From Clostridia bacterium (lineage in GTDB: Bacteria; Bacillota; Clostridia; Oscillospirales; Acutalibacteraceae), in NCBI GenBank assembly GCA_017481575.1, contig JAFUPA010000068.1:42117-106116 (forward strand): DNA of 64,000 bases, written 5' to 3'. Positions 1-64,000 of the stretch are shown in pieces. The notes under the pieces are model-generated. The model did not search any database, was not told where the DNA came from, and was given only the letters and a program-made list of their open reading frames with translations. Position 1 is the first letter of the stretch. Every line of letters starts with the position of its first letter. A program made the translations under genes and the position numbers.

Positions 1-1
1 C

Positions 2-562
2 GACGGCGACCTTGAGGTTGAGGACACTCTCGTAACAAATTATAAGGCAGAAATCGTTGACCCCGTTATGGCTACGGGCAAATATACTCTTACAACAGAG
101 GTTGAGGTTGACGGTGCTGTGAACACAGCGGCAATTATGGTTAAGGGTAACGACCTTTGCATAGAAACATATTCACAGGAAGCAACAATCAGAATGCTTG
201 TTCTTTCTGGCAAAACATACCTTGTTATCCCTATGGATTTAGGCTTGATTAAGGGAGTTTACGGTGAAATTGATAAGGAACTCAATATGAACGTAGGCAC
301 ACCTGCAAAGGTTACTTATCTCAAGTCAGAATATGTAACAATCGACGGAGTGGAATATATCTGTGAAAGCTACCAGCGTGAGGACGGCGGTGTGACAGAT
401 TATTATTTCAAAGACGGTAAATGGGTAATGATGGGCTCAACTTCCGAAGGTGAAACACAGATCCAGAAGATTGTTGAATTCAAAAAAGGTGTTGACGAGT
501 CCTGCTTCAGCTTAAGCGGATACAAAGAAGTTGATATGAGCGGCTTGATGGCACAGCAGTAA
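2..562 (+). CDS. 3' part of a beta-rich, probably exported protein of unknown function
   Basis: The frame is open from the left edge of the window (first complete codon at 2) to TAA at 560-562, so the 5' end is missing; an internal ATG at 68 is not needed as a start. About 187 residues are visible. They alternate hydrophobic and polar residues in short beta-strand-like stretches (GKYTLTTEVEV, TYLVIPMDLGLIKG, VDGVEY-like segments), with no transmembrane helix in the visible part. The pattern recalls extracytoplasmic lipoprotein-like proteins of the LolA/DUF4412 type, but that is only a resemblance. No catalytic motif is recognisable. A strong hairpin terminator follows directly, so the gene ends its own transcript. 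Confidence 0.7.
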   Translation, partial: DGDLEVEDTLVTNYKAEIVDPVMATGKYTLTTEVEVDGAVNTAAIMVKGNDLCIETYSQEATIRMLVLSGKTYLVIPMDLGLIKGVYGEIDKELNMNVGTPAKVTYLKSEYVTIDGVEYICESYQREDGGVTDYYFKDGKWVMMGSTSEGETQIQKIVEFKKGVDESCFSLSGYKEVDMSGLMAQQ

Positions 563-575
563 TTGAATAAAAGAA

Positions 576-604
576 AAATCCTGCCACATCGGCAGGATTT
601 TTTA
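576..604. terminator. Bidirectional intrinsic terminator
   Basis: A stem of AAAATCCTGCC against GGCAGGATTTT with loop ACATC is followed by a T run on the plus strand. On the minus strand the same hairpin is followed by TTTTTCTTTT. It can therefore terminate both the partial gene on the left and the convergent XRE gene. Confidence 0.85.
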
Positions 605-850
605 TTCGTCACGTCCAAGCAACCAATTGACCGAAACATTAAGAATGTCGGCAATGGCATTCAGTTCAATATCAGAAACGGGTCGTTTTTGTCCTTCAAG
701 CAGAGATAATGCAGGTGTACTCATTTCAATTCCCGAAAGCTGCAGCTTTGTGAGCAACTCAATCTGTTTCATTCCCTGTGCTTTTCTCGCTTGCGTCACT
801 CTTGCGCCAATAATATTTTTGTTACCTAATTCAAGCTTTCTAGGCTTCAC
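602..850 (-). CDS. XRE-family helix-turn-helix repressor
   Basis: This is a small cytoplasmic DNA-binding protein, 82 residues from the chosen start. It is essentially one Cro/C1-type HTH domain: GARVTQARKAQGMKQIELLTKL covers the first helices, then the recognition region near STPALSLLEGQKRPVS and the typical ending ADILNVSVNWLLGRD. A GTG at 859 would give 85 residues, but the Shine-Dalgarno-like GGGGGTGA overlaps it and sits 6 nt before a second GTG at 850, which is therefore preferred. A TATAAT lies at 874-879 on this strand. The gene is divergent from a 45-codon gene, with two TTGGTA..TACCAA palindromes between them, so autorepression plus control of the small gene is the natural inference. 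The target beyond that is unknown. Confidence 0.88.
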   Translation of the reverse strand: MKPRKLELGNKNIIGARVTQARKAQGMKQIELLTKLQLSGIEMSTPALSLLEGQKRPVSDIELNAIADILNVSVNWLLGRDE

Positions 851-900
851 GTTGCTCACCCCCTGATGACATTATTATATGTTCAAAAGGGGCTGATTTA

Positions 901-943
901 TTTGGTAATACCAAATATAATATGTTTAATTGGTTTTACCAAA
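901..943. promoter_or_regulatory. Two operator-like palindromes between divergent XRE and small gene
   Basis: TTTGGTA-A-TACCAAA (901-915) is a perfect palindrome, and TTGGT-TT-TACCAAA (930-943) is a near copy whose centre lies about 28 bp away. The first overlaps the -35 region of the minus-strand XRE promoter (TATAAT at 874-879). A plus-strand TATAAT (916-921) lies between the two sites. This geometry suits a dimeric XRE protein binding two operators and shutting both divergent promoters. Binding itself is inferred. Confidence 0.72.
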
Positions 944-958
944 TAAAAGAGGTGGAAT

Positions 959-1096
959 ATGGATTTATATGCGGAGTTAATCAAAATTTTAAAAGACAAA
1001 GCCTTTTGGGATTTTGTTTGTTCAGAGCTTGATGAAGAATATCTTAAAGAAATTGAATTAGCCGGGAACGATGAACGCTATCGGAATGCAAACTGA
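959..1096 (+). CDS. Small acidic 45-residue protein, unknown function
   Basis: The ATG at 959 follows a good ribosome-binding site (AGAGGTGG), and the frame runs 45 codons to TGA at 1094-1096. The product begins MDLYAELIKILKDKAFWDF and ends in NDERYRNAN. It is predicted mostly helical, is acidic, and has a cluster of aromatic residues near its middle; there is no signal peptide or transmembrane segment. It is divergent from the XRE repressor and shares its operator region. Such pairing is typical of repressor-controlled accessory proteins, toxin-antitoxin components or phage-like remnants, but no family is recognised. Evidence for translation is the RBS, the operators and the start position. 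Confidence 0.55.
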   Translation: MDLYAELIKILKDKAFWDFVCSELDEEYLKEIELAGNDERYRNAN

Positions 1097-1118
1097 CATA
1101 AGACATCATCAATTATGC

Positions 1119-1146
1119 TTGACGGCAAGCCAAAAACAGTTATAAT
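1119..1146 (+). promoter_or_regulatory. SigA-type promoter for the glycosidase-like gene
   Basis: TTGACG (1119-1124), a 16-bp spacer and a perfect TATAAT (1141-1146) lie 21 bp before the ATG at 1168. The implied 5' UTR is very short. Confidence 0.8.
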
Positions 1147-1167
1147 ATTTACAGGGTTGGTGATACA

Positions 1168-3261
1168 ATGAATACTTATTTTAACGAAATAACTGAAAAG
1201 CCCGTCAACACAAGCGGTAGCGGTGCAGTTTATAAAATCCCTGCAGGCGCAATGTGCGGTAACGGTGACCTTGGTGTTGTTTTCGATAATGACGATAAGG
1301 ATCTTATTATTCATATTTCAAAATGCGATTTCTGGAAATTTACCCCGGGCGCACATAAGGACGGAGGAATAAAAACCGTCGGCAGTCTGCGGATTAAGGA
1401 TGTTGACTTGTCCGTGTACAACATTAAACAATATTTTGACAAAGGTCTCCTCGAATGCAGGTTCAGTAACCTCGAAATGGAGTTTTTTGTTGCCCCCGAA
1501 AATCTTATTTACTTTGAAATAAAAGTGCCGGATTCTGCCGATTTTCCGATCGTGGCGGTTGAAATTCCCGACACCTGCAATTCACTCAATTCCGAGTTTT
1601 CCGAAAACGGAATTGACTGTTATGTACGCAGATTTGAGGGTGAGAGTCTTGAAAGGGATTCGGCTGTAATTGCTTGTTGCCGAAAGCTCGGCACACGCTC
1701 AGCCGACGGCTTTAATTACACTAGCTACTGCATCAGCGTTGTTACAAATTTTGATGCCGAGCAGTATGCCGACAAGGGTGTCGATATGGTTTTGCACGGT
1801 GACTATGACCGTGACAAAGTACGTACACAGGAGAAGTGGCAAGCCTTCTTTTCGGCTTCAAAGGTAACGCTTGAAGACAAAGAAATTGAAAAATTTTACA
1901 ATTCAAGCCTTTACCACCTCGCAGGCTGTATGGGTAACAAAGAATTCCCTCCCGGATTGTTTGGCAACTTTATAACAGATGATTTCTTCCCCTGGGCAGG
2001 AGATTATCATATGAATTACAACTACGAAGCGCCCTATTACTGCATCTTTTCCGCCAATCATCCCGAGTTGTTTGACGGTTATATGACACCTGTCAACGAG
2101 ATGAGTGAATATGCAGAAAAGTTTGCAAAGCTTTTCGGTTGTAGGGGTTATGCTTTTCCCGTGAGCTTCGGCCCGAAGGCGCTTGATGTTTTCACACATA
2201 AGGATTGTAAGGAGCATGGCATACTTTTCCTCGGTCAGAAGAGCCACGCCGCCTATGCTTGCGTAATCCCGATAATGCACTGGTTTTCAACATACGACAA
2301 AGAATATGCGCTTGAAAACTACTATAATTTTGTGTTGAATGTTGCCGCTTTCTGGGAAGATTATCTTGTCAAGGAAAAGGGCAGATATGTAATAAAAAAC
2401 GATGCGGCACACGAAATTCCCTATTACCGTGGTGAGAAGTTCAGATATTGGTCGCACAAGGGTCAGATTGAAGCCGTGAACGCCATAAATTCGCTCGGTC
2501 TTGTAAAACTGTTGTTTGAAGGCATTTACGATATGGCAAGGGAGCTTGGTCTTAACGCTGAAAAATACCCCGTTTGGGAGGATATTATTGAAAATTTAAG
2601 CGACTTCCCTACATTCATAAAGCACGGCAAAAGGTGCTTCCGCTACTCAAAAAGAGGTATACGTTGGAGAGACGAAAACACCGTCGGCCTTCAGCATATT
2701 TATCCTGCTTCGCAGATTGGTCTGTCTTCGGGTGAAAAGCTTCTTAAAATTGCAAGAAATACATATTTCATCAACGACAGACGTCTTGACGATAACGGCT
2801 CGAATTCATACCTCCCCGCAGGTGCGAGAATCGGTGTAAATCCTGAATTCCTGATTGAGGGAATTCATCAGAACATAAAGGAATTCGCTCTGCCGAACAG
2901 ACTTTTCCGTCATCACGGCGGCGGTATAGAGCACCTCACAATGGTTCCTGCAACCATTAACGAAATGCTTATGCAAAGCCACGAGGGAGTTATAAGGCTC
3001 TTCCCTTGCTGGGACAGGAAATCCTCCGCTTCGTTTGAAAATTTGCGCGCGGACGGTGCTTTTCTTGTTTCTGCGGAGCTTAAAAACGAGCAGATTTCTT
3101 CTCTCAAAATCAAAAGTCTTAAGGGAAGAGTATGCAAAGTTGAAGCTTCAGAAATCAAGTCCGTGGTAAGAGAAGCGGACAAAAAGCAAATCCCGTTCAA
3201 AAAAGACGGTAATGTCGTTTCTTTTGAAACACAGGAAGATACTGCGTATGTTCTTATATAA
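1168..3261 (+). CDS. Six-hairpin glycosidase-like protein (GH95/DUF5703-like)
   Basis: This 697-residue protein has no signal peptide and is therefore probably cytoplasmic. The N-terminal ~250 residues are beta-rich and include AGAMCGNGDLGVVF and HISKCDFWKF, resembling the DUF5703/GH95 N-terminal domain in which a GNG/DLG motif precedes a trp-rich strand. The rest is rich in aromatic residues and helices (for example DDFFPWAGDYHMNYNYEAPYY near residues 270-290, then HGGGIEHLTMVPATINEML near 585-605), as in (alpha/alpha)6 six-hairpin glycosidases. The general Asp/Glu acid cannot be assigned confidently by eye. A likely role is intracellular hydrolysis of an imported oligosaccharide; the substrate is unknown. 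It is monocistronic, with a consensus promoter and hairpins downstream. Confidence 0.72.
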   Translation: MNTYFNEITEKPVNTSGSGAVYKIPAGAMCGNGDLGVVFDNDDKDLIIHISKCDFWKFTPGAHKDGGIKTVGSLRIKDVDLSVYNIKQYFDKGLLECRFSNLEMEFFVAPENLIYFEIKVPDSADFPIVAVEIPDTCNSLNSEFSENGIDCYVRRFEGESLERDSAVIACCRKLGTRSADGFNYTSYCISVVTNFDAEQYADKGVDMVLHGDYDRDKVRTQEKWQAFFSASKVTLEDKEIEKFYNSSLYHLAGCMGNKEFPPGLFGNFITDDFFPWAGDYHMNYNYEAPYYCIFSANHPELFDGYMTPVNEMSEYAEKFAKLFGCRGYAFPVSFGPKALDVFTHKDCKEHGILFLGQKSHAAYACVIPIMHWFSTYDKEYALENYYNFVLNVAAFWEDYLVKEKGRYVIKNDAAHEIPYYRGEKFRYWSHKGQIEAVNAINSLGLVKLLFEGIYDMARELGLNAEKYPVWEDIIENLSDFPTFIKHGKRCFRYSKRGIRWRDENTVGLQHIYPASQIGLSSGEKLLKIARNTYFINDRRLDDNGSNSYLPAGARIGVNPEFLIEGIHQNIKEFALPNRLFRHHGGGIEHLTMVPATINEMLMQSHEGVIRLFPCWDRKSSASFENLRADGAFLVSAELKNEQISSLKIKSLKGRVCKVEASEIKSVVREADKKQIPFKKDGNVVSFETQEDTAYVLI

Positions 3262-3293
3262 ATGCGGAAAGTGGATAAACAATATAAATCAAA

Positions 3294-3328
3294 GGGTTCA
3301 TACAGGATATCAAGTCCTGTATGAACCC
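3294..3328. repeat. 14-bp inverted repeat after the glycosidase-like gene
   Basis: GGGTTCATACAGGA (3294-3307) pairs perfectly with the segment 3315-3328 across a 7-nt loop. No T tract follows, so this is a stable RNA hairpin that may protect the 3' end rather than a classic terminator. Confidence 0.6.
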
Positions 3329-3390
3329 CTAATTATTCATTACGAAAATCCGTTCTTTTAATGAATAATGAAAAATGAATAATATAAAAA

Positions 3391-3428
3391 GAAAATCCTG
3401 CCGACAATAATCGACAGGATTTTCTTTT
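3391..3428. terminator. Terminator serving tRNA-Gln (minus) and the glycosidase-like gene (plus)
   Basis: AAAATCCTG and CAGGATTTT enclose an inner CGA/TCG pairing. On both strands the stem is followed by a T-rich stretch (TTTTCTTTTT). On the minus strand it starts about 5 nt after the CCA end of the tRNA. Confidence 0.8.
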
Positions 3429-3502
3429 TGGCAGCGGAATAGGGATTCGAACCCCAACAAACAGAGTCAGAGTCTGTCGTGCTACCGTTACACAATTCCG
3501 CT
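3429..3502 (-). tRNA. tRNA-Gln (anticodon CTG), CCA encoded
   Basis: On the minus strand a complete cloverleaf folds: acceptor stem AGCGGAA/TTCCGCT, short D stem GTG/CAC with GG in the loop, anticodon stem ACAGA/TCTGT around the loop CTCTGAC (anticodon CUG, reading CAG), and T arm with loop TTCGAAT. Discriminator G and an encoded CCA complete it. A perfect promoter lies upstream and a terminator downstream, so the gene is transcribed alone. A GlnRS gene lies further along in the same window. Confidence 0.95.
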
Positions 3503-3516
3503 AAAGAACGTTAGTT

Positions 3517-3545
3517 ATTATACACAACCCATTTTGTTTTGTCAA
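3517..3545 (-). promoter_or_regulatory. Consensus promoter of tRNA-Gln
   Basis: Read on the minus strand: TTGACA (3540-3545), a 17-bp spacer, TATAAT (3517-3522). The match to the SigA consensus is perfect, as is common for stable RNA genes. The rest of 3503-3592 is AT-rich with no gene. Confidence 0.9.
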
Positions 3546-3592
3546 CACTTTTTTGAAATTTTCTTAATATATTTTTGAATAAATTTTTATGC

Positions 3593-4669
3593 TTATTCTT
3601 TATTTGTTTTCTTTTCAAGAACAACTGCAACAACCAGTGCGGTTACACCTGCAACGAGCTTGCCGATGATAACGGCTAAAATATGCTCGTCGTTAAACGA
3701 GAGGGTAAAGGCGAGGTGGTCACCGAAAACAAAAGCGGCGGAAACCGCAAAGGCGAGGTTAAGCACTCTGCCTTTTCTGTTCATTTTGTCGGCACTTTCC
3801 ATTGTTGCAATGGAGTTTGCAAGCGTTGCGATAAGTCCGACCACGGAAACGTCATCAAGATCGAGCTTTTTGCCGAGTGCCGAAAGCGGCTTTTTGAGAA
3901 GCTTCGAGATAATCGCAATCAACGGAAAAGTTCCTGCAAGGGTGATGCAGATTGTGAAAACCGTTGCCGCACTTTCCATAATGGGTGCGGTGTTTTTAAG
4001 AATAGTTTTGCCTGTAAGCTCCTGAAAAATTCCGAGTGTGAGTCCGCAGGTGATAAGGATTGAGATAATCTTACCGAAAACGGAGAAGATTTTGATTGTA
4101 ACCGCCGGGACTTTTAAAAGACCGATTATAATGATAACGGAAATGAGTATTGCAGGGGAGAGGTTAAGAAGAACTGTCAGCGGTGAAATGCCCATTACAA
4201 GTCCCGAAACGAAACAGCCGACGGGGATTGTGCTGATGCCGCAAAGGAGTCCGAGAAGAACATCGTTGTGGTGCTCCTTTTTGCTTGAACGCAGAGCCAC
4301 GGGAATGGTGAAAGAAATTGTCGCACCGAGCATTGAAGCAACACAAAGTCCGTGGAATGAGCCGAGAAGCTCACTCTCTGCAATAGATTTTGCAAGCGAC
4401 GCACCGCCCATATCGTTGGCAATCAGAATTCCTGCGAGTGCGGACGGGTCAAAGCCGAAAAGGTTTGCAACGGGAGTTATTACGGGCACAAGCAGGTCGG
4501 CAAGTGCAGGCGCAATGGTCATCATACCAATCATTGAAAGCGAAAGCGGCCCGAACGTCATTATGCCCTTTTCAAATTCGTCACCGAGCTTTAACCGGTT
4601 GCCGAAAACCTTGTCCAGCGCACCGATTACGGCAAACACCGCCATTATTGTTGCAAGTACCTGTGCCAA
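3593..4669 (-). CDS. eutH: EutH-family ethanolamine-type transporter
   Basis: This is a 358-residue inner-membrane protein with about ten hydrophobic helices. EutH signatures are visible: GIMTFGPLSLSMIGMMTIAP, the NDMGGASLAKS stretch near residue 85-95, LGATISFTIPVAL, and HLAFTLSFNDEH near the C-terminus. Known EutH proteins help ethanolamine enter the cell. No eut enzymes (ammonia-lyase, microcompartment shell) occur in this window, so the substrate here is uncertain. It starts at TTG (4669) with a weak GGATG ahead of it; no better in-frame start is present. It is divergent from the TPP-riboswitch thiamine operon but is not under that riboswitch. Confidence 0.85.
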   Translation of the reverse strand: MAQVLATIMAVFAVIGALDKVFGNRLKLGDEFEKGIMTFGPLSLSMIGMMTIAPALADLLVPVITPVANLFGFDPSALAGILIANDMGGASLAKSIAESELLGSFHGLCVASMLGATISFTIPVALRSSKKEHHNDVLLGLLCGISTIPVGCFVSGLVMGISPLTVLLNLSPAILISVIIIIGLLKVPAVTIKIFSVFGKIISILITCGLTLGIFQELTGKTILKNTAPIMESAATVFTICITLAGTFPLIAIISKLLKKPLSALGKKLDLDDVSVVGLIATLANSIATMESADKMNRKGRVLNLAFAVSAAFVFGDHLAFTLSFNDEHILAVIIGKLVAGVTALVVAVVLEKKTNKE

Positions 4670-4752
4670 AAAATCACATCCGTTTTATATACTTGTAATA
4701 TTATACAAGGGACGGACGGTTAAAGCAAGACAAAAAATTCAAACAAAAACTC

Positions 4753-4781
4753 TTGCATTTATAATATTATAGGTTTATAAT
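4753..4781 (+). promoter_or_regulatory. Promoter of the thiamine operon
   Basis: TTGCAT (4753-4758), a 17-bp spacer and TATAAT (4776-4781) lie immediately upstream of the riboswitch aptamer, placing the transcription start only about 10 nt before it. Confidence 0.8.
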
Positions 4782-4796
4782 CACCTTACAATTAAA

Positions 4797-4890
4797 CAGC
4801 GGGGAGCTTGTATGACAGGCTGAGAGGAAGGTATGACCTTCGACCCATTAACCTGATTTGGATAATGCCAACGTAGGGATGCCTGAACAA
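4797..4890 (+). ncRNA. TPP riboswitch aptamer (THI element)
   Basis: The hallmark segments are present in order: GGGGAGC, CTGAGAGG, GACCCATTAACCTGAT and GGATAATGCCAACGTAGGGA. These form the pyrimidine- and pyrophosphate-binding arms of the TPP aptamer. It precedes thiM-thiE-HAD-thiD, so high thiamine pyrophosphate should lower expression of this salvage operon. Confidence 0.96.
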
Positions 4891-4901
4891 TAGTGTATTT
4901 C

Positions 4902-4939
4902 AAGGAAGTTACCAAATCGGTAGCTTCCTTTTCGTTTTT
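4902..4939 (+). terminator. Riboswitch-controlled terminator
   Basis: A 12-bp stem, AAGGAAGTTACC with GGTAGCTTCCTT and loop AAATC, is followed by a T-rich stretch (TTCGTTTTT). Lying directly after the TPP aptamer and 62 nt before thiM, it is the likely expression platform (premature termination when TPP is bound). Confidence 0.88.
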
Positions 4940-5001
4940 GGTTCGACGGTTCCGCTGAATAATTGAATAAAATTCCGATTATTCGGAGGAAAAGAGGATT
5001 T

Positions 5002-5823
5002 ATGTTAGGAAAATATCTTAATGAAGTAAGGAGTAAAACACCGCTCGTTCACAACATTACCAATTATGTAACAGTAAATGATGTTGCAAACGCTTTACTT
5101 GCCTGCGGCGGCAGTCCGATAATGTCTGACGAGCCTGATGACGTGGCAGATATCACATCAATCTGCGGCGGACTCAACATCAATATCGGTACACTTAACA
5201 AGCGAAGTATCGAAGCTATGTTTGTTGCAGGTAAAAAAGCAAACGAGCTCGGCCATACCGTTTTGCTCGACCCCGTGGGCGCAGGTGCAAGTGCGCTCAG
5301 AACAAACACGGCGCTTGAGCTTATGCAAAAGGTAAGACTTGATGTTATTCGAGGTAATGTTTCCGAGATTAAAACTCTCGCTCTCGGAAGCGGAACAACA
5401 AAGGGTGTTGATGCCGATGCCGCAGACACAGTAACTGAAGAAAATCTTGACTTGATGGTTGATTTTGCAAAGGCTTTTGCAAAAAAGACGGGTGCGGTTA
5501 TTGCAATCACAGGTGCAATCGACCTTGTTGCGGACGGTGAAAAATGCTTTGTTATCCGCAACGGCAGACCCGAAATGAGTCGTATCACAGGTACAGGCTG
5601 TCAGCTTTCTTCAATCGCAACCGCTTATGCTGTAGCCAACCCCGAAAACAAGACTGAGGCTGTGGCTGCTTCTGTGTGTCTTATGGGACTGGCGGGTGAA
5701 ATCGGTTATTCTTATATGCAGAAGGGTGAGGGCAACTCAACTTACCGCAACCGTATTATTGATGCGATTTACAATATGGATGCTGAAACCTTGAGCGAGG
5801 GTGCAAAATATGAAGTGCGATAA
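5002..5823 (+). CDS. thiM: Hydroxyethylthiazole kinase
   Basis: ThiM phosphorylates 4-methyl-5-(2-hydroxyethyl)thiazole with ATP, a salvage step of thiamine synthesis. The 273-residue protein begins MLGKYLNEVRSKTPLVHNIT; the TNYVTVNDVANALLACGGSPIM stretch, VLLDPVGAGAS and the ribokinase-type anion-hole motif GTGCQLS (near residue 195) are all diagnostic. The ATG at 5002 is preceded by GGAGGAAAAGAGG. An upstream in-frame TTG at 4963 lies before the ribosome-binding site and is not used. It is the first gene after the TPP riboswitch and overlaps thiE by 14 nt, indicating translational coupling. Confidence 0.97.
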   Translation: MLGKYLNEVRSKTPLVHNITNYVTVNDVANALLACGGSPIMSDEPDDVADITSICGGLNINIGTLNKRSIEAMFVAGKKANELGHTVLLDPVGAGASALRTNTALELMQKVRLDVIRGNVSEIKTLALGSGTTKGVDADAADTVTEENLDLMVDFAKAFAKKTGAVIAITGAIDLVADGEKCFVIRNGRPEMSRITGTGCQLSSIATAYAVANPENKTEAVAASVCLMGLAGEIGYSYMQKGEGNSTYRNRIIDAIYNMDAETLSEGAKYEVR

Positions 5824-6454
5824 AAAAGACCTCTTGCTGTATGCCGTGACCGACCGCTCATGGCTCAACGGGCAGACGCTTTTTGAGCAGGTTGAGGAAG
5901 CACTCAAAGGCGGAGCAACTTTTATTCAGCTTCGTGAAAAAGAGCTTGAAGACGAACTGTTTTTAAAAGAAGCACTTGAAATCAAAGAGCTTTGCCGTCG
6001 CTACAATGTGCCGTTTGTTATCAACGATAATGTCGAAATTGCACACAGAATAAATGCTGACGGTGTTCATGTCGGTCAGAGTGATATGCAGGCAAACGAT
6101 GTACGGATAATCCTTGGCAAGGATAAAATTCTCGGCGTTTCTGCACAAACGGTTGAACAGGCTCTCCTTGCTGAAAGTCAGGGTGCCGACTATCTCGGAG
6201 TAGGTGCGGTTTTTGCTACGGGCTCAAAGGCAGATGCCGATGATGTGAGTCACGAAACGCTGAAGGAAATCTGCAATGCAGTTAAAATTCCCGTTGTGGC
6301 AATTGGTGGTATAGGTAAACATAATGTCACAGAGCTTAAGGGTAGCGGCATCTGCGGAATTGCGGTTATCAGTGCGATTTTTGCGGCTGACAACATTCGT
6401 TTGGCAACAGCCGAGCTTAAAGAACTTACCGAAAAGGTGGTAAACGATGATTAA
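5810..6454 (+). CDS. thiE: Thiamine-phosphate synthase
   Basis: ThiE joins HMP pyrophosphate and thiazole phosphate to give thiamine phosphate. The 214-residue TIM-barrel protein shows QLREKE near residue 45, FVINDNVEIA, DGVHVGQSD near residue 85, LGVGAVFATGSK near residue 130 and VVAIGGIG with ISAIF near the C-terminus, all typical ThiE phosphate- and pyrophosphate-binding segments. The ATG at 5810 fits the upstream GAGGG; a GTG at 5801 is too close to it. Its start lies inside thiM and its end overlaps the HAD gene by 8 nt. Confidence 0.96.
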   Translation: MKCDKKDLLLYAVTDRSWLNGQTLFEQVEEALKGGATFIQLREKELEDELFLKEALEIKELCRRYNVPFVINDNVEIAHRINADGVHVGQSDMQANDVRIILGKDKILGVSAQTVEQALLAESQGADYLGVGAVFATGSKADADDVSHETLKEICNAVKIPVVAIGGIGKHNVTELKGSGICGIAVISAIFAADNIRLATAELKELTEKVVNDD

Positions 6455-7082
6455 AGGAATAGTTTTTGATGCGGACGGGACTTTACTCGACTCAATGTTT
6501 ATTTGGGATGAATTGGGCGAACGTTATCTTTCCTCGCTTGGTATTAAGGCAAAGAACGGACTTGGTGAAATTCTGTTTTCTATGACTCTCAAAGAGAGCA
6601 GTATTTATCTCAAAAACGAATACTCACTTTCAAAAACTCCGTTTGAAATTGAAGAGGGAATTTTAGAAATCGTTGAAGATTTTTATTTGAATGAGGTTGA
6701 GTTTAAAGACGGTGTCGCACAGTTTCTTGAAAAACTTTCGAAGAAGAATATACCTATGGTTATTGCAACCTCGTCAGACAGAAAGCTTTTGCTCGGTGCG
6801 TTGAAGCGCTTGGGAGCAGAAAAATATTTTAAGGCAATTCTCACTTGCTCGGAGCTGAACACAAGTAAAAAAGAGCCGTTCATTTACCTTGAGGGAGCAA
6901 GAATTCTCGGCACCGGGACGAATGAAACGGCAGTTTTTGAGGATGTTCTTTTTGCATTGGAAACAGCAAAAAAAGCGGGATTTGTCTGTGTAGGCGTTGA
7001 GGATATGTCAAGCATCAAAGACCGTGAAAAAATCATCGCAACGGCAGACTATTATATTAAAGATTTTACAGAAGAGTTTTAA
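6447..7082 (+). CDS. HAD-family phosphatase in the thiamine operon
   Basis: This 211-residue cytoplasmic protein begins with the HAD nucleophile motif FDADGTLLDS (Asp nucleophile near residue 8). Motif II is IATSSDRKLL near residue 108 and a Lys follows in NTSKKEP. A helical cap (about residues 15-80) fits the beta-phosphoglucomutase/phosphoglycolate phosphatase subgroup. It lies between thiE and thiD, overlapping thiE, so it is under the TPP riboswitch. Position suggests a phosphatase for a thiamine-pathway phosphate (for example thiamine phosphate to thiamine, or damaged intermediates); the substrate is inference only. Confidence 0.85.
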   Translation: MIKGIVFDADGTLLDSMFIWDELGERYLSSLGIKAKNGLGEILFSMTLKESSIYLKNEYSLSKTPFEIEEGILEIVEDFYLNEVEFKDGVAQFLEKLSKKNIPMVIATSSDRKLLLGALKRLGAEKYFKAILTCSELNTSKKEPFIYLEGARILGTGTNETAVFEDVLFALETAKKAGFVCVGVEDMSSIKDREKIIATADYYIKDFTEEF

Positions 7083-7154
7083 TCAAAAAAGCGGCAGATT
7101 GGGGGCACCACCTTATGTCGCTTAACAAAACGATGTTGAAAAGGAGTAATGAAA

Positions 7155-7970
7155 ATGATTATGAAAACAGCATTGACCGTTGCAGGAAGTGACAGCAGCG
7201 GAGGCGCCGGTATTCAAGCAGATATTAAAACAATGACAATGAACGGTGTTTATGCCATGAGTGCGATTACGGCGCTTACTGCGCAGAACACCTGCGGAGT
7301 TAAAGCAATTCTGGAGGCAACTCCCGATTTTTTGAAACAGCAAATCGATGCGGTTTTTGAGGATATTCGTCCCGATGCAGTCAAAATCGGAATGCTTCCG
7401 TCGGCAGAGCTTGTTGAAGTGGTAGCCGACAGGCTGCAATTTTACCGTGCGAAAAACGTTGTTATCGACCCCGTAATGGTCGCAACAAGCGGCTCAAGAC
7501 TTATGAGAACGGATGCTTTAACGGTTTTAACGGGCAGGCTTCTTCCTCTCGCTTGCCTTGTTACACCGAACATTCCCGAAGCTGAGGTTTTGAGCGGTAT
7601 GGAAATCAGGAGCGAAAAAGATATGCGCATTGCTGCCGAGAAAATCGGCAATATGTACGGCTGTGCAGTATTGCTCAAGGGCGGACACAGTGTCAATGAC
7701 GCAAACGACCTTTTGTTTTCTGATGGTGAGTTTTACCTTTTTAAGGGTGAAAGAATTGATAACCCTAATACTCACGGAACGGGGTGCACTCTGTCCAGTG
7801 CGATTGCCGCAAACCTTGCAAAAGGCTTTGATTTGAATGAGTCAGTTAAAAGAGCTAAAAAATATATTTCGGCTACACTTGCCGATATGCTTAATCTCGG
7901 AAAAGGATCGGGTCCGATGAACCATGCCTTTGACTTAAAAGGTGAGTTTGCAGAAACTCCGAACAGATGA
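7155..7970 (+). CDS. thiD: Bifunctional HMP/HMP-phosphate kinase
   Basis: ThiD phosphorylates hydroxymethylpyrimidine twice to HMP-PP, the partner of thiazole phosphate in the ThiE reaction. The 271-residue ribokinase-fold protein shows ALTVAGSDSSGGAGIQADIK at the N-terminus, VVIDPVMVATSG near residue 105, VLLKGGH near residue 175, and the catalytic NTHGTGCTLSSAIAANLAKG near 205-225. Three ATG codons are clustered (7149, 7155, 7161); AAGGAG at 7141-7146 best suits 7155 (8-nt spacing). It is the last gene of the riboswitch operon. No thiC or thiG occurs in this window, consistent with salvage. Confidence 0.96.
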   Translation: MIMKTALTVAGSDSSGGAGIQADIKTMTMNGVYAMSAITALTAQNTCGVKAILEATPDFLKQQIDAVFEDIRPDAVKIGMLPSAELVEVVADRLQFYRAKNVVIDPVMVATSGSRLMRTDALTVLTGRLLPLACLVTPNIPEAEVLSGMEIRSEKDMRIAAEKIGNMYGCAVLLKGGHSVNDANDLLFSDGEFYLFKGERIDNPNTHGTGCTLSSAIAANLAKGFDLNESVKRAKKYISATLADMLNLGKGSGPMNHAFDLKGEFAETPNR

Positions 7971-7978
7971 TAAAGCTT

Positions 7979-8008
7979 CCCACGCAGCTTCGGTTGCGTG
8001 GGATTTTT
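7979..8008 (+). terminator. Terminator of the thiamine operon
   Basis: An 8-bp stem CCCACGCA/TGCGTGGG is followed by ATTTTT. It abuts the stop codon of convergent spoIIE; the minus strand lacks a T run here. Confidence 0.88.
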
Positions 8009-10330
8009 CTATTCTACATACACCGCAATTACGGTCATATCATCAAGGTGCTTGCCGATTTTTCTTTCGCAGGCAGAGTTCAGAATGAATTTTGCTAGCT
8101 CGTCGGGTGATTTCTGTGTGTCCCAGAGCTTTAATTCGTGCTGAATCCAATTGTTGCAGTCTCCGAGTATACCGTCGGAAACCATAAGAATTATATCGCC
8201 CTTCTGCAGGGCGGCGGTTGCCTTTGAAAAGCTGATGTCACGCAGAATTCCTATCGGCAAGGATGCCTGTTCAAGCTGTGCAACGCTGTCCTTGTGGCGT
8301 ATAAATGTTGCCGCCGCACCCGCTTTCATAAAGTCGGTTTTGCCTGTGTAAAGGTCAATACACACAACGTCAAGTGTGGCGAGTGACTCGTCGGAGCTTT
8401 TCACAAGCAGGGCAGAGTTTGCAATCGGCAGGGCAGAGTCGAAGCTCAAGCCCGATTTCACAAGCTTTGAAAAAAGCTCTGCCGCCATGGCTGAATCAAC
8501 CGCCGCACGGCTTCCCGTACCCATTCCGTCACTCAAAATAATTATGTATCTGCCGTCGGGGTCACGGAAACTGCGGTAGTAATCTCCGCACACATCCTCC
8601 TCGTCCGTTGCACGGCTGACTGCACCGATTGCAATATCGAAATCTATCGTCTGTTTAAATGTCAGCGTGCATTCTTCTGAGTTTTCTTCAAGCTCGGGTA
8701 TGTCGAGCTTTGTTCCGATTGCGGTTGAAAGATTTTTTGTGAATTGCGTGATGTTGAAATCGGGGCGAGGCTCGGTGATATTAAGTGTCACAGTCACCCT
8801 GCCGAATTTGTCAAGGTAACAGTCCGTGTTAATTACGTTAAGTCCTGATTCCTGCGCCTCGAGTGTACAGCAGTCAGCGATGTCTGTGTTGATGTTTATT
8901 TCCTCGTCAAAGTCACAGGCGAGGTCGTGAAGAATGTCTGCCATACTTTTGAATTGGTCACACATCAGTCCTTGCATCTGGCTTACCTTGCCTTGCGCAC
9001 CGAGCGAAGCGGTAAAGGAAAGATAGCGGTTGTAAAGCTCTGTACGCATCTGTGTAAAACTGTAGCAGGCGGTGTAAAAGCCTTTCGGAAAGCGTGTTTC
9101 GTCAAGCTCGGCATGGTTCAGCAGGGTTTGTGCGATTTTTTCTATGTCCTCGTCCGTCGGCTTTTTGACTTCACTACGACAGCTTTCCTTAAGGTCACAT
9201 TCACTACACACCTTTCCCCACGCATTTTTCAGTACCTCGTTAAGCCCTGTTTGTGTCAGGGGATTGAGTGTGTTCTGCACTGTGTCAACACAGGTTGAAA
9301 CATCGGTTATCGCACTTGATGCTTCGTAAAGTCTTTTTGTAAGAAGTCGGCTGTTGTCGCTTTTTATGTAAGTAGGGACAGGGGTATTGATTTTTGAAGA
9401 AAGGCTGTCGAAAAAAGTGTCGGGAATTGCCATGAAAACCGCACACGCAACAATGCCCTCAAAAATTGCCATATATGAGTTCAGCGTCCCGTCAGCAAAT
9501 GCACATATTGTTATCGGAACAAGGTAGCCTGCAACGCACCACGCTTTGCCCTTTCTTGAAAATTCGCCGCCGAGCAGACCGCCGAGTGCGTAGCCGATGC
9601 TTATAAAACCGATTTCAGAGCTTAAGCCTGCCGCAACTCCCATACAAATTCCGCACAGAGCACCTCCGCTCGAGCTGCGAAGCCTTGCGAAAAGCAGAAT
9701 ACAGGCGGCAAAAAGCATTGTAACGGGCGAAAAGCCGAAAAGCTTGTATTTGTAAAACGGCATAAGGATAATTCCTGCGGTGACAAGCACCGTGATTATA
9801 TCCGAGGTTGTGAAGCGTGAAAAATCCTTTTTGCCCCATATCAGGTTAAACGAGCGGTAAAAAAGATACGCTCCTGCACAGCATAAAACGGACTCGTAAA
9901 AAACAGACAGCACAGCCTCAAAATCAAAGCCCGTCGCAAGGATTATTGCCGTGCCTGTCAGAAACAGACTTGAAAATGAGTTAAGGTACATCGCTGTTTC
10001 AAATAGGTCGGGTGTTATGTATCTGAGGTAAAGCCCCTTTGTCAGAAGGCAAAGAAGCACGGCGGCGCAGTATTTGACACAGTCTGTCCCGTCAAAAAAG
10101 AAAAACGAGCCGATAATTGCGCCTGCTCCCGACCAGAAGGAGTTTACAATGCCAGAAGCGGCGGTAAGGGACACGGCAAAGGGTGAAAAAATGCCCGCAA
10201 CAAACGGATTCATCAACAGAAACGAGCCGATAAACGTGACAAGACTTTTTACAACGGGAGTGAATTCAAACTTTTTCACAACCTCGGCACTTTTTTGCGT
10301 GATACGTTCCTTTATTTTTGTGCTTTCCAT
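8009..10330 (-). CDS. spoIIE: Stage II sporulation protein E (membrane serine phosphatase)
   Basis: SpoIIE localises to the asymmetric division septum and dephosphorylates the anti-anti-sigma factor SpoIIAA, releasing SigF in the forespore. The 773-residue protein has about ten hydrophobic helices (roughly residues 35-310), a central regulatory region with a Cys group (CSECDLKESC), and a C-terminal PP2C-type phosphatase. Metal-binding motifs are visible: ILSDGMGTGSRA near residue 600 and ILMVSDGILGD near residue 725. The ATG at 10330 has AAGGAA 8 nt upstream; an in-frame TTG at 10381 would add 17 residues without an RBS. It is transcribed alone, and its presence indicates a spore former. Confidence 0.95.
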   Translation of the reverse strand: MESTKIKERITQKSAEVVKKFEFTPVVKSLVTFIGSFLLMNPFVAGIFSPFAVSLTAASGIVNSFWSGAGAIIGSFFFFDGTDCVKYCAAVLLCLLTKGLYLRYITPDLFETAMYLNSFSSLFLTGTAIILATGFDFEAVLSVFYESVLCCAGAYLFYRSFNLIWGKKDFSRFTTSDIITVLVTAGIILMPFYKYKLFGFSPVTMLFAACILLFARLRSSSGGALCGICMGVAAGLSSEIGFISIGYALGGLLGGEFSRKGKAWCVAGYLVPITICAFADGTLNSYMAIFEGIVACAVFMAIPDTFFDSLSSKINTPVPTYIKSDNSRLLTKRLYEASSAITDVSTCVDTVQNTLNPLTQTGLNEVLKNAWGKVCSECDLKESCRSEVKKPTDEDIEKIAQTLLNHAELDETRFPKGFYTACYSFTQMRTELYNRYLSFTASLGAQGKVSQMQGLMCDQFKSMADILHDLACDFDEEININTDIADCCTLEAQESGLNVINTDCYLDKFGRVTVTLNITEPRPDFNITQFTKNLSTAIGTKLDIPELEENSEECTLTFKQTIDFDIAIGAVSRATDEEDVCGDYYRSFRDPDGRYIIILSDGMGTGSRAAVDSAMAAELFSKLVKSGLSFDSALPIANSALLVKSSDESLATLDVVCIDLYTGKTDFMKAGAAATFIRHKDSVAQLEQASLPIGILRDISFSKATAALQKGDIILMVSDGILGDCNNWIQHELKLWDTQKSPDELAKFILNSACERKIGKHLDDMTVIAVYVE

Positions 10331-10363
10331 AGGGACAGTTCCTTTCAAACGGTTTTTATTTAT

Positions 10364-10413
10364 TCTATAACCGTTTTTCAAAAAATTCTGTCACAACTCC
10401 TTGCCGACAAAAA
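10364..10413 (-). promoter_or_regulatory. Candidate long-spacer promoter of spoIIE with Spo0A-box-like site
   Basis: On the minus strand TTGTGA (10391-10396) and TATAGA (10364-10369) are separated by 21 bp. TTTTTGTCGGCAA (10401-10413) lies just upstream and matches the 0A box core TGTCGAA at five of seven positions. Spo0A-activated spoIIE and spoIIG promoters of Bacillus have similarly long spacers, so this arrangement is suggestive rather than proven. Confidence 0.4.
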
Positions 10414-10450
10414 GGATAATTTATCAAAAATACTTGTCATAAAAAACATA

Positions 10451-10480
10451 TTGTAATTTACTGTACTATCGTGATATAAT
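10451..10480 (+). promoter_or_regulatory. Promoter of rlmB
   Basis: TTGTAA (10451-10456), 18-bp spacer, TATAAT (10475-10480), 35 bp before the ATG at 10516. Confidence 0.65.
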
Positions 10481-10515
10481 ATATTGATTTAATATATATT
10501 GAAACGGTGAGTTTT

Positions 10516-11286
10516 ATGGAAAAAGAAATGACTTCTCCCAGAGAGGATTTAATAATCGGCAGAAACGCAGTCAGCGAGGCACTCCGAAGCGGGAGGGCAA
10601 TCGACACCTTGCTTGTGTCCCGTGGCGAACGCAACGGCTCAATCGGCAGAATAATTGCCGAGTGCCGTGACAAGGGCGTTGTTGTCAAAGAGGTTGACCG
10701 CAAAAAGCTTGACCTTATGTGCGGCGGTGCGGTGCATCAGGGTGTTGCGGCTTATGCGGCTTCTCACGAATATTCGAGCGTGGAGGACATCTTCAACCTT
10801 GCCGAAGAGCGTGGCGAAAAGCCTTTCATTATTATATGTGACGAGCTTGAAGACCCGCACAATCTTGGTGCTGTGCTTCGTACTGCGGAGGCAACAGGTG
10901 CTCACGGTGTCATTATTCCGAAGCGTCGCAACGCATCCTTGAGCTATGTTGTCGGCAAGGCTAGTGCAGGTGCGGTTGAATATGTACCTGTTGCACGTGT
11001 TGCAAACATTGCACAGACGATTGATGAGCTCAAAGAGCGTGGTGTGTGGTTCTATGCCGCAGATATGGACGGCGAAAACTGGTGCAGTGTGGATTACGAC
11101 GGCGCAGTCGGTCTTGTTATCGGCTCGGAGGGCAGAGGTGTCAGCCGTCTTGTTAAAGAAAAATGTGACTTTATTGTTTCAATGCCTATGAAGGGCAAGA
11201 TAAACTCGCTCAACGCTTCGGTTGCGGCAGGTGTGCTTATGTACGAGGTCGCAAGGCAGAGAGCAGGAATTAAAGCAAAGGGGTGA
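10516..11286 (+). CDS. rlmB: 23S rRNA 2'-O-methyltransferase, RlmB/SpoU-TrmH family
   Basis: Members methylate the 2'-hydroxyl of a conserved guanosine (G2251 in E. coli numbering) in 23S rRNA using S-adenosylmethionine. The 256-residue protein has an N-terminal L30e-like substrate-binding domain (IIGRNAVSEALRSG to about residue 80) and a SPOUT knot domain. The SPOUT motifs are visible: DPHNLGAVLRTAEATGAHG (motif 1), VIGSEGRGVSRLV (motif 2) and MPMKGKINSLNASVAAGVL (motif 3). The ATG at 10516 is used rather than the GTG at 10507, because GGTGAG serves as RBS. The gene is followed after 5 nt by a large membrane protein, so the two are co-transcribed. Confidence 0.9.
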   Translation: MEKEMTSPREDLIIGRNAVSEALRSGRAIDTLLVSRGERNGSIGRIIAECRDKGVVVKEVDRKKLDLMCGGAVHQGVAAYAASHEYSSVEDIFNLAEERGEKPFIIICDELEDPHNLGAVLRTAEATGAHGVIIPKRRNASLSYVVGKASAGAVEYVPVARVANIAQTIDELKERGVWFYAADMDGENWCSVDYDGAVGLVIGSEGRGVSRLVKEKCDFIVSMPMKGKINSLNASVAAGVLMYEVARQRAGIKAKG

Positions 11287-11291
11287 AAACC

Positions 11292-14057
11292 TTGTCTGAA
11301 ATTAACAGAGACGAACTTCGTGATTTGCTTGAAGGTATAAGAGAAAAACGCCGTCAGGAAGGTCTTAACGAAAACGGTGAGCCTGCAAAAATCTGGACAA
11401 ACGAGGATATCGACAGGCTTCTCGGCATTGCGGAGGAAAAAATAAATCAGGCAAAACAGGCAGAGGGCAGTATATATACGGCAGAGGATTCTTTCACTAA
11501 GTATGAGGAAGAGTCTGCCGAGCCGACTTATGCCTCGATTGCAACAGCGGTCGAGACTGTGGACATTGTCGAGGATAACGTCCGTCCTGCCGACGAGCGC
11601 ATAAAATCAATTATGAACGACGAGGCTAAACCGAAGAAAAGCTTTGATTTTTCGGCTACTGTCAAGTCGTTTTCGGGCAAAGCTTCGGGTTTTGCACAGG
11701 GACTCTTGTCCAAAGGCAAGGGCTTGATTGAGTCTTTGAAAGCCTCCAATGAAGACAAAGAGGAAAGATTTTTCCTTAAGGACGAGGAAGATGAATTTGA
11801 CGAGGACGAGTTTGACCTTGCAGAAGATGCCGCAGAGGAAGACGAAGAGGACGTAAAAATTGCCGACTTCGGCGAGAAAAACGACGAGTCTGACGGGGAT
11901 TTCCTTGCAGAAGAGGAAGCAGGCAAAACAAAGCACGTTCAGATTGAAAAGCCCGGTATGATGTTCAAAAAGGGCACTAATAACGATGACCCCGACCTTG
12001 AGGGTGCACCGACGATTATTTCCGTTGACGACGTTGTTGACAAGGCGGACGGTGATGAGTTTAAAAATATGCTTCGTGAGGCGGAGGAAAGCGGACAGAT
12101 AACAATGCCCGGCTTTGCAGAAAATGATCACGAGGACGAACCAGAAAAAGTCGAGGAAAGCGAAGCCGAAAAGGAGCTTTTTAAACGCAGAAAAGCAAAG
12201 ATTGACAACTTCGTTCTCTTCGGTGACGAGAACGAAAACGACCCCTACGGAACGGACAGCGAAAAAGAGCGTCTCGGCGATTTGTTCGACACTCACGAGG
12301 AGCGTCCCCGTCGTAAGGAAGAGCCGGAGTTTGTCGGTGTTGAATATTCGCAGATAAAGGATGCACGCAGAGTTCGCAGATACCTTAATTTGCAAAAGAA
12401 AAAAGGCTTCCACAGGGTTGTTATTCAGTCCGTACTTCTTGTATTTGCGATTTTGGTAAGCATAATTTCTGCTTCGGAAACAACAATAGCAGGCGATAAA
12501 ATTCTGACGATTTTTTCAAATCTTTTCATTATAATGGCATCGCTTGTAACAAGCAATCAGATGATTGCTAACACGGTTGACCGACTTAAAAAGAAGATTT
12601 TTGATTTGAATACAGCGGTGTCGTTTGCGGCAATTTTAAGCTTTGCTCAGACACTTCTTATGTTTGTGCTTTATTTCTTCGGCAAAAATATTGTCAGCGT
12701 TTTTGCAGGTGCAGGTGTTTCACTTCTTCTTATGAGTGAGCTTACGGCATACATAACACTTTGCCGTACCTCGGATGCACTTGAGCTTTGCACGGGTGTA
12801 AATAAAGACAAGCTTTACAGCATCGAGGGAATTACGGACGATAAGGACGCAACGGAGCTTGGCAAAAATGTCAAGTCCTCGAGCCCGAGAATCCGCTATT
12901 CGGGCAAGACACGCTTCCCGTCTCATCTTATTGAGCTTTGTACAAGCGAAACCCATGCGGACAAAAATATGCGTTTCATCTTCCTTATAATTTTGGTGAT
13001 GAGCGTTATAAACTTCATTGTTGCAGGTGTTGTAAATCGTCACGTGGCTGTCGGTTTTGCGGCATTTACCATAACCTTTGCAATGTGCGTTCCTGCTTAT
13101 GCGGCGTTGCTCATTCAGCTTCCGCTTCGTTGGGTTAACAAGAAATTCAACAAGGTCGGCGGTATGATTTCCTGCCAGGATGCCGTTAACGAGCTTTGCC
13201 GAACAAATGCAATTGTGCTTGACAGCAAGGATTTGTTTGACCAGAATATGTGCGCAATGCACGGCTTTAAGGATTTCAAAAATGTCCGTGTTGACGATGC
13301 AATGCTCTATGCTGCGGCAATGGTTATCCGTTCGGGCGGACCGCTGACGGGTGTTTTTGACCAGATGGTTGTCAACCGCCGTGATATTCTGCCGACGGTC
13401 AAGTCCTTCAGCTATGAAGAAAAGCTCGGTGTTTCGGGCTGGATTTATAATCAGAAGGTTATTCTCGGCAACAGACGTATGATGATAAACCACAACATCG
13501 ACGTGCCCGAAGCTCTTGACGAGGACAAGTATCTTATCGCAGGTCACGAGGTAATTTACCTTGCGATTGCTCACAAGCTTGCGGCGATGATGGTTGTTGA
13601 CTATGCACCGAACAAGAAGCTTGCGCCGTACCTTAAAAAACTGCGTGACAGCGGTGTTACCGTTCTTGTGCGAAACTGCGACCCGAATGTTACGGACAGG
13701 ATGATTTCCGAGTGCTACGATATGCGCCTTGATAACATAAAAATCCTCAATTCAGCCTCGGGCAGAGTCTTCAAAAAGTACAAGTCACGTCCGAAGCTCA
13801 ATTCAAGAGCCGTGGCAATCCACGACGGCACAACATATACTTTTACAAGAAGCCTTTGTACGGCGGCAATGCTCCGTCACGTTTTCAAGATTTCCAACAC
13901 GATGATGCTTGTCGGAATATTGATGAGCTTTGCAGTTGTGCTTATCCTTTCGATTCTCAATGTTGTTGTTGATTTGCCGGAGATTTTTGTGATTCTCCTG
14001 CAGGTTCTGACGGCGGCGGTGTTCACGGGAGTGGCAAGGCTCAGCTGTTCAAAATAA
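11292..14057 (+). CDS. P-type ATPase-like pseudoenzyme with acidic N-terminal domain
   Basis: This 921-residue membrane protein starts at TTG (AAGGGG 8-9 nt upstream; a GTG at 11283 overlaps the RBS). Residues 1-370 are soluble, very acidic and low-complexity (runs of Asp/Glu near 158-190). Hydrophobic pairs follow near 375-430 and 440-490, then near 565-615 and 868-918. The segment MCVPAYAALLIQLP (Cys near 599) corresponds to the CPC kink of P1B ATPases. It is followed at the right distance by NAIVLDSKDLFD (Asp near 644), where P-type pumps have DKTGT; VILGNRRMM matches the N domain; VRNCDPN replaces TGDN; AIHDGTTYT (near 843-851) replaces GDGxND. The fold is recognisable but every catalytic motif is altered, so ATP-driven transport is unlikely. 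A sensory, regulatory or scaffold role is inference. Confidence 0.7.
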   Translation: MSEINRDELRDLLEGIREKRRQEGLNENGEPAKIWTNEDIDRLLGIAEEKINQAKQAEGSIYTAEDSFTKYEEESAEPTYASIATAVETVDIVEDNVRPADERIKSIMNDEAKPKKSFDFSATVKSFSGKASGFAQGLLSKGKGLIESLKASNEDKEERFFLKDEEDEFDEDEFDLAEDAAEEDEEDVKIADFGEKNDESDGDFLAEEEAGKTKHVQIEKPGMMFKKGTNNDDPDLEGAPTIISVDDVVDKADGDEFKNMLREAEESGQITMPGFAENDHEDEPEKVEESEAEKELFKRRKAKIDNFVLFGDENENDPYGTDSEKERLGDLFDTHEERPRRKEEPEFVGVEYSQIKDARRVRRYLNLQKKKGFHRVVIQSVLLVFAILVSIISASETTIAGDKILTIFSNLFIIMASLVTSNQMIANTVDRLKKKIFDLNTAVSFAAILSFAQTLLMFVLYFFGKNIVSVFAGAGVSLLLMSELTAYITLCRTSDALELCTGVNKDKLYSIEGITDDKDATELGKNVKSSSPRIRYSGKTRFPSHLIELCTSETHADKNMRFIFLIILVMSVINFIVAGVVNRHVAVGFAAFTITFAMCVPAYAALLIQLPLRWVNKKFNKVGGMISCQDAVNELCRTNAIVLDSKDLFDQNMCAMHGFKDFKNVRVDDAMLYAAAMVIRSGGPLTGVFDQMVVNRRDILPTVKSFSYEEKLGVSGWIYNQKVILGNRRMMINHNIDVPEALDEDKYLIAGHEVIYLAIAHKLAAMMVVDYAPNKKLAPYLKKLRDSGVTVLVRNCDPNVTDRMISECYDMRLDNIKILNSASGRVFKKYKSRPKLNSRAVAIHDGTTYTFTRSLCTAAMLRHVFKISNTMMLVGILMSFAVVLILSILNVVVDLPEIFVILLQVLTAAVFTGVARLSCSK

Positions 14058-14072
14058 AATTTGAAAAAGGTA

Positions 14073-14101
14073 TTGACAAAGTACGGATATGGTGTTAGAA
14101 T
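14073..14101 (+). promoter_or_regulatory. Promoter of infC-rpmI-rplT
   Basis: A perfect TTGACA (14073-14078), 17-bp spacer, TAGAAT (14096-14101). The transcript begins about 160 nt before infC, leaving a long structured leader. Confidence 0.9.
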
Positions 14102-14103
14102 AT

Positions 14104-14253
14104 CTGCACAACAAAGTGGAATGGTTCGTTCCCACCTTAACGGTCACGTCCGTGCGGTCAATATTCAACGACGTTTTTGTGTCTTGTATTATGTGATTTT
14201 TGCACGGGTGGGGTCTGTTCCATCCGTGCTTTGATTTTTATTATTAAGCATTT
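14104..14253 (+). ncRNA. Ribosomal protein leader (L20-type) with attenuator hairpin
   Basis: About 150 nt of leader precede infC. It holds a hairpin around GTGGAA..TTCCCAC, a GGTCACGTCCGTGCGGTC segment, and a terminator-like stem GCACGGGTGG (14202-14211) with CCATCCGTGC (14220-14229) followed by TTTGATTTTT. CCGTGC at 14150-14155 could pair with the 5' arm of that stem and act as antiterminator. In Firmicutes the infC-rpmI-rplT leader binds L20 and attenuates transcription; position and structure match, but the fold was judged by eye. Confidence 0.75.
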
Positions 14254-14267
14254 GGAGGTGCTTGAAC

Positions 14268-14789
14268 ATCAGTACTAAAGAAACTCAGATCAACGAAGAA
14301 ATCCGTGATAAGGAAGTCAGAGTAATCGATTCAGACGGTAACCAGCTCGGTGTTATGCCGATTGAAGAGGCTCTGCGTCTTGCAGAAGAAAAGAATACTG
14401 ACTTGGTTAAGATTGCGCCTCAGGCAAAACCGCCTGTTTGCAAAATCATGGATTACGGCAAGTATCGCTTTGAACAGGCAAAGCGTGAAAAAGAAGCCAA
14501 GAAAAACCAAAGAGTTATTGAAATCAAGGAAGTTCGTCTGTCACTCAATATTGATACACACGACTTTGAAACAAAGGTTGGTCATGCCATCAAGTTTTTG
14601 AAGAGCGGCAACAGAGTTAAGGTTTCAATCAGATTCCGCGGCCGTGAAATGGCTCACCCGGAAAACGGTCTGGTCACAATGAGCAAGTTTGCAGATGCCT
14701 GCAGCGAGTTCGGTACGGTCGAAAAACCCGCAAAGCTTGAAGGTCGTTCGATGCTGATGTTTTTAGCAGCCAAATCATCCAAGAATTAA
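14268..14789 (+). CDS. infC: Translation initiation factor IF-3, ATC start
   Basis: IF-3 binds the 30S subunit and checks the start codon-initiator tRNA pairing. The 173-residue protein shows the family features: [12 protein letters not shown] near the N-terminus, [20 protein letters not shown], and the C-terminal domain with [18 protein letters not shown] and [16 protein letters not shown]. No ATG precedes conserved sequence. GGAGG at 14254-14258 stands 9 nt before ATC (14268) and only 3 nt before a TTG (14262). ATC is preferred because infC genes characteristically use ATT/ATC/ATA starts, which IF-3 itself discriminates against, giving autoregulation. It is the first gene of the infC-rpmI-rplT operon. 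Confidence 0.93.
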
Positions 14790-14805
14790 CAAGGAGGAAA
14801 AAACC

Positions 14806-15003
14806 ATGCCTAAAATTAAAACTCACAGCGGTGCAAAAAAGCGCTTTAAGCTCTCTAAGAACGGTAAGCCCATCCGCGGTCACGCTAACAAGTCTCACAT
14901 CCTTAACAAGAAGACAACAAAGCGTAAGAGAGGTCTCCGTCAGACAGTTGTTGCTGACACAACAAACGTTAAGCAGATTAAGCGTTTGATTCCTTACAAA
15001 TAA
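14806..15003 (+). CDS. rpmI: Ribosomal protein L35
   Basis: This 65-residue, very basic protein of the 50S subunit shows the family signature [17 protein letters not shown] and [17 protein letters not shown]. The ATG at 14806 follows AAGGAGG. It lies between infC and rplT, the conserved bacterial order, 16 nt after infC. Its length and sequence are entirely typical. Confidence 0.98.
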
Positions 15004-15061
15004 GAACACGCTGTCTACGGCAGCAACCACTACTAAATTTTAAAATTGGAGGTAACTTACC

Positions 15062-15418
15062 ATGGCTCGTATTAAAGGCGCTACCATGACTCGTAAGAGA
15101 AGAAATAAAGTATTAAAAATGGCTAAGGGCTACTATGGCTCAAAGTCAAGTCTTTTCAAAACTGCTAAGCAGGCAGTTATGAAATCAGGTCAGTATGCAT
15201 ACGTTGGACGTAAGCAGAAGAAGCGTGATTTCCGTCGTCTCTGGATCACAAGAATTTCAGCAGCTTGCAAGATGAACGGTATGAACTACTCAACATTCAT
15301 GAACGGTCTCAACAAGGCCGGCATCACACTTAACCGTAAGATGCTTTCAGAGATTGCAATCGCTGACCCCGCTGCATTCACAGCACTCACAGAGAAGGCT
15401 AAGGCAGCTCTTAAATAA
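15062..15418 (+). CDS. rplT: Ribosomal protein L20
   Basis: This 118-residue basic 50S protein is essential for early assembly on 23S rRNA, and in Firmicutes it represses its own operon by binding the leader. [26 protein letters not shown]-type N-terminal sequence (long basic helix), [20 protein letters not shown] and INAAC-like ISAACKMNG are visible. The ATG at 15062 has GGAGG upstream. A terminator follows. Confidence 0.98.
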
Positions 15419-15428
15419 TAAGCTTATA

Positions 15429-15467
15429 TCACGCCCCTATACAGGTGGGGGCGTGAATTTGTCTTTT
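15429..15467 (+). terminator. Terminator of infC-rpmI-rplT
   Basis: A 9-bp GC-rich stem TCACGCCCC/GGGGCGTGA with a 9-nt loop, followed by AATTTGTCTTTTT. Confidence 0.85.
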
Positions 15468-15513
15468 TATAAGTAACACTTATAAGGTATTTTTTTGCAA
15501 AGGAGTGCTTGTT

Positions 15514-16302
15514 GTGGAACGCCTGACAGCAAAACAAAATGAAAAAATCAAAGCCGCTGTCAGTATCCGTGACAGCGCAAAGGCACGCCGTGAAACAGGT
15601 CTTTTCTTCCTCGAGGGGGCAAGACTTTGTGCGGATGCGGCGGAGAATGAAATTGAAATTTACAGAGCCTTTTTCACAGGAAAAGCGCTCGAAAAATACA
15701 GCGATTATTCCAAAAAAATCCTTGCTTCGGCGCAGGAATGTTACGAGATTTCGGAAGAGATTTCGTCAAGACTTTCGGACACTCAAAGCCCTCAGGGCAT
15801 ATTCTGTCTTTGTAAAGCACAGGAAAAAAACGCACTCGGTGCCGATATCCGACCGGACGGCAAGTACATATTTCTTGAAAACGTGCAGGACCCGTCAAAT
15901 CTCGGTGCGGTCAGCCGTACAGCAGAGGCACTCGGCGTTGACGGTATGATTGTCTGCGGCGGTTGTGATATTTACAATCCCAAGGCTTTGCGTGCCTCAA
16001 TGGGCTCTGCGTTAAGACTGCCTATTTTTACCTGCGACAATGCGCCCGAGACTTTAAAGGAGCTTGGCAAAAAGGGTATGCTCACCCTTGCTTCAACACC
16101 CGACAGCTCGGCAGTAAAGGTAACAGATGTCGATATGGTCGGCGGTGTCGTATGCGTTGTCGGTAACGAGGGCAACGGTGTCACACGTGACACAATGTCT
16201 GCCTGCAAAGTGAAGGTTACAATACCGATGGACGGCAGAGCAGAGTCGCTCAATGCGTCAACAGCGGCGGCAATTCTTATCTGGGAGATGGTGAGAAAAT
16301 GA
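15514..16302 (+). CDS. TrmH/SpoU-family RNA 2'-O-methyltransferase (YsgA-like)
   Basis: This 262-residue SPOUT enzyme is expected to methylate a ribose in rRNA or tRNA. The N-terminal domain (LTAKQNEKIKAAVSIRDSAK.., FFLEGARLC) binds substrate. The knot domain carries LENVQDPSNLGAVSRTAEALG (motif 1), VVGNEGNGVTRDTM (motif 2) and IPMDGRAESLNASTAAAIL (motif 3). GTG at 15514 lies 8 nt after AAGGAG; a GTG at 15505 overlaps that site. Its stop overlaps dprA by 4 nt (ATGA). It is a second TrmH-family gene distinct from rlmB; the target nucleotide cannot be read from the sequence. Confidence 0.88.
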   Translation: MERLTAKQNEKIKAAVSIRDSAKARRETGLFFLEGARLCADAAENEIEIYRAFFTGKALEKYSDYSKKILASAQECYEISEEISSRLSDTQSPQGIFCLCKAQEKNALGADIRPDGKYIFLENVQDPSNLGAVSRTAEALGVDGMIVCGGCDIYNPKALRASMGSALRLPIFTCDNAPETLKELGKKGMLTLASTPDSSAVKVTDVDMVGGVVCVVGNEGNGVTRDTMSACKVKVTIPMDGRAESLNASTAAAILIWEMVRK

Positions 16303-17495
16303 GCGACAAGGTTTACTGGATATGGCTTCAGCAGGTGCTCGGAATAAGTGCGAGCATAAAGTCCGACGAAATCACGGCTTATTTCGGCAATGCCCGTGCC
16401 GTGTATTTTGCAGGTGAACGTGAGTGGCGGTTGTCGGGAGTTTTTACACCCCGTCAGCTTACAAAGCTCGAAAATCAGGATTTAACAAAAGCAAAGAATA
16501 TACTTGCATCTTGCGTTAAAAATAATTGGCAAACGGTTACACCCGACGACGAAAATTACCCGTCTATGCTTTTCAAACTGCCTAACTTTCCGTTAGTTCT
16601 CTATGTCAAGGGAAACTTGGACTGTTTGAAAAACAAGATAACCGTTGCAATGGTCGGCACAAGAGAGCCGTCAAGGAACAGCGCAAGCATCGCACGTGCT
16701 ATGGCGGCATCCGTAACCCGTTCGGGCGGTGTGGTCATAAGCGGCGGTGCGTTGGGAATTGATGCCGCATCTCATTGGGGCGCACTTGATGCAAAGGGCA
16801 AAACCGTTGCTGTGCTCGGTTGCGGACTTAATTGCAACTATCCCGTTGCAAACGAGGCACTTCGCCGTGAAATTTCTCAAAACGGTGCAGTAATTACGGA
16901 ATATCCGCCCGAAACAAAGGCTCTGCCTGCAAATTTCCCGATAAGAAACCGAATTATCTCGGGTCTTTCTTACGGCACGCTTGTAATTGAAGCAGGTGAA
17001 AGGAGCGGCTCGCTAATTACAGCGAATTACGCTCTTGACCAGGGCAGGGATATTTTTGCTGTTCCGGGAGACATAATTTCAAGCGGATTTACGGGAACCA
17101 ACAGACTTATTCACGACGGCGCAAAGCCCGTATTTAATGCAATGGATGTTCTTGAGGAGTACGCAATGCGTTACCCCGAGTTAATCGATATTGAAAAAAT
17201 CGAAACCACACTAACTTTGAAAACTTACAGCGATCCGCCGTCTACCGCAAAGGTGGACGACAATCCGCCCAGAAAAGAGAAAGGCGAGGTCAAGTTTATT
17301 AAACAGTCGGAGCCTCCTCTTCTGAGTGAAAACGCAAGGAAGATTTACCGTGCTTTTTACAAGGTGGAAATGCAGGCGGATGAGCTGATTTTAAAAACAG
17401 GTCTTGGCGCAAGCGAATTCACAAGTGCCATGACTGAGCTTGAACTCTTCGACCTCGTTGAGCTTCAGGCAGGCAAAAATTACAAACTGAAATAG
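16299..17495 (+). CDS. dprA: DNA-processing protein DprA
   Basis: DprA binds incoming single-stranded DNA during natural transformation and loads RecA. The 398-residue protein has an N-terminal SAM-like helical region, a central Rossmann domain (about residues 110-320) with VAMVGTREPS, VISGGALGIDAASHWGAL, VLGCGLNCNYP, FPIRNRIISGLS and ERSGSLITANYALDQGR, and a C-terminal winged-helix (about residues 335-398). The first codon overlaps the upstream methyltransferase stop, and topA follows after 14 nt, the usual Firmicute neighbourhood. Presence does not by itself prove competence. Confidence 0.96.
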   Translation: MSDKVYWIWLQQVLGISASIKSDEITAYFGNARAVYFAGEREWRLSGVFTPRQLTKLENQDLTKAKNILASCVKNNWQTVTPDDENYPSMLFKLPNFPLVLYVKGNLDCLKNKITVAMVGTREPSRNSASIARAMAASVTRSGGVVISGGALGIDAASHWGALDAKGKTVAVLGCGLNCNYPVANEALRREISQNGAVITEYPPETKALPANFPIRNRIISGLSYGTLVIEAGERSGSLITANYALDQGRDIFAVPGDIISSGFTGTNRLIHDGAKPVFNAMDVLEEYAMRYPELIDIEKIETTLTLKTYSDPPSTAKVDDNPPRKEKGEVKFIKQSEPPLLSENARKIYRAFYKVEMQADELILKTGLGASEFTSAMTELELFDLVELQAGKNYKLK

Positions 17496-17509
17496 GATGA
17501 TTGAACAAT

Positions 17510-19624
17510 ATGTCAAAGCTTATAATCGTGGAGTCACCCACAAAGGTTAAGACAATCAAAAAATATCTCGGCAAAGGCTATGATGTAACCGCATCAATGG
17601 GTCACGTCCGTGACCTCCCTGCGGCAAAGCTCAGCGTTGATATCAAAAAGGACTTTATGCCTAAATATGCCGTAATCAAGGGCAAGGAAAAGCTCGTCAA
17701 GGAGCTTAAAAGCAAGGTTGCGGAGAGCGACGAAGTCTTCCTCGCAACCGACCCCGACCGTGAGGGAGAGGCAATTTCGTGGCACCTTGCAACACTTCTT
17801 GAGCTTGATATGAGCAAGGCAAACAGAATAACCTTTAACGAGATTACAAAAACGGGTGTTGAAAACGGAATGAAATCACCCCGTTCAATAGATATGGACC
17901 TTGTAAACGCACAGCAGGCAAGACGAATTCTTGACCGCCTTGTCGGTTACAAGTTAAGTCCCTTCATTTCACAGAAAATCCGCCGTGGTCTTTCCGCAGG
18001 TCGTGTTCAGTCTGTTGCGGTTAAGCTTATCGTGGACAGAGAGAACGAAATCCGTGCATTTGTGCCCGAGGAATATTGGTCACTTGATGCAAAGCTTATT
18101 GCACCGTGCCGCAAGAGCTTTTCAGCCGCATTTTACGGCGACGAAACAGGCAAGGTGAAGATTACAAGCAAGGAGCAGGCAGACGCTTACCTCGCACGTC
18201 TTGACGGTGCTAAATACAGCGTAACTTCGCTCAAAAAGGGTACAAGAAAGAAAAATCCCGCACCGCCGTTTATCACATCAACTCTCCAGCAGGAGGCTTC
18301 ACGCCGAATGGGCTTTCAGGCACAGCGTACAATGCGCACGGCACAGGAGCTTTACGAAGGAGTTGATATCGCAGGCATCGGCACAACGGGTCTTATCACT
18401 TATATGAGAACCGACTCCTTGAGAATTTCTGAGGAGGCAAGAGCTGCCGCAAATCAGTTTATCGGTGAAACATACGGCAGTAAGTATCTTCCCGAAAAGC
18501 CGAGATATTATAAATCACGAAACAACGCTCAGGACGGTCACGAGGCAATCCGCCCGACCAACCCGATGCTCACTCCTGACAAGGTAAGAGGAAGTCTCAC
18601 TTCTGACCAGTATAAGCTCTATACACTTATCTGGAAGCGTTTTCTCGCAAGTCTTATGGCAAGCTGTGTGCAGAATACTGTCAAAGCAGAAATTCAGGCT
18701 GTTACAGAGGGCAAGGACGGCTACTGCGCATTCACAGCCGCAGGCTACAGCGTAAAGTTTGACGGTTATACCGTTCTTTACGAAGAGGGTACGGACGACG
18801 AGGCAGAGGATAACTCAAAGCTTCCTGAATTGAGCGAGGGAGACAAGTTAAAGCTCAAGGAGCTTGCAGGCAATCAGCACTTCACACAGCCTCCTGCAAG
18901 ATACACCGAGGCTTCACTTATCAAGGCTCTTGAAGAAAACGGCATCGGCAGACCGAGCACCTATGCAACGATTATCACAACAATCGTCAAGCGTGAATAC
19001 GTCAAGCGTCAGCAGAAGCTTCTTCACCCCACAGAGCTTGGTGAGGCAATCACAAGCCTGCTTAACGATAAATTCCCCAAAATTGTAAATACAAAATTTA
19101 CTGCGGGTATGGAAACAAAGCTCGACGAGGTTGGCGAGGGCAACACAGATTACATCGCAATGCTTCACGAGTTCTACGATGATTTTGACAAGACCTTGCA
19201 GAAAGCAAAGGACGATATGAAGGACGTCAAAATTCAGCTCGAAGAGGACCAGACAGATATCCCGTGCGACAAGTGCGGCAGAATGATGGTTATAAAAACG
19301 GGCAGATACGGCAAGTTCCTTGCTTGCCCCGGCTACCCCGAGTGTAAAAACGCAAAGCCGCTTGTTATGCAGACGAATGCAAAATGTCCGAAGTGCGGCG
19401 GCGATGTTATCGAGAAAAAGTCGAAGAGGGGCTACACCTTCTACGGTTGCGGAAGCTGGCCGAACTGTGATTTTATGACATGGGATAAGCCCACAGACGA
19501 CAAGTGTCCGCAGTGCGGCAAGTCACTCTTCAAGCGTAAGGGCGGTCTTACAGTCTGCCTTGACGAAAACTGCGGTTATGAAAAGAAGACAGAAAGAAAA
19601 TCAAGAAAAAAAGCAGAGGAATAA
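17510..19624 (+). CDS. topA: DNA topoisomerase I (type IA)
   Basis: This 704-residue enzyme relaxes negative supercoils through a 5'-phosphotyrosine intermediate. It has a Toprim domain (KLIIVESPTKVKTIKKYLG; DPDREGEAISWHL), the active-site segment GLITYMRTDSLRIS (Tyr near 295), SAGRVQSVAVKLI and the GRPSTYATII stretch. The C-terminus carries three Cys4 zinc ribbons (CDKC..CPGYPEC, CPKC..CGSWPNC, CPQC..CLDENC). The ATG at 17510 is chosen over a TTG at 17501 because the protein family starts directly at this conserved strand. It is co-transcribed with dprA and trmFO. Confidence 0.97.
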   Translation: MSKLIIVESPTKVKTIKKYLGKGYDVTASMGHVRDLPAAKLSVDIKKDFMPKYAVIKGKEKLVKELKSKVAESDEVFLATDPDREGEAISWHLATLLELDMSKANRITFNEITKTGVENGMKSPRSIDMDLVNAQQARRILDRLVGYKLSPFISQKIRRGLSAGRVQSVAVKLIVDRENEIRAFVPEEYWSLDAKLIAPCRKSFSAAFYGDETGKVKITSKEQADAYLARLDGAKYSVTSLKKGTRKKNPAPPFITSTLQQEASRRMGFQAQRTMRTAQELYEGVDIAGIGTTGLITYMRTDSLRISEEARAAANQFIGETYGSKYLPEKPRYYKSRNNAQDGHEAIRPTNPMLTPDKVRGSLTSDQYKLYTLIWKRFLASLMASCVQNTVKAEIQAVTEGKDGYCAFTAAGYSVKFDGYTVLYEEGTDDEAEDNSKLPELSEGDKLKLKELAGNQHFTQPPARYTEASLIKALEENGIGRPSTYATIITTIVKREYVKRQQKLLHPTELGEAITSLLNDKFPKIVNTKFTAGMETKLDEVGEGNTDYIAMLHEFYDDFDKTLQKAKDDMKDVKIQLEEDQTDIPCDKCGRMMVIKTGRYGKFLACPGYPECKNAKPLVMQTNAKCPKCGGDVIEKKSKRGYTFYGCGSWPNCDFMTWDKPTDDKCPQCGKSLFKRKGGLTVCLDENCGYEKKTERKSRKKAEE

Positions 19625-19626
19625 TA

Positions 19627-20925
19627 ATGAACGACGTTCTTGTAATAGGCGGCGGTCTGGCAGGCGTTGAAGCCGCCTGGGCGCTGGCAAACAACGGAAT
19701 ATCGGTTACAATAGCGGAGATGAAGCCCGTTAAGCGTTCACCTGCACACAAGAGTGATATGCTTGCAGAGCTTGTATGCTCAAACTCACTCAAGGCACAG
19801 CGCATCGGCTCTGCGGCAGGACTTCTTAAGGCAGAGATGGAGCTTCTCGGTTCTGTCTGTGTCGAATGTGCCAAAAAGTGCAGTGTTCCTGCTGGAGGTG
19901 CATTGGCTGTTGACAGAGATAAATTCTCTGCAATGGTTACGGAGAAAATCAAGTCGCATCCGCTTATAAAAATTGAGTGCCGAGAGGTTACAAAAATCCC
20001 CGACGGCAACGTTATTGTTGCGGCAGGTCCTCTTGCTTCGGATGCACTTGCCGAGGATATCAAAGCCCTTTGCGGCGGCTCTTTGAGCTTTTTTGATGCG
20101 GCGGCACCGATTGTTACTGACGAAAGCATCGACAAAACCTGTGCTTTTACACAGTCACGTTACGACCGTGGCGGTGAGGACGACTACCTCAACTGCCCGA
20201 TGAATAAAGAGGAGTACGAGCTGTTTTATAACGAGCTTATCAATGCCGAGTCGGCAGAGCTTCATTCATTTGACAAGCGAAAGGGTGTCTATGAGGGTTG
20301 TATGCCGATTGAGGTTATGGCTTCCCGAGGAGCAGACACAATGCGCTTCGGACCCCTTAAACCCGTCGGCTTGCGTGACCCGAGAACGGGACACAGACCG
20401 TGGGCAGTTCTCCAGTTAAGACGTGAGGATGCAAGCGGCACAATGTACAATCTTGTAGGCTTCCAGACAAACCTTAAGTTCAGCGAGCAGAAGCGGGTTT
20501 TCTCCCTCATCCCTGCACTTAAGAATGCAGAGTTCATCCGTTACGGTGTTATGCACCGCAACACCTTTATCGACTCGCCCCGTCATCTCAACAGCGATTT
20601 CTCGTTCCGTGGCAGGGACGGACTTTACTTTGCAGGTCAGATTACGGGTGTTGAGGGTTATATGGAGTCTGCGGCGGCAGGTATCCTTGCAGGACTCAAT
20701 ATGGCACGACGTCTCAAAGGTGAAGAACCGATTAAATTGCCCGACATAACAATGCTCGGCGCACTTTCAAATTATATCAGCAACGAAACAGTTACGAATT
20801 TCCAGCCGATGGGTGCTAATTTCGGAATTCTGCCACCGCTCGGCGAGATTATAAAAGATAAAAAACTTCGTTATGAAGCCCTTGCACAAAGGAGCCTCGA
20901 CTATTTTCAGAGAAAGGATTGGTGA
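19627..20925 (+). CDS. trmFO: FAD/folate-dependent tRNA (uracil-54-C5)-methyltransferase
   Basis: TrmFO makes ribothymidine at tRNA position 54, using methylenetetrahydrofolate as carbon donor and FADH2. The 432-residue protein starts with the FAD-binding GGGLAGVEAAWALANNG, followed by PAHKSDMLAELVCSNSLK. Other conserved stretches are YDRGGEDDYLNCPMNKEEY, EGCMPIEVMASRGADTMRFGP-like sequence, and the C-terminal FAD contact GQITGVEGYMESAAAG. It sits 2 nt after topA, as in many Firmicutes, and overlaps the RBS region of rnc. Confidence 0.97.
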   Translation: MNDVLVIGGGLAGVEAAWALANNGISVTIAEMKPVKRSPAHKSDMLAELVCSNSLKAQRIGSAAGLLKAEMELLGSVCVECAKKCSVPAGGALAVDRDKFSAMVTEKIKSHPLIKIECREVTKIPDGNVIVAAGPLASDALAEDIKALCGGSLSFFDAAAPIVTDESIDKTCAFTQSRYDRGGEDDYLNCPMNKEEYELFYNELINAESAELHSFDKRKGVYEGCMPIEVMASRGADTMRFGPLKPVGLRDPRTGHRPWAVLQLRREDASGTMYNLVGFQTNLKFSEQKRVFSLIPALKNAEFIRYGVMHRNTFIDSPRHLNSDFSFRGRDGLYFAGQITGVEGYMESAAAGILAGLNMARRLKGEEPIKLPDITMLGALSNYISNETVTNFQPMGANFGILPPLGEIIKDKKLRYEALAQRSLDYFQRKDW

Positions 20926-20927
20926 GA

Positions 20928-21608
20928 ATGAAAAGCGATATTAAAGAGCTGCAGGAAAAGCTCGGCTACACGTTCAATGACGAAAAGCTGCTGGTGCGTG
21001 CCTTGTCACATTCGTCTTATGTGAACGAAAACCATTCCGCAGGCGAGTCAAATGAGCGTCTCGAATTCCTCGGAGATTCGGTTTTAGGTCTTATCACCGC
21101 TGAAAATTTCTTTAAAAACTACCAAAAACTACCCGAGGGTGAGCTTACAAAGCTCCGTGCCGCTACGGTTTGTGAAAAGTCGCTTGCAGGCTTTGCAAAA
21201 GAGCTTGAGCTCGGCAAATATCTTTTGCTCGGTAAGGGCGAAAATCTTACCGGAGGCAGAAACCGCCCCTCAATTCAGGCAGATGCTTTTGAAGCAATCA
21301 TTGCCGCAATTTATCTTGATGGCGGTATGGAAAGCGCAAGAAATTTTGTTTTAAAATATATCGATGAGGCTATCAAACAGCTTCAGTCGTTCAAGGACTA
21401 TAAGACAATGCTTCAGGAGGTTGTTCAGCGTAATCCGGGTGAGCTTGTCGAGTATGTTCTCACAGGTGAAACAGGCCCCGACCACGACAAGCGTTTTGCG
21501 GTTGAGGTGCATCTTAACTCAAACGTTATCGGCAGAGGTGTCGGCAAGAGCAAAAAGCGTGCCGAGCAGGAGGCTGCAAGGGAAGCCTTGGAGCTTATGG
21601 GTCTGTGA
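20928..21608 (+). CDS. rnc: Ribonuclease III
   Basis: RNase III cleaves double-stranded RNA and processes rRNA precursors. The 226-residue protein has the endonuclease domain with signature NERLEFLGDSVLGLI near residue 45 (catalytic Glu/Asp) and DAFEAIIAAIYLDGG near 115-130, plus a C-terminal double-stranded RNA-binding domain (about 155-226, ending KSKKRAEQEAAREALELMGL). ATG at 20928 lies 9 nt after AAAGGA. It is the first of the rnc-radical SAM-smc trio. Confidence 0.97.
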   Translation: MKSDIKELQEKLGYTFNDEKLLVRALSHSSYVNENHSAGESNERLEFLGDSVLGLITAENFFKNYQKLPEGELTKLRAATVCEKSLAGFAKELELGKYLLLGKGENLTGGRNRPSIQADAFEAIIAAIYLDGGMESARNFVLKYIDEAIKQLQSFKDYKTMLQEVVQRNPGELVEYVLTGETGPDHDKRFAVEVHLNSNVIGRGVGKSKKRAEQEAAREALELMGL

Positions 21609-22612
21609 AGCACGTAAATGTTGCCCTCTTTGTTCCGCACGAGGGTTGCCCGAACCAATGCTCATTTTGCAATCAGCGTGCAATTTCGGGTAAACGAACA
21701 CAGGTGAAGCCTGAAGACGTTGACGGTGCAGCTTCAATTGCACTCAAAAACCCTGACAGCAAAGGCGGCGAAATTGCTTTTTTCGGAGGCAGCTTTACAG
21801 CGATTGAACGTGAAACGATGGTTTCTTTTTTGTCGGCGGCGCACAAATATGTTGCTGACGGGAGCTTCAAGGGCATAAGAATTTCAACCCGACCCGATGC
21901 TGTGGACGAAGAGATTTGCAAAATCCTTAAAAAATACGGTGTCACGGCTGTTGAACTCGGTGCACAGAGCCTCGACGATAAGGTTTTGCTGTTAAATCGA
22001 AGAGGTCACACGGTACAGGATGTTGTCAATGCGACACTTCTTTTAAAAAAAGAGGGATTTGAAACAGGCTTGCAGATGATGACGGGTCTTTACGGCTCGA
22101 CGGATGCGGACAGCATTAAAACAGCCGAAAAAACAATTGAACTAGAGCCCGATACTGTCAGAATTTACCCGACGGTTGTGCTTGAAAACACACACCTTTG
22201 TGACCTTTACAAAAGCGGTGAGTATCAGCCGCAGACGGTCGAAAGTGCCGCAGAGCTTTGTGCAACGCTTCTTGAAATGTTTGACAAAGCAGGGATAAGG
22301 GTTATCCGCACGGGACTTCATTCGGGCGGCGACGTTGAAGGTGAATTTGTCGCAGGAGCGTATCACCCTGCATTCAAAGAAATCTGTGAGAGTAAGATTT
22401 ATTTCAAAAAGGCTCTTGATTTTATAAAAGCAAACGGTATTCCCAAAGGAACAATCGAAATACGTGTTAACCCGAAATCTGTTTCACAGATGACGGGACA
22501 GAAAAAAGCGAATATCCAAAAGCTCAGGGAGCTTGGATATCAGGCGAAAATCACAGCGGATGAAAGTATTGAAAAATACAAAGTTTACATATTAAGGAAT
22601 GAAACATTATGA
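21605..22612 (+). CDS. Radical SAM protein, Elp3-like, without acetyltransferase domain
   Basis: This 335-residue protein starts at GTG overlapping the rnc stop (GTGA). The radical SAM iron-sulphur motif CPNQCSFCNQ (C-x3-C-x2-C) lies near residues 14-23, with EIAFFGGSFTA and the strand-containing ISTRPDAVDEEI and VELGAQSLDDKVL typical of the Elp3/MiaB/NifB superfamily. Elp3 proteins modify tRNA wobble uridines, but full-length members carry a C-terminal GNAT domain that is absent here; the C-terminus (KKALDFIKANGIPKGTIEIRVN) does not resemble one. Genes of this type commonly lie between rnc and smc in Clostridia. The substrate is unknown. Confidence 0.87.
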   Translation: MKHVNVALFVPHEGCPNQCSFCNQRAISGKRTQVKPEDVDGAASIALKNPDSKGGEIAFFGGSFTAIERETMVSFLSAAHKYVADGSFKGIRISTRPDAVDEEICKILKKYGVTAVELGAQSLDDKVLLLNRRGHTVQDVVNATLLLKKEGFETGLQMMTGLYGSTDADSIKTAEKTIELEPDTVRIYPTVVLENTHLCDLYKSGEYQPQTVESAAELCATLLEMFDKAGIRVIRTGLHSGGDVEGEFVAGAYHPAFKEICESKIYFKKALDFIKANGIPKGTIEIRVNPKSVSQMTGQKKANIQKLRELGYQAKITADESIEKYKVYILRNETL

Positions 22613-25600
22613 GATTAAAAGCACTCGAAATGCAGGGCTTCAAATCCTTCCCTGACAAGACAGTTTTTAATTTTAATCACGGAATGACAGCGGTTGTCGG
22701 TCCTAACGGCTCAGGTAAGAGTAATATTGCCGATGCTGTCCGTTGGGTACTCGGTGAGCAGTCAACAAAGAATTTGCGTGGCTCCAAAATGGAGGACGTT
22801 ATCTTTGGCGGTACAAAAATCCGTAAGGCTCTCGGCTTTGCGGAGGTTACTCTCAAGCTTGATAATTCCGACAGAACACTCAACAACTGCGACAAGGACG
22901 AGGTTTCGGTTACCCGACGTTACTACCGCTCGGGCGAAAGTGACTATATGCTCAACGGTGCGGTTGTGCGACTTCGTGACATTCACGAGCTGTTTATGGA
23001 TACAGGTCTTGGTCGTGACGGTTATTCACTTGTCAGCCAGGGTCGTATTGCCGACCTTATTTCTTCAAAGTCGGGTCAGCGCCGTGAGATGCTCGAAGAG
23101 GCGGCAGGAATTTCACATTTCCGTTACCGCCGTAACGATGCCAACCGAAAGCTTGCACAGGCGGAGGAAAATCTTGTCCGTTTAAGAGACATTCTTGCAG
23201 AGCTTGAAGGTCGTGTCGGCCCCTTAAAAATACAGAGCGAAAAGGCACAGAAATTCCTTGTGCTTGCCGCCGAGAAAAAGGAGCTTGAAATCGGTCTTTG
23301 GCTTCACACAATCGAAACTTCAAAGACGAAGCTTCGTGAGCAGGAGGACAAGCTCTCAATCGCACAGGCACAGTACGACGGCATTGAAGCCGCACTCAAT
23401 GTGATTGAGCAGGAAACAGAGGAAATCTTCACAAAAAGTCAGGAAATCACCGTTCGCATTGACAATCTCCGTCAGAATGCAACCTCTTACGAGGAGCAGG
23501 CGGTACATATTGACGGTGAAATTTCTGTTGAGAAAAATACAATTCTTCACAACAACCAGACAATCGAGCGTATCCGCCGTGATATGAGCGATGCCGCCGA
23601 CAGCGAAAAGGGTCTTAGTGAAGAAATTGCCGAATCAAAAAAGGAAATCGACGAGTTGCTCGAGGAAATCAATTCCAAAAAGCGTGAGCTCGACCTTGCC
23701 GCAACCGATATTGCACAGGCAAGGACGGAAAACAGCGAATTTTCCGACAAAATTGCAGACCTTTCACAAAAGATTGCGGCAATCACAACAAAAATTGCAG
23801 ACAAACGTATCGAGGAAACAACCGCAAACTCTTCAATTGAAGAGATTATGGGACGTGTCAGCAACATTGACGGTGTTCTTTCCACAAGAAACGGTTACAT
23901 CACCGAGCTTGAGGACAAGAAAAACGAGTGTCAGGCAGAGCTTGATAAGCTCAACGACGAGGCAACCGAGATTATGAATGCCGTTTCGGGCTACAGCCTT
24001 CGTGCTCAAAACCGTGAGGAAAAGGCTGAAAAGCTTAAAGGCGAAATCGATGCACGTGGTCTTGATATTTTACAGAAGAAGGATAAAATCCGTATTCTTG
24101 ACGATATGGAAAAGAATATGGAGGGCTATTCGGGCGCAGTTAAGGCGATTGTCCGTGAGGCAAAGGGCGGAATGCTCCGTGGTATTCACGGCCCGCTTTC
24201 ACAGCTTATTAATGTTAGCGACAGATACGCTGTTGCGGTTGAAACCGCTCTCGGTGCCGCAATTCAGAACATTGTAACTGACAATGAAAACGATGCAAAG
24301 CGTGCTATTAACTTCCTTAAAGAGAAAAAGAGCGGTCGTGCAACGTTCTTGCCGCTCACATCTGTCAAGTCAAAGCCTTTTACCGAAAAAGGACTTGATG
24401 ACAGCTACGGCTTTATCGATATGGCAGACCGACTTCTTGACTATGAACCGCAGTATGTGGAGATTATCAAGTCACTTCTCGGCAGAACAGCGGTTGCAGA
24501 GGACCTTGACAGCGCAATCGTAATTGCCAAGAAATACGATTACCGCTTTAAAATAGTTACTCTTGACGGTCAGGTTGTTAACGCAGGCGGCTCAATGACG
24601 GGTGGCTCACGTGGTCACAACGCAGGTATCCTCAGCCGTGGTAACGAGATGGACAAGCTCAAGGCACAGGTGCAGGAGCTTGCCGCTCAACAGCAGGTAA
24701 GCCAGGAGGAATACAAGAAGCTGGGCGAGGAACTGGCTCTTGTCAAGGCTGACCTTGATGCTTCGCAGGCTGACCTTAAGCGTACACAAGAGGATGTTAT
24801 CCGCAAGGAAAGTGAGCTCGCACTCATCGACGGTAAGCTCGACACAGCAAATGCCGCACTCGAGGATTTGCGCCGTGAAAAGCACAACGCTTCGCTTCGT
24901 ATCAGCGACCTTGAAGAACTCAAAGCCAAAGCACAGGCAGAGATTGACGGCTTCAACAAGGAAATGGGTGTTCTTCAGGCTGACCTTGATGTTGTTACAC
25001 ACGGTAGAGAACAGCTTGAAGAAAAGCGAGAAAGCCTTGCACAGCTCGAAGCTAAAATCAACCTTGAAATCCTTGCTTTTGAAAAGGATATTCAGGCTCG
25101 CCGAGAGGCTGTTGATTTGCTCAACAGACGTATGGCAAGCCACGAGGGCAAGCTGGATGACCTTAACGATGAAATTGCAGTAATCGAAAACGCAAATAAA
25201 GAAATTGAAAATAAAATTACCGAGCTCGAAAAGAAAGCGGCAGAGCTTCGCTCAATGGGTGCACAGTCCAAGGGCGATGTTGAGGCACTTATCAAAGAGC
25301 GTACCGAATGTGACGCAAAGAGTGCAAAGCTCCGTTCCGAAGAGCGTGCAAGAATGGACGAGCGTGAGAAAATCAGCGGCGAGCTTGCACGTCTTGAAGA
25401 GCGTAAGGACACAATGAACAAACAGCTCGAGGATGCCGTTAACAAGCTCTTTGACGAGTATCAGCTCACAAAGAGTGAGGCTGAGGCAATGAACATCGTC
25501 ATTGACGATTATCAGAAGGCTCACCGCACCTTGCAGGAGGTTAAGGGCAAAATCCGTGCACTCGGCAGTGTCAATGTCGGTGCTATTGAGGAGTATGCCG

Positions 25601-26181
25601 AGGTTTCCGAGCGTTATGCTTTTATGAAAGAACAGCTTGATGACATTGAGCGTTCACGTGAGGAGCTTACCCGCCTTATCGGTGACCTTACGGGCAAAAT
25701 GGCGGAGCAGTTCAAGGAGCAGTTTGTAAGAATCAACTCTTACTTCGGCGAAACCTTTGTTGAACTCTTCGGCGGTGGTAAAGCCGAGCTTATACTCGAA
25801 AATCAGCACGATGTGCTTGAATGTAACATTGAAATCAAGGTACAGCCCCCGGGCAAAAATGTTCAGAATATTGACCTTCTTTCGGGCGGTGAAAAGGGAC
25901 TTGCGGCTATTGCACTTCTCTTCTCAATCCTTAAGGTTTCACCGTCACCGTTCTGTATCTTTGACGAGGTTGAGGCGGCGCTTGACGACGTTAACGTTAC
26001 ACGCTACGCACAGTATGTCCGCCGTATGACACAGAACACGCAGTTCATTCTCATCACCCACAGACGTGGTACAATGGAAGAGGCTGATGTGCTCTACGGT
26101 ATCACAATGCAGGAGGAGGGCGTTTCAAAGATGCTCGAGCTCCAGACGGCAGAAATGGCAAAGAAATTGGGTATTACTTAA
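22609..26181 (+). CDS. smc: Chromosome segregation ATPase SMC
   Basis: SMC dimers with ScpA/ScpB condense and segregate chromosomes. The 1190-residue length is typical. The N-terminal head has Walker A GPNGSGKSNI (residues 32-41) and the Q-loop region LRGSKMEDVIFGGT. Coiled coils (about 165-500 and 690-1020) flank a hinge (about 515-650, with GGSMTGGSRG just after). The C-terminal head has the signature LLSGGEKGLAAIALLFSI and Walker B FCIFDEVEAALDD. The ATG overlaps the previous stop by 4 nt. The usual following ftsY is not here; a GH127 gene follows after 11 nt. Confidence 0.98.
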   Translation: MRLKALEMQGFKSFPDKTVFNFNHGMTAVVGPNGSGKSNIADAVRWVLGEQSTKNLRGSKMEDVIFGGTKIRKALGFAEVTLKLDNSDRTLNNCDKDEVSVTRRYYRSGESDYMLNGAVVRLRDIHELFMDTGLGRDGYSLVSQGRIADLISSKSGQRREMLEEAAGISHFRYRRNDANRKLAQAEENLVRLRDILAELEGRVGPLKIQSEKAQKFLVLAAEKKELEIGLWLHTIETSKTKLREQEDKLSIAQAQYDGIEAALNVIEQETEEIFTKSQEITVRIDNLRQNATSYEEQAVHIDGEISVEKNTILHNNQTIERIRRDMSDAADSEKGLSEEIAESKKEIDELLEEINSKKRELDLAATDIAQARTENSEFSDKIADLSQKIAAITTKIADKRIEETTANSSIEEIMGRVSNIDGVLSTRNGYITELEDKKNECQAELDKLNDEATEIMNAVSGYSLRAQNREEKAEKLKGEIDARGLDILQKKDKIRILDDMEKNMEGYSGAVKAIVREAKGGMLRGIHGPLSQLINVSDRYAVAVETALGAAIQNIVTDNENDAKRAINFLKEKKSGRATFLPLTSVKSKPFTEKGLDDSYGFIDMADRLLDYEPQYVEIIKSLLGRTAVAEDLDSAIVIAKKYDYRFKIVTLDGQVVNAGGSMTGGSRGHNAGILSRGNEMDKLKAQVQELAAQQQVSQEEYKKLGEELALVKADLDASQADLKRTQEDVIRKESELALIDGKLDTANAALEDLRREKHNASLRISDLEELKAKAQAEIDGFNKEMGVLQADLDVVTHGREQLEEKRESLAQLEAKINLEILAFEKDIQARREAVDLLNRRMASHEGKLDDLNDEIAVIENANKEIENKITELEKKAAELRSMGAQSKGDVEALIKERTECDAKSAKLRSEERARMDEREKISGELARLEERKDTMNKQLEDAVNKLFDEYQLTKSEAEAMNIVIDDYQKAHRTLQEVKGKIRALGSVNVGAIEEYAEVSERYAFMKEQLDDIERSREELTRLIGDLTGKMAEQFKEQFVRINSYFGETFVELFGGGKAELILENQHDVLECNIEIKVQPPGKNVQNIDLLSGGEKGLAAIALLFSILKVSPSPFCIFDEVEAALDDVNVTRYAQYVRRMTQNTQFILITHRRGTMEEADVLYGITMQEEGVSKMLELQTAEMAKKLGIT

Positions 26182-26192
26182 GGATGATTTAA

Positions 26193-28016
26193 ATGCTAAA
26201 ACCTTTGAAGTTTAAACAATACACAACCAATGAACTCAAGCCGACGGGCTGGCTTAAAAACCAGCTCGAAATTCAGGCGAACGGACTTTCGGGCAACCTC
26301 GACAAAATCTGGCCGAGTGTAAGGGACAGCAGTTGGGTCGGCGGCAATGACGACGGCTGGGAGCGTGTTCCTTATTGGCTTGACGGCTTCATTCCTCTTG
26401 CTTATCAGCTTGAAAACGATGATATGATTGCCCGTGCAGAGAAGTACATAAACGCAATTCTTGACCGTCAGCAGGAGGACGGCTGGATTGCTCCGTGCGA
26501 GAAAGATAAGCGTAATGAATACGATGTGTGGGCGGTTTTCCTTCTCTGCAAGGTGCTTGTGCTTTATGCCGACTGCGCAAAGGAAGAAGCAAGAATTAAG
26601 CCTGCCGTTTATGCGGCACTCAAAAACCTTGACCGACATATAGAAGGAAGCATTCTTTTTGACTGGGCATCTGCAAGGTGGTTTGAATGTCTTGTTCCGC
26701 TTGTGTGGCTTTATGAAAGACAGCCTGAGGACTGGATGCTTGACCTTGTGCAGAAATTGGAGGTTCAGGGCATAGATTATGAAAAAATGTTTTCAAATTG
26801 GCGTTATTCTCAAAGGCGTGAACGCTGGTCTATGCTTAATCACGTTGTTAATATGGGTATGATGATTAAATCGTCTGCTCTTCGTTCACTCTTCACGGGT
26901 GAGGATTCCAATGCTTTTGCAAAGAAATCAATGGAGATTTTACTGCGTGACCACGGAATGGCTTGCGGTCATTTTACAGGTGACGAGTGTTTGAGCGGAA
27001 GAAGTCCCATTCACGGTGCGGAGTGCTGTTCTGTTGCCGAGGCTATGTACTCCTACGAATGGCTGACGGCAATCACGGGTGACCCGTATTGGGCAGACAG
27101 ACTTGAAAAGACAACCTTTAATGCTCTGCCTGCAACAATCAGCCCTGATATGTGGACACACCAGTACGACCAGATGACAAATCAGGTGGAGTGTTCACGC
27201 TTCCCCGAGGGCAAGCAACCCTTTAACACAAATTCCGAGGAGTCGCACCTCTTCGGTCTTGAGCCTAATTTCGGTTGCTGTACGGCAAACTTTAACCAGG
27301 GTTGGCCGAAGTTTGCAATGAGCACATTTATGGCGGCGAAGGACGGTATTGCTGTTACGGCAATCGCACCATCAGTCCTTAAAACAGAGGACATCACCGC
27401 AGAAATCGTGACAAATTATCCCTTTGAGGACGGTTATGCGGTAAAAATAAAGGCAGAAAAGCCTTGCGAAATTTCACTTTATCTGCGTGTTCCCGAGGGT
27501 GCAAAAAATGCCGTGATTGACGGCGAAAAGGCACAGACGGGTTACAACAAAATCACACTCAATATTGACGGAGAAAAGACTGTGAATGTTCAGTTCACTT
27601 TCGATGTCGAACTTGAAGAGCGTGATGACGAAATGTATTGCGTAAAGCGTGGCAATCTTGTTTTCTCTCTTCCGATTGGAGAAAGATGGGAGAAGCTCGA
27701 GTTCACAAGAAACGGTGCCCAACGCAAGTTCCCGTACTGTGACTACGAAATTTACCCCACAACAGCGTGGAATTATGCTTTTGCATCGGACGAATTCCAA
27801 GTGACCTTCGGTAATGTCGGCAACGTGCCGTTTTCACCCGACGGCGCACCTGTGAGAATTAAGTCAAAATTTGTTCCGATTGACTGGAAAAAGCTTGACG
27901 GCAGATGTACCGCAGTTCCCGACGGCAGAGTACCGACTGGTGAGGCGGTTGAGCTTGAAATGGTGCCCTACGGTTGCACAAACCTGCGTATGACACAGAT
28001 GCCGGTTGTGAAATAA
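26193..28016 (+). CDS. GH127-family beta-L-arabinofuranosidase-like enzyme
   Basis: GH127 (former DUF1680) enzymes cleave beta-L-arabinofuranosides with an unusual Cys nucleophile held by a Zn-thiolate centre. This 607-residue protein has no signal peptide and is probably cytoplasmic. Visible motifs are GWLKNQLEIQ, the helical barrel with DGWIAPC, HGAECCSVAEAMY (Glu277, Cys279) and NFGCCTANFNQGWPKF (Cys362, Cys363). These match the Glu/Cys/Cys/Cys zinc set of characterised GH127 proteins, with Cys362 as predicted nucleophile. The C-terminal ~200 residues are beta-sandwich-like. It follows smc closely and is probably transcribed with it; the functional link is unclear. Confidence 0.88.
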   Translation: MLKPLKFKQYTTNELKPTGWLKNQLEIQANGLSGNLDKIWPSVRDSSWVGGNDDGWERVPYWLDGFIPLAYQLENDDMIARAEKYINAILDRQQEDGWIAPCEKDKRNEYDVWAVFLLCKVLVLYADCAKEEARIKPAVYAALKNLDRHIEGSILFDWASARWFECLVPLVWLYERQPEDWMLDLVQKLEVQGIDYEKMFSNWRYSQRRERWSMLNHVVNMGMMIKSSALRSLFTGEDSNAFAKKSMEILLRDHGMACGHFTGDECLSGRSPIHGAECCSVAEAMYSYEWLTAITGDPYWADRLEKTTFNALPATISPDMWTHQYDQMTNQVECSRFPEGKQPFNTNSEESHLFGLEPNFGCCTANFNQGWPKFAMSTFMAAKDGIAVTAIAPSVLKTEDITAEIVTNYPFEDGYAVKIKAEKPCEISLYLRVPEGAKNAVIDGEKAQTGYNKITLNIDGEKTVNVQFTFDVELEERDDEMYCVKRGNLVFSLPIGERWEKLEFTRNGAQRKFPYCDYEIYPTTAWNYAFASDEFQVTFGNVGNVPFSPDGAPVRIKSKFVPIDWKKLDGRCTAVPDGRVPTGEAVELEMVPYGCTNLRMTQMPVVK

Positions 28017-28035
28017 ATTTTTAGAGGTGATAGTT

Positions 28036-28914
28036 TTGAAATGCCAAGTTTGTGGAAATGAAAGTGGAAACTTTGTGCTTTGCTCTGATTGTAACGCACG
28101 AAGGCAAAAAGGTGATGTTGTAAAATGTTCAAGATGTGGAAATTGGCATTTTACAAACAAGCCGTGTATAAACTGTATATCTAATCCGGAAACAGATTTG
28201 ATATACGAATTAAAAAGTTCATTACTTTCACCGATTGAAAAAGAATACTTCAGATGTATCAAGTCTGCCTTACCTGAAGGTTATTCGGTATATCCACAGA
28301 TAAACCTTGCGAGCATTATAAATAGAACAGATATCCACTCTTTTCAAAATGAACTTTTCAGAAATATAGATTTTGGTGTTTTTGATAAAGATTTTGCTCC
28401 AGTGTTTTTAATTGAAATTCAAGATAAGACACATTTGAATGCCGAAAGGAAAAATCGTGATAGTAAGATAAAAAAGATTTGTGAGGAAGCGGGCATTACA
28501 ATAGTTGAATTTTGGAACGTAAATAAAGTTGATATGGAAGAAGTTAGCACGAAAATTACAGAAGCATTGAATGCTCCTCCGCTTGCACGAAAATCTAATC
28601 ATAAAAAAATCAATTCAAACGACACAGAAAATATCACGGTAACAAGACAAAAGAAGGATACACCGAAACCGTTGAAAGGTTTTGAATCTTTGGTAAAGGG
28701 CATATTATTGTTTTTAAGTTTTATGTCTACCGGATATTCCACAGACTATATGAATACGGGAGCGTTGTTGCCATTTTTTATCTGTTCAATTTTTCCGGCG
28801 ATAACATTTATTGTTGGACTTGTGCTACATAAAAAAGGTGTCAATTCGGCTGCAAGTATTGTACTCGGAGCTTTGCTTACACTTATTCTTTGGATATATC
28901 CTTTCATACAGTGA
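28036..28914 (+). CDS. Zinc-ribbon, DUF2726-type nuclease-like membrane protein
   Basis: This protein of 292 residues starts at TTG, 7-8 nt after AGAGGTG. The N-terminus holds two or three CxxC ribbons (KCQVCGNE, LCSDCNAR, KCSRCGNW, PCINC). Residues ~65-185 match the DUF2726 pattern: FRNIDFGVFD, VFLIEIQDKTHL and RDSKIKKICEEAGI, a PD-(D/E)xK-like arrangement with I-E-I-Q where an ELDG/EIDD is usual. The C-terminus has two or three hydrophobic helices (about 225-290). The gene is more AT-rich in codon choice than the smc/GH127 genes before it, suggesting separate acquisition. Function is unknown; nucleic-acid binding at the membrane is a guess. Confidence 0.68.
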   Translation: MKCQVCGNESGNFVLCSDCNARRQKGDVVKCSRCGNWHFTNKPCINCISNPETDLIYELKSSLLSPIEKEYFRCIKSALPEGYSVYPQINLASIINRTDIHSFQNELFRNIDFGVFDKDFAPVFLIEIQDKTHLNAERKNRDSKIKKICEEAGITIVEFWNVNKVDMEEVSTKITEALNAPPLARKSNHKKINSNDTENITVTRQKKDTPKPLKGFESLVKGILLFLSFMSTGYSTDYMNTGALLPFFICSIFPAITFIVGLVLHKKGVNSAASIVLGALLTLILWIYPFIQ

Positions 28915-28918
28915 TTTT

Positions 28919-28957
28919 AAATCCCTTAATTGTTGTAATTAAGGGATTTTTATATAT
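28919..28957 (+). terminator. Terminator ending the trmH-to-DUF2726 gene run
   Basis: AAATCCCTTAATT pairs with AATTAAGGGATTT across a short loop, followed by a T-rich stretch. Confidence 0.88.
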
Positions 28958-28974
28958 TTTTTCACAATAAACTC

Positions 28975-29003
28975 TTGATACTTGCGACATTTTCTGCGAT
29001 AAT
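28975..29003 (+). promoter_or_regulatory. Promoter of gltX-glnS
   Basis: TTGATA (28975-28980), 17-bp spacer, GATAAT (28998-29003), about 41 bp before the gltX ATG. No T-box-like leader fits in this short space. Confidence 0.7.
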
Positions 29004-29043
29004 ATAAAATGTATATTTATATTTACCTTAAGGAGCATTAAGT

Positions 29044-30705
29044 ATGACAGATTACGAAAAACTTGCGGAGTTGCTCTATCCCGAGATAACAAAAACTCCC
29101 GAGGACTATGAAGAGATATATCCCGACAGAGGCTTGTCCGAGGGCGCACGGGTTTCCCGTTTTGCCCCCAGCCCGACAGGTTTTCTTCACCTTGGCGGAC
29201 TTTTTGCCGCTATGATTGCTCGTCTCACAACAAGGGCTACCGATGACGGTGTTTTCTTCCTGCGTATTGAGGACACCGACAAAAAGCGTGAGATTGAGGA
29301 CGGTGTTTCCGCAATCATCACAGGTCTTACCGATTTCGGTATGCAGCCCGACGAGGGTGTTATGGGCTTTAACGAGGAAAGCGGCAGCTACGGTCCCTAC
29401 CAGCAGAGTCACAGAAAAGAGATTTATCAGACGATTGCAAAGTCTCTTGTCAAGCAGGGTCTTGCTTACCCGTGCTTCTGCTCCGAGGATGAACTCACAG
29501 CTTTGCGTGCCGAGCAGGAAAAGGCAGGTACACTCATTCAGGGTTATTTCGGCGAATGGGCAAAGTGCCGTGAGCTTACATTTGAACAGCAAAAGGCGAA
29601 TATCGAGGCAGGTATGCCTTTCACACTCCGCCTTCGTTCACCCGGCAATCCCGACAACAGAATTAAGTTTGAAGACCTTATCAAGGGTAAGATTGAAATG
29701 CCCGAGAATATTCAGGATGTCGTTCTTCTTAAAACAGACGGTATTCCTACATACCATTTCGCACACGCAGTTGACGACCACTTTATGAGAACAACTCACG
29801 TTGTAAGAGGTGACGAGTGGATTTCTTCCGTTCCGCTTCACATTCAGCTTTTTAAGGCTTGCGGTTACAGAGTGCCGAAGTTTGCTCACATTTCACCGAT
29901 TATGAAAGAGGACAACGGCGGCAAGCGTAAGCTTTCAAAGCGTAAGGACCCCGAGGCTTCTGTTTCGTTCTACACAGAGAGCGGTTACCCCAAGGAGAGT
30001 GTTATCGAGTACCTTCTCACAATCGCAAACTCAAACTTTGAGGATTGGAGAAAGACAAATAAGGATGCTCCGCAGTCAGCTTTCCCGTTCAATCTTAAAA
30101 AGATGAGTGCCAGCGGTGCATTGTTTGACCTTAACAAGCTCAACGACGTCAGCAAAAATGTAATTTCTGTAATGACCGCAGACGAGGTTTACGAGAAGTC
30201 ACTTGCATGGGCAAAGGCTTATGACGAGGAGCTTTACAGCTTTATGTCAGCTGACGAGGCTTTTGCAAAGGGTATCTTCTCAATCGACAGAGGTACTGCA
30301 AAGCCACGTAAGGACATTGCAAAGTGGGACGAGATTAAGGACTTCATTTCTTATTTCTACAACTCGATTTACACCCCCGACCACACTCTTCCCGAAAATA
30401 TTTCAAAGGAAGATGCGGCGGCAATTCTTGAGGCTTATCTCAAGGTGTTTGACGCAGACGACGACAAAGACACTTGGTTTAATAAAATCAAGGAGCTTTG
30501 CGAGCCTCTCGGCTTCACTCCGAATGTAAAAGAATTCAAGAAAAATCCCGAGGCTTTCAAGGGTCATGTCGGCGATGTTTCAACGGTTATCCGTATTGCT
30601 ATCACATCACGCCGTAACACACCCGACCTTCATTCAATCATTGCTCTTCTCGGCAATGACGAAATCAAGGCAAGACTTGAAAGCACACTAAATGAATACA
30701 GATAA
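29044..30705 (+). CDS. gltX: Glutamyl-tRNA synthetase
   Basis: GltX charges tRNA-Glu with glutamate. The 553-residue protein has the class I HIGH-type motif FAPSPTGFLHLGG, the FLRIEDTDKKRE segment that contacts ATP and tRNA, TYHFAHAVDDHFMRTTHVVRG-like core sequence, and KLSKRKDP in place of KMSKS. The C-terminal anticodon-binding part is helical and the whole is longer than the ~480-residue E. coli enzyme. It is followed after 12 nt by glnS, so the two related synthetases share a transcript; with GlnRS present, this enzyme need not misacylate tRNA-Gln, though that cannot be judged from sequence alone. Confidence 0.93.
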   Translation: MTDYEKLAELLYPEITKTPEDYEEIYPDRGLSEGARVSRFAPSPTGFLHLGGLFAAMIARLTTRATDDGVFFLRIEDTDKKREIEDGVSAIITGLTDFGMQPDEGVMGFNEESGSYGPYQQSHRKEIYQTIAKSLVKQGLAYPCFCSEDELTALRAEQEKAGTLIQGYFGEWAKCRELTFEQQKANIEAGMPFTLRLRSPGNPDNRIKFEDLIKGKIEMPENIQDVVLLKTDGIPTYHFAHAVDDHFMRTTHVVRGDEWISSVPLHIQLFKACGYRVPKFAHISPIMKEDNGGKRKLSKRKDPEASVSFYTESGYPKESVIEYLLTIANSNFEDWRKTNKDAPQSAFPFNLKKMSASGALFDLNKLNDVSKNVISVMTADEVYEKSLAWAKAYDEELYSFMSADEAFAKGIFSIDRGTAKPRKDIAKWDEIKDFISYFYNSIYTPDHTLPENISKEDAAAILEAYLKVFDADDDKDTWFNKIKELCEPLGFTPNVKEFKKNPEAFKGHVGDVSTVIRIAITSRRNTPDLHSIIALLGNDEIKARLESTLNEYR

Positions 30706-30717
30706 GGAGGAATTAAA

Positions 30718-32370
30718 ATGGAAGAAGAAATCAAGGTTTCCAATTTTATTCACGACTTTATAGATGAAGATTTGGAGAACGGTGTCAACACCCGTGTTCA
30801 GACCCGTTTCCCGCCTGAACCGAACGGATATCTCCACATCGGTCACGCAAAGGCTTTGTGCATCGACTTCAGCACAGCCGAAAAGTATAACGGCATCTGT
30901 AATCTTCGTTTTGACGACACAAACCCGTCAAGAGAAGACGTTGAATACATCGAGGCTATCAAAGAGGATATTCAGTGGCTTGGCTTCAAGTGGGAAAATA
31001 TCTTCTATGCTTCGGGTTATTTCGATTTTGTTTATGAATGTGCTCTCAAGCTCATTCAGGATGGCAAGGCTTATGTTGACGACCTCACCGCAGACGAAAT
31101 CCGTGAATACAGAGGTACACTCACCGAGCCGGGTAAGGAAAGCCCGTACAGAAACCGCTCTGTTGAGGAGAATATGGACCTCTTCAAGCGTATGACAGAC
31201 GGCGAATTCGGCAACGGCGAAAAGGTGCTTCGTGCAAAGATTGATATGGCGTCACCCAACCTTAATATGCGTGACCCCGTTATCTACAGAATTTCTCACG
31301 TTTCCCACCACCAGACAGGTGACAAGTGGTGCGTTTATCCGATGTATGACTTTGCTCATCCTCTTTCAGACGCAAAGGAGCGTGTAACATATTCGCTCTG
31401 CTCATTGGAGTTTGAAAACCACCGTCCGCTCTACAACTGGTTCCTTGAGCAGATTGGTTTTGACGAGCCGCCCCGTCAGATTGAGTTTGCACGTCTTAAC
31501 ATCAACTACTGCGTAACAAGTAAGCGTAAGCTTCTTGAAATGGTTAACAAGGGCATTGTTGCAGGCTGGGATGACCCGAGAATGATTACACTCTGCGGTA
31601 TGCGTCGCCGTGGTTATCCTGCAGCCGCAGTCCGTGACTTTATAAACAGAATCGGTGTTTCAAAGGCAGACAGCACCGTTGATTACGGTCTTATCGAGGC
31701 TTGCGTAAGAGATAATCTTAACCTCAACGCACCCCGTGCAATGGCTGTTCTCAAGCCCCTTAAGGTTATTATCGATAACTACCCCGAGGGACAGAGCGAG
31801 GAGCTTGAAGTTGAGCTTCACCCCGACCACCCCGAAATGGGTACACGCAAGGTTACTTTTTCTCGTGAGCTTTATGTTGAGCAGGACGACTTTATGGCAG
31901 AGCCTGTCAAGAAGTATTTCCGTCTCTTCCCCGGCAACGAGGTACGCTTCAAGAGTGCATATTTTGTAAAGTGTAATTCATACGAAACCGACGAAGACGG
32001 TAACGTTACTTGTCTTCATTGTACTTACGACCCCGAAAGCCGTGGCGGCAATTCACCCGACGGCAGAAAGGTTAAGGGTACAATTCATTGGGTTAATGCT
32101 GACGATTGTATCAAGTGCGAGGCTCGCCTTTATGACAGACTTTTCAGCGCCGAGGAGCCGGGCAAGGAGCACGACTATGAGGAAGACCTTAACCCGAATT
32201 CACTCACGGTTATTGATAACTGCTTGCTTGAAAGCGGATTTGCTAATGTTAAGCCGGGCGATGTGTTCCAGTTTATGCGTAACGGCTATTTCTGCGTTGA
32301 TAAGGACAGCACAGACGACAAGCTTGTCTTTAACCGCACAGTTGCTCTTAACTCATCATGGGGTAAGTAA
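30718..32370 (+). CDS. glnS: Glutaminyl-tRNA synthetase
   Basis: GlnRS charges tRNA-Gln directly. The 550-residue protein shows [16 protein letters not shown] (HIGH motif), [29 protein letters not shown], and [10 protein letters not shown] at the KMSKS position. The C-terminal two-barrel anticodon domain includes [16 protein letters not shown] precedes the ATG. Many Firmicutes lack GlnRS and use the amidotransferase route, while a number of Clostridia carry a GlnRS, so this is informative about lineage. It lies between gltX and a membrane protein. Confidence 0.96.
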
Positions 32371-32382
32371 AGGAGTTTTGAT

Positions 32383-33084
32383 ATGAAAATCCTGAACCGA
32401 ATTGTTACTTTTATTTTAGCACTTGCAGTTTTTCCTGCAATTGCAACGAGGATAATTTTAAGAGTAGTTGTTTCTATTGCTGAAGGCTCAACTGCTTATA
32501 CTCTTCTTTCATCAATTATGGAGGATACTGTCAACAGTGCCATGGAAATTACCGTAAGCTTTAAAGAGATTGTTGATTACATTCAGAACGGTACATTTTC
32601 TTTCTCGGGAATGAACTTCAGCTTTGATAAAATCCCTGCAGAAATGCTTGTAACCAAAAACTGGCTTATAGCTTCTGCTGTGTTCATTGTGCTGGCACTC
32701 ATTATTGCAATCATAATTATGGGTTGCGCACTTTTTGCACAGGCACACAAAACTGTAATGTGCTTCGGTGCAGGCGGTGCGGCGTGTTGCTTTGCGGCAA
32801 TTTCGTGCTTCACAAAGTTTGCGGCTCCGTTTGTAAGCGGAGAAATTGATATTGCCCGCTTCCTCGGTCAGAGCCTGCTTGGCGGTGACGGTTTGATAGC
32901 AACGCTCGGAACGTCAGTTATATCCGGTGCCATAAGTGTGGATGTTTTCCAGCTCGGCAACGCAATCATAACAATGGCAATTATTTTCATTGGTGTAGCT
33001 CTCTGGACATTTGCCTACTTTATCACTCTTCCGACAGAAGCGAAAGTGAAGAAGGAAAAGAAAGTAAAGGCTAAAAAAGCATAA
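32383..33084 (+). CDS. Four-helix membrane protein with Lys-rich tail, unknown function
   Basis: This 233-residue integral membrane protein has hydrophobic helices near residues 7-30, 93-118, 125-148 and 188-214, with a mostly polar loop (about 40-90) likely outside. It ends in a basic tail (KVKKEKKVKAKKA) on the predicted cytoplasmic side. There is no signal-peptidase site and no recognised family. It follows glnS by 12 nt with a good RBS (AAAGGAG), so it belongs to the gltX-glnS transcript; whether it has anything to do with tRNA charging is not indicated. Confidence 0.75.
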   Translation: MKILNRIVTFILALAVFPAIATRIILRVVVSIAEGSTAYTLLSSIMEDTVNSAMEITVSFKEIVDYIQNGTFSFSGMNFSFDKIPAEMLVTKNWLIASAVFIVLALIIAIIIMGCALFAQAHKTVMCFGAGGAACCFAAISCFTKFAAPFVSGEIDIARFLGQSLLGGDGLIATLGTSVISGAISVDVFQLGNAIITMAIIFIGVALWTFAYFITLPTEAKVKKEKKVKAKKA

Positions 33085-33088
33085 CAAA

Positions 33089-33121
33089 AAAGCGACTCGA
33101 TTTCGAGTCGCTTAATTTTTT
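33089..33121. terminator. Bidirectional terminator between convergent genes
   Basis: AAGCGACTCGA and TCGAGTCGCTT form an 11-bp stem. A-rich on the left and T-rich on the right, it can stop both the glnS transcript and the minus-strand birA-rbr transcript. Confidence 0.88.
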
Positions 33122-33129
33122 GATTTATC

Positions 33130-33660
33130 TTAATAGTTCTCTTTTCTGACCTCAAAATAACTCTGCGGGTGCTTACATACGGGGCAAACCTCGGGAGCTT
33201 TCTTGCCCATTACGAGGTGACCGCAGTTGCGGCATTCCCACATTGTCTCTTCGCTCTTCTCAAAGACAGCCTTCATCTCAACATTGTTAAGAAGTGCACG
33301 GTAACGCTCTTCGTGAGACTTTTCAATAGCTGCTACTGCTCTGAACTGTGCGGCAAGCTCTGTGAAGCCTTCCTCTTCTGCGTCCTTTGCAAAGCGGTCA
33401 TACATATCTGTCCACTCATAGTTTTCGCCTGCGGCAGCGGCTGCAAGGTTTTCTGCTGTGTTGCCAAGCTCACCGAGAGCCTTGAACCAGAGCTTTGCGT
33501 GCTCTTTCTCGTTGTTTGCTGTCTGCTCAAATATAGCGGCAATTTGCTGGTAGCCTTCCTTCTTTGCAACGCTTGCAAAGTATGTGTACTTATTTCTTGC
33601 CTGTGACTCGCCTGCGAAAGCTTCCATCAGGTTTTTCTCTGTTTTTGTTCCTTTGTACAT
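33130..33660 (-). CDS. rbr: Rubrerythrin
   Basis: Rubrerythrin reduces hydrogen peroxide in anaerobes with a non-haem di-iron centre and a rubredoxin-like iron site. The 176-residue protein has the ferritin-like four-helix domain with paired iron ligands ([33 protein letters not shown]) and the C-terminal rubredoxin fold [20 protein letters not shown]. Length and order are typical. It lies 20 nt downstream of birA with its own AAGGAG, probably in the same transcript; it supports an anaerobic lifestyle. Confidence 0.97.
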
Positions 33661-33680
33661 CGTAAAAACTCCTTTATATT

Positions 33681-34433
33681 TTATTTAAGCGGAATTTTTA
33701 AAGAAATTTCTCCGCTTGTAAGCGTAATTATTTTGCCGTTTTCTTCAACCACAAGTCCGCCTGTGCCGTCAATGTCAACTGCCGTGGCAGGGTGGGAGGT
33801 ATTGTTTTGGTAATATATAATTTCGTTGCCGAGGACGTTGGACTTCTGCTTATACTCGTCAAGATATTCGTCGGGTTTTTGCTGTAACAGTTCAAAAATA
33901 TTGTTGACAATTTCAGCCGCTAAAATACTGCGGTCAATTTTTTTGTTAAGCGAGCCCGCAATTCCTTGAAGCTCATCGGGAAATTCGGCAGTCGTAATGT
34001 TCATACCTACTCCGATAACGAGCTTCGTTATTCTGCTGCCGTCGTTCACAGCCTGCACAAGAATTCCGCAGACCTTTTTGCCACCGATATAAATGTCGTT
34101 AACCCACTTGATTTGCGGTTTCAGGTCGGTCAACTTTTCAATTGCTCTTGTAACTGCGACCGATACCGCACAGGTAACACCCGTAAAATCAAAATCGGGT
34201 GAGGCAGTATTAACTGTCAGCGAAAAATAAAGTCCGCTTCCCTCGGGGGAAAAGAACGTCTTGCCTTGCCTGCCTCTGCCGCAGGTCTGTGAGTTTGCAA
34301 GGACGAGATATTGCTTGCTGTCGCTTTTACAAAGCTCTTTTGCAACATCGTTTGTTGAGCCGACGGTGTCAAAAACCAGAACTTCTGTATTTTCGTCGGA
34401 AAGTTTTGCATTTATCCTTTCTCTGTCAAGCAT
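33681..34433 (-). CDS. birA: Biotin-[acetyl-CoA carboxylase] ligase, monofunctional
   Basis: This ligase activates biotin as biotinyl-AMP and attaches it to the carrier lysine of biotin enzymes. The 250-residue protein starts almost directly with the catalytic core: [14 protein letters not shown], the nucleotide-binding loop [31 protein letters not shown] and GVGMNI. There is no N-terminal DNA-binding domain, so unlike E. coli BirA it should not act as a repressor. A small C-terminal SH3-like domain (about 205-250) is visible. ATG at 34433 has GAGGTGAGG upstream. rbr follows. Confidence 0.95.
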
Positions 34434-34533
34434 TTCCTCACCTCAAAATATAATATCATAAAGAATGGTGAAATACAAGCACAAGATTTAAACTTTCCGA
34501 ATAGAATATATTATATTGTTTTCGGAGGTTAGA

Positions 34534-35544
34534 ATGATGACAAGCAACTGCTTTTATTACGGAGTATACTCGCCAAAGGGTTACTATTCCCTTGCTTCAA
34601 GACCGACCTTTTCGGCAGGGAGAAATTTTGTTGTAAAGAGTTACCGTCCGTCGGTGAAGCAGAAGTTTTTTGACAAAATAAAAGCAGAGCTTGATAAAAG
34701 GGGACACAGCTACATAGATTTTCGTGCAGACGGTAAAAGCGACGGTGTTTTCAGCAAGGATGCTGACCTGCGTGTTATCGACGGCACTTATTGTACCTTT
34801 GATGAAACTGACTTTTCTGTGATTTGTCTTGATGATGACGAAATTGCCGAAGCCGAACCCTGCCTTAAAGTAAGGGACGAGGCTGTGCAGAGGACTAAAA
34901 GATTTCTGTCGGCGTGCAGGTGTATCAGTAATGATATGTTAAGACTTGAGGCGGCTAATATCGACCTTGCGAAAATTAACCGATTTTCAAGCCGATTATG
35001 GTCGTCAACGGGTGGAAGTCTTACGGGTGCAGTCGGAACAGAGCACAAGCGTTTTGTAACCTGCTTTACCTCAGACGGTGTCGAGCTTAATATGGAAGCC
35101 TTTGATATTTACTGCGACAATGTGACAGTCCTGTGTGACAAAACGGGGGCCTGCGCCGGACGGATTGTGGACAGAGTGCGCCGTTATGCCTTGAGTGCAG
35201 GCTATGATGTAATATCCTGCCTTTGCCCCTTGAATGTTGATTCGGGTGCAGAACATATTATAATCCCCGAGCTGAAATATGGGATTTTTGTCAACAAGCA
35301 TTTTCATAAGGCAGATTTTCATAATTGCCGCAAGGTTTTTACGGGTCGCTTTATGATGGTAGGGGGTGCAGAAAACAAAAATCGAATGGACTTCAGCTTT
35401 AAAGCATACAAACGACTTATGCAAGAGGTTTTTTCGTCACTTGAAATTGTTGAATTTTGTGACAGCGAGCTTGACAAAATTACAAACATAAATAATGATA
35501 ATGAAAAAATCGGAAAAACATTGCAAAAAGTTTTTTCTCCTTGA
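34534..35544 (+). CDS. Tandem P-loop ATPase-like protein with decayed Walker A motifs
   Basis: The protein has 336 residues; ATG at 34534 follows GGAGG (an in-frame TTG at 34516 precedes the RBS). Two halves have the same plan. First half: GYYSLASR, then VVKSYRPSVKQKFFDKI (residues ~33-50) and VFSKDADLRVIDGTY. Second half: VLCDKTGACAGRIVDRV, then DSGAEHIIIPELKYGIFVNKHFH. This layout recalls a family of ~365-residue tandem P-loop ATPases of spore-forming Firmicutes, in which GPGTGKST loops are followed by DSLDxVIIPEL and DGTAPH. Here neither loop keeps GxxGxGKS/T (the first retains only the Lys, near residue 42). It is probably a non-hydrolysing relative. The homology is inferred from memory of motif order; function is unknown. 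Confidence 0.58.
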   Translation: MMTSNCFYYGVYSPKGYYSLASRPTFSAGRNFVVKSYRPSVKQKFFDKIKAELDKRGHSYIDFRADGKSDGVFSKDADLRVIDGTYCTFDETDFSVICLDDDEIAEAEPCLKVRDEAVQRTKRFLSACRCISNDMLRLEAANIDLAKINRFSSRLWSSTGGSLTGAVGTEHKRFVTCFTSDGVELNMEAFDIYCDNVTVLCDKTGACAGRIVDRVRRYALSAGYDVISCLCPLNVDSGAEHIIIPELKYGIFVNKHFHKADFHNCRKVFTGRFMMVGGAENKNRMDFSFKAYKRLMQEVFSSLEIVEFCDSELDKITNINNDNEKIGKTLQKVFSP

Positions 35545-35568
35545 AATTTTTATAATAGGTGATATAAT
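35541..35568 (+). promoter_or_regulatory. Promoter of the dockerin protein gene
   Basis: TTGAAA (35541-35546), 16-bp spacer, TATAAT (35563-35568). The -35 element overlaps the stop codon of the preceding gene; a strong AGGAGG follows before the ATG. Confidence 0.75.
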
Positions 35569-35591
35569 GAAGAAAAAAGGAGGAATAGAAA

Positions 35592-36482
35592 ATGAAAAAA
35601 ACAACAAAAAGAATTTTATCTGCAATGCTTGCATTGGTAATCTGCGTGTCGGTGATGCCGTTTGCATTTGCCGCATCAATCCGTGGTGACGCTAACCTTG
35701 ACGGTAAAACCAACTCAATAGATGCACTTTTGATTTTGAAGTATACTGTCGGTCAAGAGGTTGAAAATTACGACGATTATCTTTTTGATGTCAACGGTGA
35801 CTATACGGTTAACTCAACCGACGCTTTGAGAGTGCTTATGCTGTCAGTCGGCAATGACGACCCTTGTACATATATGTACAAAGAAATTGCAAAATATTAT
35901 TCAGATGCTCTTTGGACTTCATATTTTGAAACAACAGAAGTGGACTATTCTGTCAGTATGAACGGCAGATTAACTCGTTTAGTTGGAGAAGGCATAGATC
36001 AAGAGGGAACTGTTGAAAGTTATCCTTTTGGAAGCAATTATTCTGACAAGGCTTATTTTGAAAATGGCTATGATGCAGATGGTTATACACCGTATGATTA
36101 TTTTATTGATCCTTGGATTTATGAAGACGGATTATGGGAAACTCAAATAACCGAAAATGAAACAGGTTACGAGGTTATGGTACAGATAAAAGAAGAGCGT
36201 ACAACTTCTGAAGAGCCTTTTGCAGAATATATTACACCCCACACAGGTTTTTATTTTGATTTCACTTTTGATGAAAACGGTGAAGTATGGGGAGAAAACG
36301 GAATGCTGACTTCGTGGGCATCAATTACTGCACAAGTCAATCATGATGGTTATGTTGAAAAATTAGTTTGTAAAGTTTATTTCAACGGAGAAATGTATCT
36401 TGCTTCAACTCAAACAGATGAGAGAGTTTTTGTTCTTATTGAAGACGGAGAATATGTTTTAGAACTGAATTTTAAGTATTAA
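35592..36482 (+). CDS. Secreted protein with N-terminal dockerin-type calcium repeats
   Basis: This 296-residue protein has a clear signal peptide (basic MKKTTKR, hydrophobic core, cleavage after AFA near residue 28). Directly after it come two dockerin-type calcium-binding segments: GDANLDGKTNSIDALLILKY (residues ~32-51) and FDVNGDYTVNSTDALRVLML (residues ~64-83), each with D-x-N-x-D-x-x-x-x-x-x-D spacing plus helix. Dockerins bind cohesins in cellulosome-like complexes, but most sit at the C-terminus of enzymes; here it is N-terminal. The remaining ~210 residues are acidic and aromatic-rich, likely beta structure, with no catalytic motif recognised. It is monocistronic with its own promoter and terminator. 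Confidence 0.82.
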   Translation: MKKTTKRILSAMLALVICVSVMPFAFAASIRGDANLDGKTNSIDALLILKYTVGQEVENYDDYLFDVNGDYTVNSTDALRVLMLSVGNDDPCTYMYKEIAKYYSDALWTSYFETTEVDYSVSMNGRLTRLVGEGIDQEGTVESYPFGSNYSDKAYFENGYDADGYTPYDYFIDPWIYEDGLWETQITENETGYEVMVQIKEERTTSEEPFAEYITPHTGFYFDFTFDENGEVWGENGMLTSWASITAQVNHDGYVEKLVCKVYFNGEMYLASTQTDERVFVLIEDGEYVLELNFKY

Positions 36483-36489
36483 AGCAAAA

Positions 36490-36522
36490 CAACGGAGTGC
36501 TTCGGCACTCCGTTAATTTTTT
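36490..36522. terminator. Terminator with TTCG tetraloop
   Basis: AACGGAGTGC-TTCG-GCACTCCGTT followed by AATTTTTT. It separates the convergent dockerin and isomerase-like genes. Confidence 0.9.
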
Positions 36523-36524
36523 AA

Positions 36525-37388
36525 TCAATATTTTTCAAACATATCCGCAAGTCTTTTTGCACTCTGCGCAAGGTCTTTTATGCCGTCAAAAACATTTTCG
36601 GTTGTGTGATTTTTAAGGTAATTATCTGCCTCAAGAGTGAAGTAGCCTTGATAGTTTATATCTTTAAGAGCCTTGGCAATCGCCTCAAAATCAATATTCA
36701 TTGAAAACGGAATCTGATGCGAGTCGTGCCATTTGTCGTTGTCGTGAATGTGAAGAGCCTGTAATCTGTGACCGAGAGCGTGAATCATATTAACAGCACC
36801 CGTGCCCGAGCCACGCATTTCGGCATGACCCAAGTCAAGGCAGGCAACCAGAAAATCATCGTTCACAACATCTATGTGCTCAACAAAGTCCTCGGCAGTT
36901 GCACAAGCGGCGAAGGAGCTTTCGTCTTTTTCGTCGTCCCAGTTCCACATATTTTCGGTTGCAATTTTGACACCGTGTTCTTTTGCAAAAGGCAACAGTT
37001 CAAGATACATTTCTGCGTTTTCCTGTGCCGATTTGTTATTGTCGGGGTGGATTACGCAGATTTCGCCGCCCGCCTCTGCCGTACATTCGATGGCACGCTT
37101 GAAATATGAGCGGATAGCATCACAAGCTGTTGGAAACGGAGCGTGTGACTGGTTGCAGACGATACCGTTATCAAGTCCAATCTGCTTTAACCTGCGTGCA
37201 AAAGCAAGGTAGTTGTTGCCTGCGAGCGGATGAGAGTTTTCAAGAAGCATCTTTTTGCCCCAGTCGTATTTGCACATATCAAACATTGAAAAATCCCACG
37301 CATCAAAGCCTGCTTTTGCTAAATATTCTATAGTTTTCTCTTCACCGATTTTCCTTGCGGCAGAACATATTTCGGTAGATATTTTCAT
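36525..37388 (-). CDS. Sugar phosphate isomerase/epimerase-type TIM barrel
   Basis: This 287-residue cytoplasmic protein belongs to the xylose-isomerase-like/AP-endonuclease-2 superfamily. Barrel strands with metal-ligand candidates are visible: CNQSHAPFP (His), VIHPDN, IATENMWNW (Glu), ACLDLGHAEM (Asp/His), LHIHDND (His-x-Asp) and FTLEADNY (Glu). Members interconvert sugars, inositols or their phosphates using a divalent metal; the substrate here is not identifiable. The ATG at 37388 has AAGGAA upstream, so an earlier in-frame ATG at 37427 is rejected. It follows the orphan gene on the same strand. Confidence 0.87.
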   Translation of the reverse strand: MKISTEICSAARKIGEEKTIEYLAKAGFDAWDFSMFDMCKYDWGKKMLLENSHPLAGNNYLAFARRLKQIGLDNGIVCNQSHAPFPTACDAIRSYFKRAIECTAEAGGEICVIHPDNNKSAQENAEMYLELLPFAKEHGVKIATENMWNWDDEKDESSFAACATAEDFVEHIDVVNDDFLVACLDLGHAEMRGSGTGAVNMIHALGHRLQALHIHDNDKWHDSHQIPFSMNIDFEAIAKALKDINYQGYFTLEADNYLKNHTTENVFDGIKDLAQSAKRLADMFEKY

Positions 37389-37410
37389 AAAATACACATT
37401 CCTTTTAGCA

Positions 37411-38364
37411 CTAAAAAATGATATCAAAAATCAATTTACTATGGTTTTCAGTTATTGCCTGACCTTCCATGTCGCATTTGCCTTTGATACCCATTTTGTT
37501 GATAGCACTATCTATATTAGTTGCAGTTTTTTTAGACATCGTTGCAGAAACCGCACCCTCTAAAATCAAAGTTTGGTTTTTAATTGAATTAGTACTGTTG
37601 CAACGCATTTCTATTAAGTTTTTTATATTGTTATCATAAGCAAACCATTTTAATTCCGGGATTTTCACGTCTTCACTTCCGACAAATTGAACATCAAGCT
37701 TACCCATTCGTTGAGACTGACCTTTGTAAGAAGATTTTTGTTCACTTTTAGCAGAAGAATTTGCATTAAAACCGTTGATAATGCCATTTCCTCCTATTGC
37801 AGAGGTCGTCTTATTACTTGTTTTTTCAATGATTGACTCAATAATTTCTATTGAACAACTTTTTGCTCCTAAAGAGTAAGCAATATTTTGTAATTCAGCT
37901 AATCTTTCTTCGTGAGCTTTGCTGAAAATACAATCCGTTTGGATGAAACGTGTTCTGTCAAAGCGGTCAACATAATAAATCGAATCACAAATTGGAGCAG
38001 GAATGAATTGAATTCCGCAATCATTTATGAATTCATCATAAAGATGCAAAACTTCCATGCCGTTTTGGTTACTTGTCCAACCTATTGCACCATCACAAAC
38101 ATCAATATCTCGTCTTTCGGCATCGTCAACAATAACGATCATATTTGGAATGTTAAAATCATTTCCAAAATATTTATCAGGAAAGAGGGGATTGTACTTC
38201 TTTAATTTCCTCAAATAGTTTTCGTTTTTTGTTTTTTCTGTTATCTCTTTGGCGGTTTTTTGAACTTCCGAAGAAACTTTTTTGCCAAATTCGGATGTTT
38301 TGTGCAATGCGTCGGAAACTGCTTCAGAGCCTTTCTTTACATCTAAATTTAATTTGAGTTTCAT
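37411..38364 (-). CDS. Orphan 317-residue protein, AT-rich gene
   Basis: This protein is not recognised. The first ~55 residues are a Lys-rich amphipathic helix/coiled-coil-like stretch (KKGSEAVSDALHKTSEFGKKV, TAKEITEKT). Residues 60-175 look like a globular alpha/beta part (MIVIVDDAERRDIDVCDGAIGW; Cys at several positions). A low-complexity Ser/Asn linker (about 185-215) leads to a C-terminal part ending SKLIFDIIF, a beta-rich segment. There is no signal peptide or transmembrane helix. RBS AAAAGGAG is good. Codon use is more AT-rich than the housekeeping genes. It lies next to the DUF559 repeat unit. Confidence 0.72.
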   Translation of the reverse strand: MKLKLNLDVKKGSEAVSDALHKTSEFGKKVSSEVQKTAKEITEKTKNENYLRKLKKYNPLFPDKYFGNDFNIPNMIVIVDDAERRDIDVCDGAIGWTSNQNGMEVLHLYDEFINDCGIQFIPAPICDSIYYVDRFDRTRFIQTDCIFSKAHEERLAELQNIAYSLGAKSCSIEIIESIIEKTSNKTTSAIGGNGIINGFNANSSAKSEQKSSYKGQSQRMGKLDVQFVGSEDVKIPELKWFAYDNNIKNLIEMRCNSTNSIKNQTLILEGAVSATMSKKTATNIDSAINKMGIKGKCDMEGQAITENHSKLIFDIIF

Positions 38365-38400
38365 TTTGATTCTCCTTTTATTTATGTTTCAAAAAACCAA

Positions 38401-38448
38401 GCCTCCCTTGCCCTAAAGGGAGGGGAACCGCGTTAGCGGTGGAGGGAT
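38401..38448. repeat. Left terminal inverted repeat of the DUF559 unit
   Basis: GCCTCCCTTGCCCTAAAG... with a GGGAGG return arm, then an ACCGCG-TT-AGCGGT stem and GGAGGGAT. It supplies the last five codons (Gln-Ser-Leu-His-Arg) and the TAA stop of the DUF559 gene. Confidence 0.8.
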
Positions 38449-38795
38449 TGTTTTATTAACATATCGATATATTCACAAACACCATCGAAGTTTTTGTTAA
38501 TTTCATTGTTCGGTATTCGGATAACCGTTAGATTTCGGTCTTCGATTTTTTCTGTTCGTATTTTATCTTTTTCTATTCCAGTTTCTTCATAGTGCTGTGA
38601 ACCGTCAAGTTCTATTATAATTCTTGCTTGATGACAATAGAAATCCACAATATAATTATCAATTACTTTTTGACGAAGAAATCGGACGGGATAAGTTCTT
38701 AAAAAGTCGTACCAAAGATGTTTCTCTTCTTTGGTCATATTTTTTCTTAGTTCTTGTGCATTTTTGGTAAGTGAAGAGTTGTGTTTTCTATCCAC
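38433..38795 (-). CDS. DUF559 (Vsr-like) endonuclease-domain protein
   Basis: This 120-residue protein starts at GTG (38795). The GGAGGG of the right inverted repeat stands 5 nt upstream as the Shine-Dalgarno site; an in-frame TTG at 38843 lies inside the repeat and is less likely. NAQELRKNMTKEEKHLWYDFL, FLRQKVIDNYIVDFYC and RIIIELDGSQHYE are DUF559 hallmarks; the Asp of VDFYC and the ELDG-SQH segment form the PD-(D/E)xK-like site shared with Vsr nicking endonucleases. The C-terminus (VIRIPNNEINKNFDGVCEYI) is typical. Cytoplasmic. Its substrate is unknown; the position between inverted repeats suggests it acts on, or travels with, that repeat. Confidence 0.9.
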   Translation of the reverse strand: MDRKHNSSLTKNAQELRKNMTKEEKHLWYDFLRTYPVRFLRQKVIDNYIVDFYCHQARIIIELDGSQHYEETGIEKDKIRTEKIEDRNLTVIRIPNNEINKNFDGVCEYIDMLIKQSLHR

Positions 38796-38798
38796 TGT

Positions 38799-38850
38799 AT
38801 CCCTCCGTCTTTTGCTTCGCAAAATCCACCTCCCTTTAGGCAAGGGAGGC
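38799..38850. repeat. Right terminal inverted repeat of the DUF559 unit
   Basis: The reverse complement begins GCCTCCCTTGCCTAAAGG, then GTGGATTTTGC-GAA-GCAAAA and GGAGGGAT, matching the left copy except for the variable middle stem. The GGAGGG provides the ribosome-binding site of the DUF559 gene. Confidence 0.8.
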
Positions 38851-38898
38851 TGTGCTATAATCAGTTTTATATAAAACTTTTTAGACTATGTCTTGGTT

Positions 38899-39993
38899 TT
38901 ACCACCTGTTTTCAACATACTCACAAAAAGCGAAAAGGTCTTTGATTTCAATTTTTGTGCCGTCGTCGAGTGTAACATCGCCGTTCCAGATTCCGTAGAC
39001 CTGGTGGCAATTCATTCTGCCGACCTTGAAGTCAACGTCGCTGTGGTTGTCAAGCGTCGGCTTCATTGTCATATTAAATCTTCCGTCCTCGGAGATGAAT
39101 TTCCATTCCTCCATAAATCTGCCTTTCGGGAACTTTTCAACGTCAACCGCACCGAATTTGTGTGCCTTTCCGTCATAAAAAATTGCTGTTTCCGTAGCAT
39201 AGCCTTCGTTGCCGATTGCCCACGTAATTTCAAAGCCGAGGCTGTGCTTTGTTCCGTCACCGTCGTAGTGGTAGGTCGAGCCGCAACCCCAGTACCAGAC
39301 CATTTTGTGAACGGTGTTAACACGTCCCCAGTCCATGGCGCAGAATGAGTTTTCCTTTGACATTGTGTAAACATAATCGCCGTATTTAAAGGTAACGTCG
39401 CAGGGCATACACATCTGTTTTGTGGTCATAAAGTATTTTGTTTTGTCCTCATCAAAGGGGAGTACGGTTGTGATTGTTTCCGAGCCGGGCAAAATGTCCA
39501 TACTGACATTCACTTCACAGAGCTTGCCCTTGTGCATCTTTTTGTACCACAGGGTTCTTTCTGTTTCTTTGGTATTGAAATCAAATTCAGCCTTGCCGAT
39601 TTTGTCTTTGTAGCGGTTCGGCACATCACCCTTTACGGGCGGAACGTGCTTGTTTGCACCGATAAAATACTGAATTGCATCAACAATTACTTCTCCTGTC
39701 GTAAGGTCAGTGAGCTTTGCGCTGACGTAGCCACCGACATTGATGTTTGCAAAGCTGACGAGAATCTGCATTTTGCCGTCCGACATGGTATAAAAATCCC
39801 ACTCCTTACGGCTCATAATTCCCGTTTTGACATAGTCACGGTTGTATGTAAAATAGTTGTGCCTTGCCCAACCCTTTGCAAGCAGCTTGCCGTCGGGAGA
39901 AAGAAGCGGAGTTTCTTTTATATATTCAATCTGCTTTGACGGTCTCTTCCATTCCTTAAAGGGGACATAGGTACGCTTTAATTCATTACTCAT
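38899..39993 (-). CDS. DUF2804 family protein
   Basis: This 364-residue cytoplasmic protein fits DUF2804 by eye: an early LLSPDGKLLAKGWARHNYF, the EWDFYTMSDGK segment, a long beta-rich body, and the aromatic CAMDWGRVNTVHKMVWYWGCG stretch near residues 228-250. No enzyme activity is established for the family; its beta-sandwich content hints at carbohydrate or lipid binding. ATG at 39993 follows GGGAGG. It stands alone between the DUF559 unit and a glycosyltransferase gene. The interval 38851-38898 shows nothing else. Confidence 0.8.
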   Translation of the reverse strand: MSNELKRTYVPFKEWKRPSKQIEYIKETPLLSPDGKLLAKGWARHNYFTYNRDYVKTGIMSRKEWDFYTMSDGKMQILVSFANINVGGYVSAKLTDLTTGEVIVDAIQYFIGANKHVPPVKGDVPNRYKDKIGKAEFDFNTKETERTLWYKKMHKGKLCEVNVSMDILPGSETITTVLPFDEDKTKYFMTTKQMCMPCDVTFKYGDYVYTMSKENSFCAMDWGRVNTVHKMVWYWGCGSTYHYDGDGTKHSLGFEITWAIGNEGYATETAIFYDGKAHKFGAVDVEKFPKGRFMEEWKFISEDGRFNMTMKPTLDNHSDVDFKVGRMNCHQVYGIWNGDVTLDDGTKIEIKDLFAFCEYVENRW

Positions 39994-40058
39994 TTTAATA
40001 CCTCCCGATGGAAATATGTTGTGATTGTTTTGACAGTATTTTGGTATAAAATATGTTG

Positions 40059-41087
40059 CTAGTTTATTTTAGACAGAATAAAGGTTTTAAGTTTTTTAAT
40101 AAATCTTTTTTTTATAAATTTTTTATAATACTTTTTATGACATTTATTTAGGACGAAAACTTTTTCTTTAACAATACTATCAGTGGTAATGGAAAGGAAA
40201 TAGTCACTGTTAATTTGGATTTTATGGATAATATGTTTTTTGTAGCTATCTTCAATATCAATATTTGGAGTAATCAAAAGTTGTTCATACGTTATTATAA
40301 GTTTGTTGAGCCAACGTTGACCGGCTAAATCAGCACAGTTTGGAACTTTATCTTTTACATTGTTATAAATAAACTCCCAGTCGTCCAAACTTTTAAGACT
40401 TCTTTCAGTAAATCCGGAAGACATAATGGAGTTTGAGGTGACTCTATATACATAAAGAGTTTTATCAATATGTCCAAGTTTATCGCAATTTAATATAGCT
40501 AATGGAGTATAATAGCCATCTTCATAGAGAAGTCCTTCGGGAAAGCGGATGGAAATTACTTTTTCTTTTTTATATAGTGCATCACAAACTATTACTTTAA
40601 AATGTTTTCTTCTGTTATATGGAGAGGATATGAAGTTGGTGATGGCTTCTTCTTTATTATAAATGTTTTTTTCCCCAGTATCATCGTTGTAAAAATCTTC
40701 ATTATTCTTTTCGTCACATCTAACAAAATTACATTTAACAAGATCTAAATTATAATTTAAAGCAAACTGAAGCATTTCTTCAAAAGTTTCTGGTTTGATA
40801 TAATCATCACTATCAATAAAACTAATATAGTCACCCGTACAAATATCAAGTCCAGCGTTTCTTGCGGATGATAAACCACCATTTTGCTTATGGATTACAC
40901 GAATTCTGGTGTCTGTGAGTGCTAGTTTATCGCACAGTGTGCCCGTTAGATCAGGAGAACCATCGTCAACGAGAATAATTTCAAGGTTTTTATATGTTTG
41001 ATTGATGATACTATTCACACAAATCGGTAAAAATTTTTCAACTTTGTAGCAGGGGACAATAACTGAAATCTTTTTTGAATTATCCAT
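40059..41087 (-). CDS. GT2-family glycosyltransferase
   Basis: This 342-residue protein begins MDNSKKISVIVPCYKVEKFL, the classic GT-A start. ILVDDGSPDLT (nucleotide binding), GGLSSARNAGLD and the DxD motif FIDSDDYIKP (near residue 95) identify a nucleotide-sugar-dependent GT2 enzyme, probably adding sugars to surface glycans at the cytoplasmic face. ATG at 41087 has GAGGA 5-6 nt upstream; an in-frame ATG at 41174 precedes it without an RBS. The gene is markedly AT-rich and isolated from the EPS cluster at 53-64 kb, so it may have been acquired separately. Confidence 0.9.
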   Translation of the reverse strand: MDNSKKISVIVPCYKVEKFLPICVNSIINQTYKNLEIILVDDGSPDLTGTLCDKLALTDTRIRVIHKQNGGLSSARNAGLDICTGDYISFIDSDDYIKPETFEEMLQFALNYNLDLVKCNFVRCDEKNNEDFYNDDTGEKNIYNKEEAITNFISSPYNRRKHFKVIVCDALYKKEKVISIRFPEGLLYEDGYYTPLAILNCDKLGHIDKTLYVYRVTSNSIMSSGFTERSLKSLDDWEFIYNNVKDKVPNCADLAGQRWLNKLIITYEQLLITPNIDIEDSYKKHIIHKIQINSDYFLSITTDSIVKEKVFVLNKCHKKYYKKFIKKRFIKKLKTFILSKIN

Positions 41088-41160
41088 AAAAATCCTCTTC
41101 ACTGAAGTATTATATTGTGTATAAAAGTAGTGTTTATGATAATATAACATATTGACCGTG

Positions 41161-41208
41161 AAATTTCCACACACTTAATATAAATTTATACTAAGTGTGT
41201 GGAAATTT
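41161..41208. repeat. 48-bp near-perfect palindrome upstream of the GT2 gene
   Basis: Two 24-nt arms starting AAATTTCCACACACTTA meet without a loop; they differ at a single position (A on one arm, C opposite). It lies 74 bp upstream of the GT2 start. On the plus strand it is followed by a few T, so it could terminate transcripts, but no plus-strand gene precedes it. The rest of 41088-41394 is AT-rich with a terminator at 41315-41357 and no gene. Confidence 0.7.
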
Positions 41209-41314
41209 TTGCTATCACAAACGATTCTATTAGAAAGAATTCCCAAAAACTAATGGATTATAGTTGATGATATCATTGATATTAGTAGGGGTAAATTATA
41301 TATTTAATTGTACT

Positions 41315-41357
41315 AAAAAAATCATCTCATATGCAATGCAGGCGAGATGATTTTTTT
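41315..41357. terminator. Terminator of the dnaD-to-permease operon
   Basis: AAAAAAATCATCTC and GAGATGATTTTTTT enclose a 15-nt loop; with A/T runs on both sides it can work in both directions. It lies 38 bp after the permease stop. Confidence 0.88.
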
Positions 41358-41394
41358 AAAATTTATCCACAAAAATTTCTTTTTTATAAAAACA

Positions 41395-42804
41395 TCAATG
41401 TGTCAGAAGTAACATTGCCACAAACAAGAATGCAATTACCCACGAGCTGCCCTTAATCTTTTTGAAATCTCCGCAGAAAACGCTGATTACAATGTAAGAA
41501 ATAAGACCGAAAGCAATGCCGTAGGAGATGTTGTATGTAAACGGCATTATTGCAAGGGTAAGAAAAGCGGGGACGGATTTCTTGAAATCGCTCCAGTCAA
41601 TGTTTTTGACCGAGCCGAGCATAAGAACACCGACGTAAATAAGAGCCGCCGCTGTAGCGCAACCGGGAACGAGCTGTGCAATCGGGCTCAAAAACATTGC
41701 GATAAAGAAGAATATACCGCAGAAAACAGATGTAAGACCTGTACGGCCGCCGGCGGCAACACCTGCGTTCACTTCGCTAAAGGTTGTAACGGTTGAGGTT
41801 CCGCAAACAGCACCCAAGGTGGTTGCAATTGCGTCGGAAAGCATGCCTTTGTTCATATTAAGAGGCTCGCCGTGTTCGTCAAGCAGATTTGCTCGCTCGC
41901 AAGCGGCATAAAGTGTGCCGAGGGTGTCGAACATATCAACCATACAAAATGCCAGAGCAGTTGTTACAATGGTAAGAATAAGGTTAGCGTTACCGTGCTT
42001 TGCAGCAAAGGCGGAAAAATCAAAACCTTCAGTAAAAACCTTGAACAAGGACTGTGAGCTGAATTCGCTGAAAGCCTGTGCAGGACTAATAACGTGAATA
42101 TTAAAATTGTCGTAAAAGCCGTCAACGGTAAGACCGAGAAGGTAATATAGAGCCATACCGCCGATGATACCGATAAGCACAGCACCCTTGAATTTTTTGT
42201 GGCTCATAATAACAATGGCAAGGAATGTGCAAAGTGTAACGAGCATCGGCATAATGTCGCCCCAATGCTGGCTTAAAAGGTTAAACGAAGCAAGGTCAAC
42301 ACAGGTTGACTCGCTGGGAACAACAATGCCTGCATTCTGAAGACCGAGCAAAGCGATAAATAAGCCAATTCCTGCAGGGATAGCGGAACGGACTGAATCG
42401 GGAAGAGCATCAAAAATCTTTTTACGTAAGCCTGTTACGGTAAGCAGAATAAAGACAACACCTTCAATGAGGATAAGCACAAGGGCGTTGGCATAAGACA
42501 AGCCGAAACCGATGCACACAGTATAAACGAAGAAAGCGTTAAGTCCCATACCGCTTGCCTGTGCCAAAGGCAAATTGGAAAGCAAGCCTGCCAGAACAGT
42601 TCCGATAACAGCGGCAATCGCCGTTGCAATATAAATTGCTCCGTAAGAAACACCGAGCGGATTTGAGCCGTCACCGAACGGGTCGGCAAACATATTGGCG
42701 TTAACCATAAGAATGTATACCATAGCAAAGAAAGTTGTCATTCCTGCTATGAATTCGGTTTTTACCGTTGTGCCACGTTCCTTGAGTTTAAAAAATTTAT
42801 CCAT
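41395..42804 (-). CDS. NCS2-family purine permease (AzgA/PbuG type)
   Basis: This 469-residue inner-membrane protein has about 12-14 hydrophobic helices. AzgA-type hallmarks are visible: KTEFIAGMTTFFAMVYILMVNA at the N-terminus, QASGMGLNAFFVYTV near residue 85, FVDMFDTLGT-like CMVDMFDTLGTLYA near 285, and GTSTVTTFSEVNAGVAAGGRTGLTS near 330-350. Such carriers import adenine, guanine or hypoxanthine with protons. It is last in the dnaD-dnaI-tex-rlmD operon (30 nt after rlmD), and no purine riboswitch fits in that gap. The exact base carried is not predictable. Confidence 0.92.
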   Translation of the reverse strand: MDKFFKLKERGTTVKTEFIAGMTTFFAMVYILMVNANMFADPFGDGSNPLGVSYGAIYIATAIAAVIGTVLAGLLSNLPLAQASGMGLNAFFVYTVCIGFGLSYANALVLILIEGVVFILLTVTGLRKKIFDALPDSVRSAIPAGIGLFIALLGLQNAGIVVPSESTCVDLASFNLLSQHWGDIMPMLVTLCTFLAIVIMSHKKFKGAVLIGIIGGMALYYLLGLTVDGFYDNFNIHVISPAQAFSEFSSQSLFKVFTEGFDFSAFAAKHGNANLILTIVTTALAFCMVDMFDTLGTLYAACERANLLDEHGEPLNMNKGMLSDAIATTLGAVCGTSTVTTFSEVNAGVAAGGRTGLTSVFCGIFFFIAMFLSPIAQLVPGCATAAALIYVGVLMLGSVKNIDWSDFKKSVPAFLTLAIMPFTYNISYGIAFGLISYIVISVFCGDFKKIKGSSWVIAFLFVAMLLLTH

Positions 42805-42834
42805 TTTGCTTCTCCTTTGTTTTGGTATTCCTTC

Positions 42835-44010
42835 TTATTTTTGTTTGACCAGTTGAACAACCGTCTCGACATGATTTGTGTGCGGGAACATATCAACGGG
42901 CTGTATCTTTTTAACCTTATATCCGTGTTGAATAAGGTATTTCAAGTCTCTTGCCTGTGTTTCGGGGTTGCAGGAGATGTAGACAACTTTTTTCGGATTA
43001 AGTGTTACAACCGAAGAGAGGAAAGCCTCATCACTGCCTGCACGTGGCGGGTCCATAAAAACAACATCGGCTTTTTCACCGTTTGCCGCCATTTTTGTCA
43101 TAAATTCACCTGCATCTGCACAGTAGAATTTTATATTTTGAGTATCGTTTCGTCTTGCGTTATTTTTGGCGTCAAACACGGCATCCTTGTTTACTTCAAC
43201 CGCTATAACTTCCTTTGCTTTTTTAGCGGCGATTATGCCGATTGTGCCTATTCCGCAATAAGCGTCAATAACTGTTTCGTTGCCCGTAAGCTCGGCAAAC
43301 TCAATAGCCTTGCCGTAGAGCTTTTCTGTCTGCACGGGGTTAATCTGGTAAAAGGATTTAGCCGAAATTCTGAACACACAGCCGCAAAGCGTGTCCTCAA
43401 TTGTGCCCTTGCCGTAAAGCACTTTTTCGGTGTTGCCGAGCACAAGGCTTGTATGCTCACGGTTGATGTTCTGTATGATTGTTGTGATTTCAGGATGCTT
43501 TTTGAGAAGCTCCTTTACAAACGCATTCTTGCCGGGGAACATCGGTGTTCCCGTAACAAGAACGACCATAATTTCACCGCTTGTAAAGCCACGCTTGACA
43601 AGAACGTGACGCAAAAATCCCACACCTGTGTCCTCGTTATACGGAATCATTCGGTAATGCTTCATCATATTACGGATTGTAACGATTATCTCGTCAGCCT
43701 TTTTGTCCTCAAGTCTGCACTCATCAATACATACAATTCTGTGTGACTTGGACTGGTAAACTCCCGAAATAATCTTGCCGCCCCTCGTCATACCGAAAGC
43801 CGCCTGCACCTTGTTGCGGTAGTTGTACGGGTTTTCCATACCGATGATTTCACCGACACGGCAGAACTTGCCCAAGAGGCGGATAACCTTTGCCTGCTTG
43901 TAGCTCAACTGCTCGGGATAGCTCATATTCTGAAGCTGACAGCCGCCGCACTTTTTTGCAACGGGGCAGAAGTCAGTCTTTTTTTGTGCTGTTGTGTTTT
44001 TTCTTGCCAT
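42835..44010 (-). CDS. rlmD: 23S rRNA (uracil-C5)-methyltransferase, RlmD/RumA family
   Basis: This enzyme transfers a methyl group to a uracil C5 in 23S rRNA. The 391-residue protein carries the iron-sulphur Cys set CPVAKKCGGCQLQ near residues 15-27 plus a later Cys (CRLEDKK region), SFYQINPVQTEKLY, the SAM site VIDAYCGIGTIGI near residue 250, DPPRAG, and catalytic Cys in YISCNPETQARDL. The N-terminal TRAM domain common in this family is missing: only ~14 residues precede the first cluster Cys. It is 1 nt after tex in the same operon. Firmicutes often have several such paralogues with different target uridines. Confidence 0.92.
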   Translation of the reverse strand: MARKNTTAQKKTDFCPVAKKCGGCQLQNMSYPEQLSYKQAKVIRLLGKFCRVGEIIGMENPYNYRNKVQAAFGMTRGGKIISGVYQSKSHRIVCIDECRLEDKKADEIIVTIRNMMKHYRMIPYNEDTGVGFLRHVLVKRGFTSGEIMVVLVTGTPMFPGKNAFVKELLKKHPEITTIIQNINREHTSLVLGNTEKVLYGKGTIEDTLCGCVFRISAKSFYQINPVQTEKLYGKAIEFAELTGNETVIDAYCGIGTIGIIAAKKAKEVIAVEVNKDAVFDAKNNARRNDTQNIKFYCADAGEFMTKMAANGEKADVVFMDPPRAGSDEAFLSSVVTLNPKKVVYISCNPETQARDLKYLIQHGYKVKKIQPVDMFPHTNHVETVVQLVKQK

Positions 44011-44011
44011 T

Positions 44012-46174
44012 TTATGATTCCTTCGGTTTTTTCATTGTAAGTGAAATTCGCTTTTTGTTAACGTCAACCGCAGTAACCCATACGGTTACAATCTGACCAA
44101 CCTTGAGCACCTCGGACGGGTGCTTGATGTATCTGTCCGTAATCTGCGAAATGTGAACAAGTCCGTCCTGATGCACGCCGATGTCAACGAATGCACCGAA
44201 ATCGATAACATTACGCACCGTACCCTGAAGCTCCATACCTGCCTTGAGGTCGTTCATATCCATAACATCGGTACGAAGCATCGGCGGCGGTAACTCGTCA
44301 CGGGGGTCACGTCCGGGCTGCTTTAATTCTTTTATAATGTCAAGCATTGTCGGCACACCTACACCGATTTTCTCGGCGGTGGCATCCTTGCCGATTGCTT
44401 CAACCTTTTCTGTCAGGTCGTCAAGCTTGCCGTTTGCGGCATCCTTAACGGTGTAACCGCACAATTCAAGAAGTGCCTTTGCGGCATCGTAGCTTTCGGG
44501 GTGAACACCTGTGTTGTCAAGCAGATTTTTACTCTCTGCAACACGCATAAAGCCTGCACACTGTTCATAAGCCTTTGCACCGAGCTTTGGAACTTTTTTG
44601 AGCTGTGCACGGCTTGTGAAAGCTCCGTTTTCCTCACGGAAAGCAACGATATTCTTTGCTACCGTGCTGTTGATGCCCGAAACTCTTGTAAGAAGAGAAG
44701 GGGAGGCGGTGTTCACATCAACACCAACGTTGTTAACAGCATCCTCTACAACACCGTTAAGCGCATTGTCAAGCTCCTTTTTGGGCATATCGTGCTGATA
44801 CTGACCGACACCGATTGCCTTCGGGTCAATCTTAACAAGCTCTGCTAAGGGGTCCTGCAAGCGGCGTGCAATTGAAACAGCACTACGGAGTGAAACGTCA
44901 AACTGCGGAAATTCCTCTGCCGCAAGCTTTGAAGCGGAGTAAACAGAAGCACCTGCTTCACTTACAACCATATATGCAGTGTCACTGTCGATTTCTTTAA
45001 GAAGATTTGCGGTGAAGATTTCTGTTTCTTTTGAAGCTGTGCCGTTACCGATTGCGATAATCTTAACGCCGTAGCGTTTAATCATATTTTTGATAAGCAC
45101 CTTTGCACTTTCCTGCTGTGCGGCGGAGTGGGTAATGTAAGCAACACCCGTGTCAAGCACACGTCCCGTTTCGTCAACAACAGCAACCTTACAGCCCGTC
45201 CTGTAACCCGGGTCAAGACCGAGTGCGACCTTACCCTTTACGGGCGGCTGAAGCAAAAGCTCTTTAAGGTTGGAAGAGAAAACCTTTATTGCGGCTGATG
45301 CGGCATTCTCCGTCAGCATTGAACGGATCTCACGCTCAATTGACGGGTAAATAAGTCTGTCATAAGCATCTGCACCCGCATCACGGACTGTATCCGTGCA
45401 AAGCGAACCGCTGTCCGAAAGTGTAACTGATGTAATAACGTTAGAAGCCTTTATCTTGTCAAGCTCAACACTTACCTTAAGGAAGCCTTCACGCTCGCCA
45501 CGGTCAATCGCAAGCACTCTGTGACCGGCAATTTTGTTAACAGGCTGTGAAAAATCGTAATACTGCTCATAAACGCTCTGTGCCGTTTCGTCTGCGGCTT
45601 TAACATTGACCACACCGAGTACGGTAAAGAGGTTGCGAAGTCTGCGGCGGATATCCGCATTGTCGGAAATATCCTCTGCAATAATATCCATAGCACCCTG
45701 CAAAGCATCCTCTGCGGTAGGCACTCCGTTTTCTTCATTTATATAATCCTGTGCCAATTCAATTGCGGCGGGACTGTCCTTTAACTGTGCATAAATTGCG
45801 GCGGCGAGAGTCTCAAGACCTCTTTCACGGGCAACGGATGCACGGGTCTTTCTCTTTGGCTTAAAGGGACGGTAGATGTCCTCAATCTCCGCAAGAGTTG
45901 CGGCCTTGTCGAGAGCGGCGGCGATTTCATCGGTGAGCTTTTCCTGTGCTTCGATTGATGAACGCACCTCTTCACGGCGCTTGTCGAGGTTGCGGAGGTA
46001 TTCAAGTCTTTCCGAAATCTCACGCAGAGTCTGGTCATCGAGCGTACCGTGAGCCTCTTTACGGTAACGGGCAATGAAGGGGATTGTGTTGCCGTCGTCA
46101 ATAAGCCCGACGACGTTTTCCACCTGCCACGTTTTGAGTTTGAATTCATTGGTGAGTGCTGAAATGATATCCAT
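44012..46174 (-). CDS. tex: Tex-family RNA-binding transcription accessory protein
   Basis: Tex proteins are related to eukaryotic Spt6 and bind nucleic acids, affecting transcription and stress tolerance. The 720-residue protein has the usual order: helical N-terminus with FIARYRKEAHGTLDDQTLREI, a YqgF-like domain (LGLDPGYRTGCKVAVVDETG near 320-340), helix-hairpin-helix segment (VDVNTASPSLLTRVSGIN), and a C-terminal S1 domain (LQGTVRNVIDFGAFVDIGV..DGLVHIS). Length is normal. ATG has GGAGA upstream, and the gene lies 9 nt after dnaI. Confidence 0.96.
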   Translation of the reverse strand: MDIISALTNEFKLKTWQVENVVGLIDDGNTIPFIARYRKEAHGTLDDQTLREISERLEYLRNLDKRREEVRSSIEAQEKLTDEIAAALDKAATLAEIEDIYRPFKPKRKTRASVARERGLETLAAAIYAQLKDSPAAIELAQDYINEENGVPTAEDALQGAMDIIAEDISDNADIRRRLRNLFTVLGVVNVKAADETAQSVYEQYYDFSQPVNKIAGHRVLAIDRGEREGFLKVSVELDKIKASNVITSVTLSDSGSLCTDTVRDAGADAYDRLIYPSIEREIRSMLTENAASAAIKVFSSNLKELLLQPPVKGKVALGLDPGYRTGCKVAVVDETGRVLDTGVAYITHSAAQQESAKVLIKNMIKRYGVKIIAIGNGTASKETEIFTANLLKEIDSDTAYMVVSEAGASVYSASKLAAEEFPQFDVSLRSAVSIARRLQDPLAELVKIDPKAIGVGQYQHDMPKKELDNALNGVVEDAVNNVGVDVNTASPSLLTRVSGINSTVAKNIVAFREENGAFTSRAQLKKVPKLGAKAYEQCAGFMRVAESKNLLDNTGVHPESYDAAKALLELCGYTVKDAANGKLDDLTEKVEAIGKDATAEKIGVGVPTMLDIIKELKQPGRDPRDELPPPMLRTDVMDMNDLKAGMELQGTVRNVIDFGAFVDIGVHQDGLVHISQITDRYIKHPSEVLKVGQIVTVWVTAVDVNKKRISLTMKKPKES

Positions 46175-46183
46175 AGTGTCTCC

Positions 46184-47149
46184 TTAAATGGTCTTTAACT
46201 GTCTGATGTCTGCACCGTCAAACTGCAGAATTGTATATGTGCTTAAAATTCTTGAAGCGATACGATCGCTGTATGTGTTTTTGATTGCCTCGGGTGTGAG
46301 ATTTGTACTGATTACAGTCGGCTTTTCTTCAAGTCCACGGCAATTTACGATGTTATAAAGAGCCGAAACAGTAAGCTGTGTGCTGAATTCAGCACCGAGG
46401 TCGTCGATGATAAGTAAATCGCAGTCTAGAATTGCCTGCTCGGTGTTTTCGCCGTCTCCTCTGCCGAATTTTTCACGCTCAAGGCGGTTAAAGAGATTTT
46501 GTGCGGTTGTGTAAATCACACCGTAGCCTGCCTCAACAGCCTTGCCGGCAATTGCAAGTGAAAGGTGAGTTTTGCCGAGCCCTGTTTTGCCGTAAAGCAA
46601 AAGGCTGGGGGATTTTAGACTGAAATCGTCAGCGTAAGCCTTGCAATAGCCGAGAACGCTCTCCATTCGCTGACGGGGGCTTATGCCTGCACCGTCGGGA
46701 TAATAGTCGAGCTTGAAGTTGTCAAACCTGCACTTGTCCACGGGGAGCTTGGAGCAAAGCTTTTCGTATTCAATCGAACGAAGTAAAAGCTTGAAACAGT
46801 CGCAGACGTAACCGCCCACAGAGCCTTTGTCCTCGCACTTCGGGCAGGTGTATTTGACGTCAAGCCAATCCTCGGGGTAACCGTTTTTGATAAGCAATGA
46901 ACGTCGCTTTGCCTGTGCGTCAAGGTTGACCTCGGCAAGAGTTTTTATGTAATCCTCACCGCCGTTGCCCATACCGACCGCTTTGATTGTCGCAAGACCT
47001 GCACGTGCCATTGTTTCTTCAATTTCAAGAATTTCGGGAATGTTCTTCAAAGCCTCGTCGTGTCTTTTCTCACGCTGCATAAGTGCTTCATTGCGGCGCT
47101 TTTTAAGCTCACGCTCTGCTTTTTCATAAGTATCTCTGCTGAATGCCAC
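46184..47149 (-). CDS. dnaI: DnaC/DnaI-type helicase loader (AAA+)
   Basis: It loads the replicative helicase at origins or stalled forks. The 321-residue protein has an N-terminal helical region, a Cys cluster (YTCPKCEDKGSVGGYVCDCF near residues 103-122) as in Bacillus DnaI zinc domains, and an AAA+ ATPase: Walker A LLYGKTGLGKTHL near 190, Walker B LLIIDDLG near 245, and TVISTNLTP (sensor I). GTG at 47149 is 8 nt after AGGGGG. It is translationally coupled to dnaD (3-nt gap), which supports a primosome role. Confidence 0.93.
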   Translation of the reverse strand: MAFSRDTYEKAERELKKRRNEALMQREKRHDEALKNIPEILEIEETMARAGLATIKAVGMGNGGEDYIKTLAEVNLDAQAKRRSLLIKNGYPEDWLDVKYTCPKCEDKGSVGGYVCDCFKLLLRSIEYEKLCSKLPVDKCRFDNFKLDYYPDGAGISPRQRMESVLGYCKAYADDFSLKSPSLLLYGKTGLGKTHLSLAIAGKAVEAGYGVIYTTAQNLFNRLEREKFGRGDGENTEQAILDCDLLIIDDLGAEFSTQLTVSALYNIVNCRGLEEKPTVISTNLTPEAIKNTYSDRIASRILSTYTILQFDGADIRQLKTI

Positions 47150-47152
47150 GGT

Positions 47153-48136
47153 TTATTCCCCCTTTTTGTAAACAGGCAACTGATTTGCTCTGCGGTTAAA
47201 TTCGTTCATATCGTAGGATGTGTTGACATCTGATTTTTTCTGATTTTGTTCACGGAAAGCCTGCTTGTCTTTTTCGACATCTTCGGGAGTTTTAAGTCCC
47301 TTCTGATGCCAGTTTGCAAGCACCTTGTTCATATATGCAAAGCTGATTTTGCTCGAATGGTCAAGCATTTCTTCATAAGCGAGGTAAATCATATCCACAC
47401 CGAACTTCATTTCAGTCGACCACGTTTTAAGGTAAGCCGCCTGCGACGAGGTCGGGCGGGGATTCTGAATACCTGCCAACTGTGCAAATTCTTTCCACAA
47501 GCTCATGCAGGAGTTGAGCACCTTAATCTGTTCGTCCGCTTTTTCGATTGTGTCAATTTCCTTTTCGCCCCACGTTCTGCCAACCTTTGCAATGTATGCA
47601 AAATTACCCTTGCCGACAGAAACGCAATAGCTTACGAGCATATATATAACCTCAACGGGCAGACCGTACTGGTCGTGCATCATAAGAAGTATACACTCGC
47701 TGTCGTAGCCGATTGTTCTGCCGAGAAGTCCCTCAATGTCTGTGAACATATGCGCAATTTCGGGTGATTCCTTGCAGCGTGCGACAACCTGCTCATAAGT
47801 CGGCTTGACGGGGGAGAGCTCGGGCAGCTCTTTGAGTGTTTCTGTAACACTTGTTGCGGCAGGAGCCTGGGGTGCGGGCATCTGCGGAATAACCTTGCCG
47901 TCAGACGAAAGCACGCCCCATTCGCAAAGCACGGTGAGCGCATCGCAAACGTCACTTTCTGCATAGTTTATCTCCTTGCTGATAACAGCAGGGTCAATCG
48001 GCTCGCTTGTATGGCGGAACACCCACAGCAAAGTTTTAAGCTGTGAGGCACTTGCGAGCTTTATGTTGTTGTCAACAACCTGCGACGGCACGGCAAACAT
48101 TGAGCCGAACACGGCAGGGTTAATTGTATAAGCCAT
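47153..48136 (-). CDS. dnaD: DnaD-domain replication initiation protein
   Basis: DnaD proteins remodel DNA and help recruit DnaI and helicase in Firmicutes. The 327-residue protein has an N-terminal winged-helix-like part (LKTLLWVFRHTSEPIDPAVISKEINYAESDVCDAL), a Pro/Ala linker (about 85-105), and one or two DnaB/DnaD repeats (near 115-200 and 220-290; for example YGLPVEVIYMLVSYCV and YLKTWSTEMKFGVDMIYLAYEE). The family ends in YxxK-type helices; FAYMNKVLANWHQKGLKTPED is that segment. It is first in the five-gene operon. Confidence 0.92.
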   Translation of the reverse strand: MAYTINPAVFGSMFAVPSQVVDNNIKLASASQLKTLLWVFRHTSEPIDPAVISKEINYAESDVCDALTVLCEWGVLSSDGKVIPQMPAPQAPAATSVTETLKELPELSPVKPTYEQVVARCKESPEIAHMFTDIEGLLGRTIGYDSECILLMMHDQYGLPVEVIYMLVSYCVSVGKGNFAYIAKVGRTWGEKEIDTIEKADEQIKVLNSCMSLWKEFAQLAGIQNPRPTSSQAAYLKTWSTEMKFGVDMIYLAYEEMLDHSSKISFAYMNKVLANWHQKGLKTPEDVEKDKQAFREQNQKKSDVNTSYDMNEFNRRANQLPVYKKGE

Positions 48137-48433
48137 TTTTTCACTATCCTTGATTTTTTTGATTTATTGACGCTAAAATACCACCTATCATTATACACAT
48201 TTAAAGGTCAAAAGAAAATACAAAAAATCACTTTCTACACAACGATTTTAAATCCACAATAAATTGTGTTTTGCTATTTAAAAAATCACAAGTCAATTGA
48301 CAAAACAACAAAATTTATAAATAGGTAATAAATGAATAAATCTCTAATGATTGACTATTATAAAATAATGTGCTACAATACTATGGACTTTTATTAAAAG
48401 TACACTTTAAAAAACGAAAGGAGTTAATCCATA
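48137..48433. promoter_or_regulatory. Divergent intergenic region with plus-strand promoter
   Basis: This AT-rich gap holds a plus-strand promoter, TTGACT (48351-48356), 17 bp, TACAAT (48374-48379), for the CNNM/CorC gene. A palindrome CACAATAAATTGTG lies at 48255-48268. A minus-strand TATAAT near 48196-48201 could serve the dnaD operon, with no clear -35. No gene is seen. Confidence 0.65.
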
Positions 48434-49828
48434 ATGGATGACCCGGCTGGGATTATACTGAAACTGGTTTTACTTTTAGTGCTGATTTTGGTGAACGCAT
48501 TTTTCTCAATGAGCGAGATTGCGATTATATCCCTTAACGACAACAAAATAGACAAAATGGCAGAGGAAGGCCACAAAAAGGCAAAGATGGTGGCAAAGCT
48601 TACCTCAAACTCAAGCAGATTCCTGTCAACTATACAGATAGGTGTTACTCTTGCAGGCTTCCTTACTTCTGCCAGTGCTTCACAGACCTTTGCCGATATG
48701 CTTGCAGATGCGCTTGCAGGTACAGCGGTTGAAAGGGTACTCGGTGCGAGTGTAATCAACGGCATTTCCGTTGTTGTTATCACTCTCATTATGTCGTACT
48801 TTTCACTTGTTTTCGGTGAGCTTGTGCCGAAGAAAATCGGTATGCAGATACCTGAAAAGATTTCCTTTAAGGTTGTCGGCATTCTGCTTTTCATTTCAAA
48901 GATTTTCAGCCCCGTTGTTAAGATTCTTTCACTTTCAACAAACGGTGTTGTAAGACTTTTCGGCTTCAATCCTCACGCTGATGAGGAAACCGTTACGGAG
49001 GAAGAAATCCGAATGATGGTTGATGTCGGCGGTGAAAAGGGCGTTATTGAGGACGTTCAGAAAGAGATGATTAACAACATCTTCGAGTTTGACGACCTTG
49101 ACGCAGGCGACATTATGACCCACAGAACAGATATGACTGCCGTTGAACTTAATGACCCGATTATGGAGGCAGTTAACCTGAGCATTGAGCACGGATATTC
49201 ACGAATTCCCGTGTTTGATGACGACCCCGACAATATTGTAGGTATCGTTTACATCAAGGATTTGCTCAAGTTCGTAGGCAAAGATATGCCCGAAACATCG
49301 CTTAAGGACGTTATGCGTGCTCCGATGTTTGTGCCCGAGTCAAAAATCTGCGGAGATTTGTTCAAAGAAATGACTGCGACAAGAACACAGATGGCGGTTG
49401 TTGTTGACGAGTACGGCGGTACAGCGGGTATTGTAACTCTTGAAGATATAGTTGAAGCTATCGTCGGCAATATTCAGGACGAATACGACAACGAGGACGA
49501 GGAGTTTTCACAGATTGATGAAACAACCTTTACCATTGAAGGTATTATGGATATTGACGAGGTTGACGAGCTTACGGGTAAAAAGCTTCCCGAGGGTGAT
49601 TATGACACCGTTGCAGGCTTCATAATCAGCGAGCTTGGTTACCTGCCAAAGGACGGCGAGATGAACGAGGTTATGTTTGAAAACATCAAGTTCACCGTTC
49701 TTGCGGTTGACAACAGAAGAATTGAAAAGGTGCGTGTCGAAATCCTGCCTGTAGAGGAGACAGAAGAGGAAGACGATGAGGATGACGACGAGTCAACCTT
49801 CAGATTTTCACGCAAAAACAATGAATAA
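48434..49828 (+). CDS. CNNM/CorC-type membrane protein (HlyC/CorC family)
   Basis: This 464-residue protein has the standard order: a DUF21/CNNM membrane domain (about residues 5-190, starting ILVNAFFSMSEIAIISLN), two CBS domains (about 215-275 and 280-335, with IMTHRTDMTAVELNDPI and YSRIPVFDDDPDNIVGIVYIKDLL), and a C-terminal CorC_HlyC FAD-like domain (TTFTIEGIMDIDEVDELTG...). Such proteins are linked to Mg2+ export or homeostasis. An acidic tail (EEEDDEDDDES) is unusual but common in the lineage. ATG at 48434 follows GGAG. It is transcribed alone, ended by a hairpin. Confidence 0.94.
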   Translation: MDDPAGIILKLVLLLVLILVNAFFSMSEIAIISLNDNKIDKMAEEGHKKAKMVAKLTSNSSRFLSTIQIGVTLAGFLTSASASQTFADMLADALAGTAVERVLGASVINGISVVVITLIMSYFSLVFGELVPKKIGMQIPEKISFKVVGILLFISKIFSPVVKILSLSTNGVVRLFGFNPHADEETVTEEEIRMMVDVGGEKGVIEDVQKEMINNIFEFDDLDAGDIMTHRTDMTAVELNDPIMEAVNLSIEHGYSRIPVFDDDPDNIVGIVYIKDLLKFVGKDMPETSLKDVMRAPMFVPESKICGDLFKEMTATRTQMAVVVDEYGGTAGIVTLEDIVEAIVGNIQDEYDNEDEEFSQIDETTFTIEGIMDIDEVDELTGKKLPEGDYDTVAGFIISELGYLPKDGEMNEVMFENIKFTVLAVDNRRIEKVRVEILPVEETEEEDDEDDDESTFRFSRKNNE

Positions 49829-49832
49829 AAAT

Positions 49833-49873
49833 AGTGCAGTAGGATGTAAAAATCTTACTGCACTTTTGTTTTA
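49833..49873. terminator. Terminator between convergent genes
   Basis: AGTGCAGTAGGAT pairs with ATCTTACTGCACT (one wobble), followed by TTTTGTTTT. It ends the CNNM/CorC transcript and overlaps the 3' end of the convergent XRE gene. Confidence 0.88.
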
Positions 49874-50482
49874 ATTCTTACTTATAACTTTTTTATGCCA
49901 GGACTTTTTGTGACATTCAGGGCAACGCATATGTCTTGTTCTGCCTACATGAGTTGCAAAGAAAACACTTTTGTAAGCAGGCACATATCTGTGACCGCAT
50001 TTTTTACATTCATAATATCCTGCTGTCTGCTCAATTTTTAACATAAACGGACAAGCAAGCAGAATAGGAACAGTTCCGATTACGATAAGCAGAATTCTTA
50101 ACCGGTCCTCCATTTGTATCAATGAAGCAACCGCTGTTAAAGCGAACATAGCGGCGATGCTCAACACTCCGATGAGGATTTCAAGAGACAGCAGCCTTTT
50201 GTCTGCTTCTTCCTTTTGCTTTGCCATTTCAAGCAGGTTATTTTCTAATTCTTTGTTGTAATTATCCATTGTAACTACCTCCCCACATAATAAATCATTT
50301 ACGGTAATTTTAAGAACATCGCACAACTCAAGCATTATGGAAGCGTCAGGCATAGACTTGCCTGTTTCCCACTTTGAAACTGCTCTGTCGGTAATGTTCA
50401 GTTTTTCTGCCAACTGCATTTGTGTTAAATTTGCATTTTTTCTGCGTTCAGCAATAAATCTTCCGATTTTCGACTGATTCAT
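49871..50482 (-). CDS. XRE regulator fused to membrane helices and a zinc ribbon
   Basis: The protein has 203 residues from ATG 50482 (AAGGAGG 7-8 nt upstream). Residues 1-65 are an XRE HTH (IGRFIAERRKNANLTQMQLAEKL; DRAVSKWETGKSMPD). A coiled-coil-like helix follows (about 75-100), then two transmembrane helices (about 98-122 and 130-148). The C-terminus has two Cys pairs, YECKKCGHRY and RCPECHKK, forming a likely zinc ribbon. XRE proteins with this HTH plus paired membrane helices are frequent in Clostridia; the membrane part may sense a signal. It is divergent from the secreted beta-helix gene and is the likely regulator of that intergenic region. Confidence 0.88.
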   Translation of the reverse strand: MNQSKIGRFIAERRKNANLTQMQLAEKLNITDRAVSKWETGKSMPDASIMLELCDVLKITVNDLLCGEVVTMDNYNKELENNLLEMAKQKEEADKRLLSLEILIGVLSIAAMFALTAVASLIQMEDRLRILLIVIGTVPILLACPFMLKIEQTAGYYECKKCGHRYVPAYKSVFFATHVGRTRHMRCPECHKKSWHKKVISKN

Positions 50483-50715
50483 CCGGTTTCCTCCTTTCAA
50501 ATTCAGTTTAGCTGTTTTTGTATTGAAAATCTACATACCAACGGTTGAGTGGGGATATCAACTGCCGGTAGAGTTGATAAATCGTTTGTTTATTCAAATT
50601 ATACCACAATACAACTCAACAATCCACCTGAATTATTGTACGTATTTCAAGTTTTTATTTGACATCATTTTACAGTTGTGATATTGTAATTTCAGAACTT
50701 TACAGGAGGGTTACT
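50483..50715. promoter_or_regulatory. Divergent promoters and repeated GTTGA motifs
   Basis: A plus-strand promoter, TTGACA (50659-50664), 17 bp, TATTGT (50682-50687), serves the beta-helix gene. On the minus strand an extended -10 (TGGTATAAT, TATAAT at 50598-50603) serves the XRE gene. Between them lie TTGAGT at 50545-50550, an inverted repeat TCAACT-N8-AGTTGA (50558-50577), and CAACTCAAC (50612-50620), plausible binding sites for the divergent regulator. Confidence 0.6.
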
Positions 50716-52341
50716 ATGAAAAAGCTTCTTTCTATTTTAATGTCAGCAGTAATTATGTTTTCGGCATTTGCTTTCAGCCTGCCGCACGTTTTTGCCGCAG
50801 AAGTTGTAGCATATTATATCGACTCGGTTTCGGGTGACGATGTCACGGGTGAAGGTACTCTTGCCAAGCCGTGGAAGACTATTAACAATCTCGGCAATGT
50901 TCCTATTGTTGCGGGTGTGAATATCCTTTTCAAATGCGGCGGTGTATATGAGTGTGCCGCAACGCTTACTACCTCGGGTACAAAGGAAAATCCGATTGTA
51001 ATTTCCTCTTACGGCGAGGGTGAAAAGCCTCTTCTTACAACAAATGAAAAAACAGAAGTTTTAAGACTTTTTGATTGCAGCTACATAACAATTTCAAATC
51101 TTGAAATAACTGCACCCAACGGCGGCGGCATCTGGATTGATACACTCAACCAAACATCATACGGTATTACGATTGATAACGTTGAGTTCCACGACATTCA
51201 GAATTATCATCTGCCTTCCCGTGATAACGCATCTGCAGGTGCGGCAGCGGCAAGAGCTTGTGTTATGGTAAAAGGCTTGCCTGCACGTTCACGCTATGCG
51301 GTAAATGACCTCACGATTTCAAATTGTGAGATGTATGATTGCGGTAACGGCATCAATATCTGGGGCTCGTGGAACGAGGAGCAGAAGCCGTGGTGCGAAG
51401 AGGATGAAATTGATCCCGTTTACAATACAGGCGTGCTCGTTAAGGGTTGCTATTTCCACGATATGGACAGCGAAGCTGTTGTTGTCGGAATGTGCGACGG
51501 CGCACTTGTAACTCATTGCCGTGCAATTGATTGCTGTCAGGGCAGTGGAGTTGACGAAAACGGCGAGCCGACATATTTCACAGCCGCAATGTGGTTCTGG
51601 GGTAGTGAAAACAGCATTATTCAGTATTGCGAAATTGCAGGACAAAAGAATTTCGGCGACGGAATGTCTATTGATTTTGACTCACATACAAATAACTGCA
51701 CATATCAGTACATCTACTCGCACGACAATATGCGCTTTATGTGCAACAACGCAAATTACAGCGGTCAGCACAACAACACTGTAAGATATTGCCTTTCCGT
51801 TAACGACGGTCAGGGCAGAAGCAAGACAAGTCCTCCTGCAGGTGAATACGGCTTCAAGTTTTACAACAATACCATCATCGGTTGCGGGGAGTTCCAGGTA
51901 ACTCACATTTATGACGGCGTGTTTGCAAACAATATTATAATCCCCAAGGACGGCAACAAGATTTATTTTGAGCTTGATAATATAATCGGCTCGGGAACAG
52001 ATTTTTCAAACAACTGCTACTACAACTGTCCAAGCCCGATTTATGATGTTATTTCATCAAAGAATACCATTCCCGGCTTTGTCGGCGGTACAGGCTATGA
52101 GGCATACAAGCTCTCTGCTGATTCTCCGCTCATCGGTGCGGGAAAGGTAATTGAGGACGATCTGACAACAGACTTCTTCGGCAACGAAATCACAAGCAAC
52201 AACATCGGTTGTTATGCAGGTGACGGTGAGGATGCTGAGTATGACAGAGAATGGCTCGTTGAAAAAATAATAAGATTTTTCCGCCAGTTAGTAAACATCA
52301 TCAAAAGAGAGATAGATGTTCTGAAAAAAGAAAACGAATAA
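50716..52341 (+). CDS. Secreted right-handed parallel beta-helix protein
   Basis: This 541-residue protein has a signal peptide (MKKLLSILMSAVIMF.., cleavage after VFA near residue 27). The mature part starts YYIDSVSGDDVTGEGTLAKPWKTI, the usual opening of pectate-lyase-like beta-helix proteins, then shows repeated YITISNLEI / YGITIDNVEF / LTISNCEMYDCGNGI / VLVKGCYFHDMDS coils. Such folds are found in polysaccharide lyases and glycosidases, but catalytic residues are not identifiable by eye. The C-terminal helix (VEKIIRFFRQLVNIIKREI) is amphipathic. A strong promoter and RBS (GGAGGG) precede it and an 18-bp terminator stem follows, so it is a single-gene unit. Confidence 0.88.
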   Translation: MKKLLSILMSAVIMFSAFAFSLPHVFAAEVVAYYIDSVSGDDVTGEGTLAKPWKTINNLGNVPIVAGVNILFKCGGVYECAATLTTSGTKENPIVISSYGEGEKPLLTTNEKTEVLRLFDCSYITISNLEITAPNGGGIWIDTLNQTSYGITIDNVEFHDIQNYHLPSRDNASAGAAAARACVMVKGLPARSRYAVNDLTISNCEMYDCGNGINIWGSWNEEQKPWCEEDEIDPVYNTGVLVKGCYFHDMDSEAVVVGMCDGALVTHCRAIDCCQGSGVDENGEPTYFTAAMWFWGSENSIIQYCEIAGQKNFGDGMSIDFDSHTNNCTYQYIYSHDNMRFMCNNANYSGQHNNTVRYCLSVNDGQGRSKTSPPAGEYGFKFYNNTIIGCGEFQVTHIYDGVFANNIIIPKDGNKIYFELDNIIGSGTDFSNNCYYNCPSPIYDVISSKNTIPGFVGGTGYEAYKLSADSPLIGAGKVIEDDLTTDFFGNEITSNNIGCYAGDGEDAEYDREWLVEKIIRFFRQLVNIIKREIDVLKKENE

Positions 52342-52380
52342 AAATACGGCTCACTTCATTTTGAAGTGAGCCGTATTTTT
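52341..52380. terminator. Strong terminator between convergent genes
   Basis: An 18-bp perfect stem (AAAATACGGCTCACTTCA and its complement) with a 3-nt loop, followed by T residues; symmetrical A/T flanks allow bidirectional use. Confidence 0.92.
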
Positions 52381-52387
52381 ATACAAG

Positions 52388-52699
52388 TCAGTCTGCAATT
52401 TTGTTTCCGCTTAACTTGATTTTGCCTACAAAGGGGAGCTTGACAACACAGACAAAGGTGTCGCCGTCAAAGTCCACCGTAACGGGAATTTCTTTGCCAG
52501 GGAATGCTTCACATTCGCCAACAGCTGTGAGTGTGTTGCCGTCTTCCTCAACATCCTTAACTGTTATCTTCGGCAGATTTTCACCAACGAGTTCAAACTG
52601 AAAATCATACTCACCGTTAACATCGCTTATTTTAACTCTGCCTGTGCCTCTGAAAATCATTGTGTTAATCGGGGCTTCCCATGTGCCGAGACCTATCAT
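52388..52699 (-). CDS. Small beta-rich cytoplasmic protein, unknown
   Basis: The protein has 103 residues from ATG 52699 with AAGGAGT upstream. The sequence consists of short alternating strands with charged turns (GTGRVKISDVNGEYDFQFEL, KITVKDVEEDGNTLTAVG, VTVDFDGDTFVCVVKL), suggesting a compact beta-barrel or lipocalin-like fold of about eight strands. No signal peptide, no Cys pair, no known motif. It lies between a terminator and the EPS promoter and is transcribed alone, away from the EPS cluster. Confidence 0.75.
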   Translation of the reverse strand: MIGLGTWEAPINTMIFRGTGRVKISDVNGEYDFQFELVGENLPKITVKDVEEDGNTLTAVGECEAFPGKEIPVTVDFDGDTFVCVVKLPFVGKIKLSGNKIAD

Positions 52700-52795
52700 A
52701 TCAAAAACTCCTTGTTCGTTTCTAAAATTTTCTTTACACTACCATATTTTAACTTTTATGTCAATATTTTAAAAGGGCTAAAAGTCCTTGTTTAC

Positions 52796-52824
52796 TTGAC
52801 TTTTATGCGGTGGTGTATTAGAAT
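52796..52824 (+). promoter_or_regulatory. Promoter of the exopolysaccharide cluster
   Basis: TTGACT (52796-52801), 17-bp spacer, TAGAAT (52819-52824). About 90 nt of untranslated leader follow before the first EPS gene, including a GGGTAGTAGGACC stretch with no hairpin I can define. Confidence 0.8.
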
Positions 52825-52918
52825 ATACTCATATAATTATGTTTAATTGGGGTAGTAGGACCTTTAGAGATATTTTAGTGTTGTTAAATTATTTTTTTCT
52901 CGCTACGGAGGGTTAAAT

Positions 52919-54826
52919 ATGAGACGTATAAACTGGAAGGATATGTTCACCAAACAGGTGCTTATGGCAACTTATGATATTATTGCCGTGAATCTTGCAT
53001 ATGTTATTGCCCAGCTTTCAATTCATGCTGTTTATGAAGAGGCAAGTATAGAAACTTGGCTTACAATTTTTGGGGAAAGATTTTTACCTGTAACCATTGT
53101 GTTCTTTATGCTTCTCAATGCTTTCAGAGTTTATTCAAGTATGTGGGAGTATGCCGGAATTCGTGAGCTTTCAAATATAGTTGCCGCTGTTTTTATCGGC
53201 GGTCTTTCCAGCGTTGCAATTGATATTTCAATGGCACGTTTCGGCTTTGCAATGGCTGTTATCGACAGAGGCTGTCTCAGTGCTTATGTGTACGTTTTAG
53301 GTACCGTGCTTGCAATGGCTTTTGTCGGAGGTATGCGACTTGCGTACAGGCTTTTAAGACGTTATCTTTGGTCAAGACAGCTTCAGAAGCAGAGTAAAAT
53401 TGACCGAGTTATGATTGTCGGTGCAGGTGATATGGGTATGATTATCATCAGCGAACTCGGCGCAGGTAACTACAAAAGAGGCAAGCCTGTTGTTGCCGTT
53501 GACGACAACCCCGCAAAAATCGGAAAGAGACTCCGTGGTGTGCCCGTAAGAGGCAATTGTTCCGAAATTCCCGAGCTTGCAAAAAGGTATAAGATTGATA
53601 CGATTATAATGTGTCTTCCCTCAGCAGGAACAGAGCGTCAGACAGAAATTATGAGACTTGCAGTTGAAACAGGCTGTAAGCTCAAGACCTCGCCGAGCAT
53701 TCTTGAAATGTCCGAGGGTGTTGAAGTCAACCGAATCCGTGATGTTAATATCTCCGACCTTCTTGCACGTCCCGAGGTAAAGCTTGACCCAAAGGTTTGT
53801 AATTACATCACGGGTCAGACCGTTCTCGTAACGGGTGGCGGCGGATCAATCGGCAGTGAGCTTTGCCGTCAGATTTCAAAATATGATCCCGAAAGAATTG
53901 TTGTTTTCGACATTTATGAAAACAATGCTTATATGCTTAAATATCAGCTTGATTCTTATAACAAGGGCAAACCCGAGATGCACATTCGCATCGGCTCAAT
54001 CCGTGACGAGAACAGGTTGAGAGAGGTTTTTGAAGAGTTCAAGCCGACAGTTGTTTTCCATGCGGCGGCACACAAGCACGTTCCCCTTATGGAGGACAGT
54101 CCGAAAGAAGCTGTTAAAAACAATATCTTCGGCACATACAATGTTGCCAAAACTGCAATCGATTTCGGTGTAAAGCGTTTTGTAAGCATTTCTACCGACA
54201 AGGCTGTTAACCCGGCCAACGTTATGGGTGCAACCAAGCGTGTTACGGAAATGGTTGTTCAGTATTTTCAGCGCAAGTGCGGCGGTAGCACAATGTTTGC
54301 GGCAGTTCGTTTCGGAAACGTTCTCGGTTCAAACGGCAGTGTTATTCCGATCTTTACCGAGCAGATTAAAGAGGGCGGCCCTGTTACGGTTACCCACCCC
54401 GACATCACACGCTACTTTATGACAATTCCCGAAGCATCACAGCTTGTTGCACAGGCAGGTGGTCTTGCAAACGGCGGCGAGGTTTTTGTTCTTGATATGG
54501 GTGAGCCTGTCAAAATTCTTTCTCTTGCGGAAAATCTTATCAGACTTTCAGGATACAAGCCTTATTCTGAAATTGATATTAAATTCTCGGGTCTCCGCCC
54601 GGGTGAAAAGCTCTATGAAGAGCTTGTTCTTGAAGAGGAAAGCAACGAGCGCAGAATGACGGCTAATAACAAAATTTTTGTTACAAAGCCGCTTCAGATG
54701 GATGACGGACTTTTTGAGAAAAAGCTTGAGGAATTGAAAACTGCTGAAGAGGGCGACATAAGAAGAATTCTTAAAGAGATTGTTCCGAATTATGTTGAAC
54801 AGCAGTCTCACGGTATTGTTCACTGA
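52919..54826 (+). CDS. Membrane NDP-sugar 4,6-dehydratase (CapD/PglF/WbpM family)
   Basis: These enzymes convert UDP-N-acetylglucosamine to a 4-keto-6-deoxy sugar, the first step to unusual amino sugars in surface glycans. The 635-residue protein has four N-terminal transmembrane helices (about 15-130), a CoA-binding-like Rossmann segment (VMIVGAGDMGMII), and the catalytic domain with TGGGGSIGSELCRQI (near 305), AAAHKHVPLMEDSP (near 385), VSISTDKAVNPANVMGATKR (near 420, catalytic Asp-Lys region) and FGNVLGSNGSVIPIF. It is first in the EPS cluster, suggesting that the repeat unit begins with a di- or monodeoxy-amino sugar made here. Confidence 0.95.
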   Translation: MRRINWKDMFTKQVLMATYDIIAVNLAYVIAQLSIHAVYEEASIETWLTIFGERFLPVTIVFFMLLNAFRVYSSMWEYAGIRELSNIVAAVFIGGLSSVAIDISMARFGFAMAVIDRGCLSAYVYVLGTVLAMAFVGGMRLAYRLLRRYLWSRQLQKQSKIDRVMIVGAGDMGMIIISELGAGNYKRGKPVVAVDDNPAKIGKRLRGVPVRGNCSEIPELAKRYKIDTIIMCLPSAGTERQTEIMRLAVETGCKLKTSPSILEMSEGVEVNRIRDVNISDLLARPEVKLDPKVCNYITGQTVLVTGGGGSIGSELCRQISKYDPERIVVFDIYENNAYMLKYQLDSYNKGKPEMHIRIGSIRDENRLREVFEEFKPTVVFHAAAHKHVPLMEDSPKEAVKNNIFGTYNVAKTAIDFGVKRFVSISTDKAVNPANVMGATKRVTEMVVQYFQRKCGGSTMFAAVRFGNVLGSNGSVIPIFTEQIKEGGPVTVTHPDITRYFMTIPEASQLVAQAGGLANGGEVFVLDMGEPVKILSLAENLIRLSGYKPYSEIDIKFSGLRPGEKLYEELVLEEESNERRMTANNKIFVTKPLQMDDGLFEKKLEELKTAEEGDIRRILKEIVPNYVEQQSHGIVH

Positions 54827-54849
54827 TTTATTGATCGAGAGGGATACGG

Positions 54850-55467
54850 ATGTATAAAATATTCAAAAGGGTAACGGATTTCGTCCTTGCCCTTGCGATG
54901 CTTACAGTTCTTTCTCCGCTTATGGTTGCGGCGGCAATACTCATTAAAATTAATCGTGACGGACCCGTTCTTTTTAAACAGGAAAGACCGGGTCTGGACG
55001 GAAAAATATTTACGGTTTATAAGTTCAGGACAATGTCTGTCAGAACTCACGACAAGTCGGGCAGAGAGCTTGCAGATTTTGAAAGAATGACGAAGGTCGG
55101 CAGTTTCTTAAGAAAGACCAGCATTGACGAGTTGCCGCAGCTTATAAACATCCTTAAAGGAGATATGAGCTTTATCGGCCCGAGACCGCTTCTTACAGAG
55201 TATCTTGAACTCTACACTCCCGAACAGATGCGCCGTCACGAGGTAAGACCGGGAATTTCCGGACTTGCACAGGTCAACGGCAGAAACGCAATTTCCTGGG
55301 AGGAAAAATTCCGTCTTGATGTTGAATATGTCAAAAGCATAAGCCTTAAGACGGATGTACATATTTTCTTTAAAACTATAACAAACGTTTTAACTCAAGA
55401 AGGCATAAATAGTACCGACGACAACACAATGGAAAAATTTACGGGTACAAAAGAGGAAGTGCATTGA
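54850..55467 (+). CDS. Initiating phosphoglycosyl transferase (PglC/WcaJ-type)
   Basis: This enzyme transfers a sugar phosphate from a UDP-sugar to undecaprenyl phosphate, starting the EPS repeat unit on the inner membrane. The 205-residue monotopic protein has one N-terminal hydrophobic re-entrant helix (about 8-32), then KQERPG, YKFRTM, TSIDELPQLINILKGDMSFIGPRP and RPGISGLAQVNGRN, the standard catalytic and structural motifs with the Asp-Glu pair. It follows the dehydratase by 23 nt and overlaps the GT4 start (TGATG), so likely substrate and enzyme are made together. Confidence 0.95.
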   Translation: MYKIFKRVTDFVLALAMLTVLSPLMVAAAILIKINRDGPVLFKQERPGLDGKIFTVYKFRTMSVRTHDKSGRELADFERMTKVGSFLRKTSIDELPQLINILKGDMSFIGPRPLLTEYLELYTPEQMRRHEVRPGISGLAQVNGRNAISWEEKFRLDVEYVKSISLKTDVHIFFKTITNVLTQEGINSTDDNTMEKFTGTKEEVH

Positions 55468-56582
55468 TGAAAAAAATATTGTACGTTGCTACAATTACCG
55501 AGCATTTTTATTATTTCCACTTGCCGTATCTCAAAATGTTCCACGACCTCGGCTGGCAGGTTGATGTTGCAAGCCACGGTGATGTTGAGCTCCCGTACTG
55601 CGATAACAGATACGAAATTCCCATAAAGCGTTCACCTGCAGACAAGGATAATCTGCAGGCATATAAAATGCTTAAAAAGATAATAAAAGACAACCGTTAC
55701 GACTTGGTTCATTGTCATACGCCCATGGGTGGTATTCTTGCACGCCTTGCCGCCGCTTCACAAAGAAAGCACGGCACAAAGGTTTTGTATACCGCCCACG
55801 GTTTCCATTTTTATGAGGGCGCACCTAAACTTAACTGGATGGTCTACTTCCCGATAGAATATACAATGTCCTTTCTGACAGATTGTCTTATAACGATAAA
55901 TGAAGAGGATTATAACTGCGCAAAAAAACACCTGAAAGTAAAAGCAATTAAAAAGGTGAACGGTGTCGGCTATAACAGCGATAAATATTTTCCCGTTTCG
56001 TCAGAGGAAAAGTTAAGATTAAGAGAAAAGCTTGGTTATTCAAACGATGAGAAGCTTTTGATTTATGTTGCGGAAATGAACGCAAATAAAAATCAGGCAA
56101 TGCTTATAAAAGCATTAAAGCTTGTTAATGAAAAGCGTGACGATGTGAGGCTTCTTATCGCAGGAGCCGATAATTATAACGGTGAATATATCCGCTTGGC
56201 AAAAGAGCTTGGTGTTGATAAAAAAGTTGATTTCCTCGGTCACCGTGAGGATGTTGACGATCTTTTACATATCAGCGATATAGCCGTAGCGTCAAGCTAT
56301 CGTGAGGGTTTGCCGGTTAATGTTATGGAAGCGCTTGCCTGCGGTTTGCCTGTTGTACTTTCGGATAACAGAGGACACAGAGTTCTCGGTATAAACGGTG
56401 AAAACGGATATGTGGTCAAGGTTAACGACTGCGAGACAATGGCTGAAAAAATAATTATGATTTTAGATGATGAAGCTCTTTACGGCAGACTTTCACGAAA
56501 TGCCGTCGAGCTCGTAAAACCATTTTCAAAAGAAAGTGTGCTTGCAGAATTAACGCAGGTTTATAATCAATACATAGATTGA
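55467..56582 (+). CDS. GT4-family glycosyltransferase (EpsD/EpsF-like)
   Basis: This 371-residue GT-B enzyme probably adds the second sugar of the EPS repeat. Residues 1-170 form the acceptor domain (LYVATITEHFYYFHLPYLKMF, VHCHTPMGGILARLAA, YTAHGFHFYEGAPK). Residues ~185-370 form the donor domain with YVAEMNANKNQAMLI, the DLLHISDIAVASSYREGLPVNVMEALACGLPVV stretch (E-x7-E motif) as expected for GT4. ATG at 55467 overlaps the stop of the previous gene and has GAGGA upstream; a TTG at 55464 is not preferred. Confidence 0.93.
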   Translation: MKKILYVATITEHFYYFHLPYLKMFHDLGWQVDVASHGDVELPYCDNRYEIPIKRSPADKDNLQAYKMLKKIIKDNRYDLVHCHTPMGGILARLAAASQRKHGTKVLYTAHGFHFYEGAPKLNWMVYFPIEYTMSFLTDCLITINEEDYNCAKKHLKVKAIKKVNGVGYNSDKYFPVSSEEKLRLREKLGYSNDEKLLIYVAEMNANKNQAMLIKALKLVNEKRDDVRLLIAGADNYNGEYIRLAKELGVDKKVDFLGHREDVDDLLHISDIAVASSYREGLPVNVMEALACGLPVVLSDNRGHRVLGINGENGYVVKVNDCETMAEKIIMILDDEALYGRLSRNAVELVKPFSKESVLAELTQVYNQYID

Positions 56583-56589
56583 GGAATTT

Positions 56590-57729
56590 ATGAGTTTTTT
56601 TAAGTTCGACTTTTACGAAATAGTTGTCTGGGTCGCAACGATAATAATGTGTATGATAGCAGCGGCTTGCCGAAAAGCTCCTCTACGACGTCCGGGAGCA
56701 CTCGGGCAACCGTTGCCGAATCCCATTGCTGTAATTCTGCCCATTATATTTTTTACTATTTTTGCAGGACTCAGAAGAACAATCGGAGATACGTATTTTT
56801 ATATGCACTCTTTTGAGTTGATGGGCGACAGTAATCCGGTTAATCTGTCAATTTTTGTTAGTTCGATGTTTTCCTTCTTTCAGAATATAATAAGAAATCT
56901 TACTGATGACCCTCAATGGCTTATTATGTTTTCTGCGGTGTTTTCTTTGCCGATACCCCTTATCATTCTGTATAAATACTGTCCTCGGTTTGAAATGGCA
57001 ATTTATATGTTTGTAGCTTTCAGCTATCTTGGCGGATCTATGAATGCCATGAGACAGTATATGGCGGCAGCAATTGTTTTGTTGGGAACAAAGTATCTTT
57101 TTTCTATGAAAAAAGGTGATTTTATCAAATATGCTGTGATAATACTGTTAGCTTACTGTATGCATAACAGTGCCATTATAATGATACCTATTTATTTTGT
57201 TGTACGTAGGCGGGCATGGCAGTTAAGCTCTTATCTGATTATGCTGGGCAGTGTGATAGGAGTTATAATTTTTGATGCAATTCTGCCATCATTTTTATCA
57301 GCACTTGAACAAACCAGTTATTCAAACTATTCCGAAAACGGATGGTTTACAAGCGGTGTTGAAGGCGGAAGCAGTCTTATCAGAGCATGTTTCATTCTGT
57401 ATCCCATTGTTATTGCTTTTTTTAATAAAGAACGTCTGAAAATGTTTGGGCATATCGGAGATATACTTATAAATATCGCATTTATAGTAGCTGCAATTTA
57501 TATGATTTCTATGTATAACTGGATTTTCTCCCGTCTTGCTGCATATATGTCTGTTTATTTTATGATTTTTGTAATTTGGCTTGTAAATTACGGAGTAAAA
57601 CCGAGAGACAGAACCCTTTATGTTACTATGACAGTTTTAGTTTATTTTGTGTATTCCAGAATGGACTCTTTTATGATTTCGGCGTATATTTCAGATTATT
57701 TCTTCCCTGGAAGAACACTTTTCGGTTAA
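56590..57729 (+). CDS. EpsG-family membrane protein, probable EPS polymerase (Wzy-like)
   Basis: This 379-residue polytopic membrane protein has about ten to twelve hydrophobic helices. FTIFAGLRRTIGDTYFYMHSFELMG near residues 60-85 and SYLGGSMNAMRQYMAAAIVLLGTKYLF near 145-170 match the EpsG pattern (conserved Arg in GLR and MRQ, Asp in GDT). EpsG proteins polymerise lipid-linked repeats outside the membrane. It follows the GT4 gene by 7 nt. The sequence is poorly conserved outside those two segments, so the role is assigned with the help of context. Confidence 0.88.
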   Translation: MSFFKFDFYEIVVWVATIIMCMIAAACRKAPLRRPGALGQPLPNPIAVILPIIFFTIFAGLRRTIGDTYFYMHSFELMGDSNPVNLSIFVSSMFSFFQNIIRNLTDDPQWLIMFSAVFSLPIPLIILYKYCPRFEMAIYMFVAFSYLGGSMNAMRQYMAAAIVLLGTKYLFSMKKGDFIKYAVIILLAYCMHNSAIIMIPIYFVVRRRAWQLSSYLIMLGSVIGVIIFDAILPSFLSALEQTSYSNYSENGWFTSGVEGGSSLIRACFILYPIVIAFFNKERLKMFGHIGDILINIAFIVAAIYMISMYNWIFSRLAAYMSVYFMIFVIWLVNYGVKPRDRTLYVTMTVLVYFVYSRMDSFMISAYISDYFFPGRTLFG

Positions 57730-57742
57730 GTTGGAGTGAATT

Positions 57743-58891
57743 ATGAAATACTTTTTGTTTAATCATGTCGGCAGTTTCAATCACGGCTGTGAGGCCATTG
57801 TCAGAGGAACAGTTAATATCATAAGCAATTCGGACAATAATGCCGAGTTTGTATTATCTTCTTTCGCACCTGACACGGATGCTGCGATTTCAGACGTAGA
57901 AAAGAAATTGTTCGTAACGAGAGGGCTTACCTCGTTTGAAAAGCTTGTTTCTGCTGTTAATGTGAAATTGCTTCATTCAGAAGAATATGCGCTCAAAAAA
58001 ATGTATTCTGAAGTTGTTTTACAGGCGCAGGATTGCGACATCTGTCTTTCGATTGGCGGAGACACTTATTGCTATGGCGACAATCACGGAATCCAGGTGC
58101 TCACAAAGGAACTTAAAAAGTCAGGTAAAAAGGTTGTGCTCTGGGGTGCATCTCTTGGTGAAGAGGATTTGACGGAGCAAAAGCTTCAATCTCTTGCAGA
58201 TTTTGATGCAATTTTTACAAGAGAATCGTTAACCTATGAGCTTTTAAAAAGCAAGTCTGCAAATAAAAATATTTTTATTAACCCTGATCCCGCATTTTGT
58301 ATGGAAAGGGACGAGGTAACACCGATTTCAGGATTTACAAAGGAAAATACTCTGGGGCTTAACATAAGTCCCCTTGTTGAAAGCTACAACCCTCAGATAA
58401 CGCAGATTACAAGAGATTTTATAAAATACATTTTAGATAATACAACGCTCAATATACTGCTCGTTCCGCACGTTATCGAACCCGGCAATAACGATTATGA
58501 ATATATGCTTGAGTTTTATAACGAGCATAAAAATAGTGGCAGAATTCAGCTTTTAGCGCCTGACCTTAATGCAAAGCAGTATAAGGGCTATATTGCACAC
58601 ACAAGATTTTTTATCGGTGCAAGAACGCACGCAACTATAGGGGCGTATTCGAGCGGTGTACCCACAGCTGTGCTTGGCTATAGTGTAAAGTCAAGAGGAA
58701 TTGCAAAAGACATTTTCGGCGAAGAGCTTTGTGTAGTGAATTCACGTACACTTGAAAATTCCGAGCCTGTTATTGAAGCGTTCAATACGCTCGTTGAAAA
58801 AGAACAGGAAATCAAAGAAATTCTTATGAGAAAAATTCCTGTTTATTTGCGTGATGCGATGCAGATGGGTGAAAAACTTATTAAACTGTAA
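57743..58891 (+). CDS. Polysaccharide pyruvyl transferase family protein
   Basis: This 382-residue cytoplasmic protein should add a ketal-linked pyruvate from phosphoenolpyruvate to a sugar of the EPS repeat, giving negative charge. The N-terminal NHVGSFNHGCEAIVRGTVNII, DICLSIGGDTYCYGDN near residue 95 (GGD motif), VLWGASLGEEDL, a central TRESLTYELLKS and the C-terminal HTRFFIGARTHATIGAYSSGVPTA near 285-305 are typical of the CsaB/WcaK superfamily. It is in the middle of the EPS cluster with normal spacing. Confidence 0.92.
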   Translation: MKYFLFNHVGSFNHGCEAIVRGTVNIISNSDNNAEFVLSSFAPDTDAAISDVEKKLFVTRGLTSFEKLVSAVNVKLLHSEEYALKKMYSEVVLQAQDCDICLSIGGDTYCYGDNHGIQVLTKELKKSGKKVVLWGASLGEEDLTEQKLQSLADFDAIFTRESLTYELLKSKSANKNIFINPDPAFCMERDEVTPISGFTKENTLGLNISPLVESYNPQITQITRDFIKYILDNTTLNILLVPHVIEPGNNDYEYMLEFYNEHKNSGRIQLLAPDLNAKQYKGYIAHTRFFIGARTHATIGAYSSGVPTAVLGYSVKSRGIAKDIFGEELCVVNSRTLENSEPVIEAFNTLVEKEQEIKEILMRKIPVYLRDAMQMGEKLIKL

Positions 58892-58906
58892 AAAAGGGGT
58901 GACAGC

Positions 58907-60091
58907 ATGAAAAAGAAAATTTTATTTGTAATTCCGTCGCTTAAAAGCGGGGGTGCGGAAAAAAGTCTTATCACCTTGCTGTCGCTTTTTGATTATGAAA
59001 AATATGAGGTTGATTTACTGTCTTTCAGGCGGGAGGGCCTGTTTTTTGACAAAATTCCCGCAGAGGTTAATGTTATAAAAGGAACGGAAGATTATGAAGC
59101 TTTTGACGGCGATGCAAAAAAGGCAATAAAATACTTCATAAAAAAAGGTAAGCTTTCTTCTGTGATTGACAGAATTAAATATATTAAAAGTTTCAACGAA
59201 GCAGACTCAAGTTTACGGGAAAAGAAAAAATGGGATTTGCTGAAAAAGCAGTTGCCGCATTTAAACAGGAAATACGACTGTGCAGTCGGTTATCTAGAGG
59301 GCAATGCAAGCTATTTTGTTGCGGACAATGTGGTCGCAGATAAAAAAATTTGCTATGTTCATAATGATTTCAAAAAATTAGGTTTGGATGTAAATCGAAA
59401 TAGGAATTTGTTTAAAAAGTGTGATAAAGTTGTTACGGTTTCACAAGTTTGTCTTGACAGTTTGATTGATGAATTCCCTGATTTTCAGGAAAAATTTATT
59501 GTAGTAGAAAATATTACAAGTCCTAAAATAATTAAAATTTATTCTTTAGAAAACACACCTTACAAGAAAGATGAAAATACAGTAATTCTTAACACGGTTG
59601 GAAGACTTGCTCCGCAAAAAGCAATCGACCTTGCTGTTAAAACCTGTGCAGAGTTGAAACGTCGTGGCAAAAACATAAAATGGTACCATATCGGCACAGG
59701 AGAGCTTAAGGAAGAAATCGAGACTCTTATGCGTGAGCTCGGTGTGGAGACTGATTTCATTCTCCTTGGTGAGCGGTCAAACCCTTACCCGTATATTGCC
59801 GGCTGTGATATTTATGTTCAGCCGTCACGTTATGAGGGTAAATCGATTGCAATTGACGAGGCGAAATGTCTTTTGAAGCCTATTGTTACAACGAACTTCA
59901 CAACAGTCAAAGACCAGATTACTGACGGAGTCAACGGACTTGTTTGTGAAATGAACGAAAAGGATATTGCAGATAAGCTGGAAAGGCTTATCGATAATGC
60001 AGATTTGAGACAAAAGCTTTCCGAAAATCTTGCAAAAGAAAATCTCGGAAACGAAGAAGAGTTGGAGAAATTTTACGGACTGATTAACTGA
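58907..60091 (+). CDS. GT4-family glycosyltransferase
   Basis: This 394-residue GT-B enzyme begins KKKILFVIPSLKSGGAEKSLITLL, the usual donor-binding N-terminal pattern. A Lys-rich helical insert lies near residues 65-125. The C-terminal half has VGRLAPQKAIDLAVKTCAEL near 225, YHIGTGELKEEI, and the GCDIYVQPSRYEGKSIAIDEAKCL stretch near 300 (E-x7-E). It probably adds another sugar of the EPS repeat. Its AT-rich first half contrasts with the GH88/105-like gene that follows; ATG has GGGGTG upstream. Confidence 0.92.
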   Translation: MKKKILFVIPSLKSGGAEKSLITLLSLFDYEKYEVDLLSFRREGLFFDKIPAEVNVIKGTEDYEAFDGDAKKAIKYFIKKGKLSSVIDRIKYIKSFNEADSSLREKKKWDLLKKQLPHLNRKYDCAVGYLEGNASYFVADNVVADKKICYVHNDFKKLGLDVNRNRNLFKKCDKVVTVSQVCLDSLIDEFPDFQEKFIVVENITSPKIIKIYSLENTPYKKDENTVILNTVGRLAPQKAIDLAVKTCAELKRRGKNIKWYHIGTGELKEEIETLMRELGVETDFILLGERSNPYPYIAGCDIYVQPSRYEGKSIAIDEAKCLLKPIVTTNFTTVKDQITDGVNGLVCEMNEKDIADKLERLIDNADLRQKLSENLAKENLGNEEELEKFYGLIN

Positions 60092-60104
60092 AAGGAAAAC
60101 CACA

Positions 60105-61265
60105 ATGGCTATTTTAATTATAATTTTTCTTTTAGCCGTGCTTGTGCTTCTCGGTTTTGATTATCTCGACATTTTCTTAAATTGGCTGGGAAGAATTAAA
60201 ATCGGCACAATAAGTGATAAAAAAGAGTGGCAAAAAGCAACAAGTGATGTTGTCCTCAAGTGGCTTGAATCGGGAACACCAAAGCTTCCCACAAACGAAA
60301 ACAAAAAGTTCAAGCTTATATCCACGATTAAAAATTACAAAAAAATTGAATCAACAGCCTATTGGCAGGATGCATCGGTTCTGAAGGCGGCTGATGGAAT
60401 TGAAGGTTGTGAAGAGGGGATTTTTGCTCTTCTTGACAGATATATTGACACAGACAGCGGCAAGTGGAGAAATCCGCCAAGGAAAGTTGACTGTGCAATG
60501 CTCGCTTATGAGTTCCTTTGCTGTGAGTTTATTGACAATTCAACCATCCGTCCGGCAATGGATTATGTTGCTGACTATCTTTACAAACTCTATGAGGAAT
60601 ACGGCACCGTACCTTATAATACAGAGGTTAAAAATATCCGCTTTGTTGACACGGTCGGTATGATTTGTCCGTTTCTTATGAAATACGCTGTTGTGTATAA
60701 CGAGCCGAGGTATGTCGATGTTGCTCTGGCACAGATTAAAGAGTACAAAAAATTCGGATTTGACAAAGATACACGTATGCCGTGCCATTGTTTTAATGTC
60801 AAGACAAATGCTCCGCTCGGAATTTACGGTTGGGGCAGAGGCTGTGCCTGGTGGGCAATCGGAATAACCGACAGTCTTAAAACGCTCATGACGAGCAAGA
60901 CTTATAACATTGAGAAGGTTTTGCTTTTAAAATACTTAATTGAATTTATGACGACGGTAAAGACTTATCAGCGCAGTGACGGTGCATTTACCCGTATGCT
61001 GTTTACGTCCTCACTTGAGGACAGCTCTGCAGGTGCAATGCTCGCTTACTGTTTTGCAGAACTGTATGATTTAACGGAAAATGATGAATACAAAACTTTT
61101 TGCAAAAGAGTTCTTGAACACCTGATGACCTGTACACGTCGTAACGGCGTTATAGATTACGCACAGGGAGACACGATGGGAATAGGCTTTTATTCTGACA
61201 GTTTGCGTGTTGTTCCTGCGGCGCAGGGCTTTGCTGTTGCGGCGGCAAAGAAAATAGATTTTTAA
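60105..61265 (+). CDS. Membrane-anchored GH88/GH105-like enzyme
   Basis: The 386-residue protein starts with one hydrophobic helix (residues 3-25) that can anchor it, with the rest probably outside the cell. The remainder is an (alpha/alpha)6-like helical domain: RYIDTDSGKWRNPPRKVDCAML, NIRFVDTVGMICPFLMKYA (Asp near 187), YGWGRGCAWWAIGITDSL near 247 and TSSLEDSSAGAMLAYCFAEL near 307. These positions match the DT-x-x-M-x-x-PFL, GRGNGW-type and (D/E)SSA segments of unsaturated glucuronyl/rhamnogalacturonyl hydrolases (GH88/GH105). Sitting inside the EPS cluster, it may trim or release the polymer; activity is inferred. Confidence 0.78.
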   Translation: MAILIIIFLLAVLVLLGFDYLDIFLNWLGRIKIGTISDKKEWQKATSDVVLKWLESGTPKLPTNENKKFKLISTIKNYKKIESTAYWQDASVLKAADGIEGCEEGIFALLDRYIDTDSGKWRNPPRKVDCAMLAYEFLCCEFIDNSTIRPAMDYVADYLYKLYEEYGTVPYNTEVKNIRFVDTVGMICPFLMKYAVVYNEPRYVDVALAQIKEYKKFGFDKDTRMPCHCFNVKTNAPLGIYGWGRGCAWWAIGITDSLKTLMTSKTYNIEKVLLLKYLIEFMTTVKTYQRSDGAFTRMLFTSSLEDSSAGAMLAYCFAELYDLTENDEYKTFCKRVLEHLMTCTRRNGVIDYAQGDTMGIGFYSDSLRVVPAAQGFAVAAAKKIDF

Positions 61266-61298
61266 GTGACAGAATTACCGAAAGGGGGTAAGCGGGAT

Positions 61299-62060
61299 AT
61301 GATTGATATCCATTGTCACATTTTAAACGGGATTGACGACGGTGCACGTGATCTTGAAACAGCCGTGCAAATGTGTCGGATTGCTGAGATGAACGGTATA
61401 AAGCATATCGTTGCAACTCCGCACACAACAACTGTTGACAATATCGGACACTTTTTAGAAACAAGAGACAACAAAATCCGAATTCTCCGTCAAGTGCTTG
61501 AGGAGAGGGGTATTGATGTTAAAATTTACCCCGGTGCAGAGGTTTTTGTTGATGATGATATTTTCTTTTCAAACGATTTGAAACGCTTGACAATAAACGG
61601 TAGCCGATATATCCTAATTGAGTTCGCTTTCAGAAATGTCAAGATAAGAAAGATTTATGACTATTTAAACGAAATTATTAATGCAGGTCTTGTGCCGATA
61701 ATTGCACATCCCGAAAGGTATGAATTCTTCCAATTTGACTATGATGCAGTTAACTCACTTATCAGAAACGGAGTAATTTTTCAGATTAACGCTTCCAGTC
61801 TTGCCAGCTTTGACGGTTTGCAGGAATTTGAGCTTGCATACTCTATGGCGTATAACGGTGTGGCGTCTTTCATCGGTACGGATGCACACTCACCTGTCCA
61901 CCGTGCAAATAATCTTTCGGAAATGATGCGGTATTTTCCGCCCGACATCAGCCAGTATAATATGCAGGTTATGGTGCACGATGCGCCGAAGGCTGTTTTG
62001 ACAGACAGTCCGCTTCCGCAGACGGAACGCAAGGAAATCCGCAAGCGTGGCGGCTTTTGA
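61299..62060 (+). CDS. CpsB/CapC-type PHP tyrosine phosphatase
   Basis: It removes phosphate from the Tyr tail of the partner BY-kinase. The 253-residue PHP-domain protein has metal ligands in order: MIDIHCHILNGIDDGARDL (HCH where HSH or HCH is usual), VATPHTT near residue 40, PGAEVFV, IAHPERYEFF near 135 and IGTDAHSP near 195. ATG at 61299 lies directly before the conserved motif with AAGGGGG upstream; a GTG at 61266 would add 11 residues with no RBS. It precedes the kinase gene by a promoter-containing gap of 84 nt. Confidence 0.94.
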   Translation: MIDIHCHILNGIDDGARDLETAVQMCRIAEMNGIKHIVATPHTTTVDNIGHFLETRDNKIRILRQVLEERGIDVKIYPGAEVFVDDDIFFSNDLKRLTINGSRYILIEFAFRNVKIRKIYDYLNEIINAGLVPIIAHPERYEFFQFDYDAVNSLIRNGVIFQINASSLASFDGLQEFELAYSMAYNGVASFIGTDAHSPVHRANNLSEMMRYFPPDISQYNMQVMVHDAPKAVLTDSPLPQTERKEIRKRGGF

Positions 62061-62144
62061 CAGTTGACTTAAAACTTCGGATATTTTATAATTATACCCT
62101 ATCGATAGGCTTCGACGGTATTTCGTCGGGAAGGATGGTAAAAT
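62061..62144 (+). promoter_or_regulatory. Internal EPS promoter and structured leader for the BY-kinase
   Basis: TTGACT (62064-62069), 17-bp spacer, TATAAT (62087-62092). The leader has the palindrome CCTATCGATAGG (62098-62109) and a following GACG..CGTC hairpin before the RBS GAAGGATGG. The kinase can thus be expressed separately from the upstream EPS genes. Confidence 0.72.
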
Positions 62145-63833
62145 ATGCAGGATCTTGATACCAATAAAAATATATATTATAACGAAGAGGGCTCTGTGCT
62201 TGATATGGGTCGTCTTGCAAAAAATCTTCTTAATAAGATTTGGGCAATATTGCTTGTGGGTGCAATTTTTGCAGTTGCGGGCCTTGCAATTGCAAAGGCA
62301 ACTTATGTTGAGGTTTATTCCTCGAATATGACTCTGAGCTTTATGGAAACCAAGATGGTCATTGTAAAGGATTACTCAGGACGTAAGGATGCTCCGACTG
62401 AATATGAGGAGGAAACCACTTTCTATGGTGATTCAGATGCTAAAAGATATCAATATCTTTTAAAGAGCGATGAAATGGTAAATAAAATTCAGACCAAACT
62501 CAAGGAAATTGACCCGAACAGCGATTACAGTCATTCTTTTATTGAAAACAGTCTGGGCATCGAAACCATTGAAGAGGGTATCAGCGGCTTTTTCAAAATA
62601 AGCGTTACCAGCACAGATAAAGCATATTGCGAGCGTGCCATTGAGGTTGTTCTCGAGGAATTCCCCGAGTTTGTTCAGGGCTTTGATAGTACGCTGTCGA
62701 TTAAGGTTATTAAGAGCGCAAATGCTCCCGCTGTTACCAACAGCGACGGCGCTTCTACAAATGCAATTTACGGCTTTATAATCGGTGCTTTACTTGTTGC
62801 GGCAATTATATTCTTTATCACAATCACAACTAATACGGTAACAAGCCTCGAAAGCTTACGCCGTGAGGTTAATGTTAAGGTGCTTGGCTCTGTGCCGCTT
62901 CTTGAAAAACAGGTCGGTCTTTTCGGTAAAAAGAGCAAAACTCCGCAAGGCTCACTTCTTATTACGGACTCTTCAAAGGTCAGCTTTGCTTTTGTTGAAA
63001 GCTTCAAGTCAATCCGCACAAAGATTGAAAACGTTAAGGCAGAAAAGGGCTACAAGGCATTTGTTGTTACAAGTACCTATGAGGACGAGGGAAAAACAAC
63101 TGTTGCGGTTAACATTGCCTGCTCGCTTGCGCAAAAGGGTAAGTCCGTTTTGCTTATCGACAGTGACTTGAGAAAGCCTGCTGTTTTGCACGCAGTCGGT
63201 GTCAAGTCAGACACTAACTACGGTCTTATCCCGATTATCAAGGGAACATCAACCTATGTTGATTCAATCAAGTTTATAAAGTCTCTGGGTATTTTCGTTT
63301 TACCGACAGGCGGTATCTCGCTTAAATCTACAGAGGTTCTTGATACCGAAAAGGTGCGAAACGTTATTGAACAGGCAAGACGAGAGTTCGATTACATCAT
63401 CATCGACTCACCGCCGTCAAACGTTGTTACAGACAGCCTTGTTATTGCACCTCTTGCCGACGGTATTATCTACAATATCAGACGTGACTATGCAAAGGTT
63501 ACGGATATCAACAGAACGCTTGAAGAAATCCGCAGTGCGGACATTGAGGTTATTGGCGCAATCTTTACGATGAGCGGTAACGAAGAGCACAGCAGATACT
63601 ACAAGCGTAAAGGATATCTTCGCTACGGCTATTACGGCAGACGTGGAAGAAAGAGTGGCTACGGATACGGTAGCGGCTATGGCTACGGTAACGGTTATGG
63701 ATACGGCAATGGCTACGGATACGGCGGTTACGGTTACGGCAATGGTTACGGTTATGGCGGCTACGGCTACGGTTATGGCGGCTATGGCTACGGAGCAGAC
63801 CCCGATTCCGATAACAAGAAAATCGACAAATAA
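62145..63833 (+). CDS. Fused EPS co-polymerase and BY-kinase with Gly-Tyr tail
   Basis: This 562-residue inner-membrane protein joins a Wzz/CpsC-like chain-length part (transmembrane helices near 28-48 and 208-230 with an external domain between) and a CpsD-like tyrosine kinase. The kinase has Walker A VVTSTYEDEGKTTVAVNIA near 305-323, Walker A' VLLIDSDLRKPA near 337, and Walker B FDYIIIDSPPS near 415. In many Firmicutes these are two proteins; here they are one, as in Gram-negative Wzc. After ISxG-like MSGNEEHSRYYKRKGYLRYGYYGRR comes a tail of GYGYG units with 17 Tyr (about 504-550), far more than the usual few. Autophosphorylation there would tune polymerisation; the CpsB-type phosphatase is next door. 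Confidence 0.93.
   Translation: MQDLDTNKNIYYNEEGSVLDMGRLAKNLLNKIWAILLVGAIFAVAGLAIAKATYVEVYSSNMTLSFMETKMVIVKDYSGRKDAPTEYEEETTFYGDSDAKRYQYLLKSDEMVNKIQTKLKEIDPNSDYSHSFIENSLGIETIEEGISGFFKISVTSTDKAYCERAIEVVLEEFPEFVQGFDSTLSIKVIKSANAPAVTNSDGASTNAIYGFIIGALLVAAIIFFITITTNTVTSLESLRREVNVKVLGSVPLLEKQVGLFGKKSKTPQGSLLITDSSKVSFAFVESFKSIRTKIENVKAEKGYKAFVVTSTYEDEGKTTVAVNIACSLAQKGKSVLLIDSDLRKPAVLHAVGVKSDTNYGLIPIIKGTSTYVDSIKFIKSLGIFVLPTGGISLKSTEVLDTEKVRNVIEQARREFDYIIIDSPPSNVVTDSLVIAPLADGIIYNIRRDYAKVTDINRTLEEIRSADIEVIGAIFTMSGNEEHSRYYKRKGYLRYGYYGRRGRKSGYGYGSGYGYGNGYGYGNGYGYGGYGYGNGYGYGGYGYGYGGYGYGADPDSDNKKIDK
63655..63798 (+). repeat. In-frame GGNTAY hexamer repeat encoding the Gly-Tyr tail
   Basis: About 140 bp of GGNTAY hexamers interrupted by AGC/AAC/AAT codons and GGC-GGT junctions give GYGYG blocks with 17 Tyr codons. 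Because the unit is 6 bp, slippage would change tail length without changing frame. Confidence 0.85.
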
Positions 63834-63863
63834 ATAAAAACAAATCACCGCACTCCACAAAAA

Positions 63864-63883
63864 TGAAATGCACCCCAAATGTT
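63864..63883 (+). repeat. Left terminal inverted repeat of an IS3-family element
   Basis: TGCACCCCAAATGTTAGAC (within 63869-63887; an upstream TGAA at 63864 could belong to it) resembles the TG-started ends of IS3-family elements of the IS150 type. The right end lies outside the window, so the pairing cannot be checked. Confidence 0.6.
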
Positions 63884-63893
63884 AGACATTGTG

Positions 63894-63901
63894 ATATAAT
63901 G
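63894..63901 (+). promoter_or_regulatory. Candidate extended -10 promoter within the IS left end
   Basis: TGATATAAT (TATAAT at 63895-63900) lies between the terminal repeat and the transposase ATG, with a strong RBS AGGAGGGGTG at about 63908-63917. No good -35 is seen. Confidence 0.45.
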
Positions 63902-63924
63902 TTTAACAGGAGGGGTGATTTTTT

Positions 63925-64000
63925 ATGCCAAAAGGAATACCAAATAAAAAATACACAGGTGAATTCAAGCAAAAAGTAGTAGAAACAATGCACAAAGAAA
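63925..64000 (+). CDS. IS3-family transposase OrfA, 5' part only
   Basis: ATG at 63925 follows AGGAGGGGTG. The first 25 residues read MPKGIPNKKYTGEFKQKVV and continue VETMHKE to the window edge. The KKYTGEFKQKVVE pattern is the start of the OrfA (HTH) protein of IS3/IS150-type elements, which together with OrfB by frameshifting makes the DDE transposase. Only the 5' fragment is visible, so intactness cannot be judged. Its terminal repeat lies about 40 bp upstream, and the element abuts the EPS cluster. Confidence 0.82.
   Translation, partial: MPKGIPNKKYTGEFKQKVVETMHKE

Follow-up and report, generated by a model that had tools for sequence, protein, structure and literature searches.

The window (the whole 64,000-nucleotide stretch of Clostridial DNA that we analyzed) contains at positions 38401–38851 a DUF559 nuclease gene bracketed by two inverted repeat units, and on balance we favor the view that this element is a minimal selfish unit of a homing-like kind, made up of a 120-residue Vsr/EDxHD-like nuclease and its cognate class II intrastrand triplex motif. 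According to the window sequence and our reading of its open reading frames, the gene lies at 38433–38795 on the minus strand (120 codons, with a GTG start at 38795 and a TAA stop at 38435–38433) and the whole element has the architecture >[N]<, two inverted candidate triplex units around the nuclease. The right (upstream) unit occupies 38799–38851 on the minus strand, with hairpin 1 at 38829–38849, hairpin 2 at 38809–38825 and a tag, GGAGGGAT, at 38799–38806; the left (downstream) unit occupies 38401–38449 on the plus strand, with hairpin 1 at 38402–38423, hairpin 2 at 38427–38440 and the tag GGAGGGATT at 38441–38449. The earlier note described a gene fitted between its own inverted repeats, and the sequence and reading frames bear this out: GGAGGG is followed by ATACA (5 nt) and then by the GTG at 38795, and the TAA lies inside the left unit, so that the final five codons are made of repeat sequence. 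The frame is open upstream as far as a TTG at 38843, within the right unit, whose tag can, by its position, act as a ribosome-binding site. DUF559 is the sole frame of at least 60 aa within 38401–38851, and there is no transposase gene inside the element.

Read on the minus strand, the right unit is GCCTCCCTTGCCTAAAGGGAGG-TGG-ATTTTGCGAAGCAAAAG-AC-GGAGGGAT, its last base being 38799. Both units open with GCCTCCCTTGCC, the left one with one extra loop base, and both have the order hairpin 1, hairpin 2, tag, with hairpin 1 composed of CCTCCCTT, a loop and AAGGGAGG. Hairpin 2 differs by side (ATTTTGCGAAGCAAAAG vs. ACCGCGTTAGCGGT), as does the tag (GGAGGGATT or GGAGGGAT). As single-stranded DNA each unit folds in prediction into two hairpins (−12.4 and −13.5 kcal/mol; z of −4.4 and −3.4, with equally good folds in 0 of 200 shuffles), in agreement with the two hairpins per repeat seen previously. 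The palindrome CCTCCCTT-N5-AAGGGAGG, at up to three mismatches, occurs three times in the window vs. an expected 0.11, and two of the three are the element ends. A 317-aa gene (37411–38364) that adjoins the element is absent from the orthologous site of four other genomes (G005, G009, G004, and G010), in which the outer genes are nearly adjacent; the element and this gene may have arrived jointly.

The tag is the 3′ (purine) arm of hairpin 1 reversed, under the code G to G, A to A or T, and C to T, and in the right unit of the window GGAGGGAT follows this code against AAGGGAGG at 8 of 8 positions. When units were defined by a hairpin 1 and a subsequent hairpin 2, with the tag left unconstrained (314 units, 245 of them distinct and 238 usable), the mean code score was 6.84 of 8 vs. 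5.58 (sd 0.056) with tags permuted among units, an excess of about 22 sd; the score of the tag as a direct repeat was 5.25 vs. 4.95 permuted. With the register set by G positions only, 71 of 111 distinct arm–tag pairs passed with at most one G mismatch (some of the 40 that failed were on the wrong strand or had fewer than four G). In the passing pairs the bases opposite an arm A were A (103), T (57), G (5), and C (2), and those opposite an arm C were T (22), A (3), and C (1). Arm/tag pairs from unlike families include AAGGGAGG/GGAGGGAT, GGAGAAGG/GGATGAGG, AAGGGGGC/TGGGGGAT, and AAAGAGGG/GGGTGATT. The antiparallel purine motif permits A or T opposite A, as stated in PMC4666352. The geometry is compatible, with the arm running from loop to base, hairpin 2 lying between, and the tag returning from base to loop. 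T opposite C (T.C:G) is a known exception among purine-motif triplets. Judged from these sequences, the tag code is that of an antiparallel purine triplex, a mirror symmetry that duplication does not make, and the triplex may form in the cell. Two other readings of the tag, as a direct repeat or as a Watson–Crick partner of the 5′ arm, were rejected as weaker than the mirror code, and a pyrimidine-motif triplex on the opposite strand is disfavored by tag T opposite A and opposite C.

The window protein matches Pfam DUF559 (E=8.7e-30) and its fold is nearest to that of a Neisseria DUF559 protein (NGO0050, PDB 3hrl), followed by the homing endonuclease I-Bth0305I and Vsr, so the first identification of a DUF559 protein with a Vsr-like site holds. 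The nuclease has the catalytic-domain fold of the Vsr/EDxHD homing endonucleases, and we take D51 and E62 to be catalytic. The dN/dS of the window gene vs. its counterparts at L030, L035, and L031 was 0.07–0.09, and across nine DUF559 pairs it ranged from 0.06 to 0.19 (L015 and L026 were near-identical, with 0.23 on a dS of 0.03, and dS was saturated in two further pairs); as far as coding sequence can tell, these low ratios show that protein function has been retained under purifying selection. Hairpin-arm type changed 18 times on the nuclease tree (85 rows, seven types) vs. at least 42 times in 200 shuffles, and 14 times vs. at least 30 when the genome_contigs loci were taken alone. The tree comprises 107 proteins, of which 101 were labeled by their nearest motif; the change count uses 85 rows, with states of at least three members, and the alignment excludes the broken copies L024 and L029. 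By this measure the nuclease and end type are inherited together, the end type tracking the nuclease tree. No tested function was found in the literature that names NGO0050 or YcjD of Escherichia coli; NGO0050 is named in the PvuRts1I structure paper, and the ycjD product is predicted as a nuclease in PMC1189080. In Faecalibacterium prausnitzii A2-165 a DUF559 gene is reported immediately upstream of the mam gene (PMC8836110).

Recurrence of the flanks both with and without DUF559 had been named as a check on mobility, and it was found. The core of hairpin 1, hairpin 2, and tag is present in six copies in the window's own genome (G000), two of them at DUF559 genes, and in 10 of 18 genomes of the genus, a reversed control pattern giving no match; DUF559 is present in 14 of the 18. 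All four DUF559 genes of the window's genome have, by reading, units on both sides, of two types (tag GGAGGGAT or GATGAGGTG), and upstream of the L001 gene there is a complete paired unit, which stops some bases short of it. L007, in the same genome, is a unit pair without nuclease, and G003 has paired units of ~160 bp that have the same pair of unlike ends. Another copy in the window's genome (contig C36; L004 1380–1500) carries a solo triplex unit in the hairpin 2 loop of its left end, and single units therefore seem to insert independently. Each species is represented by one genome, in many cases incomplete (the window's is 72.9% complete); since many contigs of G003, G004, G006, G010, and G012 start or stop within ~120 bases of a unit, the repeats seem to break assemblies and the copy numbers would be underestimates.

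The other locus sets were picked by DUF559 similarity, and genes between units were judged from a small sample of 33 loci found by DNA pattern (the first listed places, 6 from G000 and 27 from nine congeners). Nineteen of these have an opposite unit within 1500 bp, and 7 of the 14 unpaired loci reach a contig end. Spacing in the 19 pairs was 19–51 bp in 14, 182 bp in one, and 351–371 bp in four; DUF559 lies in all four of the pairs spaced by more than 200 bp and was the only gene seen between the units of these 19 pairs, all from the genus. Unit-to-unit match across the two ends was found at 55 of 108 loci (the score covers 108 of 109) vs. 0 of 216 shuffled and 3 of 342 shifted windows. An inward unit pair is nearest in 42 of the 109 loci, and the exact inward-pair architecture, at 35, is the commonest. 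The dispersal of the repeats without the gene and the placement of the gene between inverted palindromic repeats are thus both confirmed here.

The position of the gene is variable, contrary to what an immobile locus would give, in that occupied and unoccupied relatives were found at several sites. At the window site ten relatives retain the gene at 38899–39993 and have no DUF559 in the adjoining stretches examined; an exact empty site is not definable there because the 317-aa gene is also missing in the short-gap relatives. The L035 site is occupied in G003, G004, and G005 and holds a solo hairpin 1 in G009, G010, and G012, the upstream gene of G009 being the same as in G003 and G005; another solo unit is present in G000 and none in G013, G014, and G001 (10 of 17 matching genomes examined). 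At the L012 site, upstream of a gene that we take to be leuS, G005 is occupied and 13 other genomes are without DUF559, among them G013 with a degenerate hairpin 1 (the comparison leaves out G002, G007, G008, and G011). In several relatives (L266–L269 and L277) the gap at this site contains a different short palindromic repeat, ~GGGGCGGAT...ATCCGCCC. At L011 (G004, contig C60), a diverged copy of ~60 bp from the 3′ end of the upstream gene lies beyond the DUF559 element; the arrangement looks as though entry of the element had replaced the end of the gene.

The L015/L026 site has the order unit, DUF559, inverted unit, unit in G003 and G005, and one unit at the same base followed by downstream sequence in G009 and G000 (the junction was read in these four genomes, and the anchor gave no match in G010, G004, and G013). 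The G003 and G005 elements are identical at 539 of 547 positions (98.5%) vs. 86–89% in the flanks (left 431/500, right 379/428), with the nearest left mismatch 22 bp from the edge. Since the element is more alike than its flanks, we infer from these alignments that the cassette moved between species, with tight borders, after the flanks had diverged. Homing into an existing unit, with duplication of that unit, would leave the arrangement seen at this site. Recombination between two direct units with loss of the cassette would give the same solo state, so either direction fits, and the solo unit (G000, G009) or solo hairpin 1 (G009, G010, G012) can alternatively be a scar of repeat recombination.

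The association of DUF559 with the triplex motif is well supported beyond the genus. At 73 of 79 loci, nearly all of them Clostridial and found by protein similarity alone, DUF559 has a class II motif no more than 400 bp away, vs. 30 of 377 random windows from these loci, 0 of 79 shuffled windows, and 14 of 109 other genes there. In records from a plasmid collection, at least one of them chromosome-sized, the motif is near DUF559 in 12 of 16 vs. 6 of 86 windows, 0 of 16 shuffled, and 4 of 30 other genes. These 16 were taken from 43 matching records (40 listed) for taxonomic spread, with the flanks unseen, and represent Azospirillum, Sphingomonas, Sinorhizobium, Neisseria, Klebsiella, Lelliottia, Photobacterium, Pseudomonas, Deinococcus, cyanobacteria, and Thermoactinomyces. 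The earlier note had counted DUF559 orthologues without repeats at the same locus as evidence against it; a motif-less minority by this detector, 6 of the 79 loci and 4 of the 16 records (Picosynechococcus, Pseudanabaena, P. aeruginosa, and Thermoactinomyces), is found at other sites. Units with two stem mismatches escape this detector, which can also read a palindromic hairpin 1 on both strands.

Among 150 genomes of the window's family, 33 have DUF559 and a GGGAG-type unit, 15 DUF559 only, 15 the unit only, and 87 neither (Fisher p=1.6e-10, uncorrected for relatedness). Eight genomes have a full-length DUF559 and no GGGAG-type unit, a count limited to that unit type, and the 15 with units and no detected DUF559 have up to 13 copies (G051); G006, which is 95% complete, likewise has units and no DUF559 detected. 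Outside Clostridia the nearest units frequently point outward rather than inward, and the second loop, a hairpin in Clostridia, mostly measures 3–6 nt in the remaining taxa studied. Next to DUF559 there are arrays of triplex units pointing both ways in Neisseria gonorrhoeae (L233 3496–4190, spacing 281 bp) and Photobacterium (L241 3372–4954, spacing ~148 bp), and Ktedonobacteria bacterium brp13 (L195), far outside Clostridia, has a DUF559 gene with matching double-hairpin ends.

Class II intrastrand triplex motifs, including the E. coli BoxC/PIT (= TM-ECO), are described in PMC4666352 as abundant, stable in vitro, and variable between strains, with one type in more than 260 genomes and no function assigned. 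Triplex folding of the E. coli sequence has been published in vitro, in vivo footprinting of the motif gave no support to a stable triplex, paired E. coli motifs undergo deletions that leave a hairpin, and the E. coli motifs are linked to instability of the replication type (PMC4666352). Words beginning with DUF or nuclease are absent from the text of that paper. E. coli K-12 carries the DUF559 gene ycjD with a full BoxC 168 bp away, and in strain FDAARGOS_943 a second full BoxC (1714–1747 of L226) spans the end of ycjD at 1725. Of the 5375 matching E. coli genomes, 3333 keep the fabI-ycjD-sapF region at ≥80%. In two of the rest, O157:H7 PNUSAE146744 and STEC299, fabI is followed by an efflux operon, which in PNUSAE146744 was traced to sapF, ycjD being absent. 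The alternation of ycjD and the efflux operon is also reported in PMC12817139, the text of which does not contain the word "repeat." No YcjD relatives were found in viral contigs. Between tkt and ypfG in E. coli (L225, L305–L308), BoxC and a REP-like palindromic repeat substitute for each other: the BoxC allele is at least 80% covered in 811 genomes, and all three non-BoxC alleles fetched hold the REP-like repeat. Both the candidate third strand, an inner tag that obeys the triplex code against hairpin 1, and the reach to E. coli and other phyla go beyond the earlier note.

We propose that hairpin 1 would form a short duplex and that the tag would return along its purine arm as a third strand. 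The nuclease would recognize the folded unit in single-stranded DNA, for example at the replication fork, and nick or cut there; host recombination or template switching, led by homology to unit-flanked copies, would then deliver to the break a copy of the nuclease cassette or of a short unit, and solo units and the ~160-bp paired units would be the non-autonomous forms. We infer both the binding and cutting of the triplex and the role of cutting as the driver of spread. PD-(D/E)xK nucleases hydrolyze DNA, and we know of none that joins strands, so that spread must depend on host repair. By analogy, we think that DUF559 is the enzyme of triplex repeats as RAYTs are of REPs. A broader proposal, which we advance tentatively as something a little short of an even prospect, is that DUF559 and the triplex repeats (BoxC/PIT and many relatives) are two halves of one widespread selfish system in which an intramolecular purine triplex is what the nuclease reads as it homes from one unit to the next.

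The analogy to REP/RAYT systems drawn in the earlier note is good as anatomy, and co-inheritance of nuclease and end type extends it: according to PMC2817692 those systems likewise have one small gene between two inverted palindromic units, units scattered genome-wide without the gene, and a gene and repeat type that are co-inherited. Membership fails on the enzyme, a Y1 transposase (PF01797) there and a PD-(D/E)xK, Vsr-like DUF559 here, and the unit here, unlike REPs, carries a tag obeying the triplex code. PF01797 had no match in the window's genome (72.9% complete). The units share with class II motifs a Y arm, an R arm, and a reverse-Hoogsteen strand with G.G:C, A.A:T, and T.A:T triplets, as well as dispersal and variability between strains (PMC4666352); the Clostridial units differ in having a variable hairpin in the second loop and so fall outside the 1–6 nt loops of the ITxF criterion. 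NGO0050 of N. gonorrhoeae and E. coli YcjD resemble the window protein in being DUF559 proteins with adjoining triplex motifs. I-Bth0305I is a long multi-domain protein with a target of nearly 60 bp (PMC3943268), in contrast to the bare catalytic domain and dispersed repeat here. Insertion sequences of the DDE and HUH kinds have a transposase gene inside, in contrast to an element that holds only DUF559. The literature searched, from which most subscription papers are missing, yielded no link between DUF559 and triplex repeats and no mechanism for such a unit, in agreement with the statement in the earlier note that none had been described.

A different explanation, which we regard as unlikely, is that the units spread by another route (replication slippage or another transposase) and that DUF559 is cargo that travels with the ends. 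The units without detected DUF559 in 15 of the 150 genomes and the replication-type instability of the E. coli motifs (PMC4666352) are consistent with this, but these ends occur at DUF559 in several phyla, which a single capture does not explain, and the gene-wide unit pairs hold DUF559 in all four cases among the 19 congeneric pairs found by unit. The dN/dS values indicate a protein retained for its function; the lack of any strand-joining chemistry known to us for the nuclease would, for its part, suit a passenger. An IS200/RAYT transposase was considered as the partner and rejected: PF01797 is present in 12 of 18 genomes of the genus and had no match in G000, G002, G006, G008, G009, and G017 (several incomplete), and when 8 of the 22 listed Y1 places were checked for a small set of end motifs, the only one found was a single AGGGAGG at L044, the other 7 places having none.

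Somewhat more doubtful again is a housekeeping role, in which a Vsr-like repair nickase resolves stalled or mismatched triplex hairpins, adjacent units regulate the gene, and dispersed units are its substrates. The Vsr fold, the position of the right unit at the expected place of a ribosome-binding site, where folding could regulate translation, and the Caulobacter DUF559 protein VsrA, which underlies a DNA-damage response (PMC12907096), are in its favor. Against it, the position of the gene varies among close relatives, ycjD is carried by some E. coli strains and missing from others, the flanks of one element have diverged between species more than the element itself, and unit type tracks the nuclease tree. 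That the ends are ordinary terminators or ribosome-binding sites alike by chance or composition is scarcely credible, since gene ends do bear hairpins but the end match greatly exceeds that in shuffled and shifted windows and the tag code lies ~22 sd above permutation.

Returning to the homing-like nuclease and its cognate triplex motif, our findings suggest that DUF559 is the missing partner of scattered bacterial repeats without an assigned function. Triplex repeats, catalogued across many bacteria, have had neither a function nor a partner gene, and the common DUF559 family likewise lacks an assigned function; a link between the two makes both questions testable, E. coli K-12 included. The covariation of arm and tag is also evolutionary evidence for selection of triplex pairing in natural DNA. 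Should the nuclease indeed recognize the triplex fold, its specificity would be for a non-B DNA structure, and it would provide a further route, beside HUH and DDE enzymes, to a bacterial repeat family. If the proposal as a whole is true, this would be a mobile element whose target is read through a third-strand code and not as a base-paired sequence, and these repeats would have an origin.
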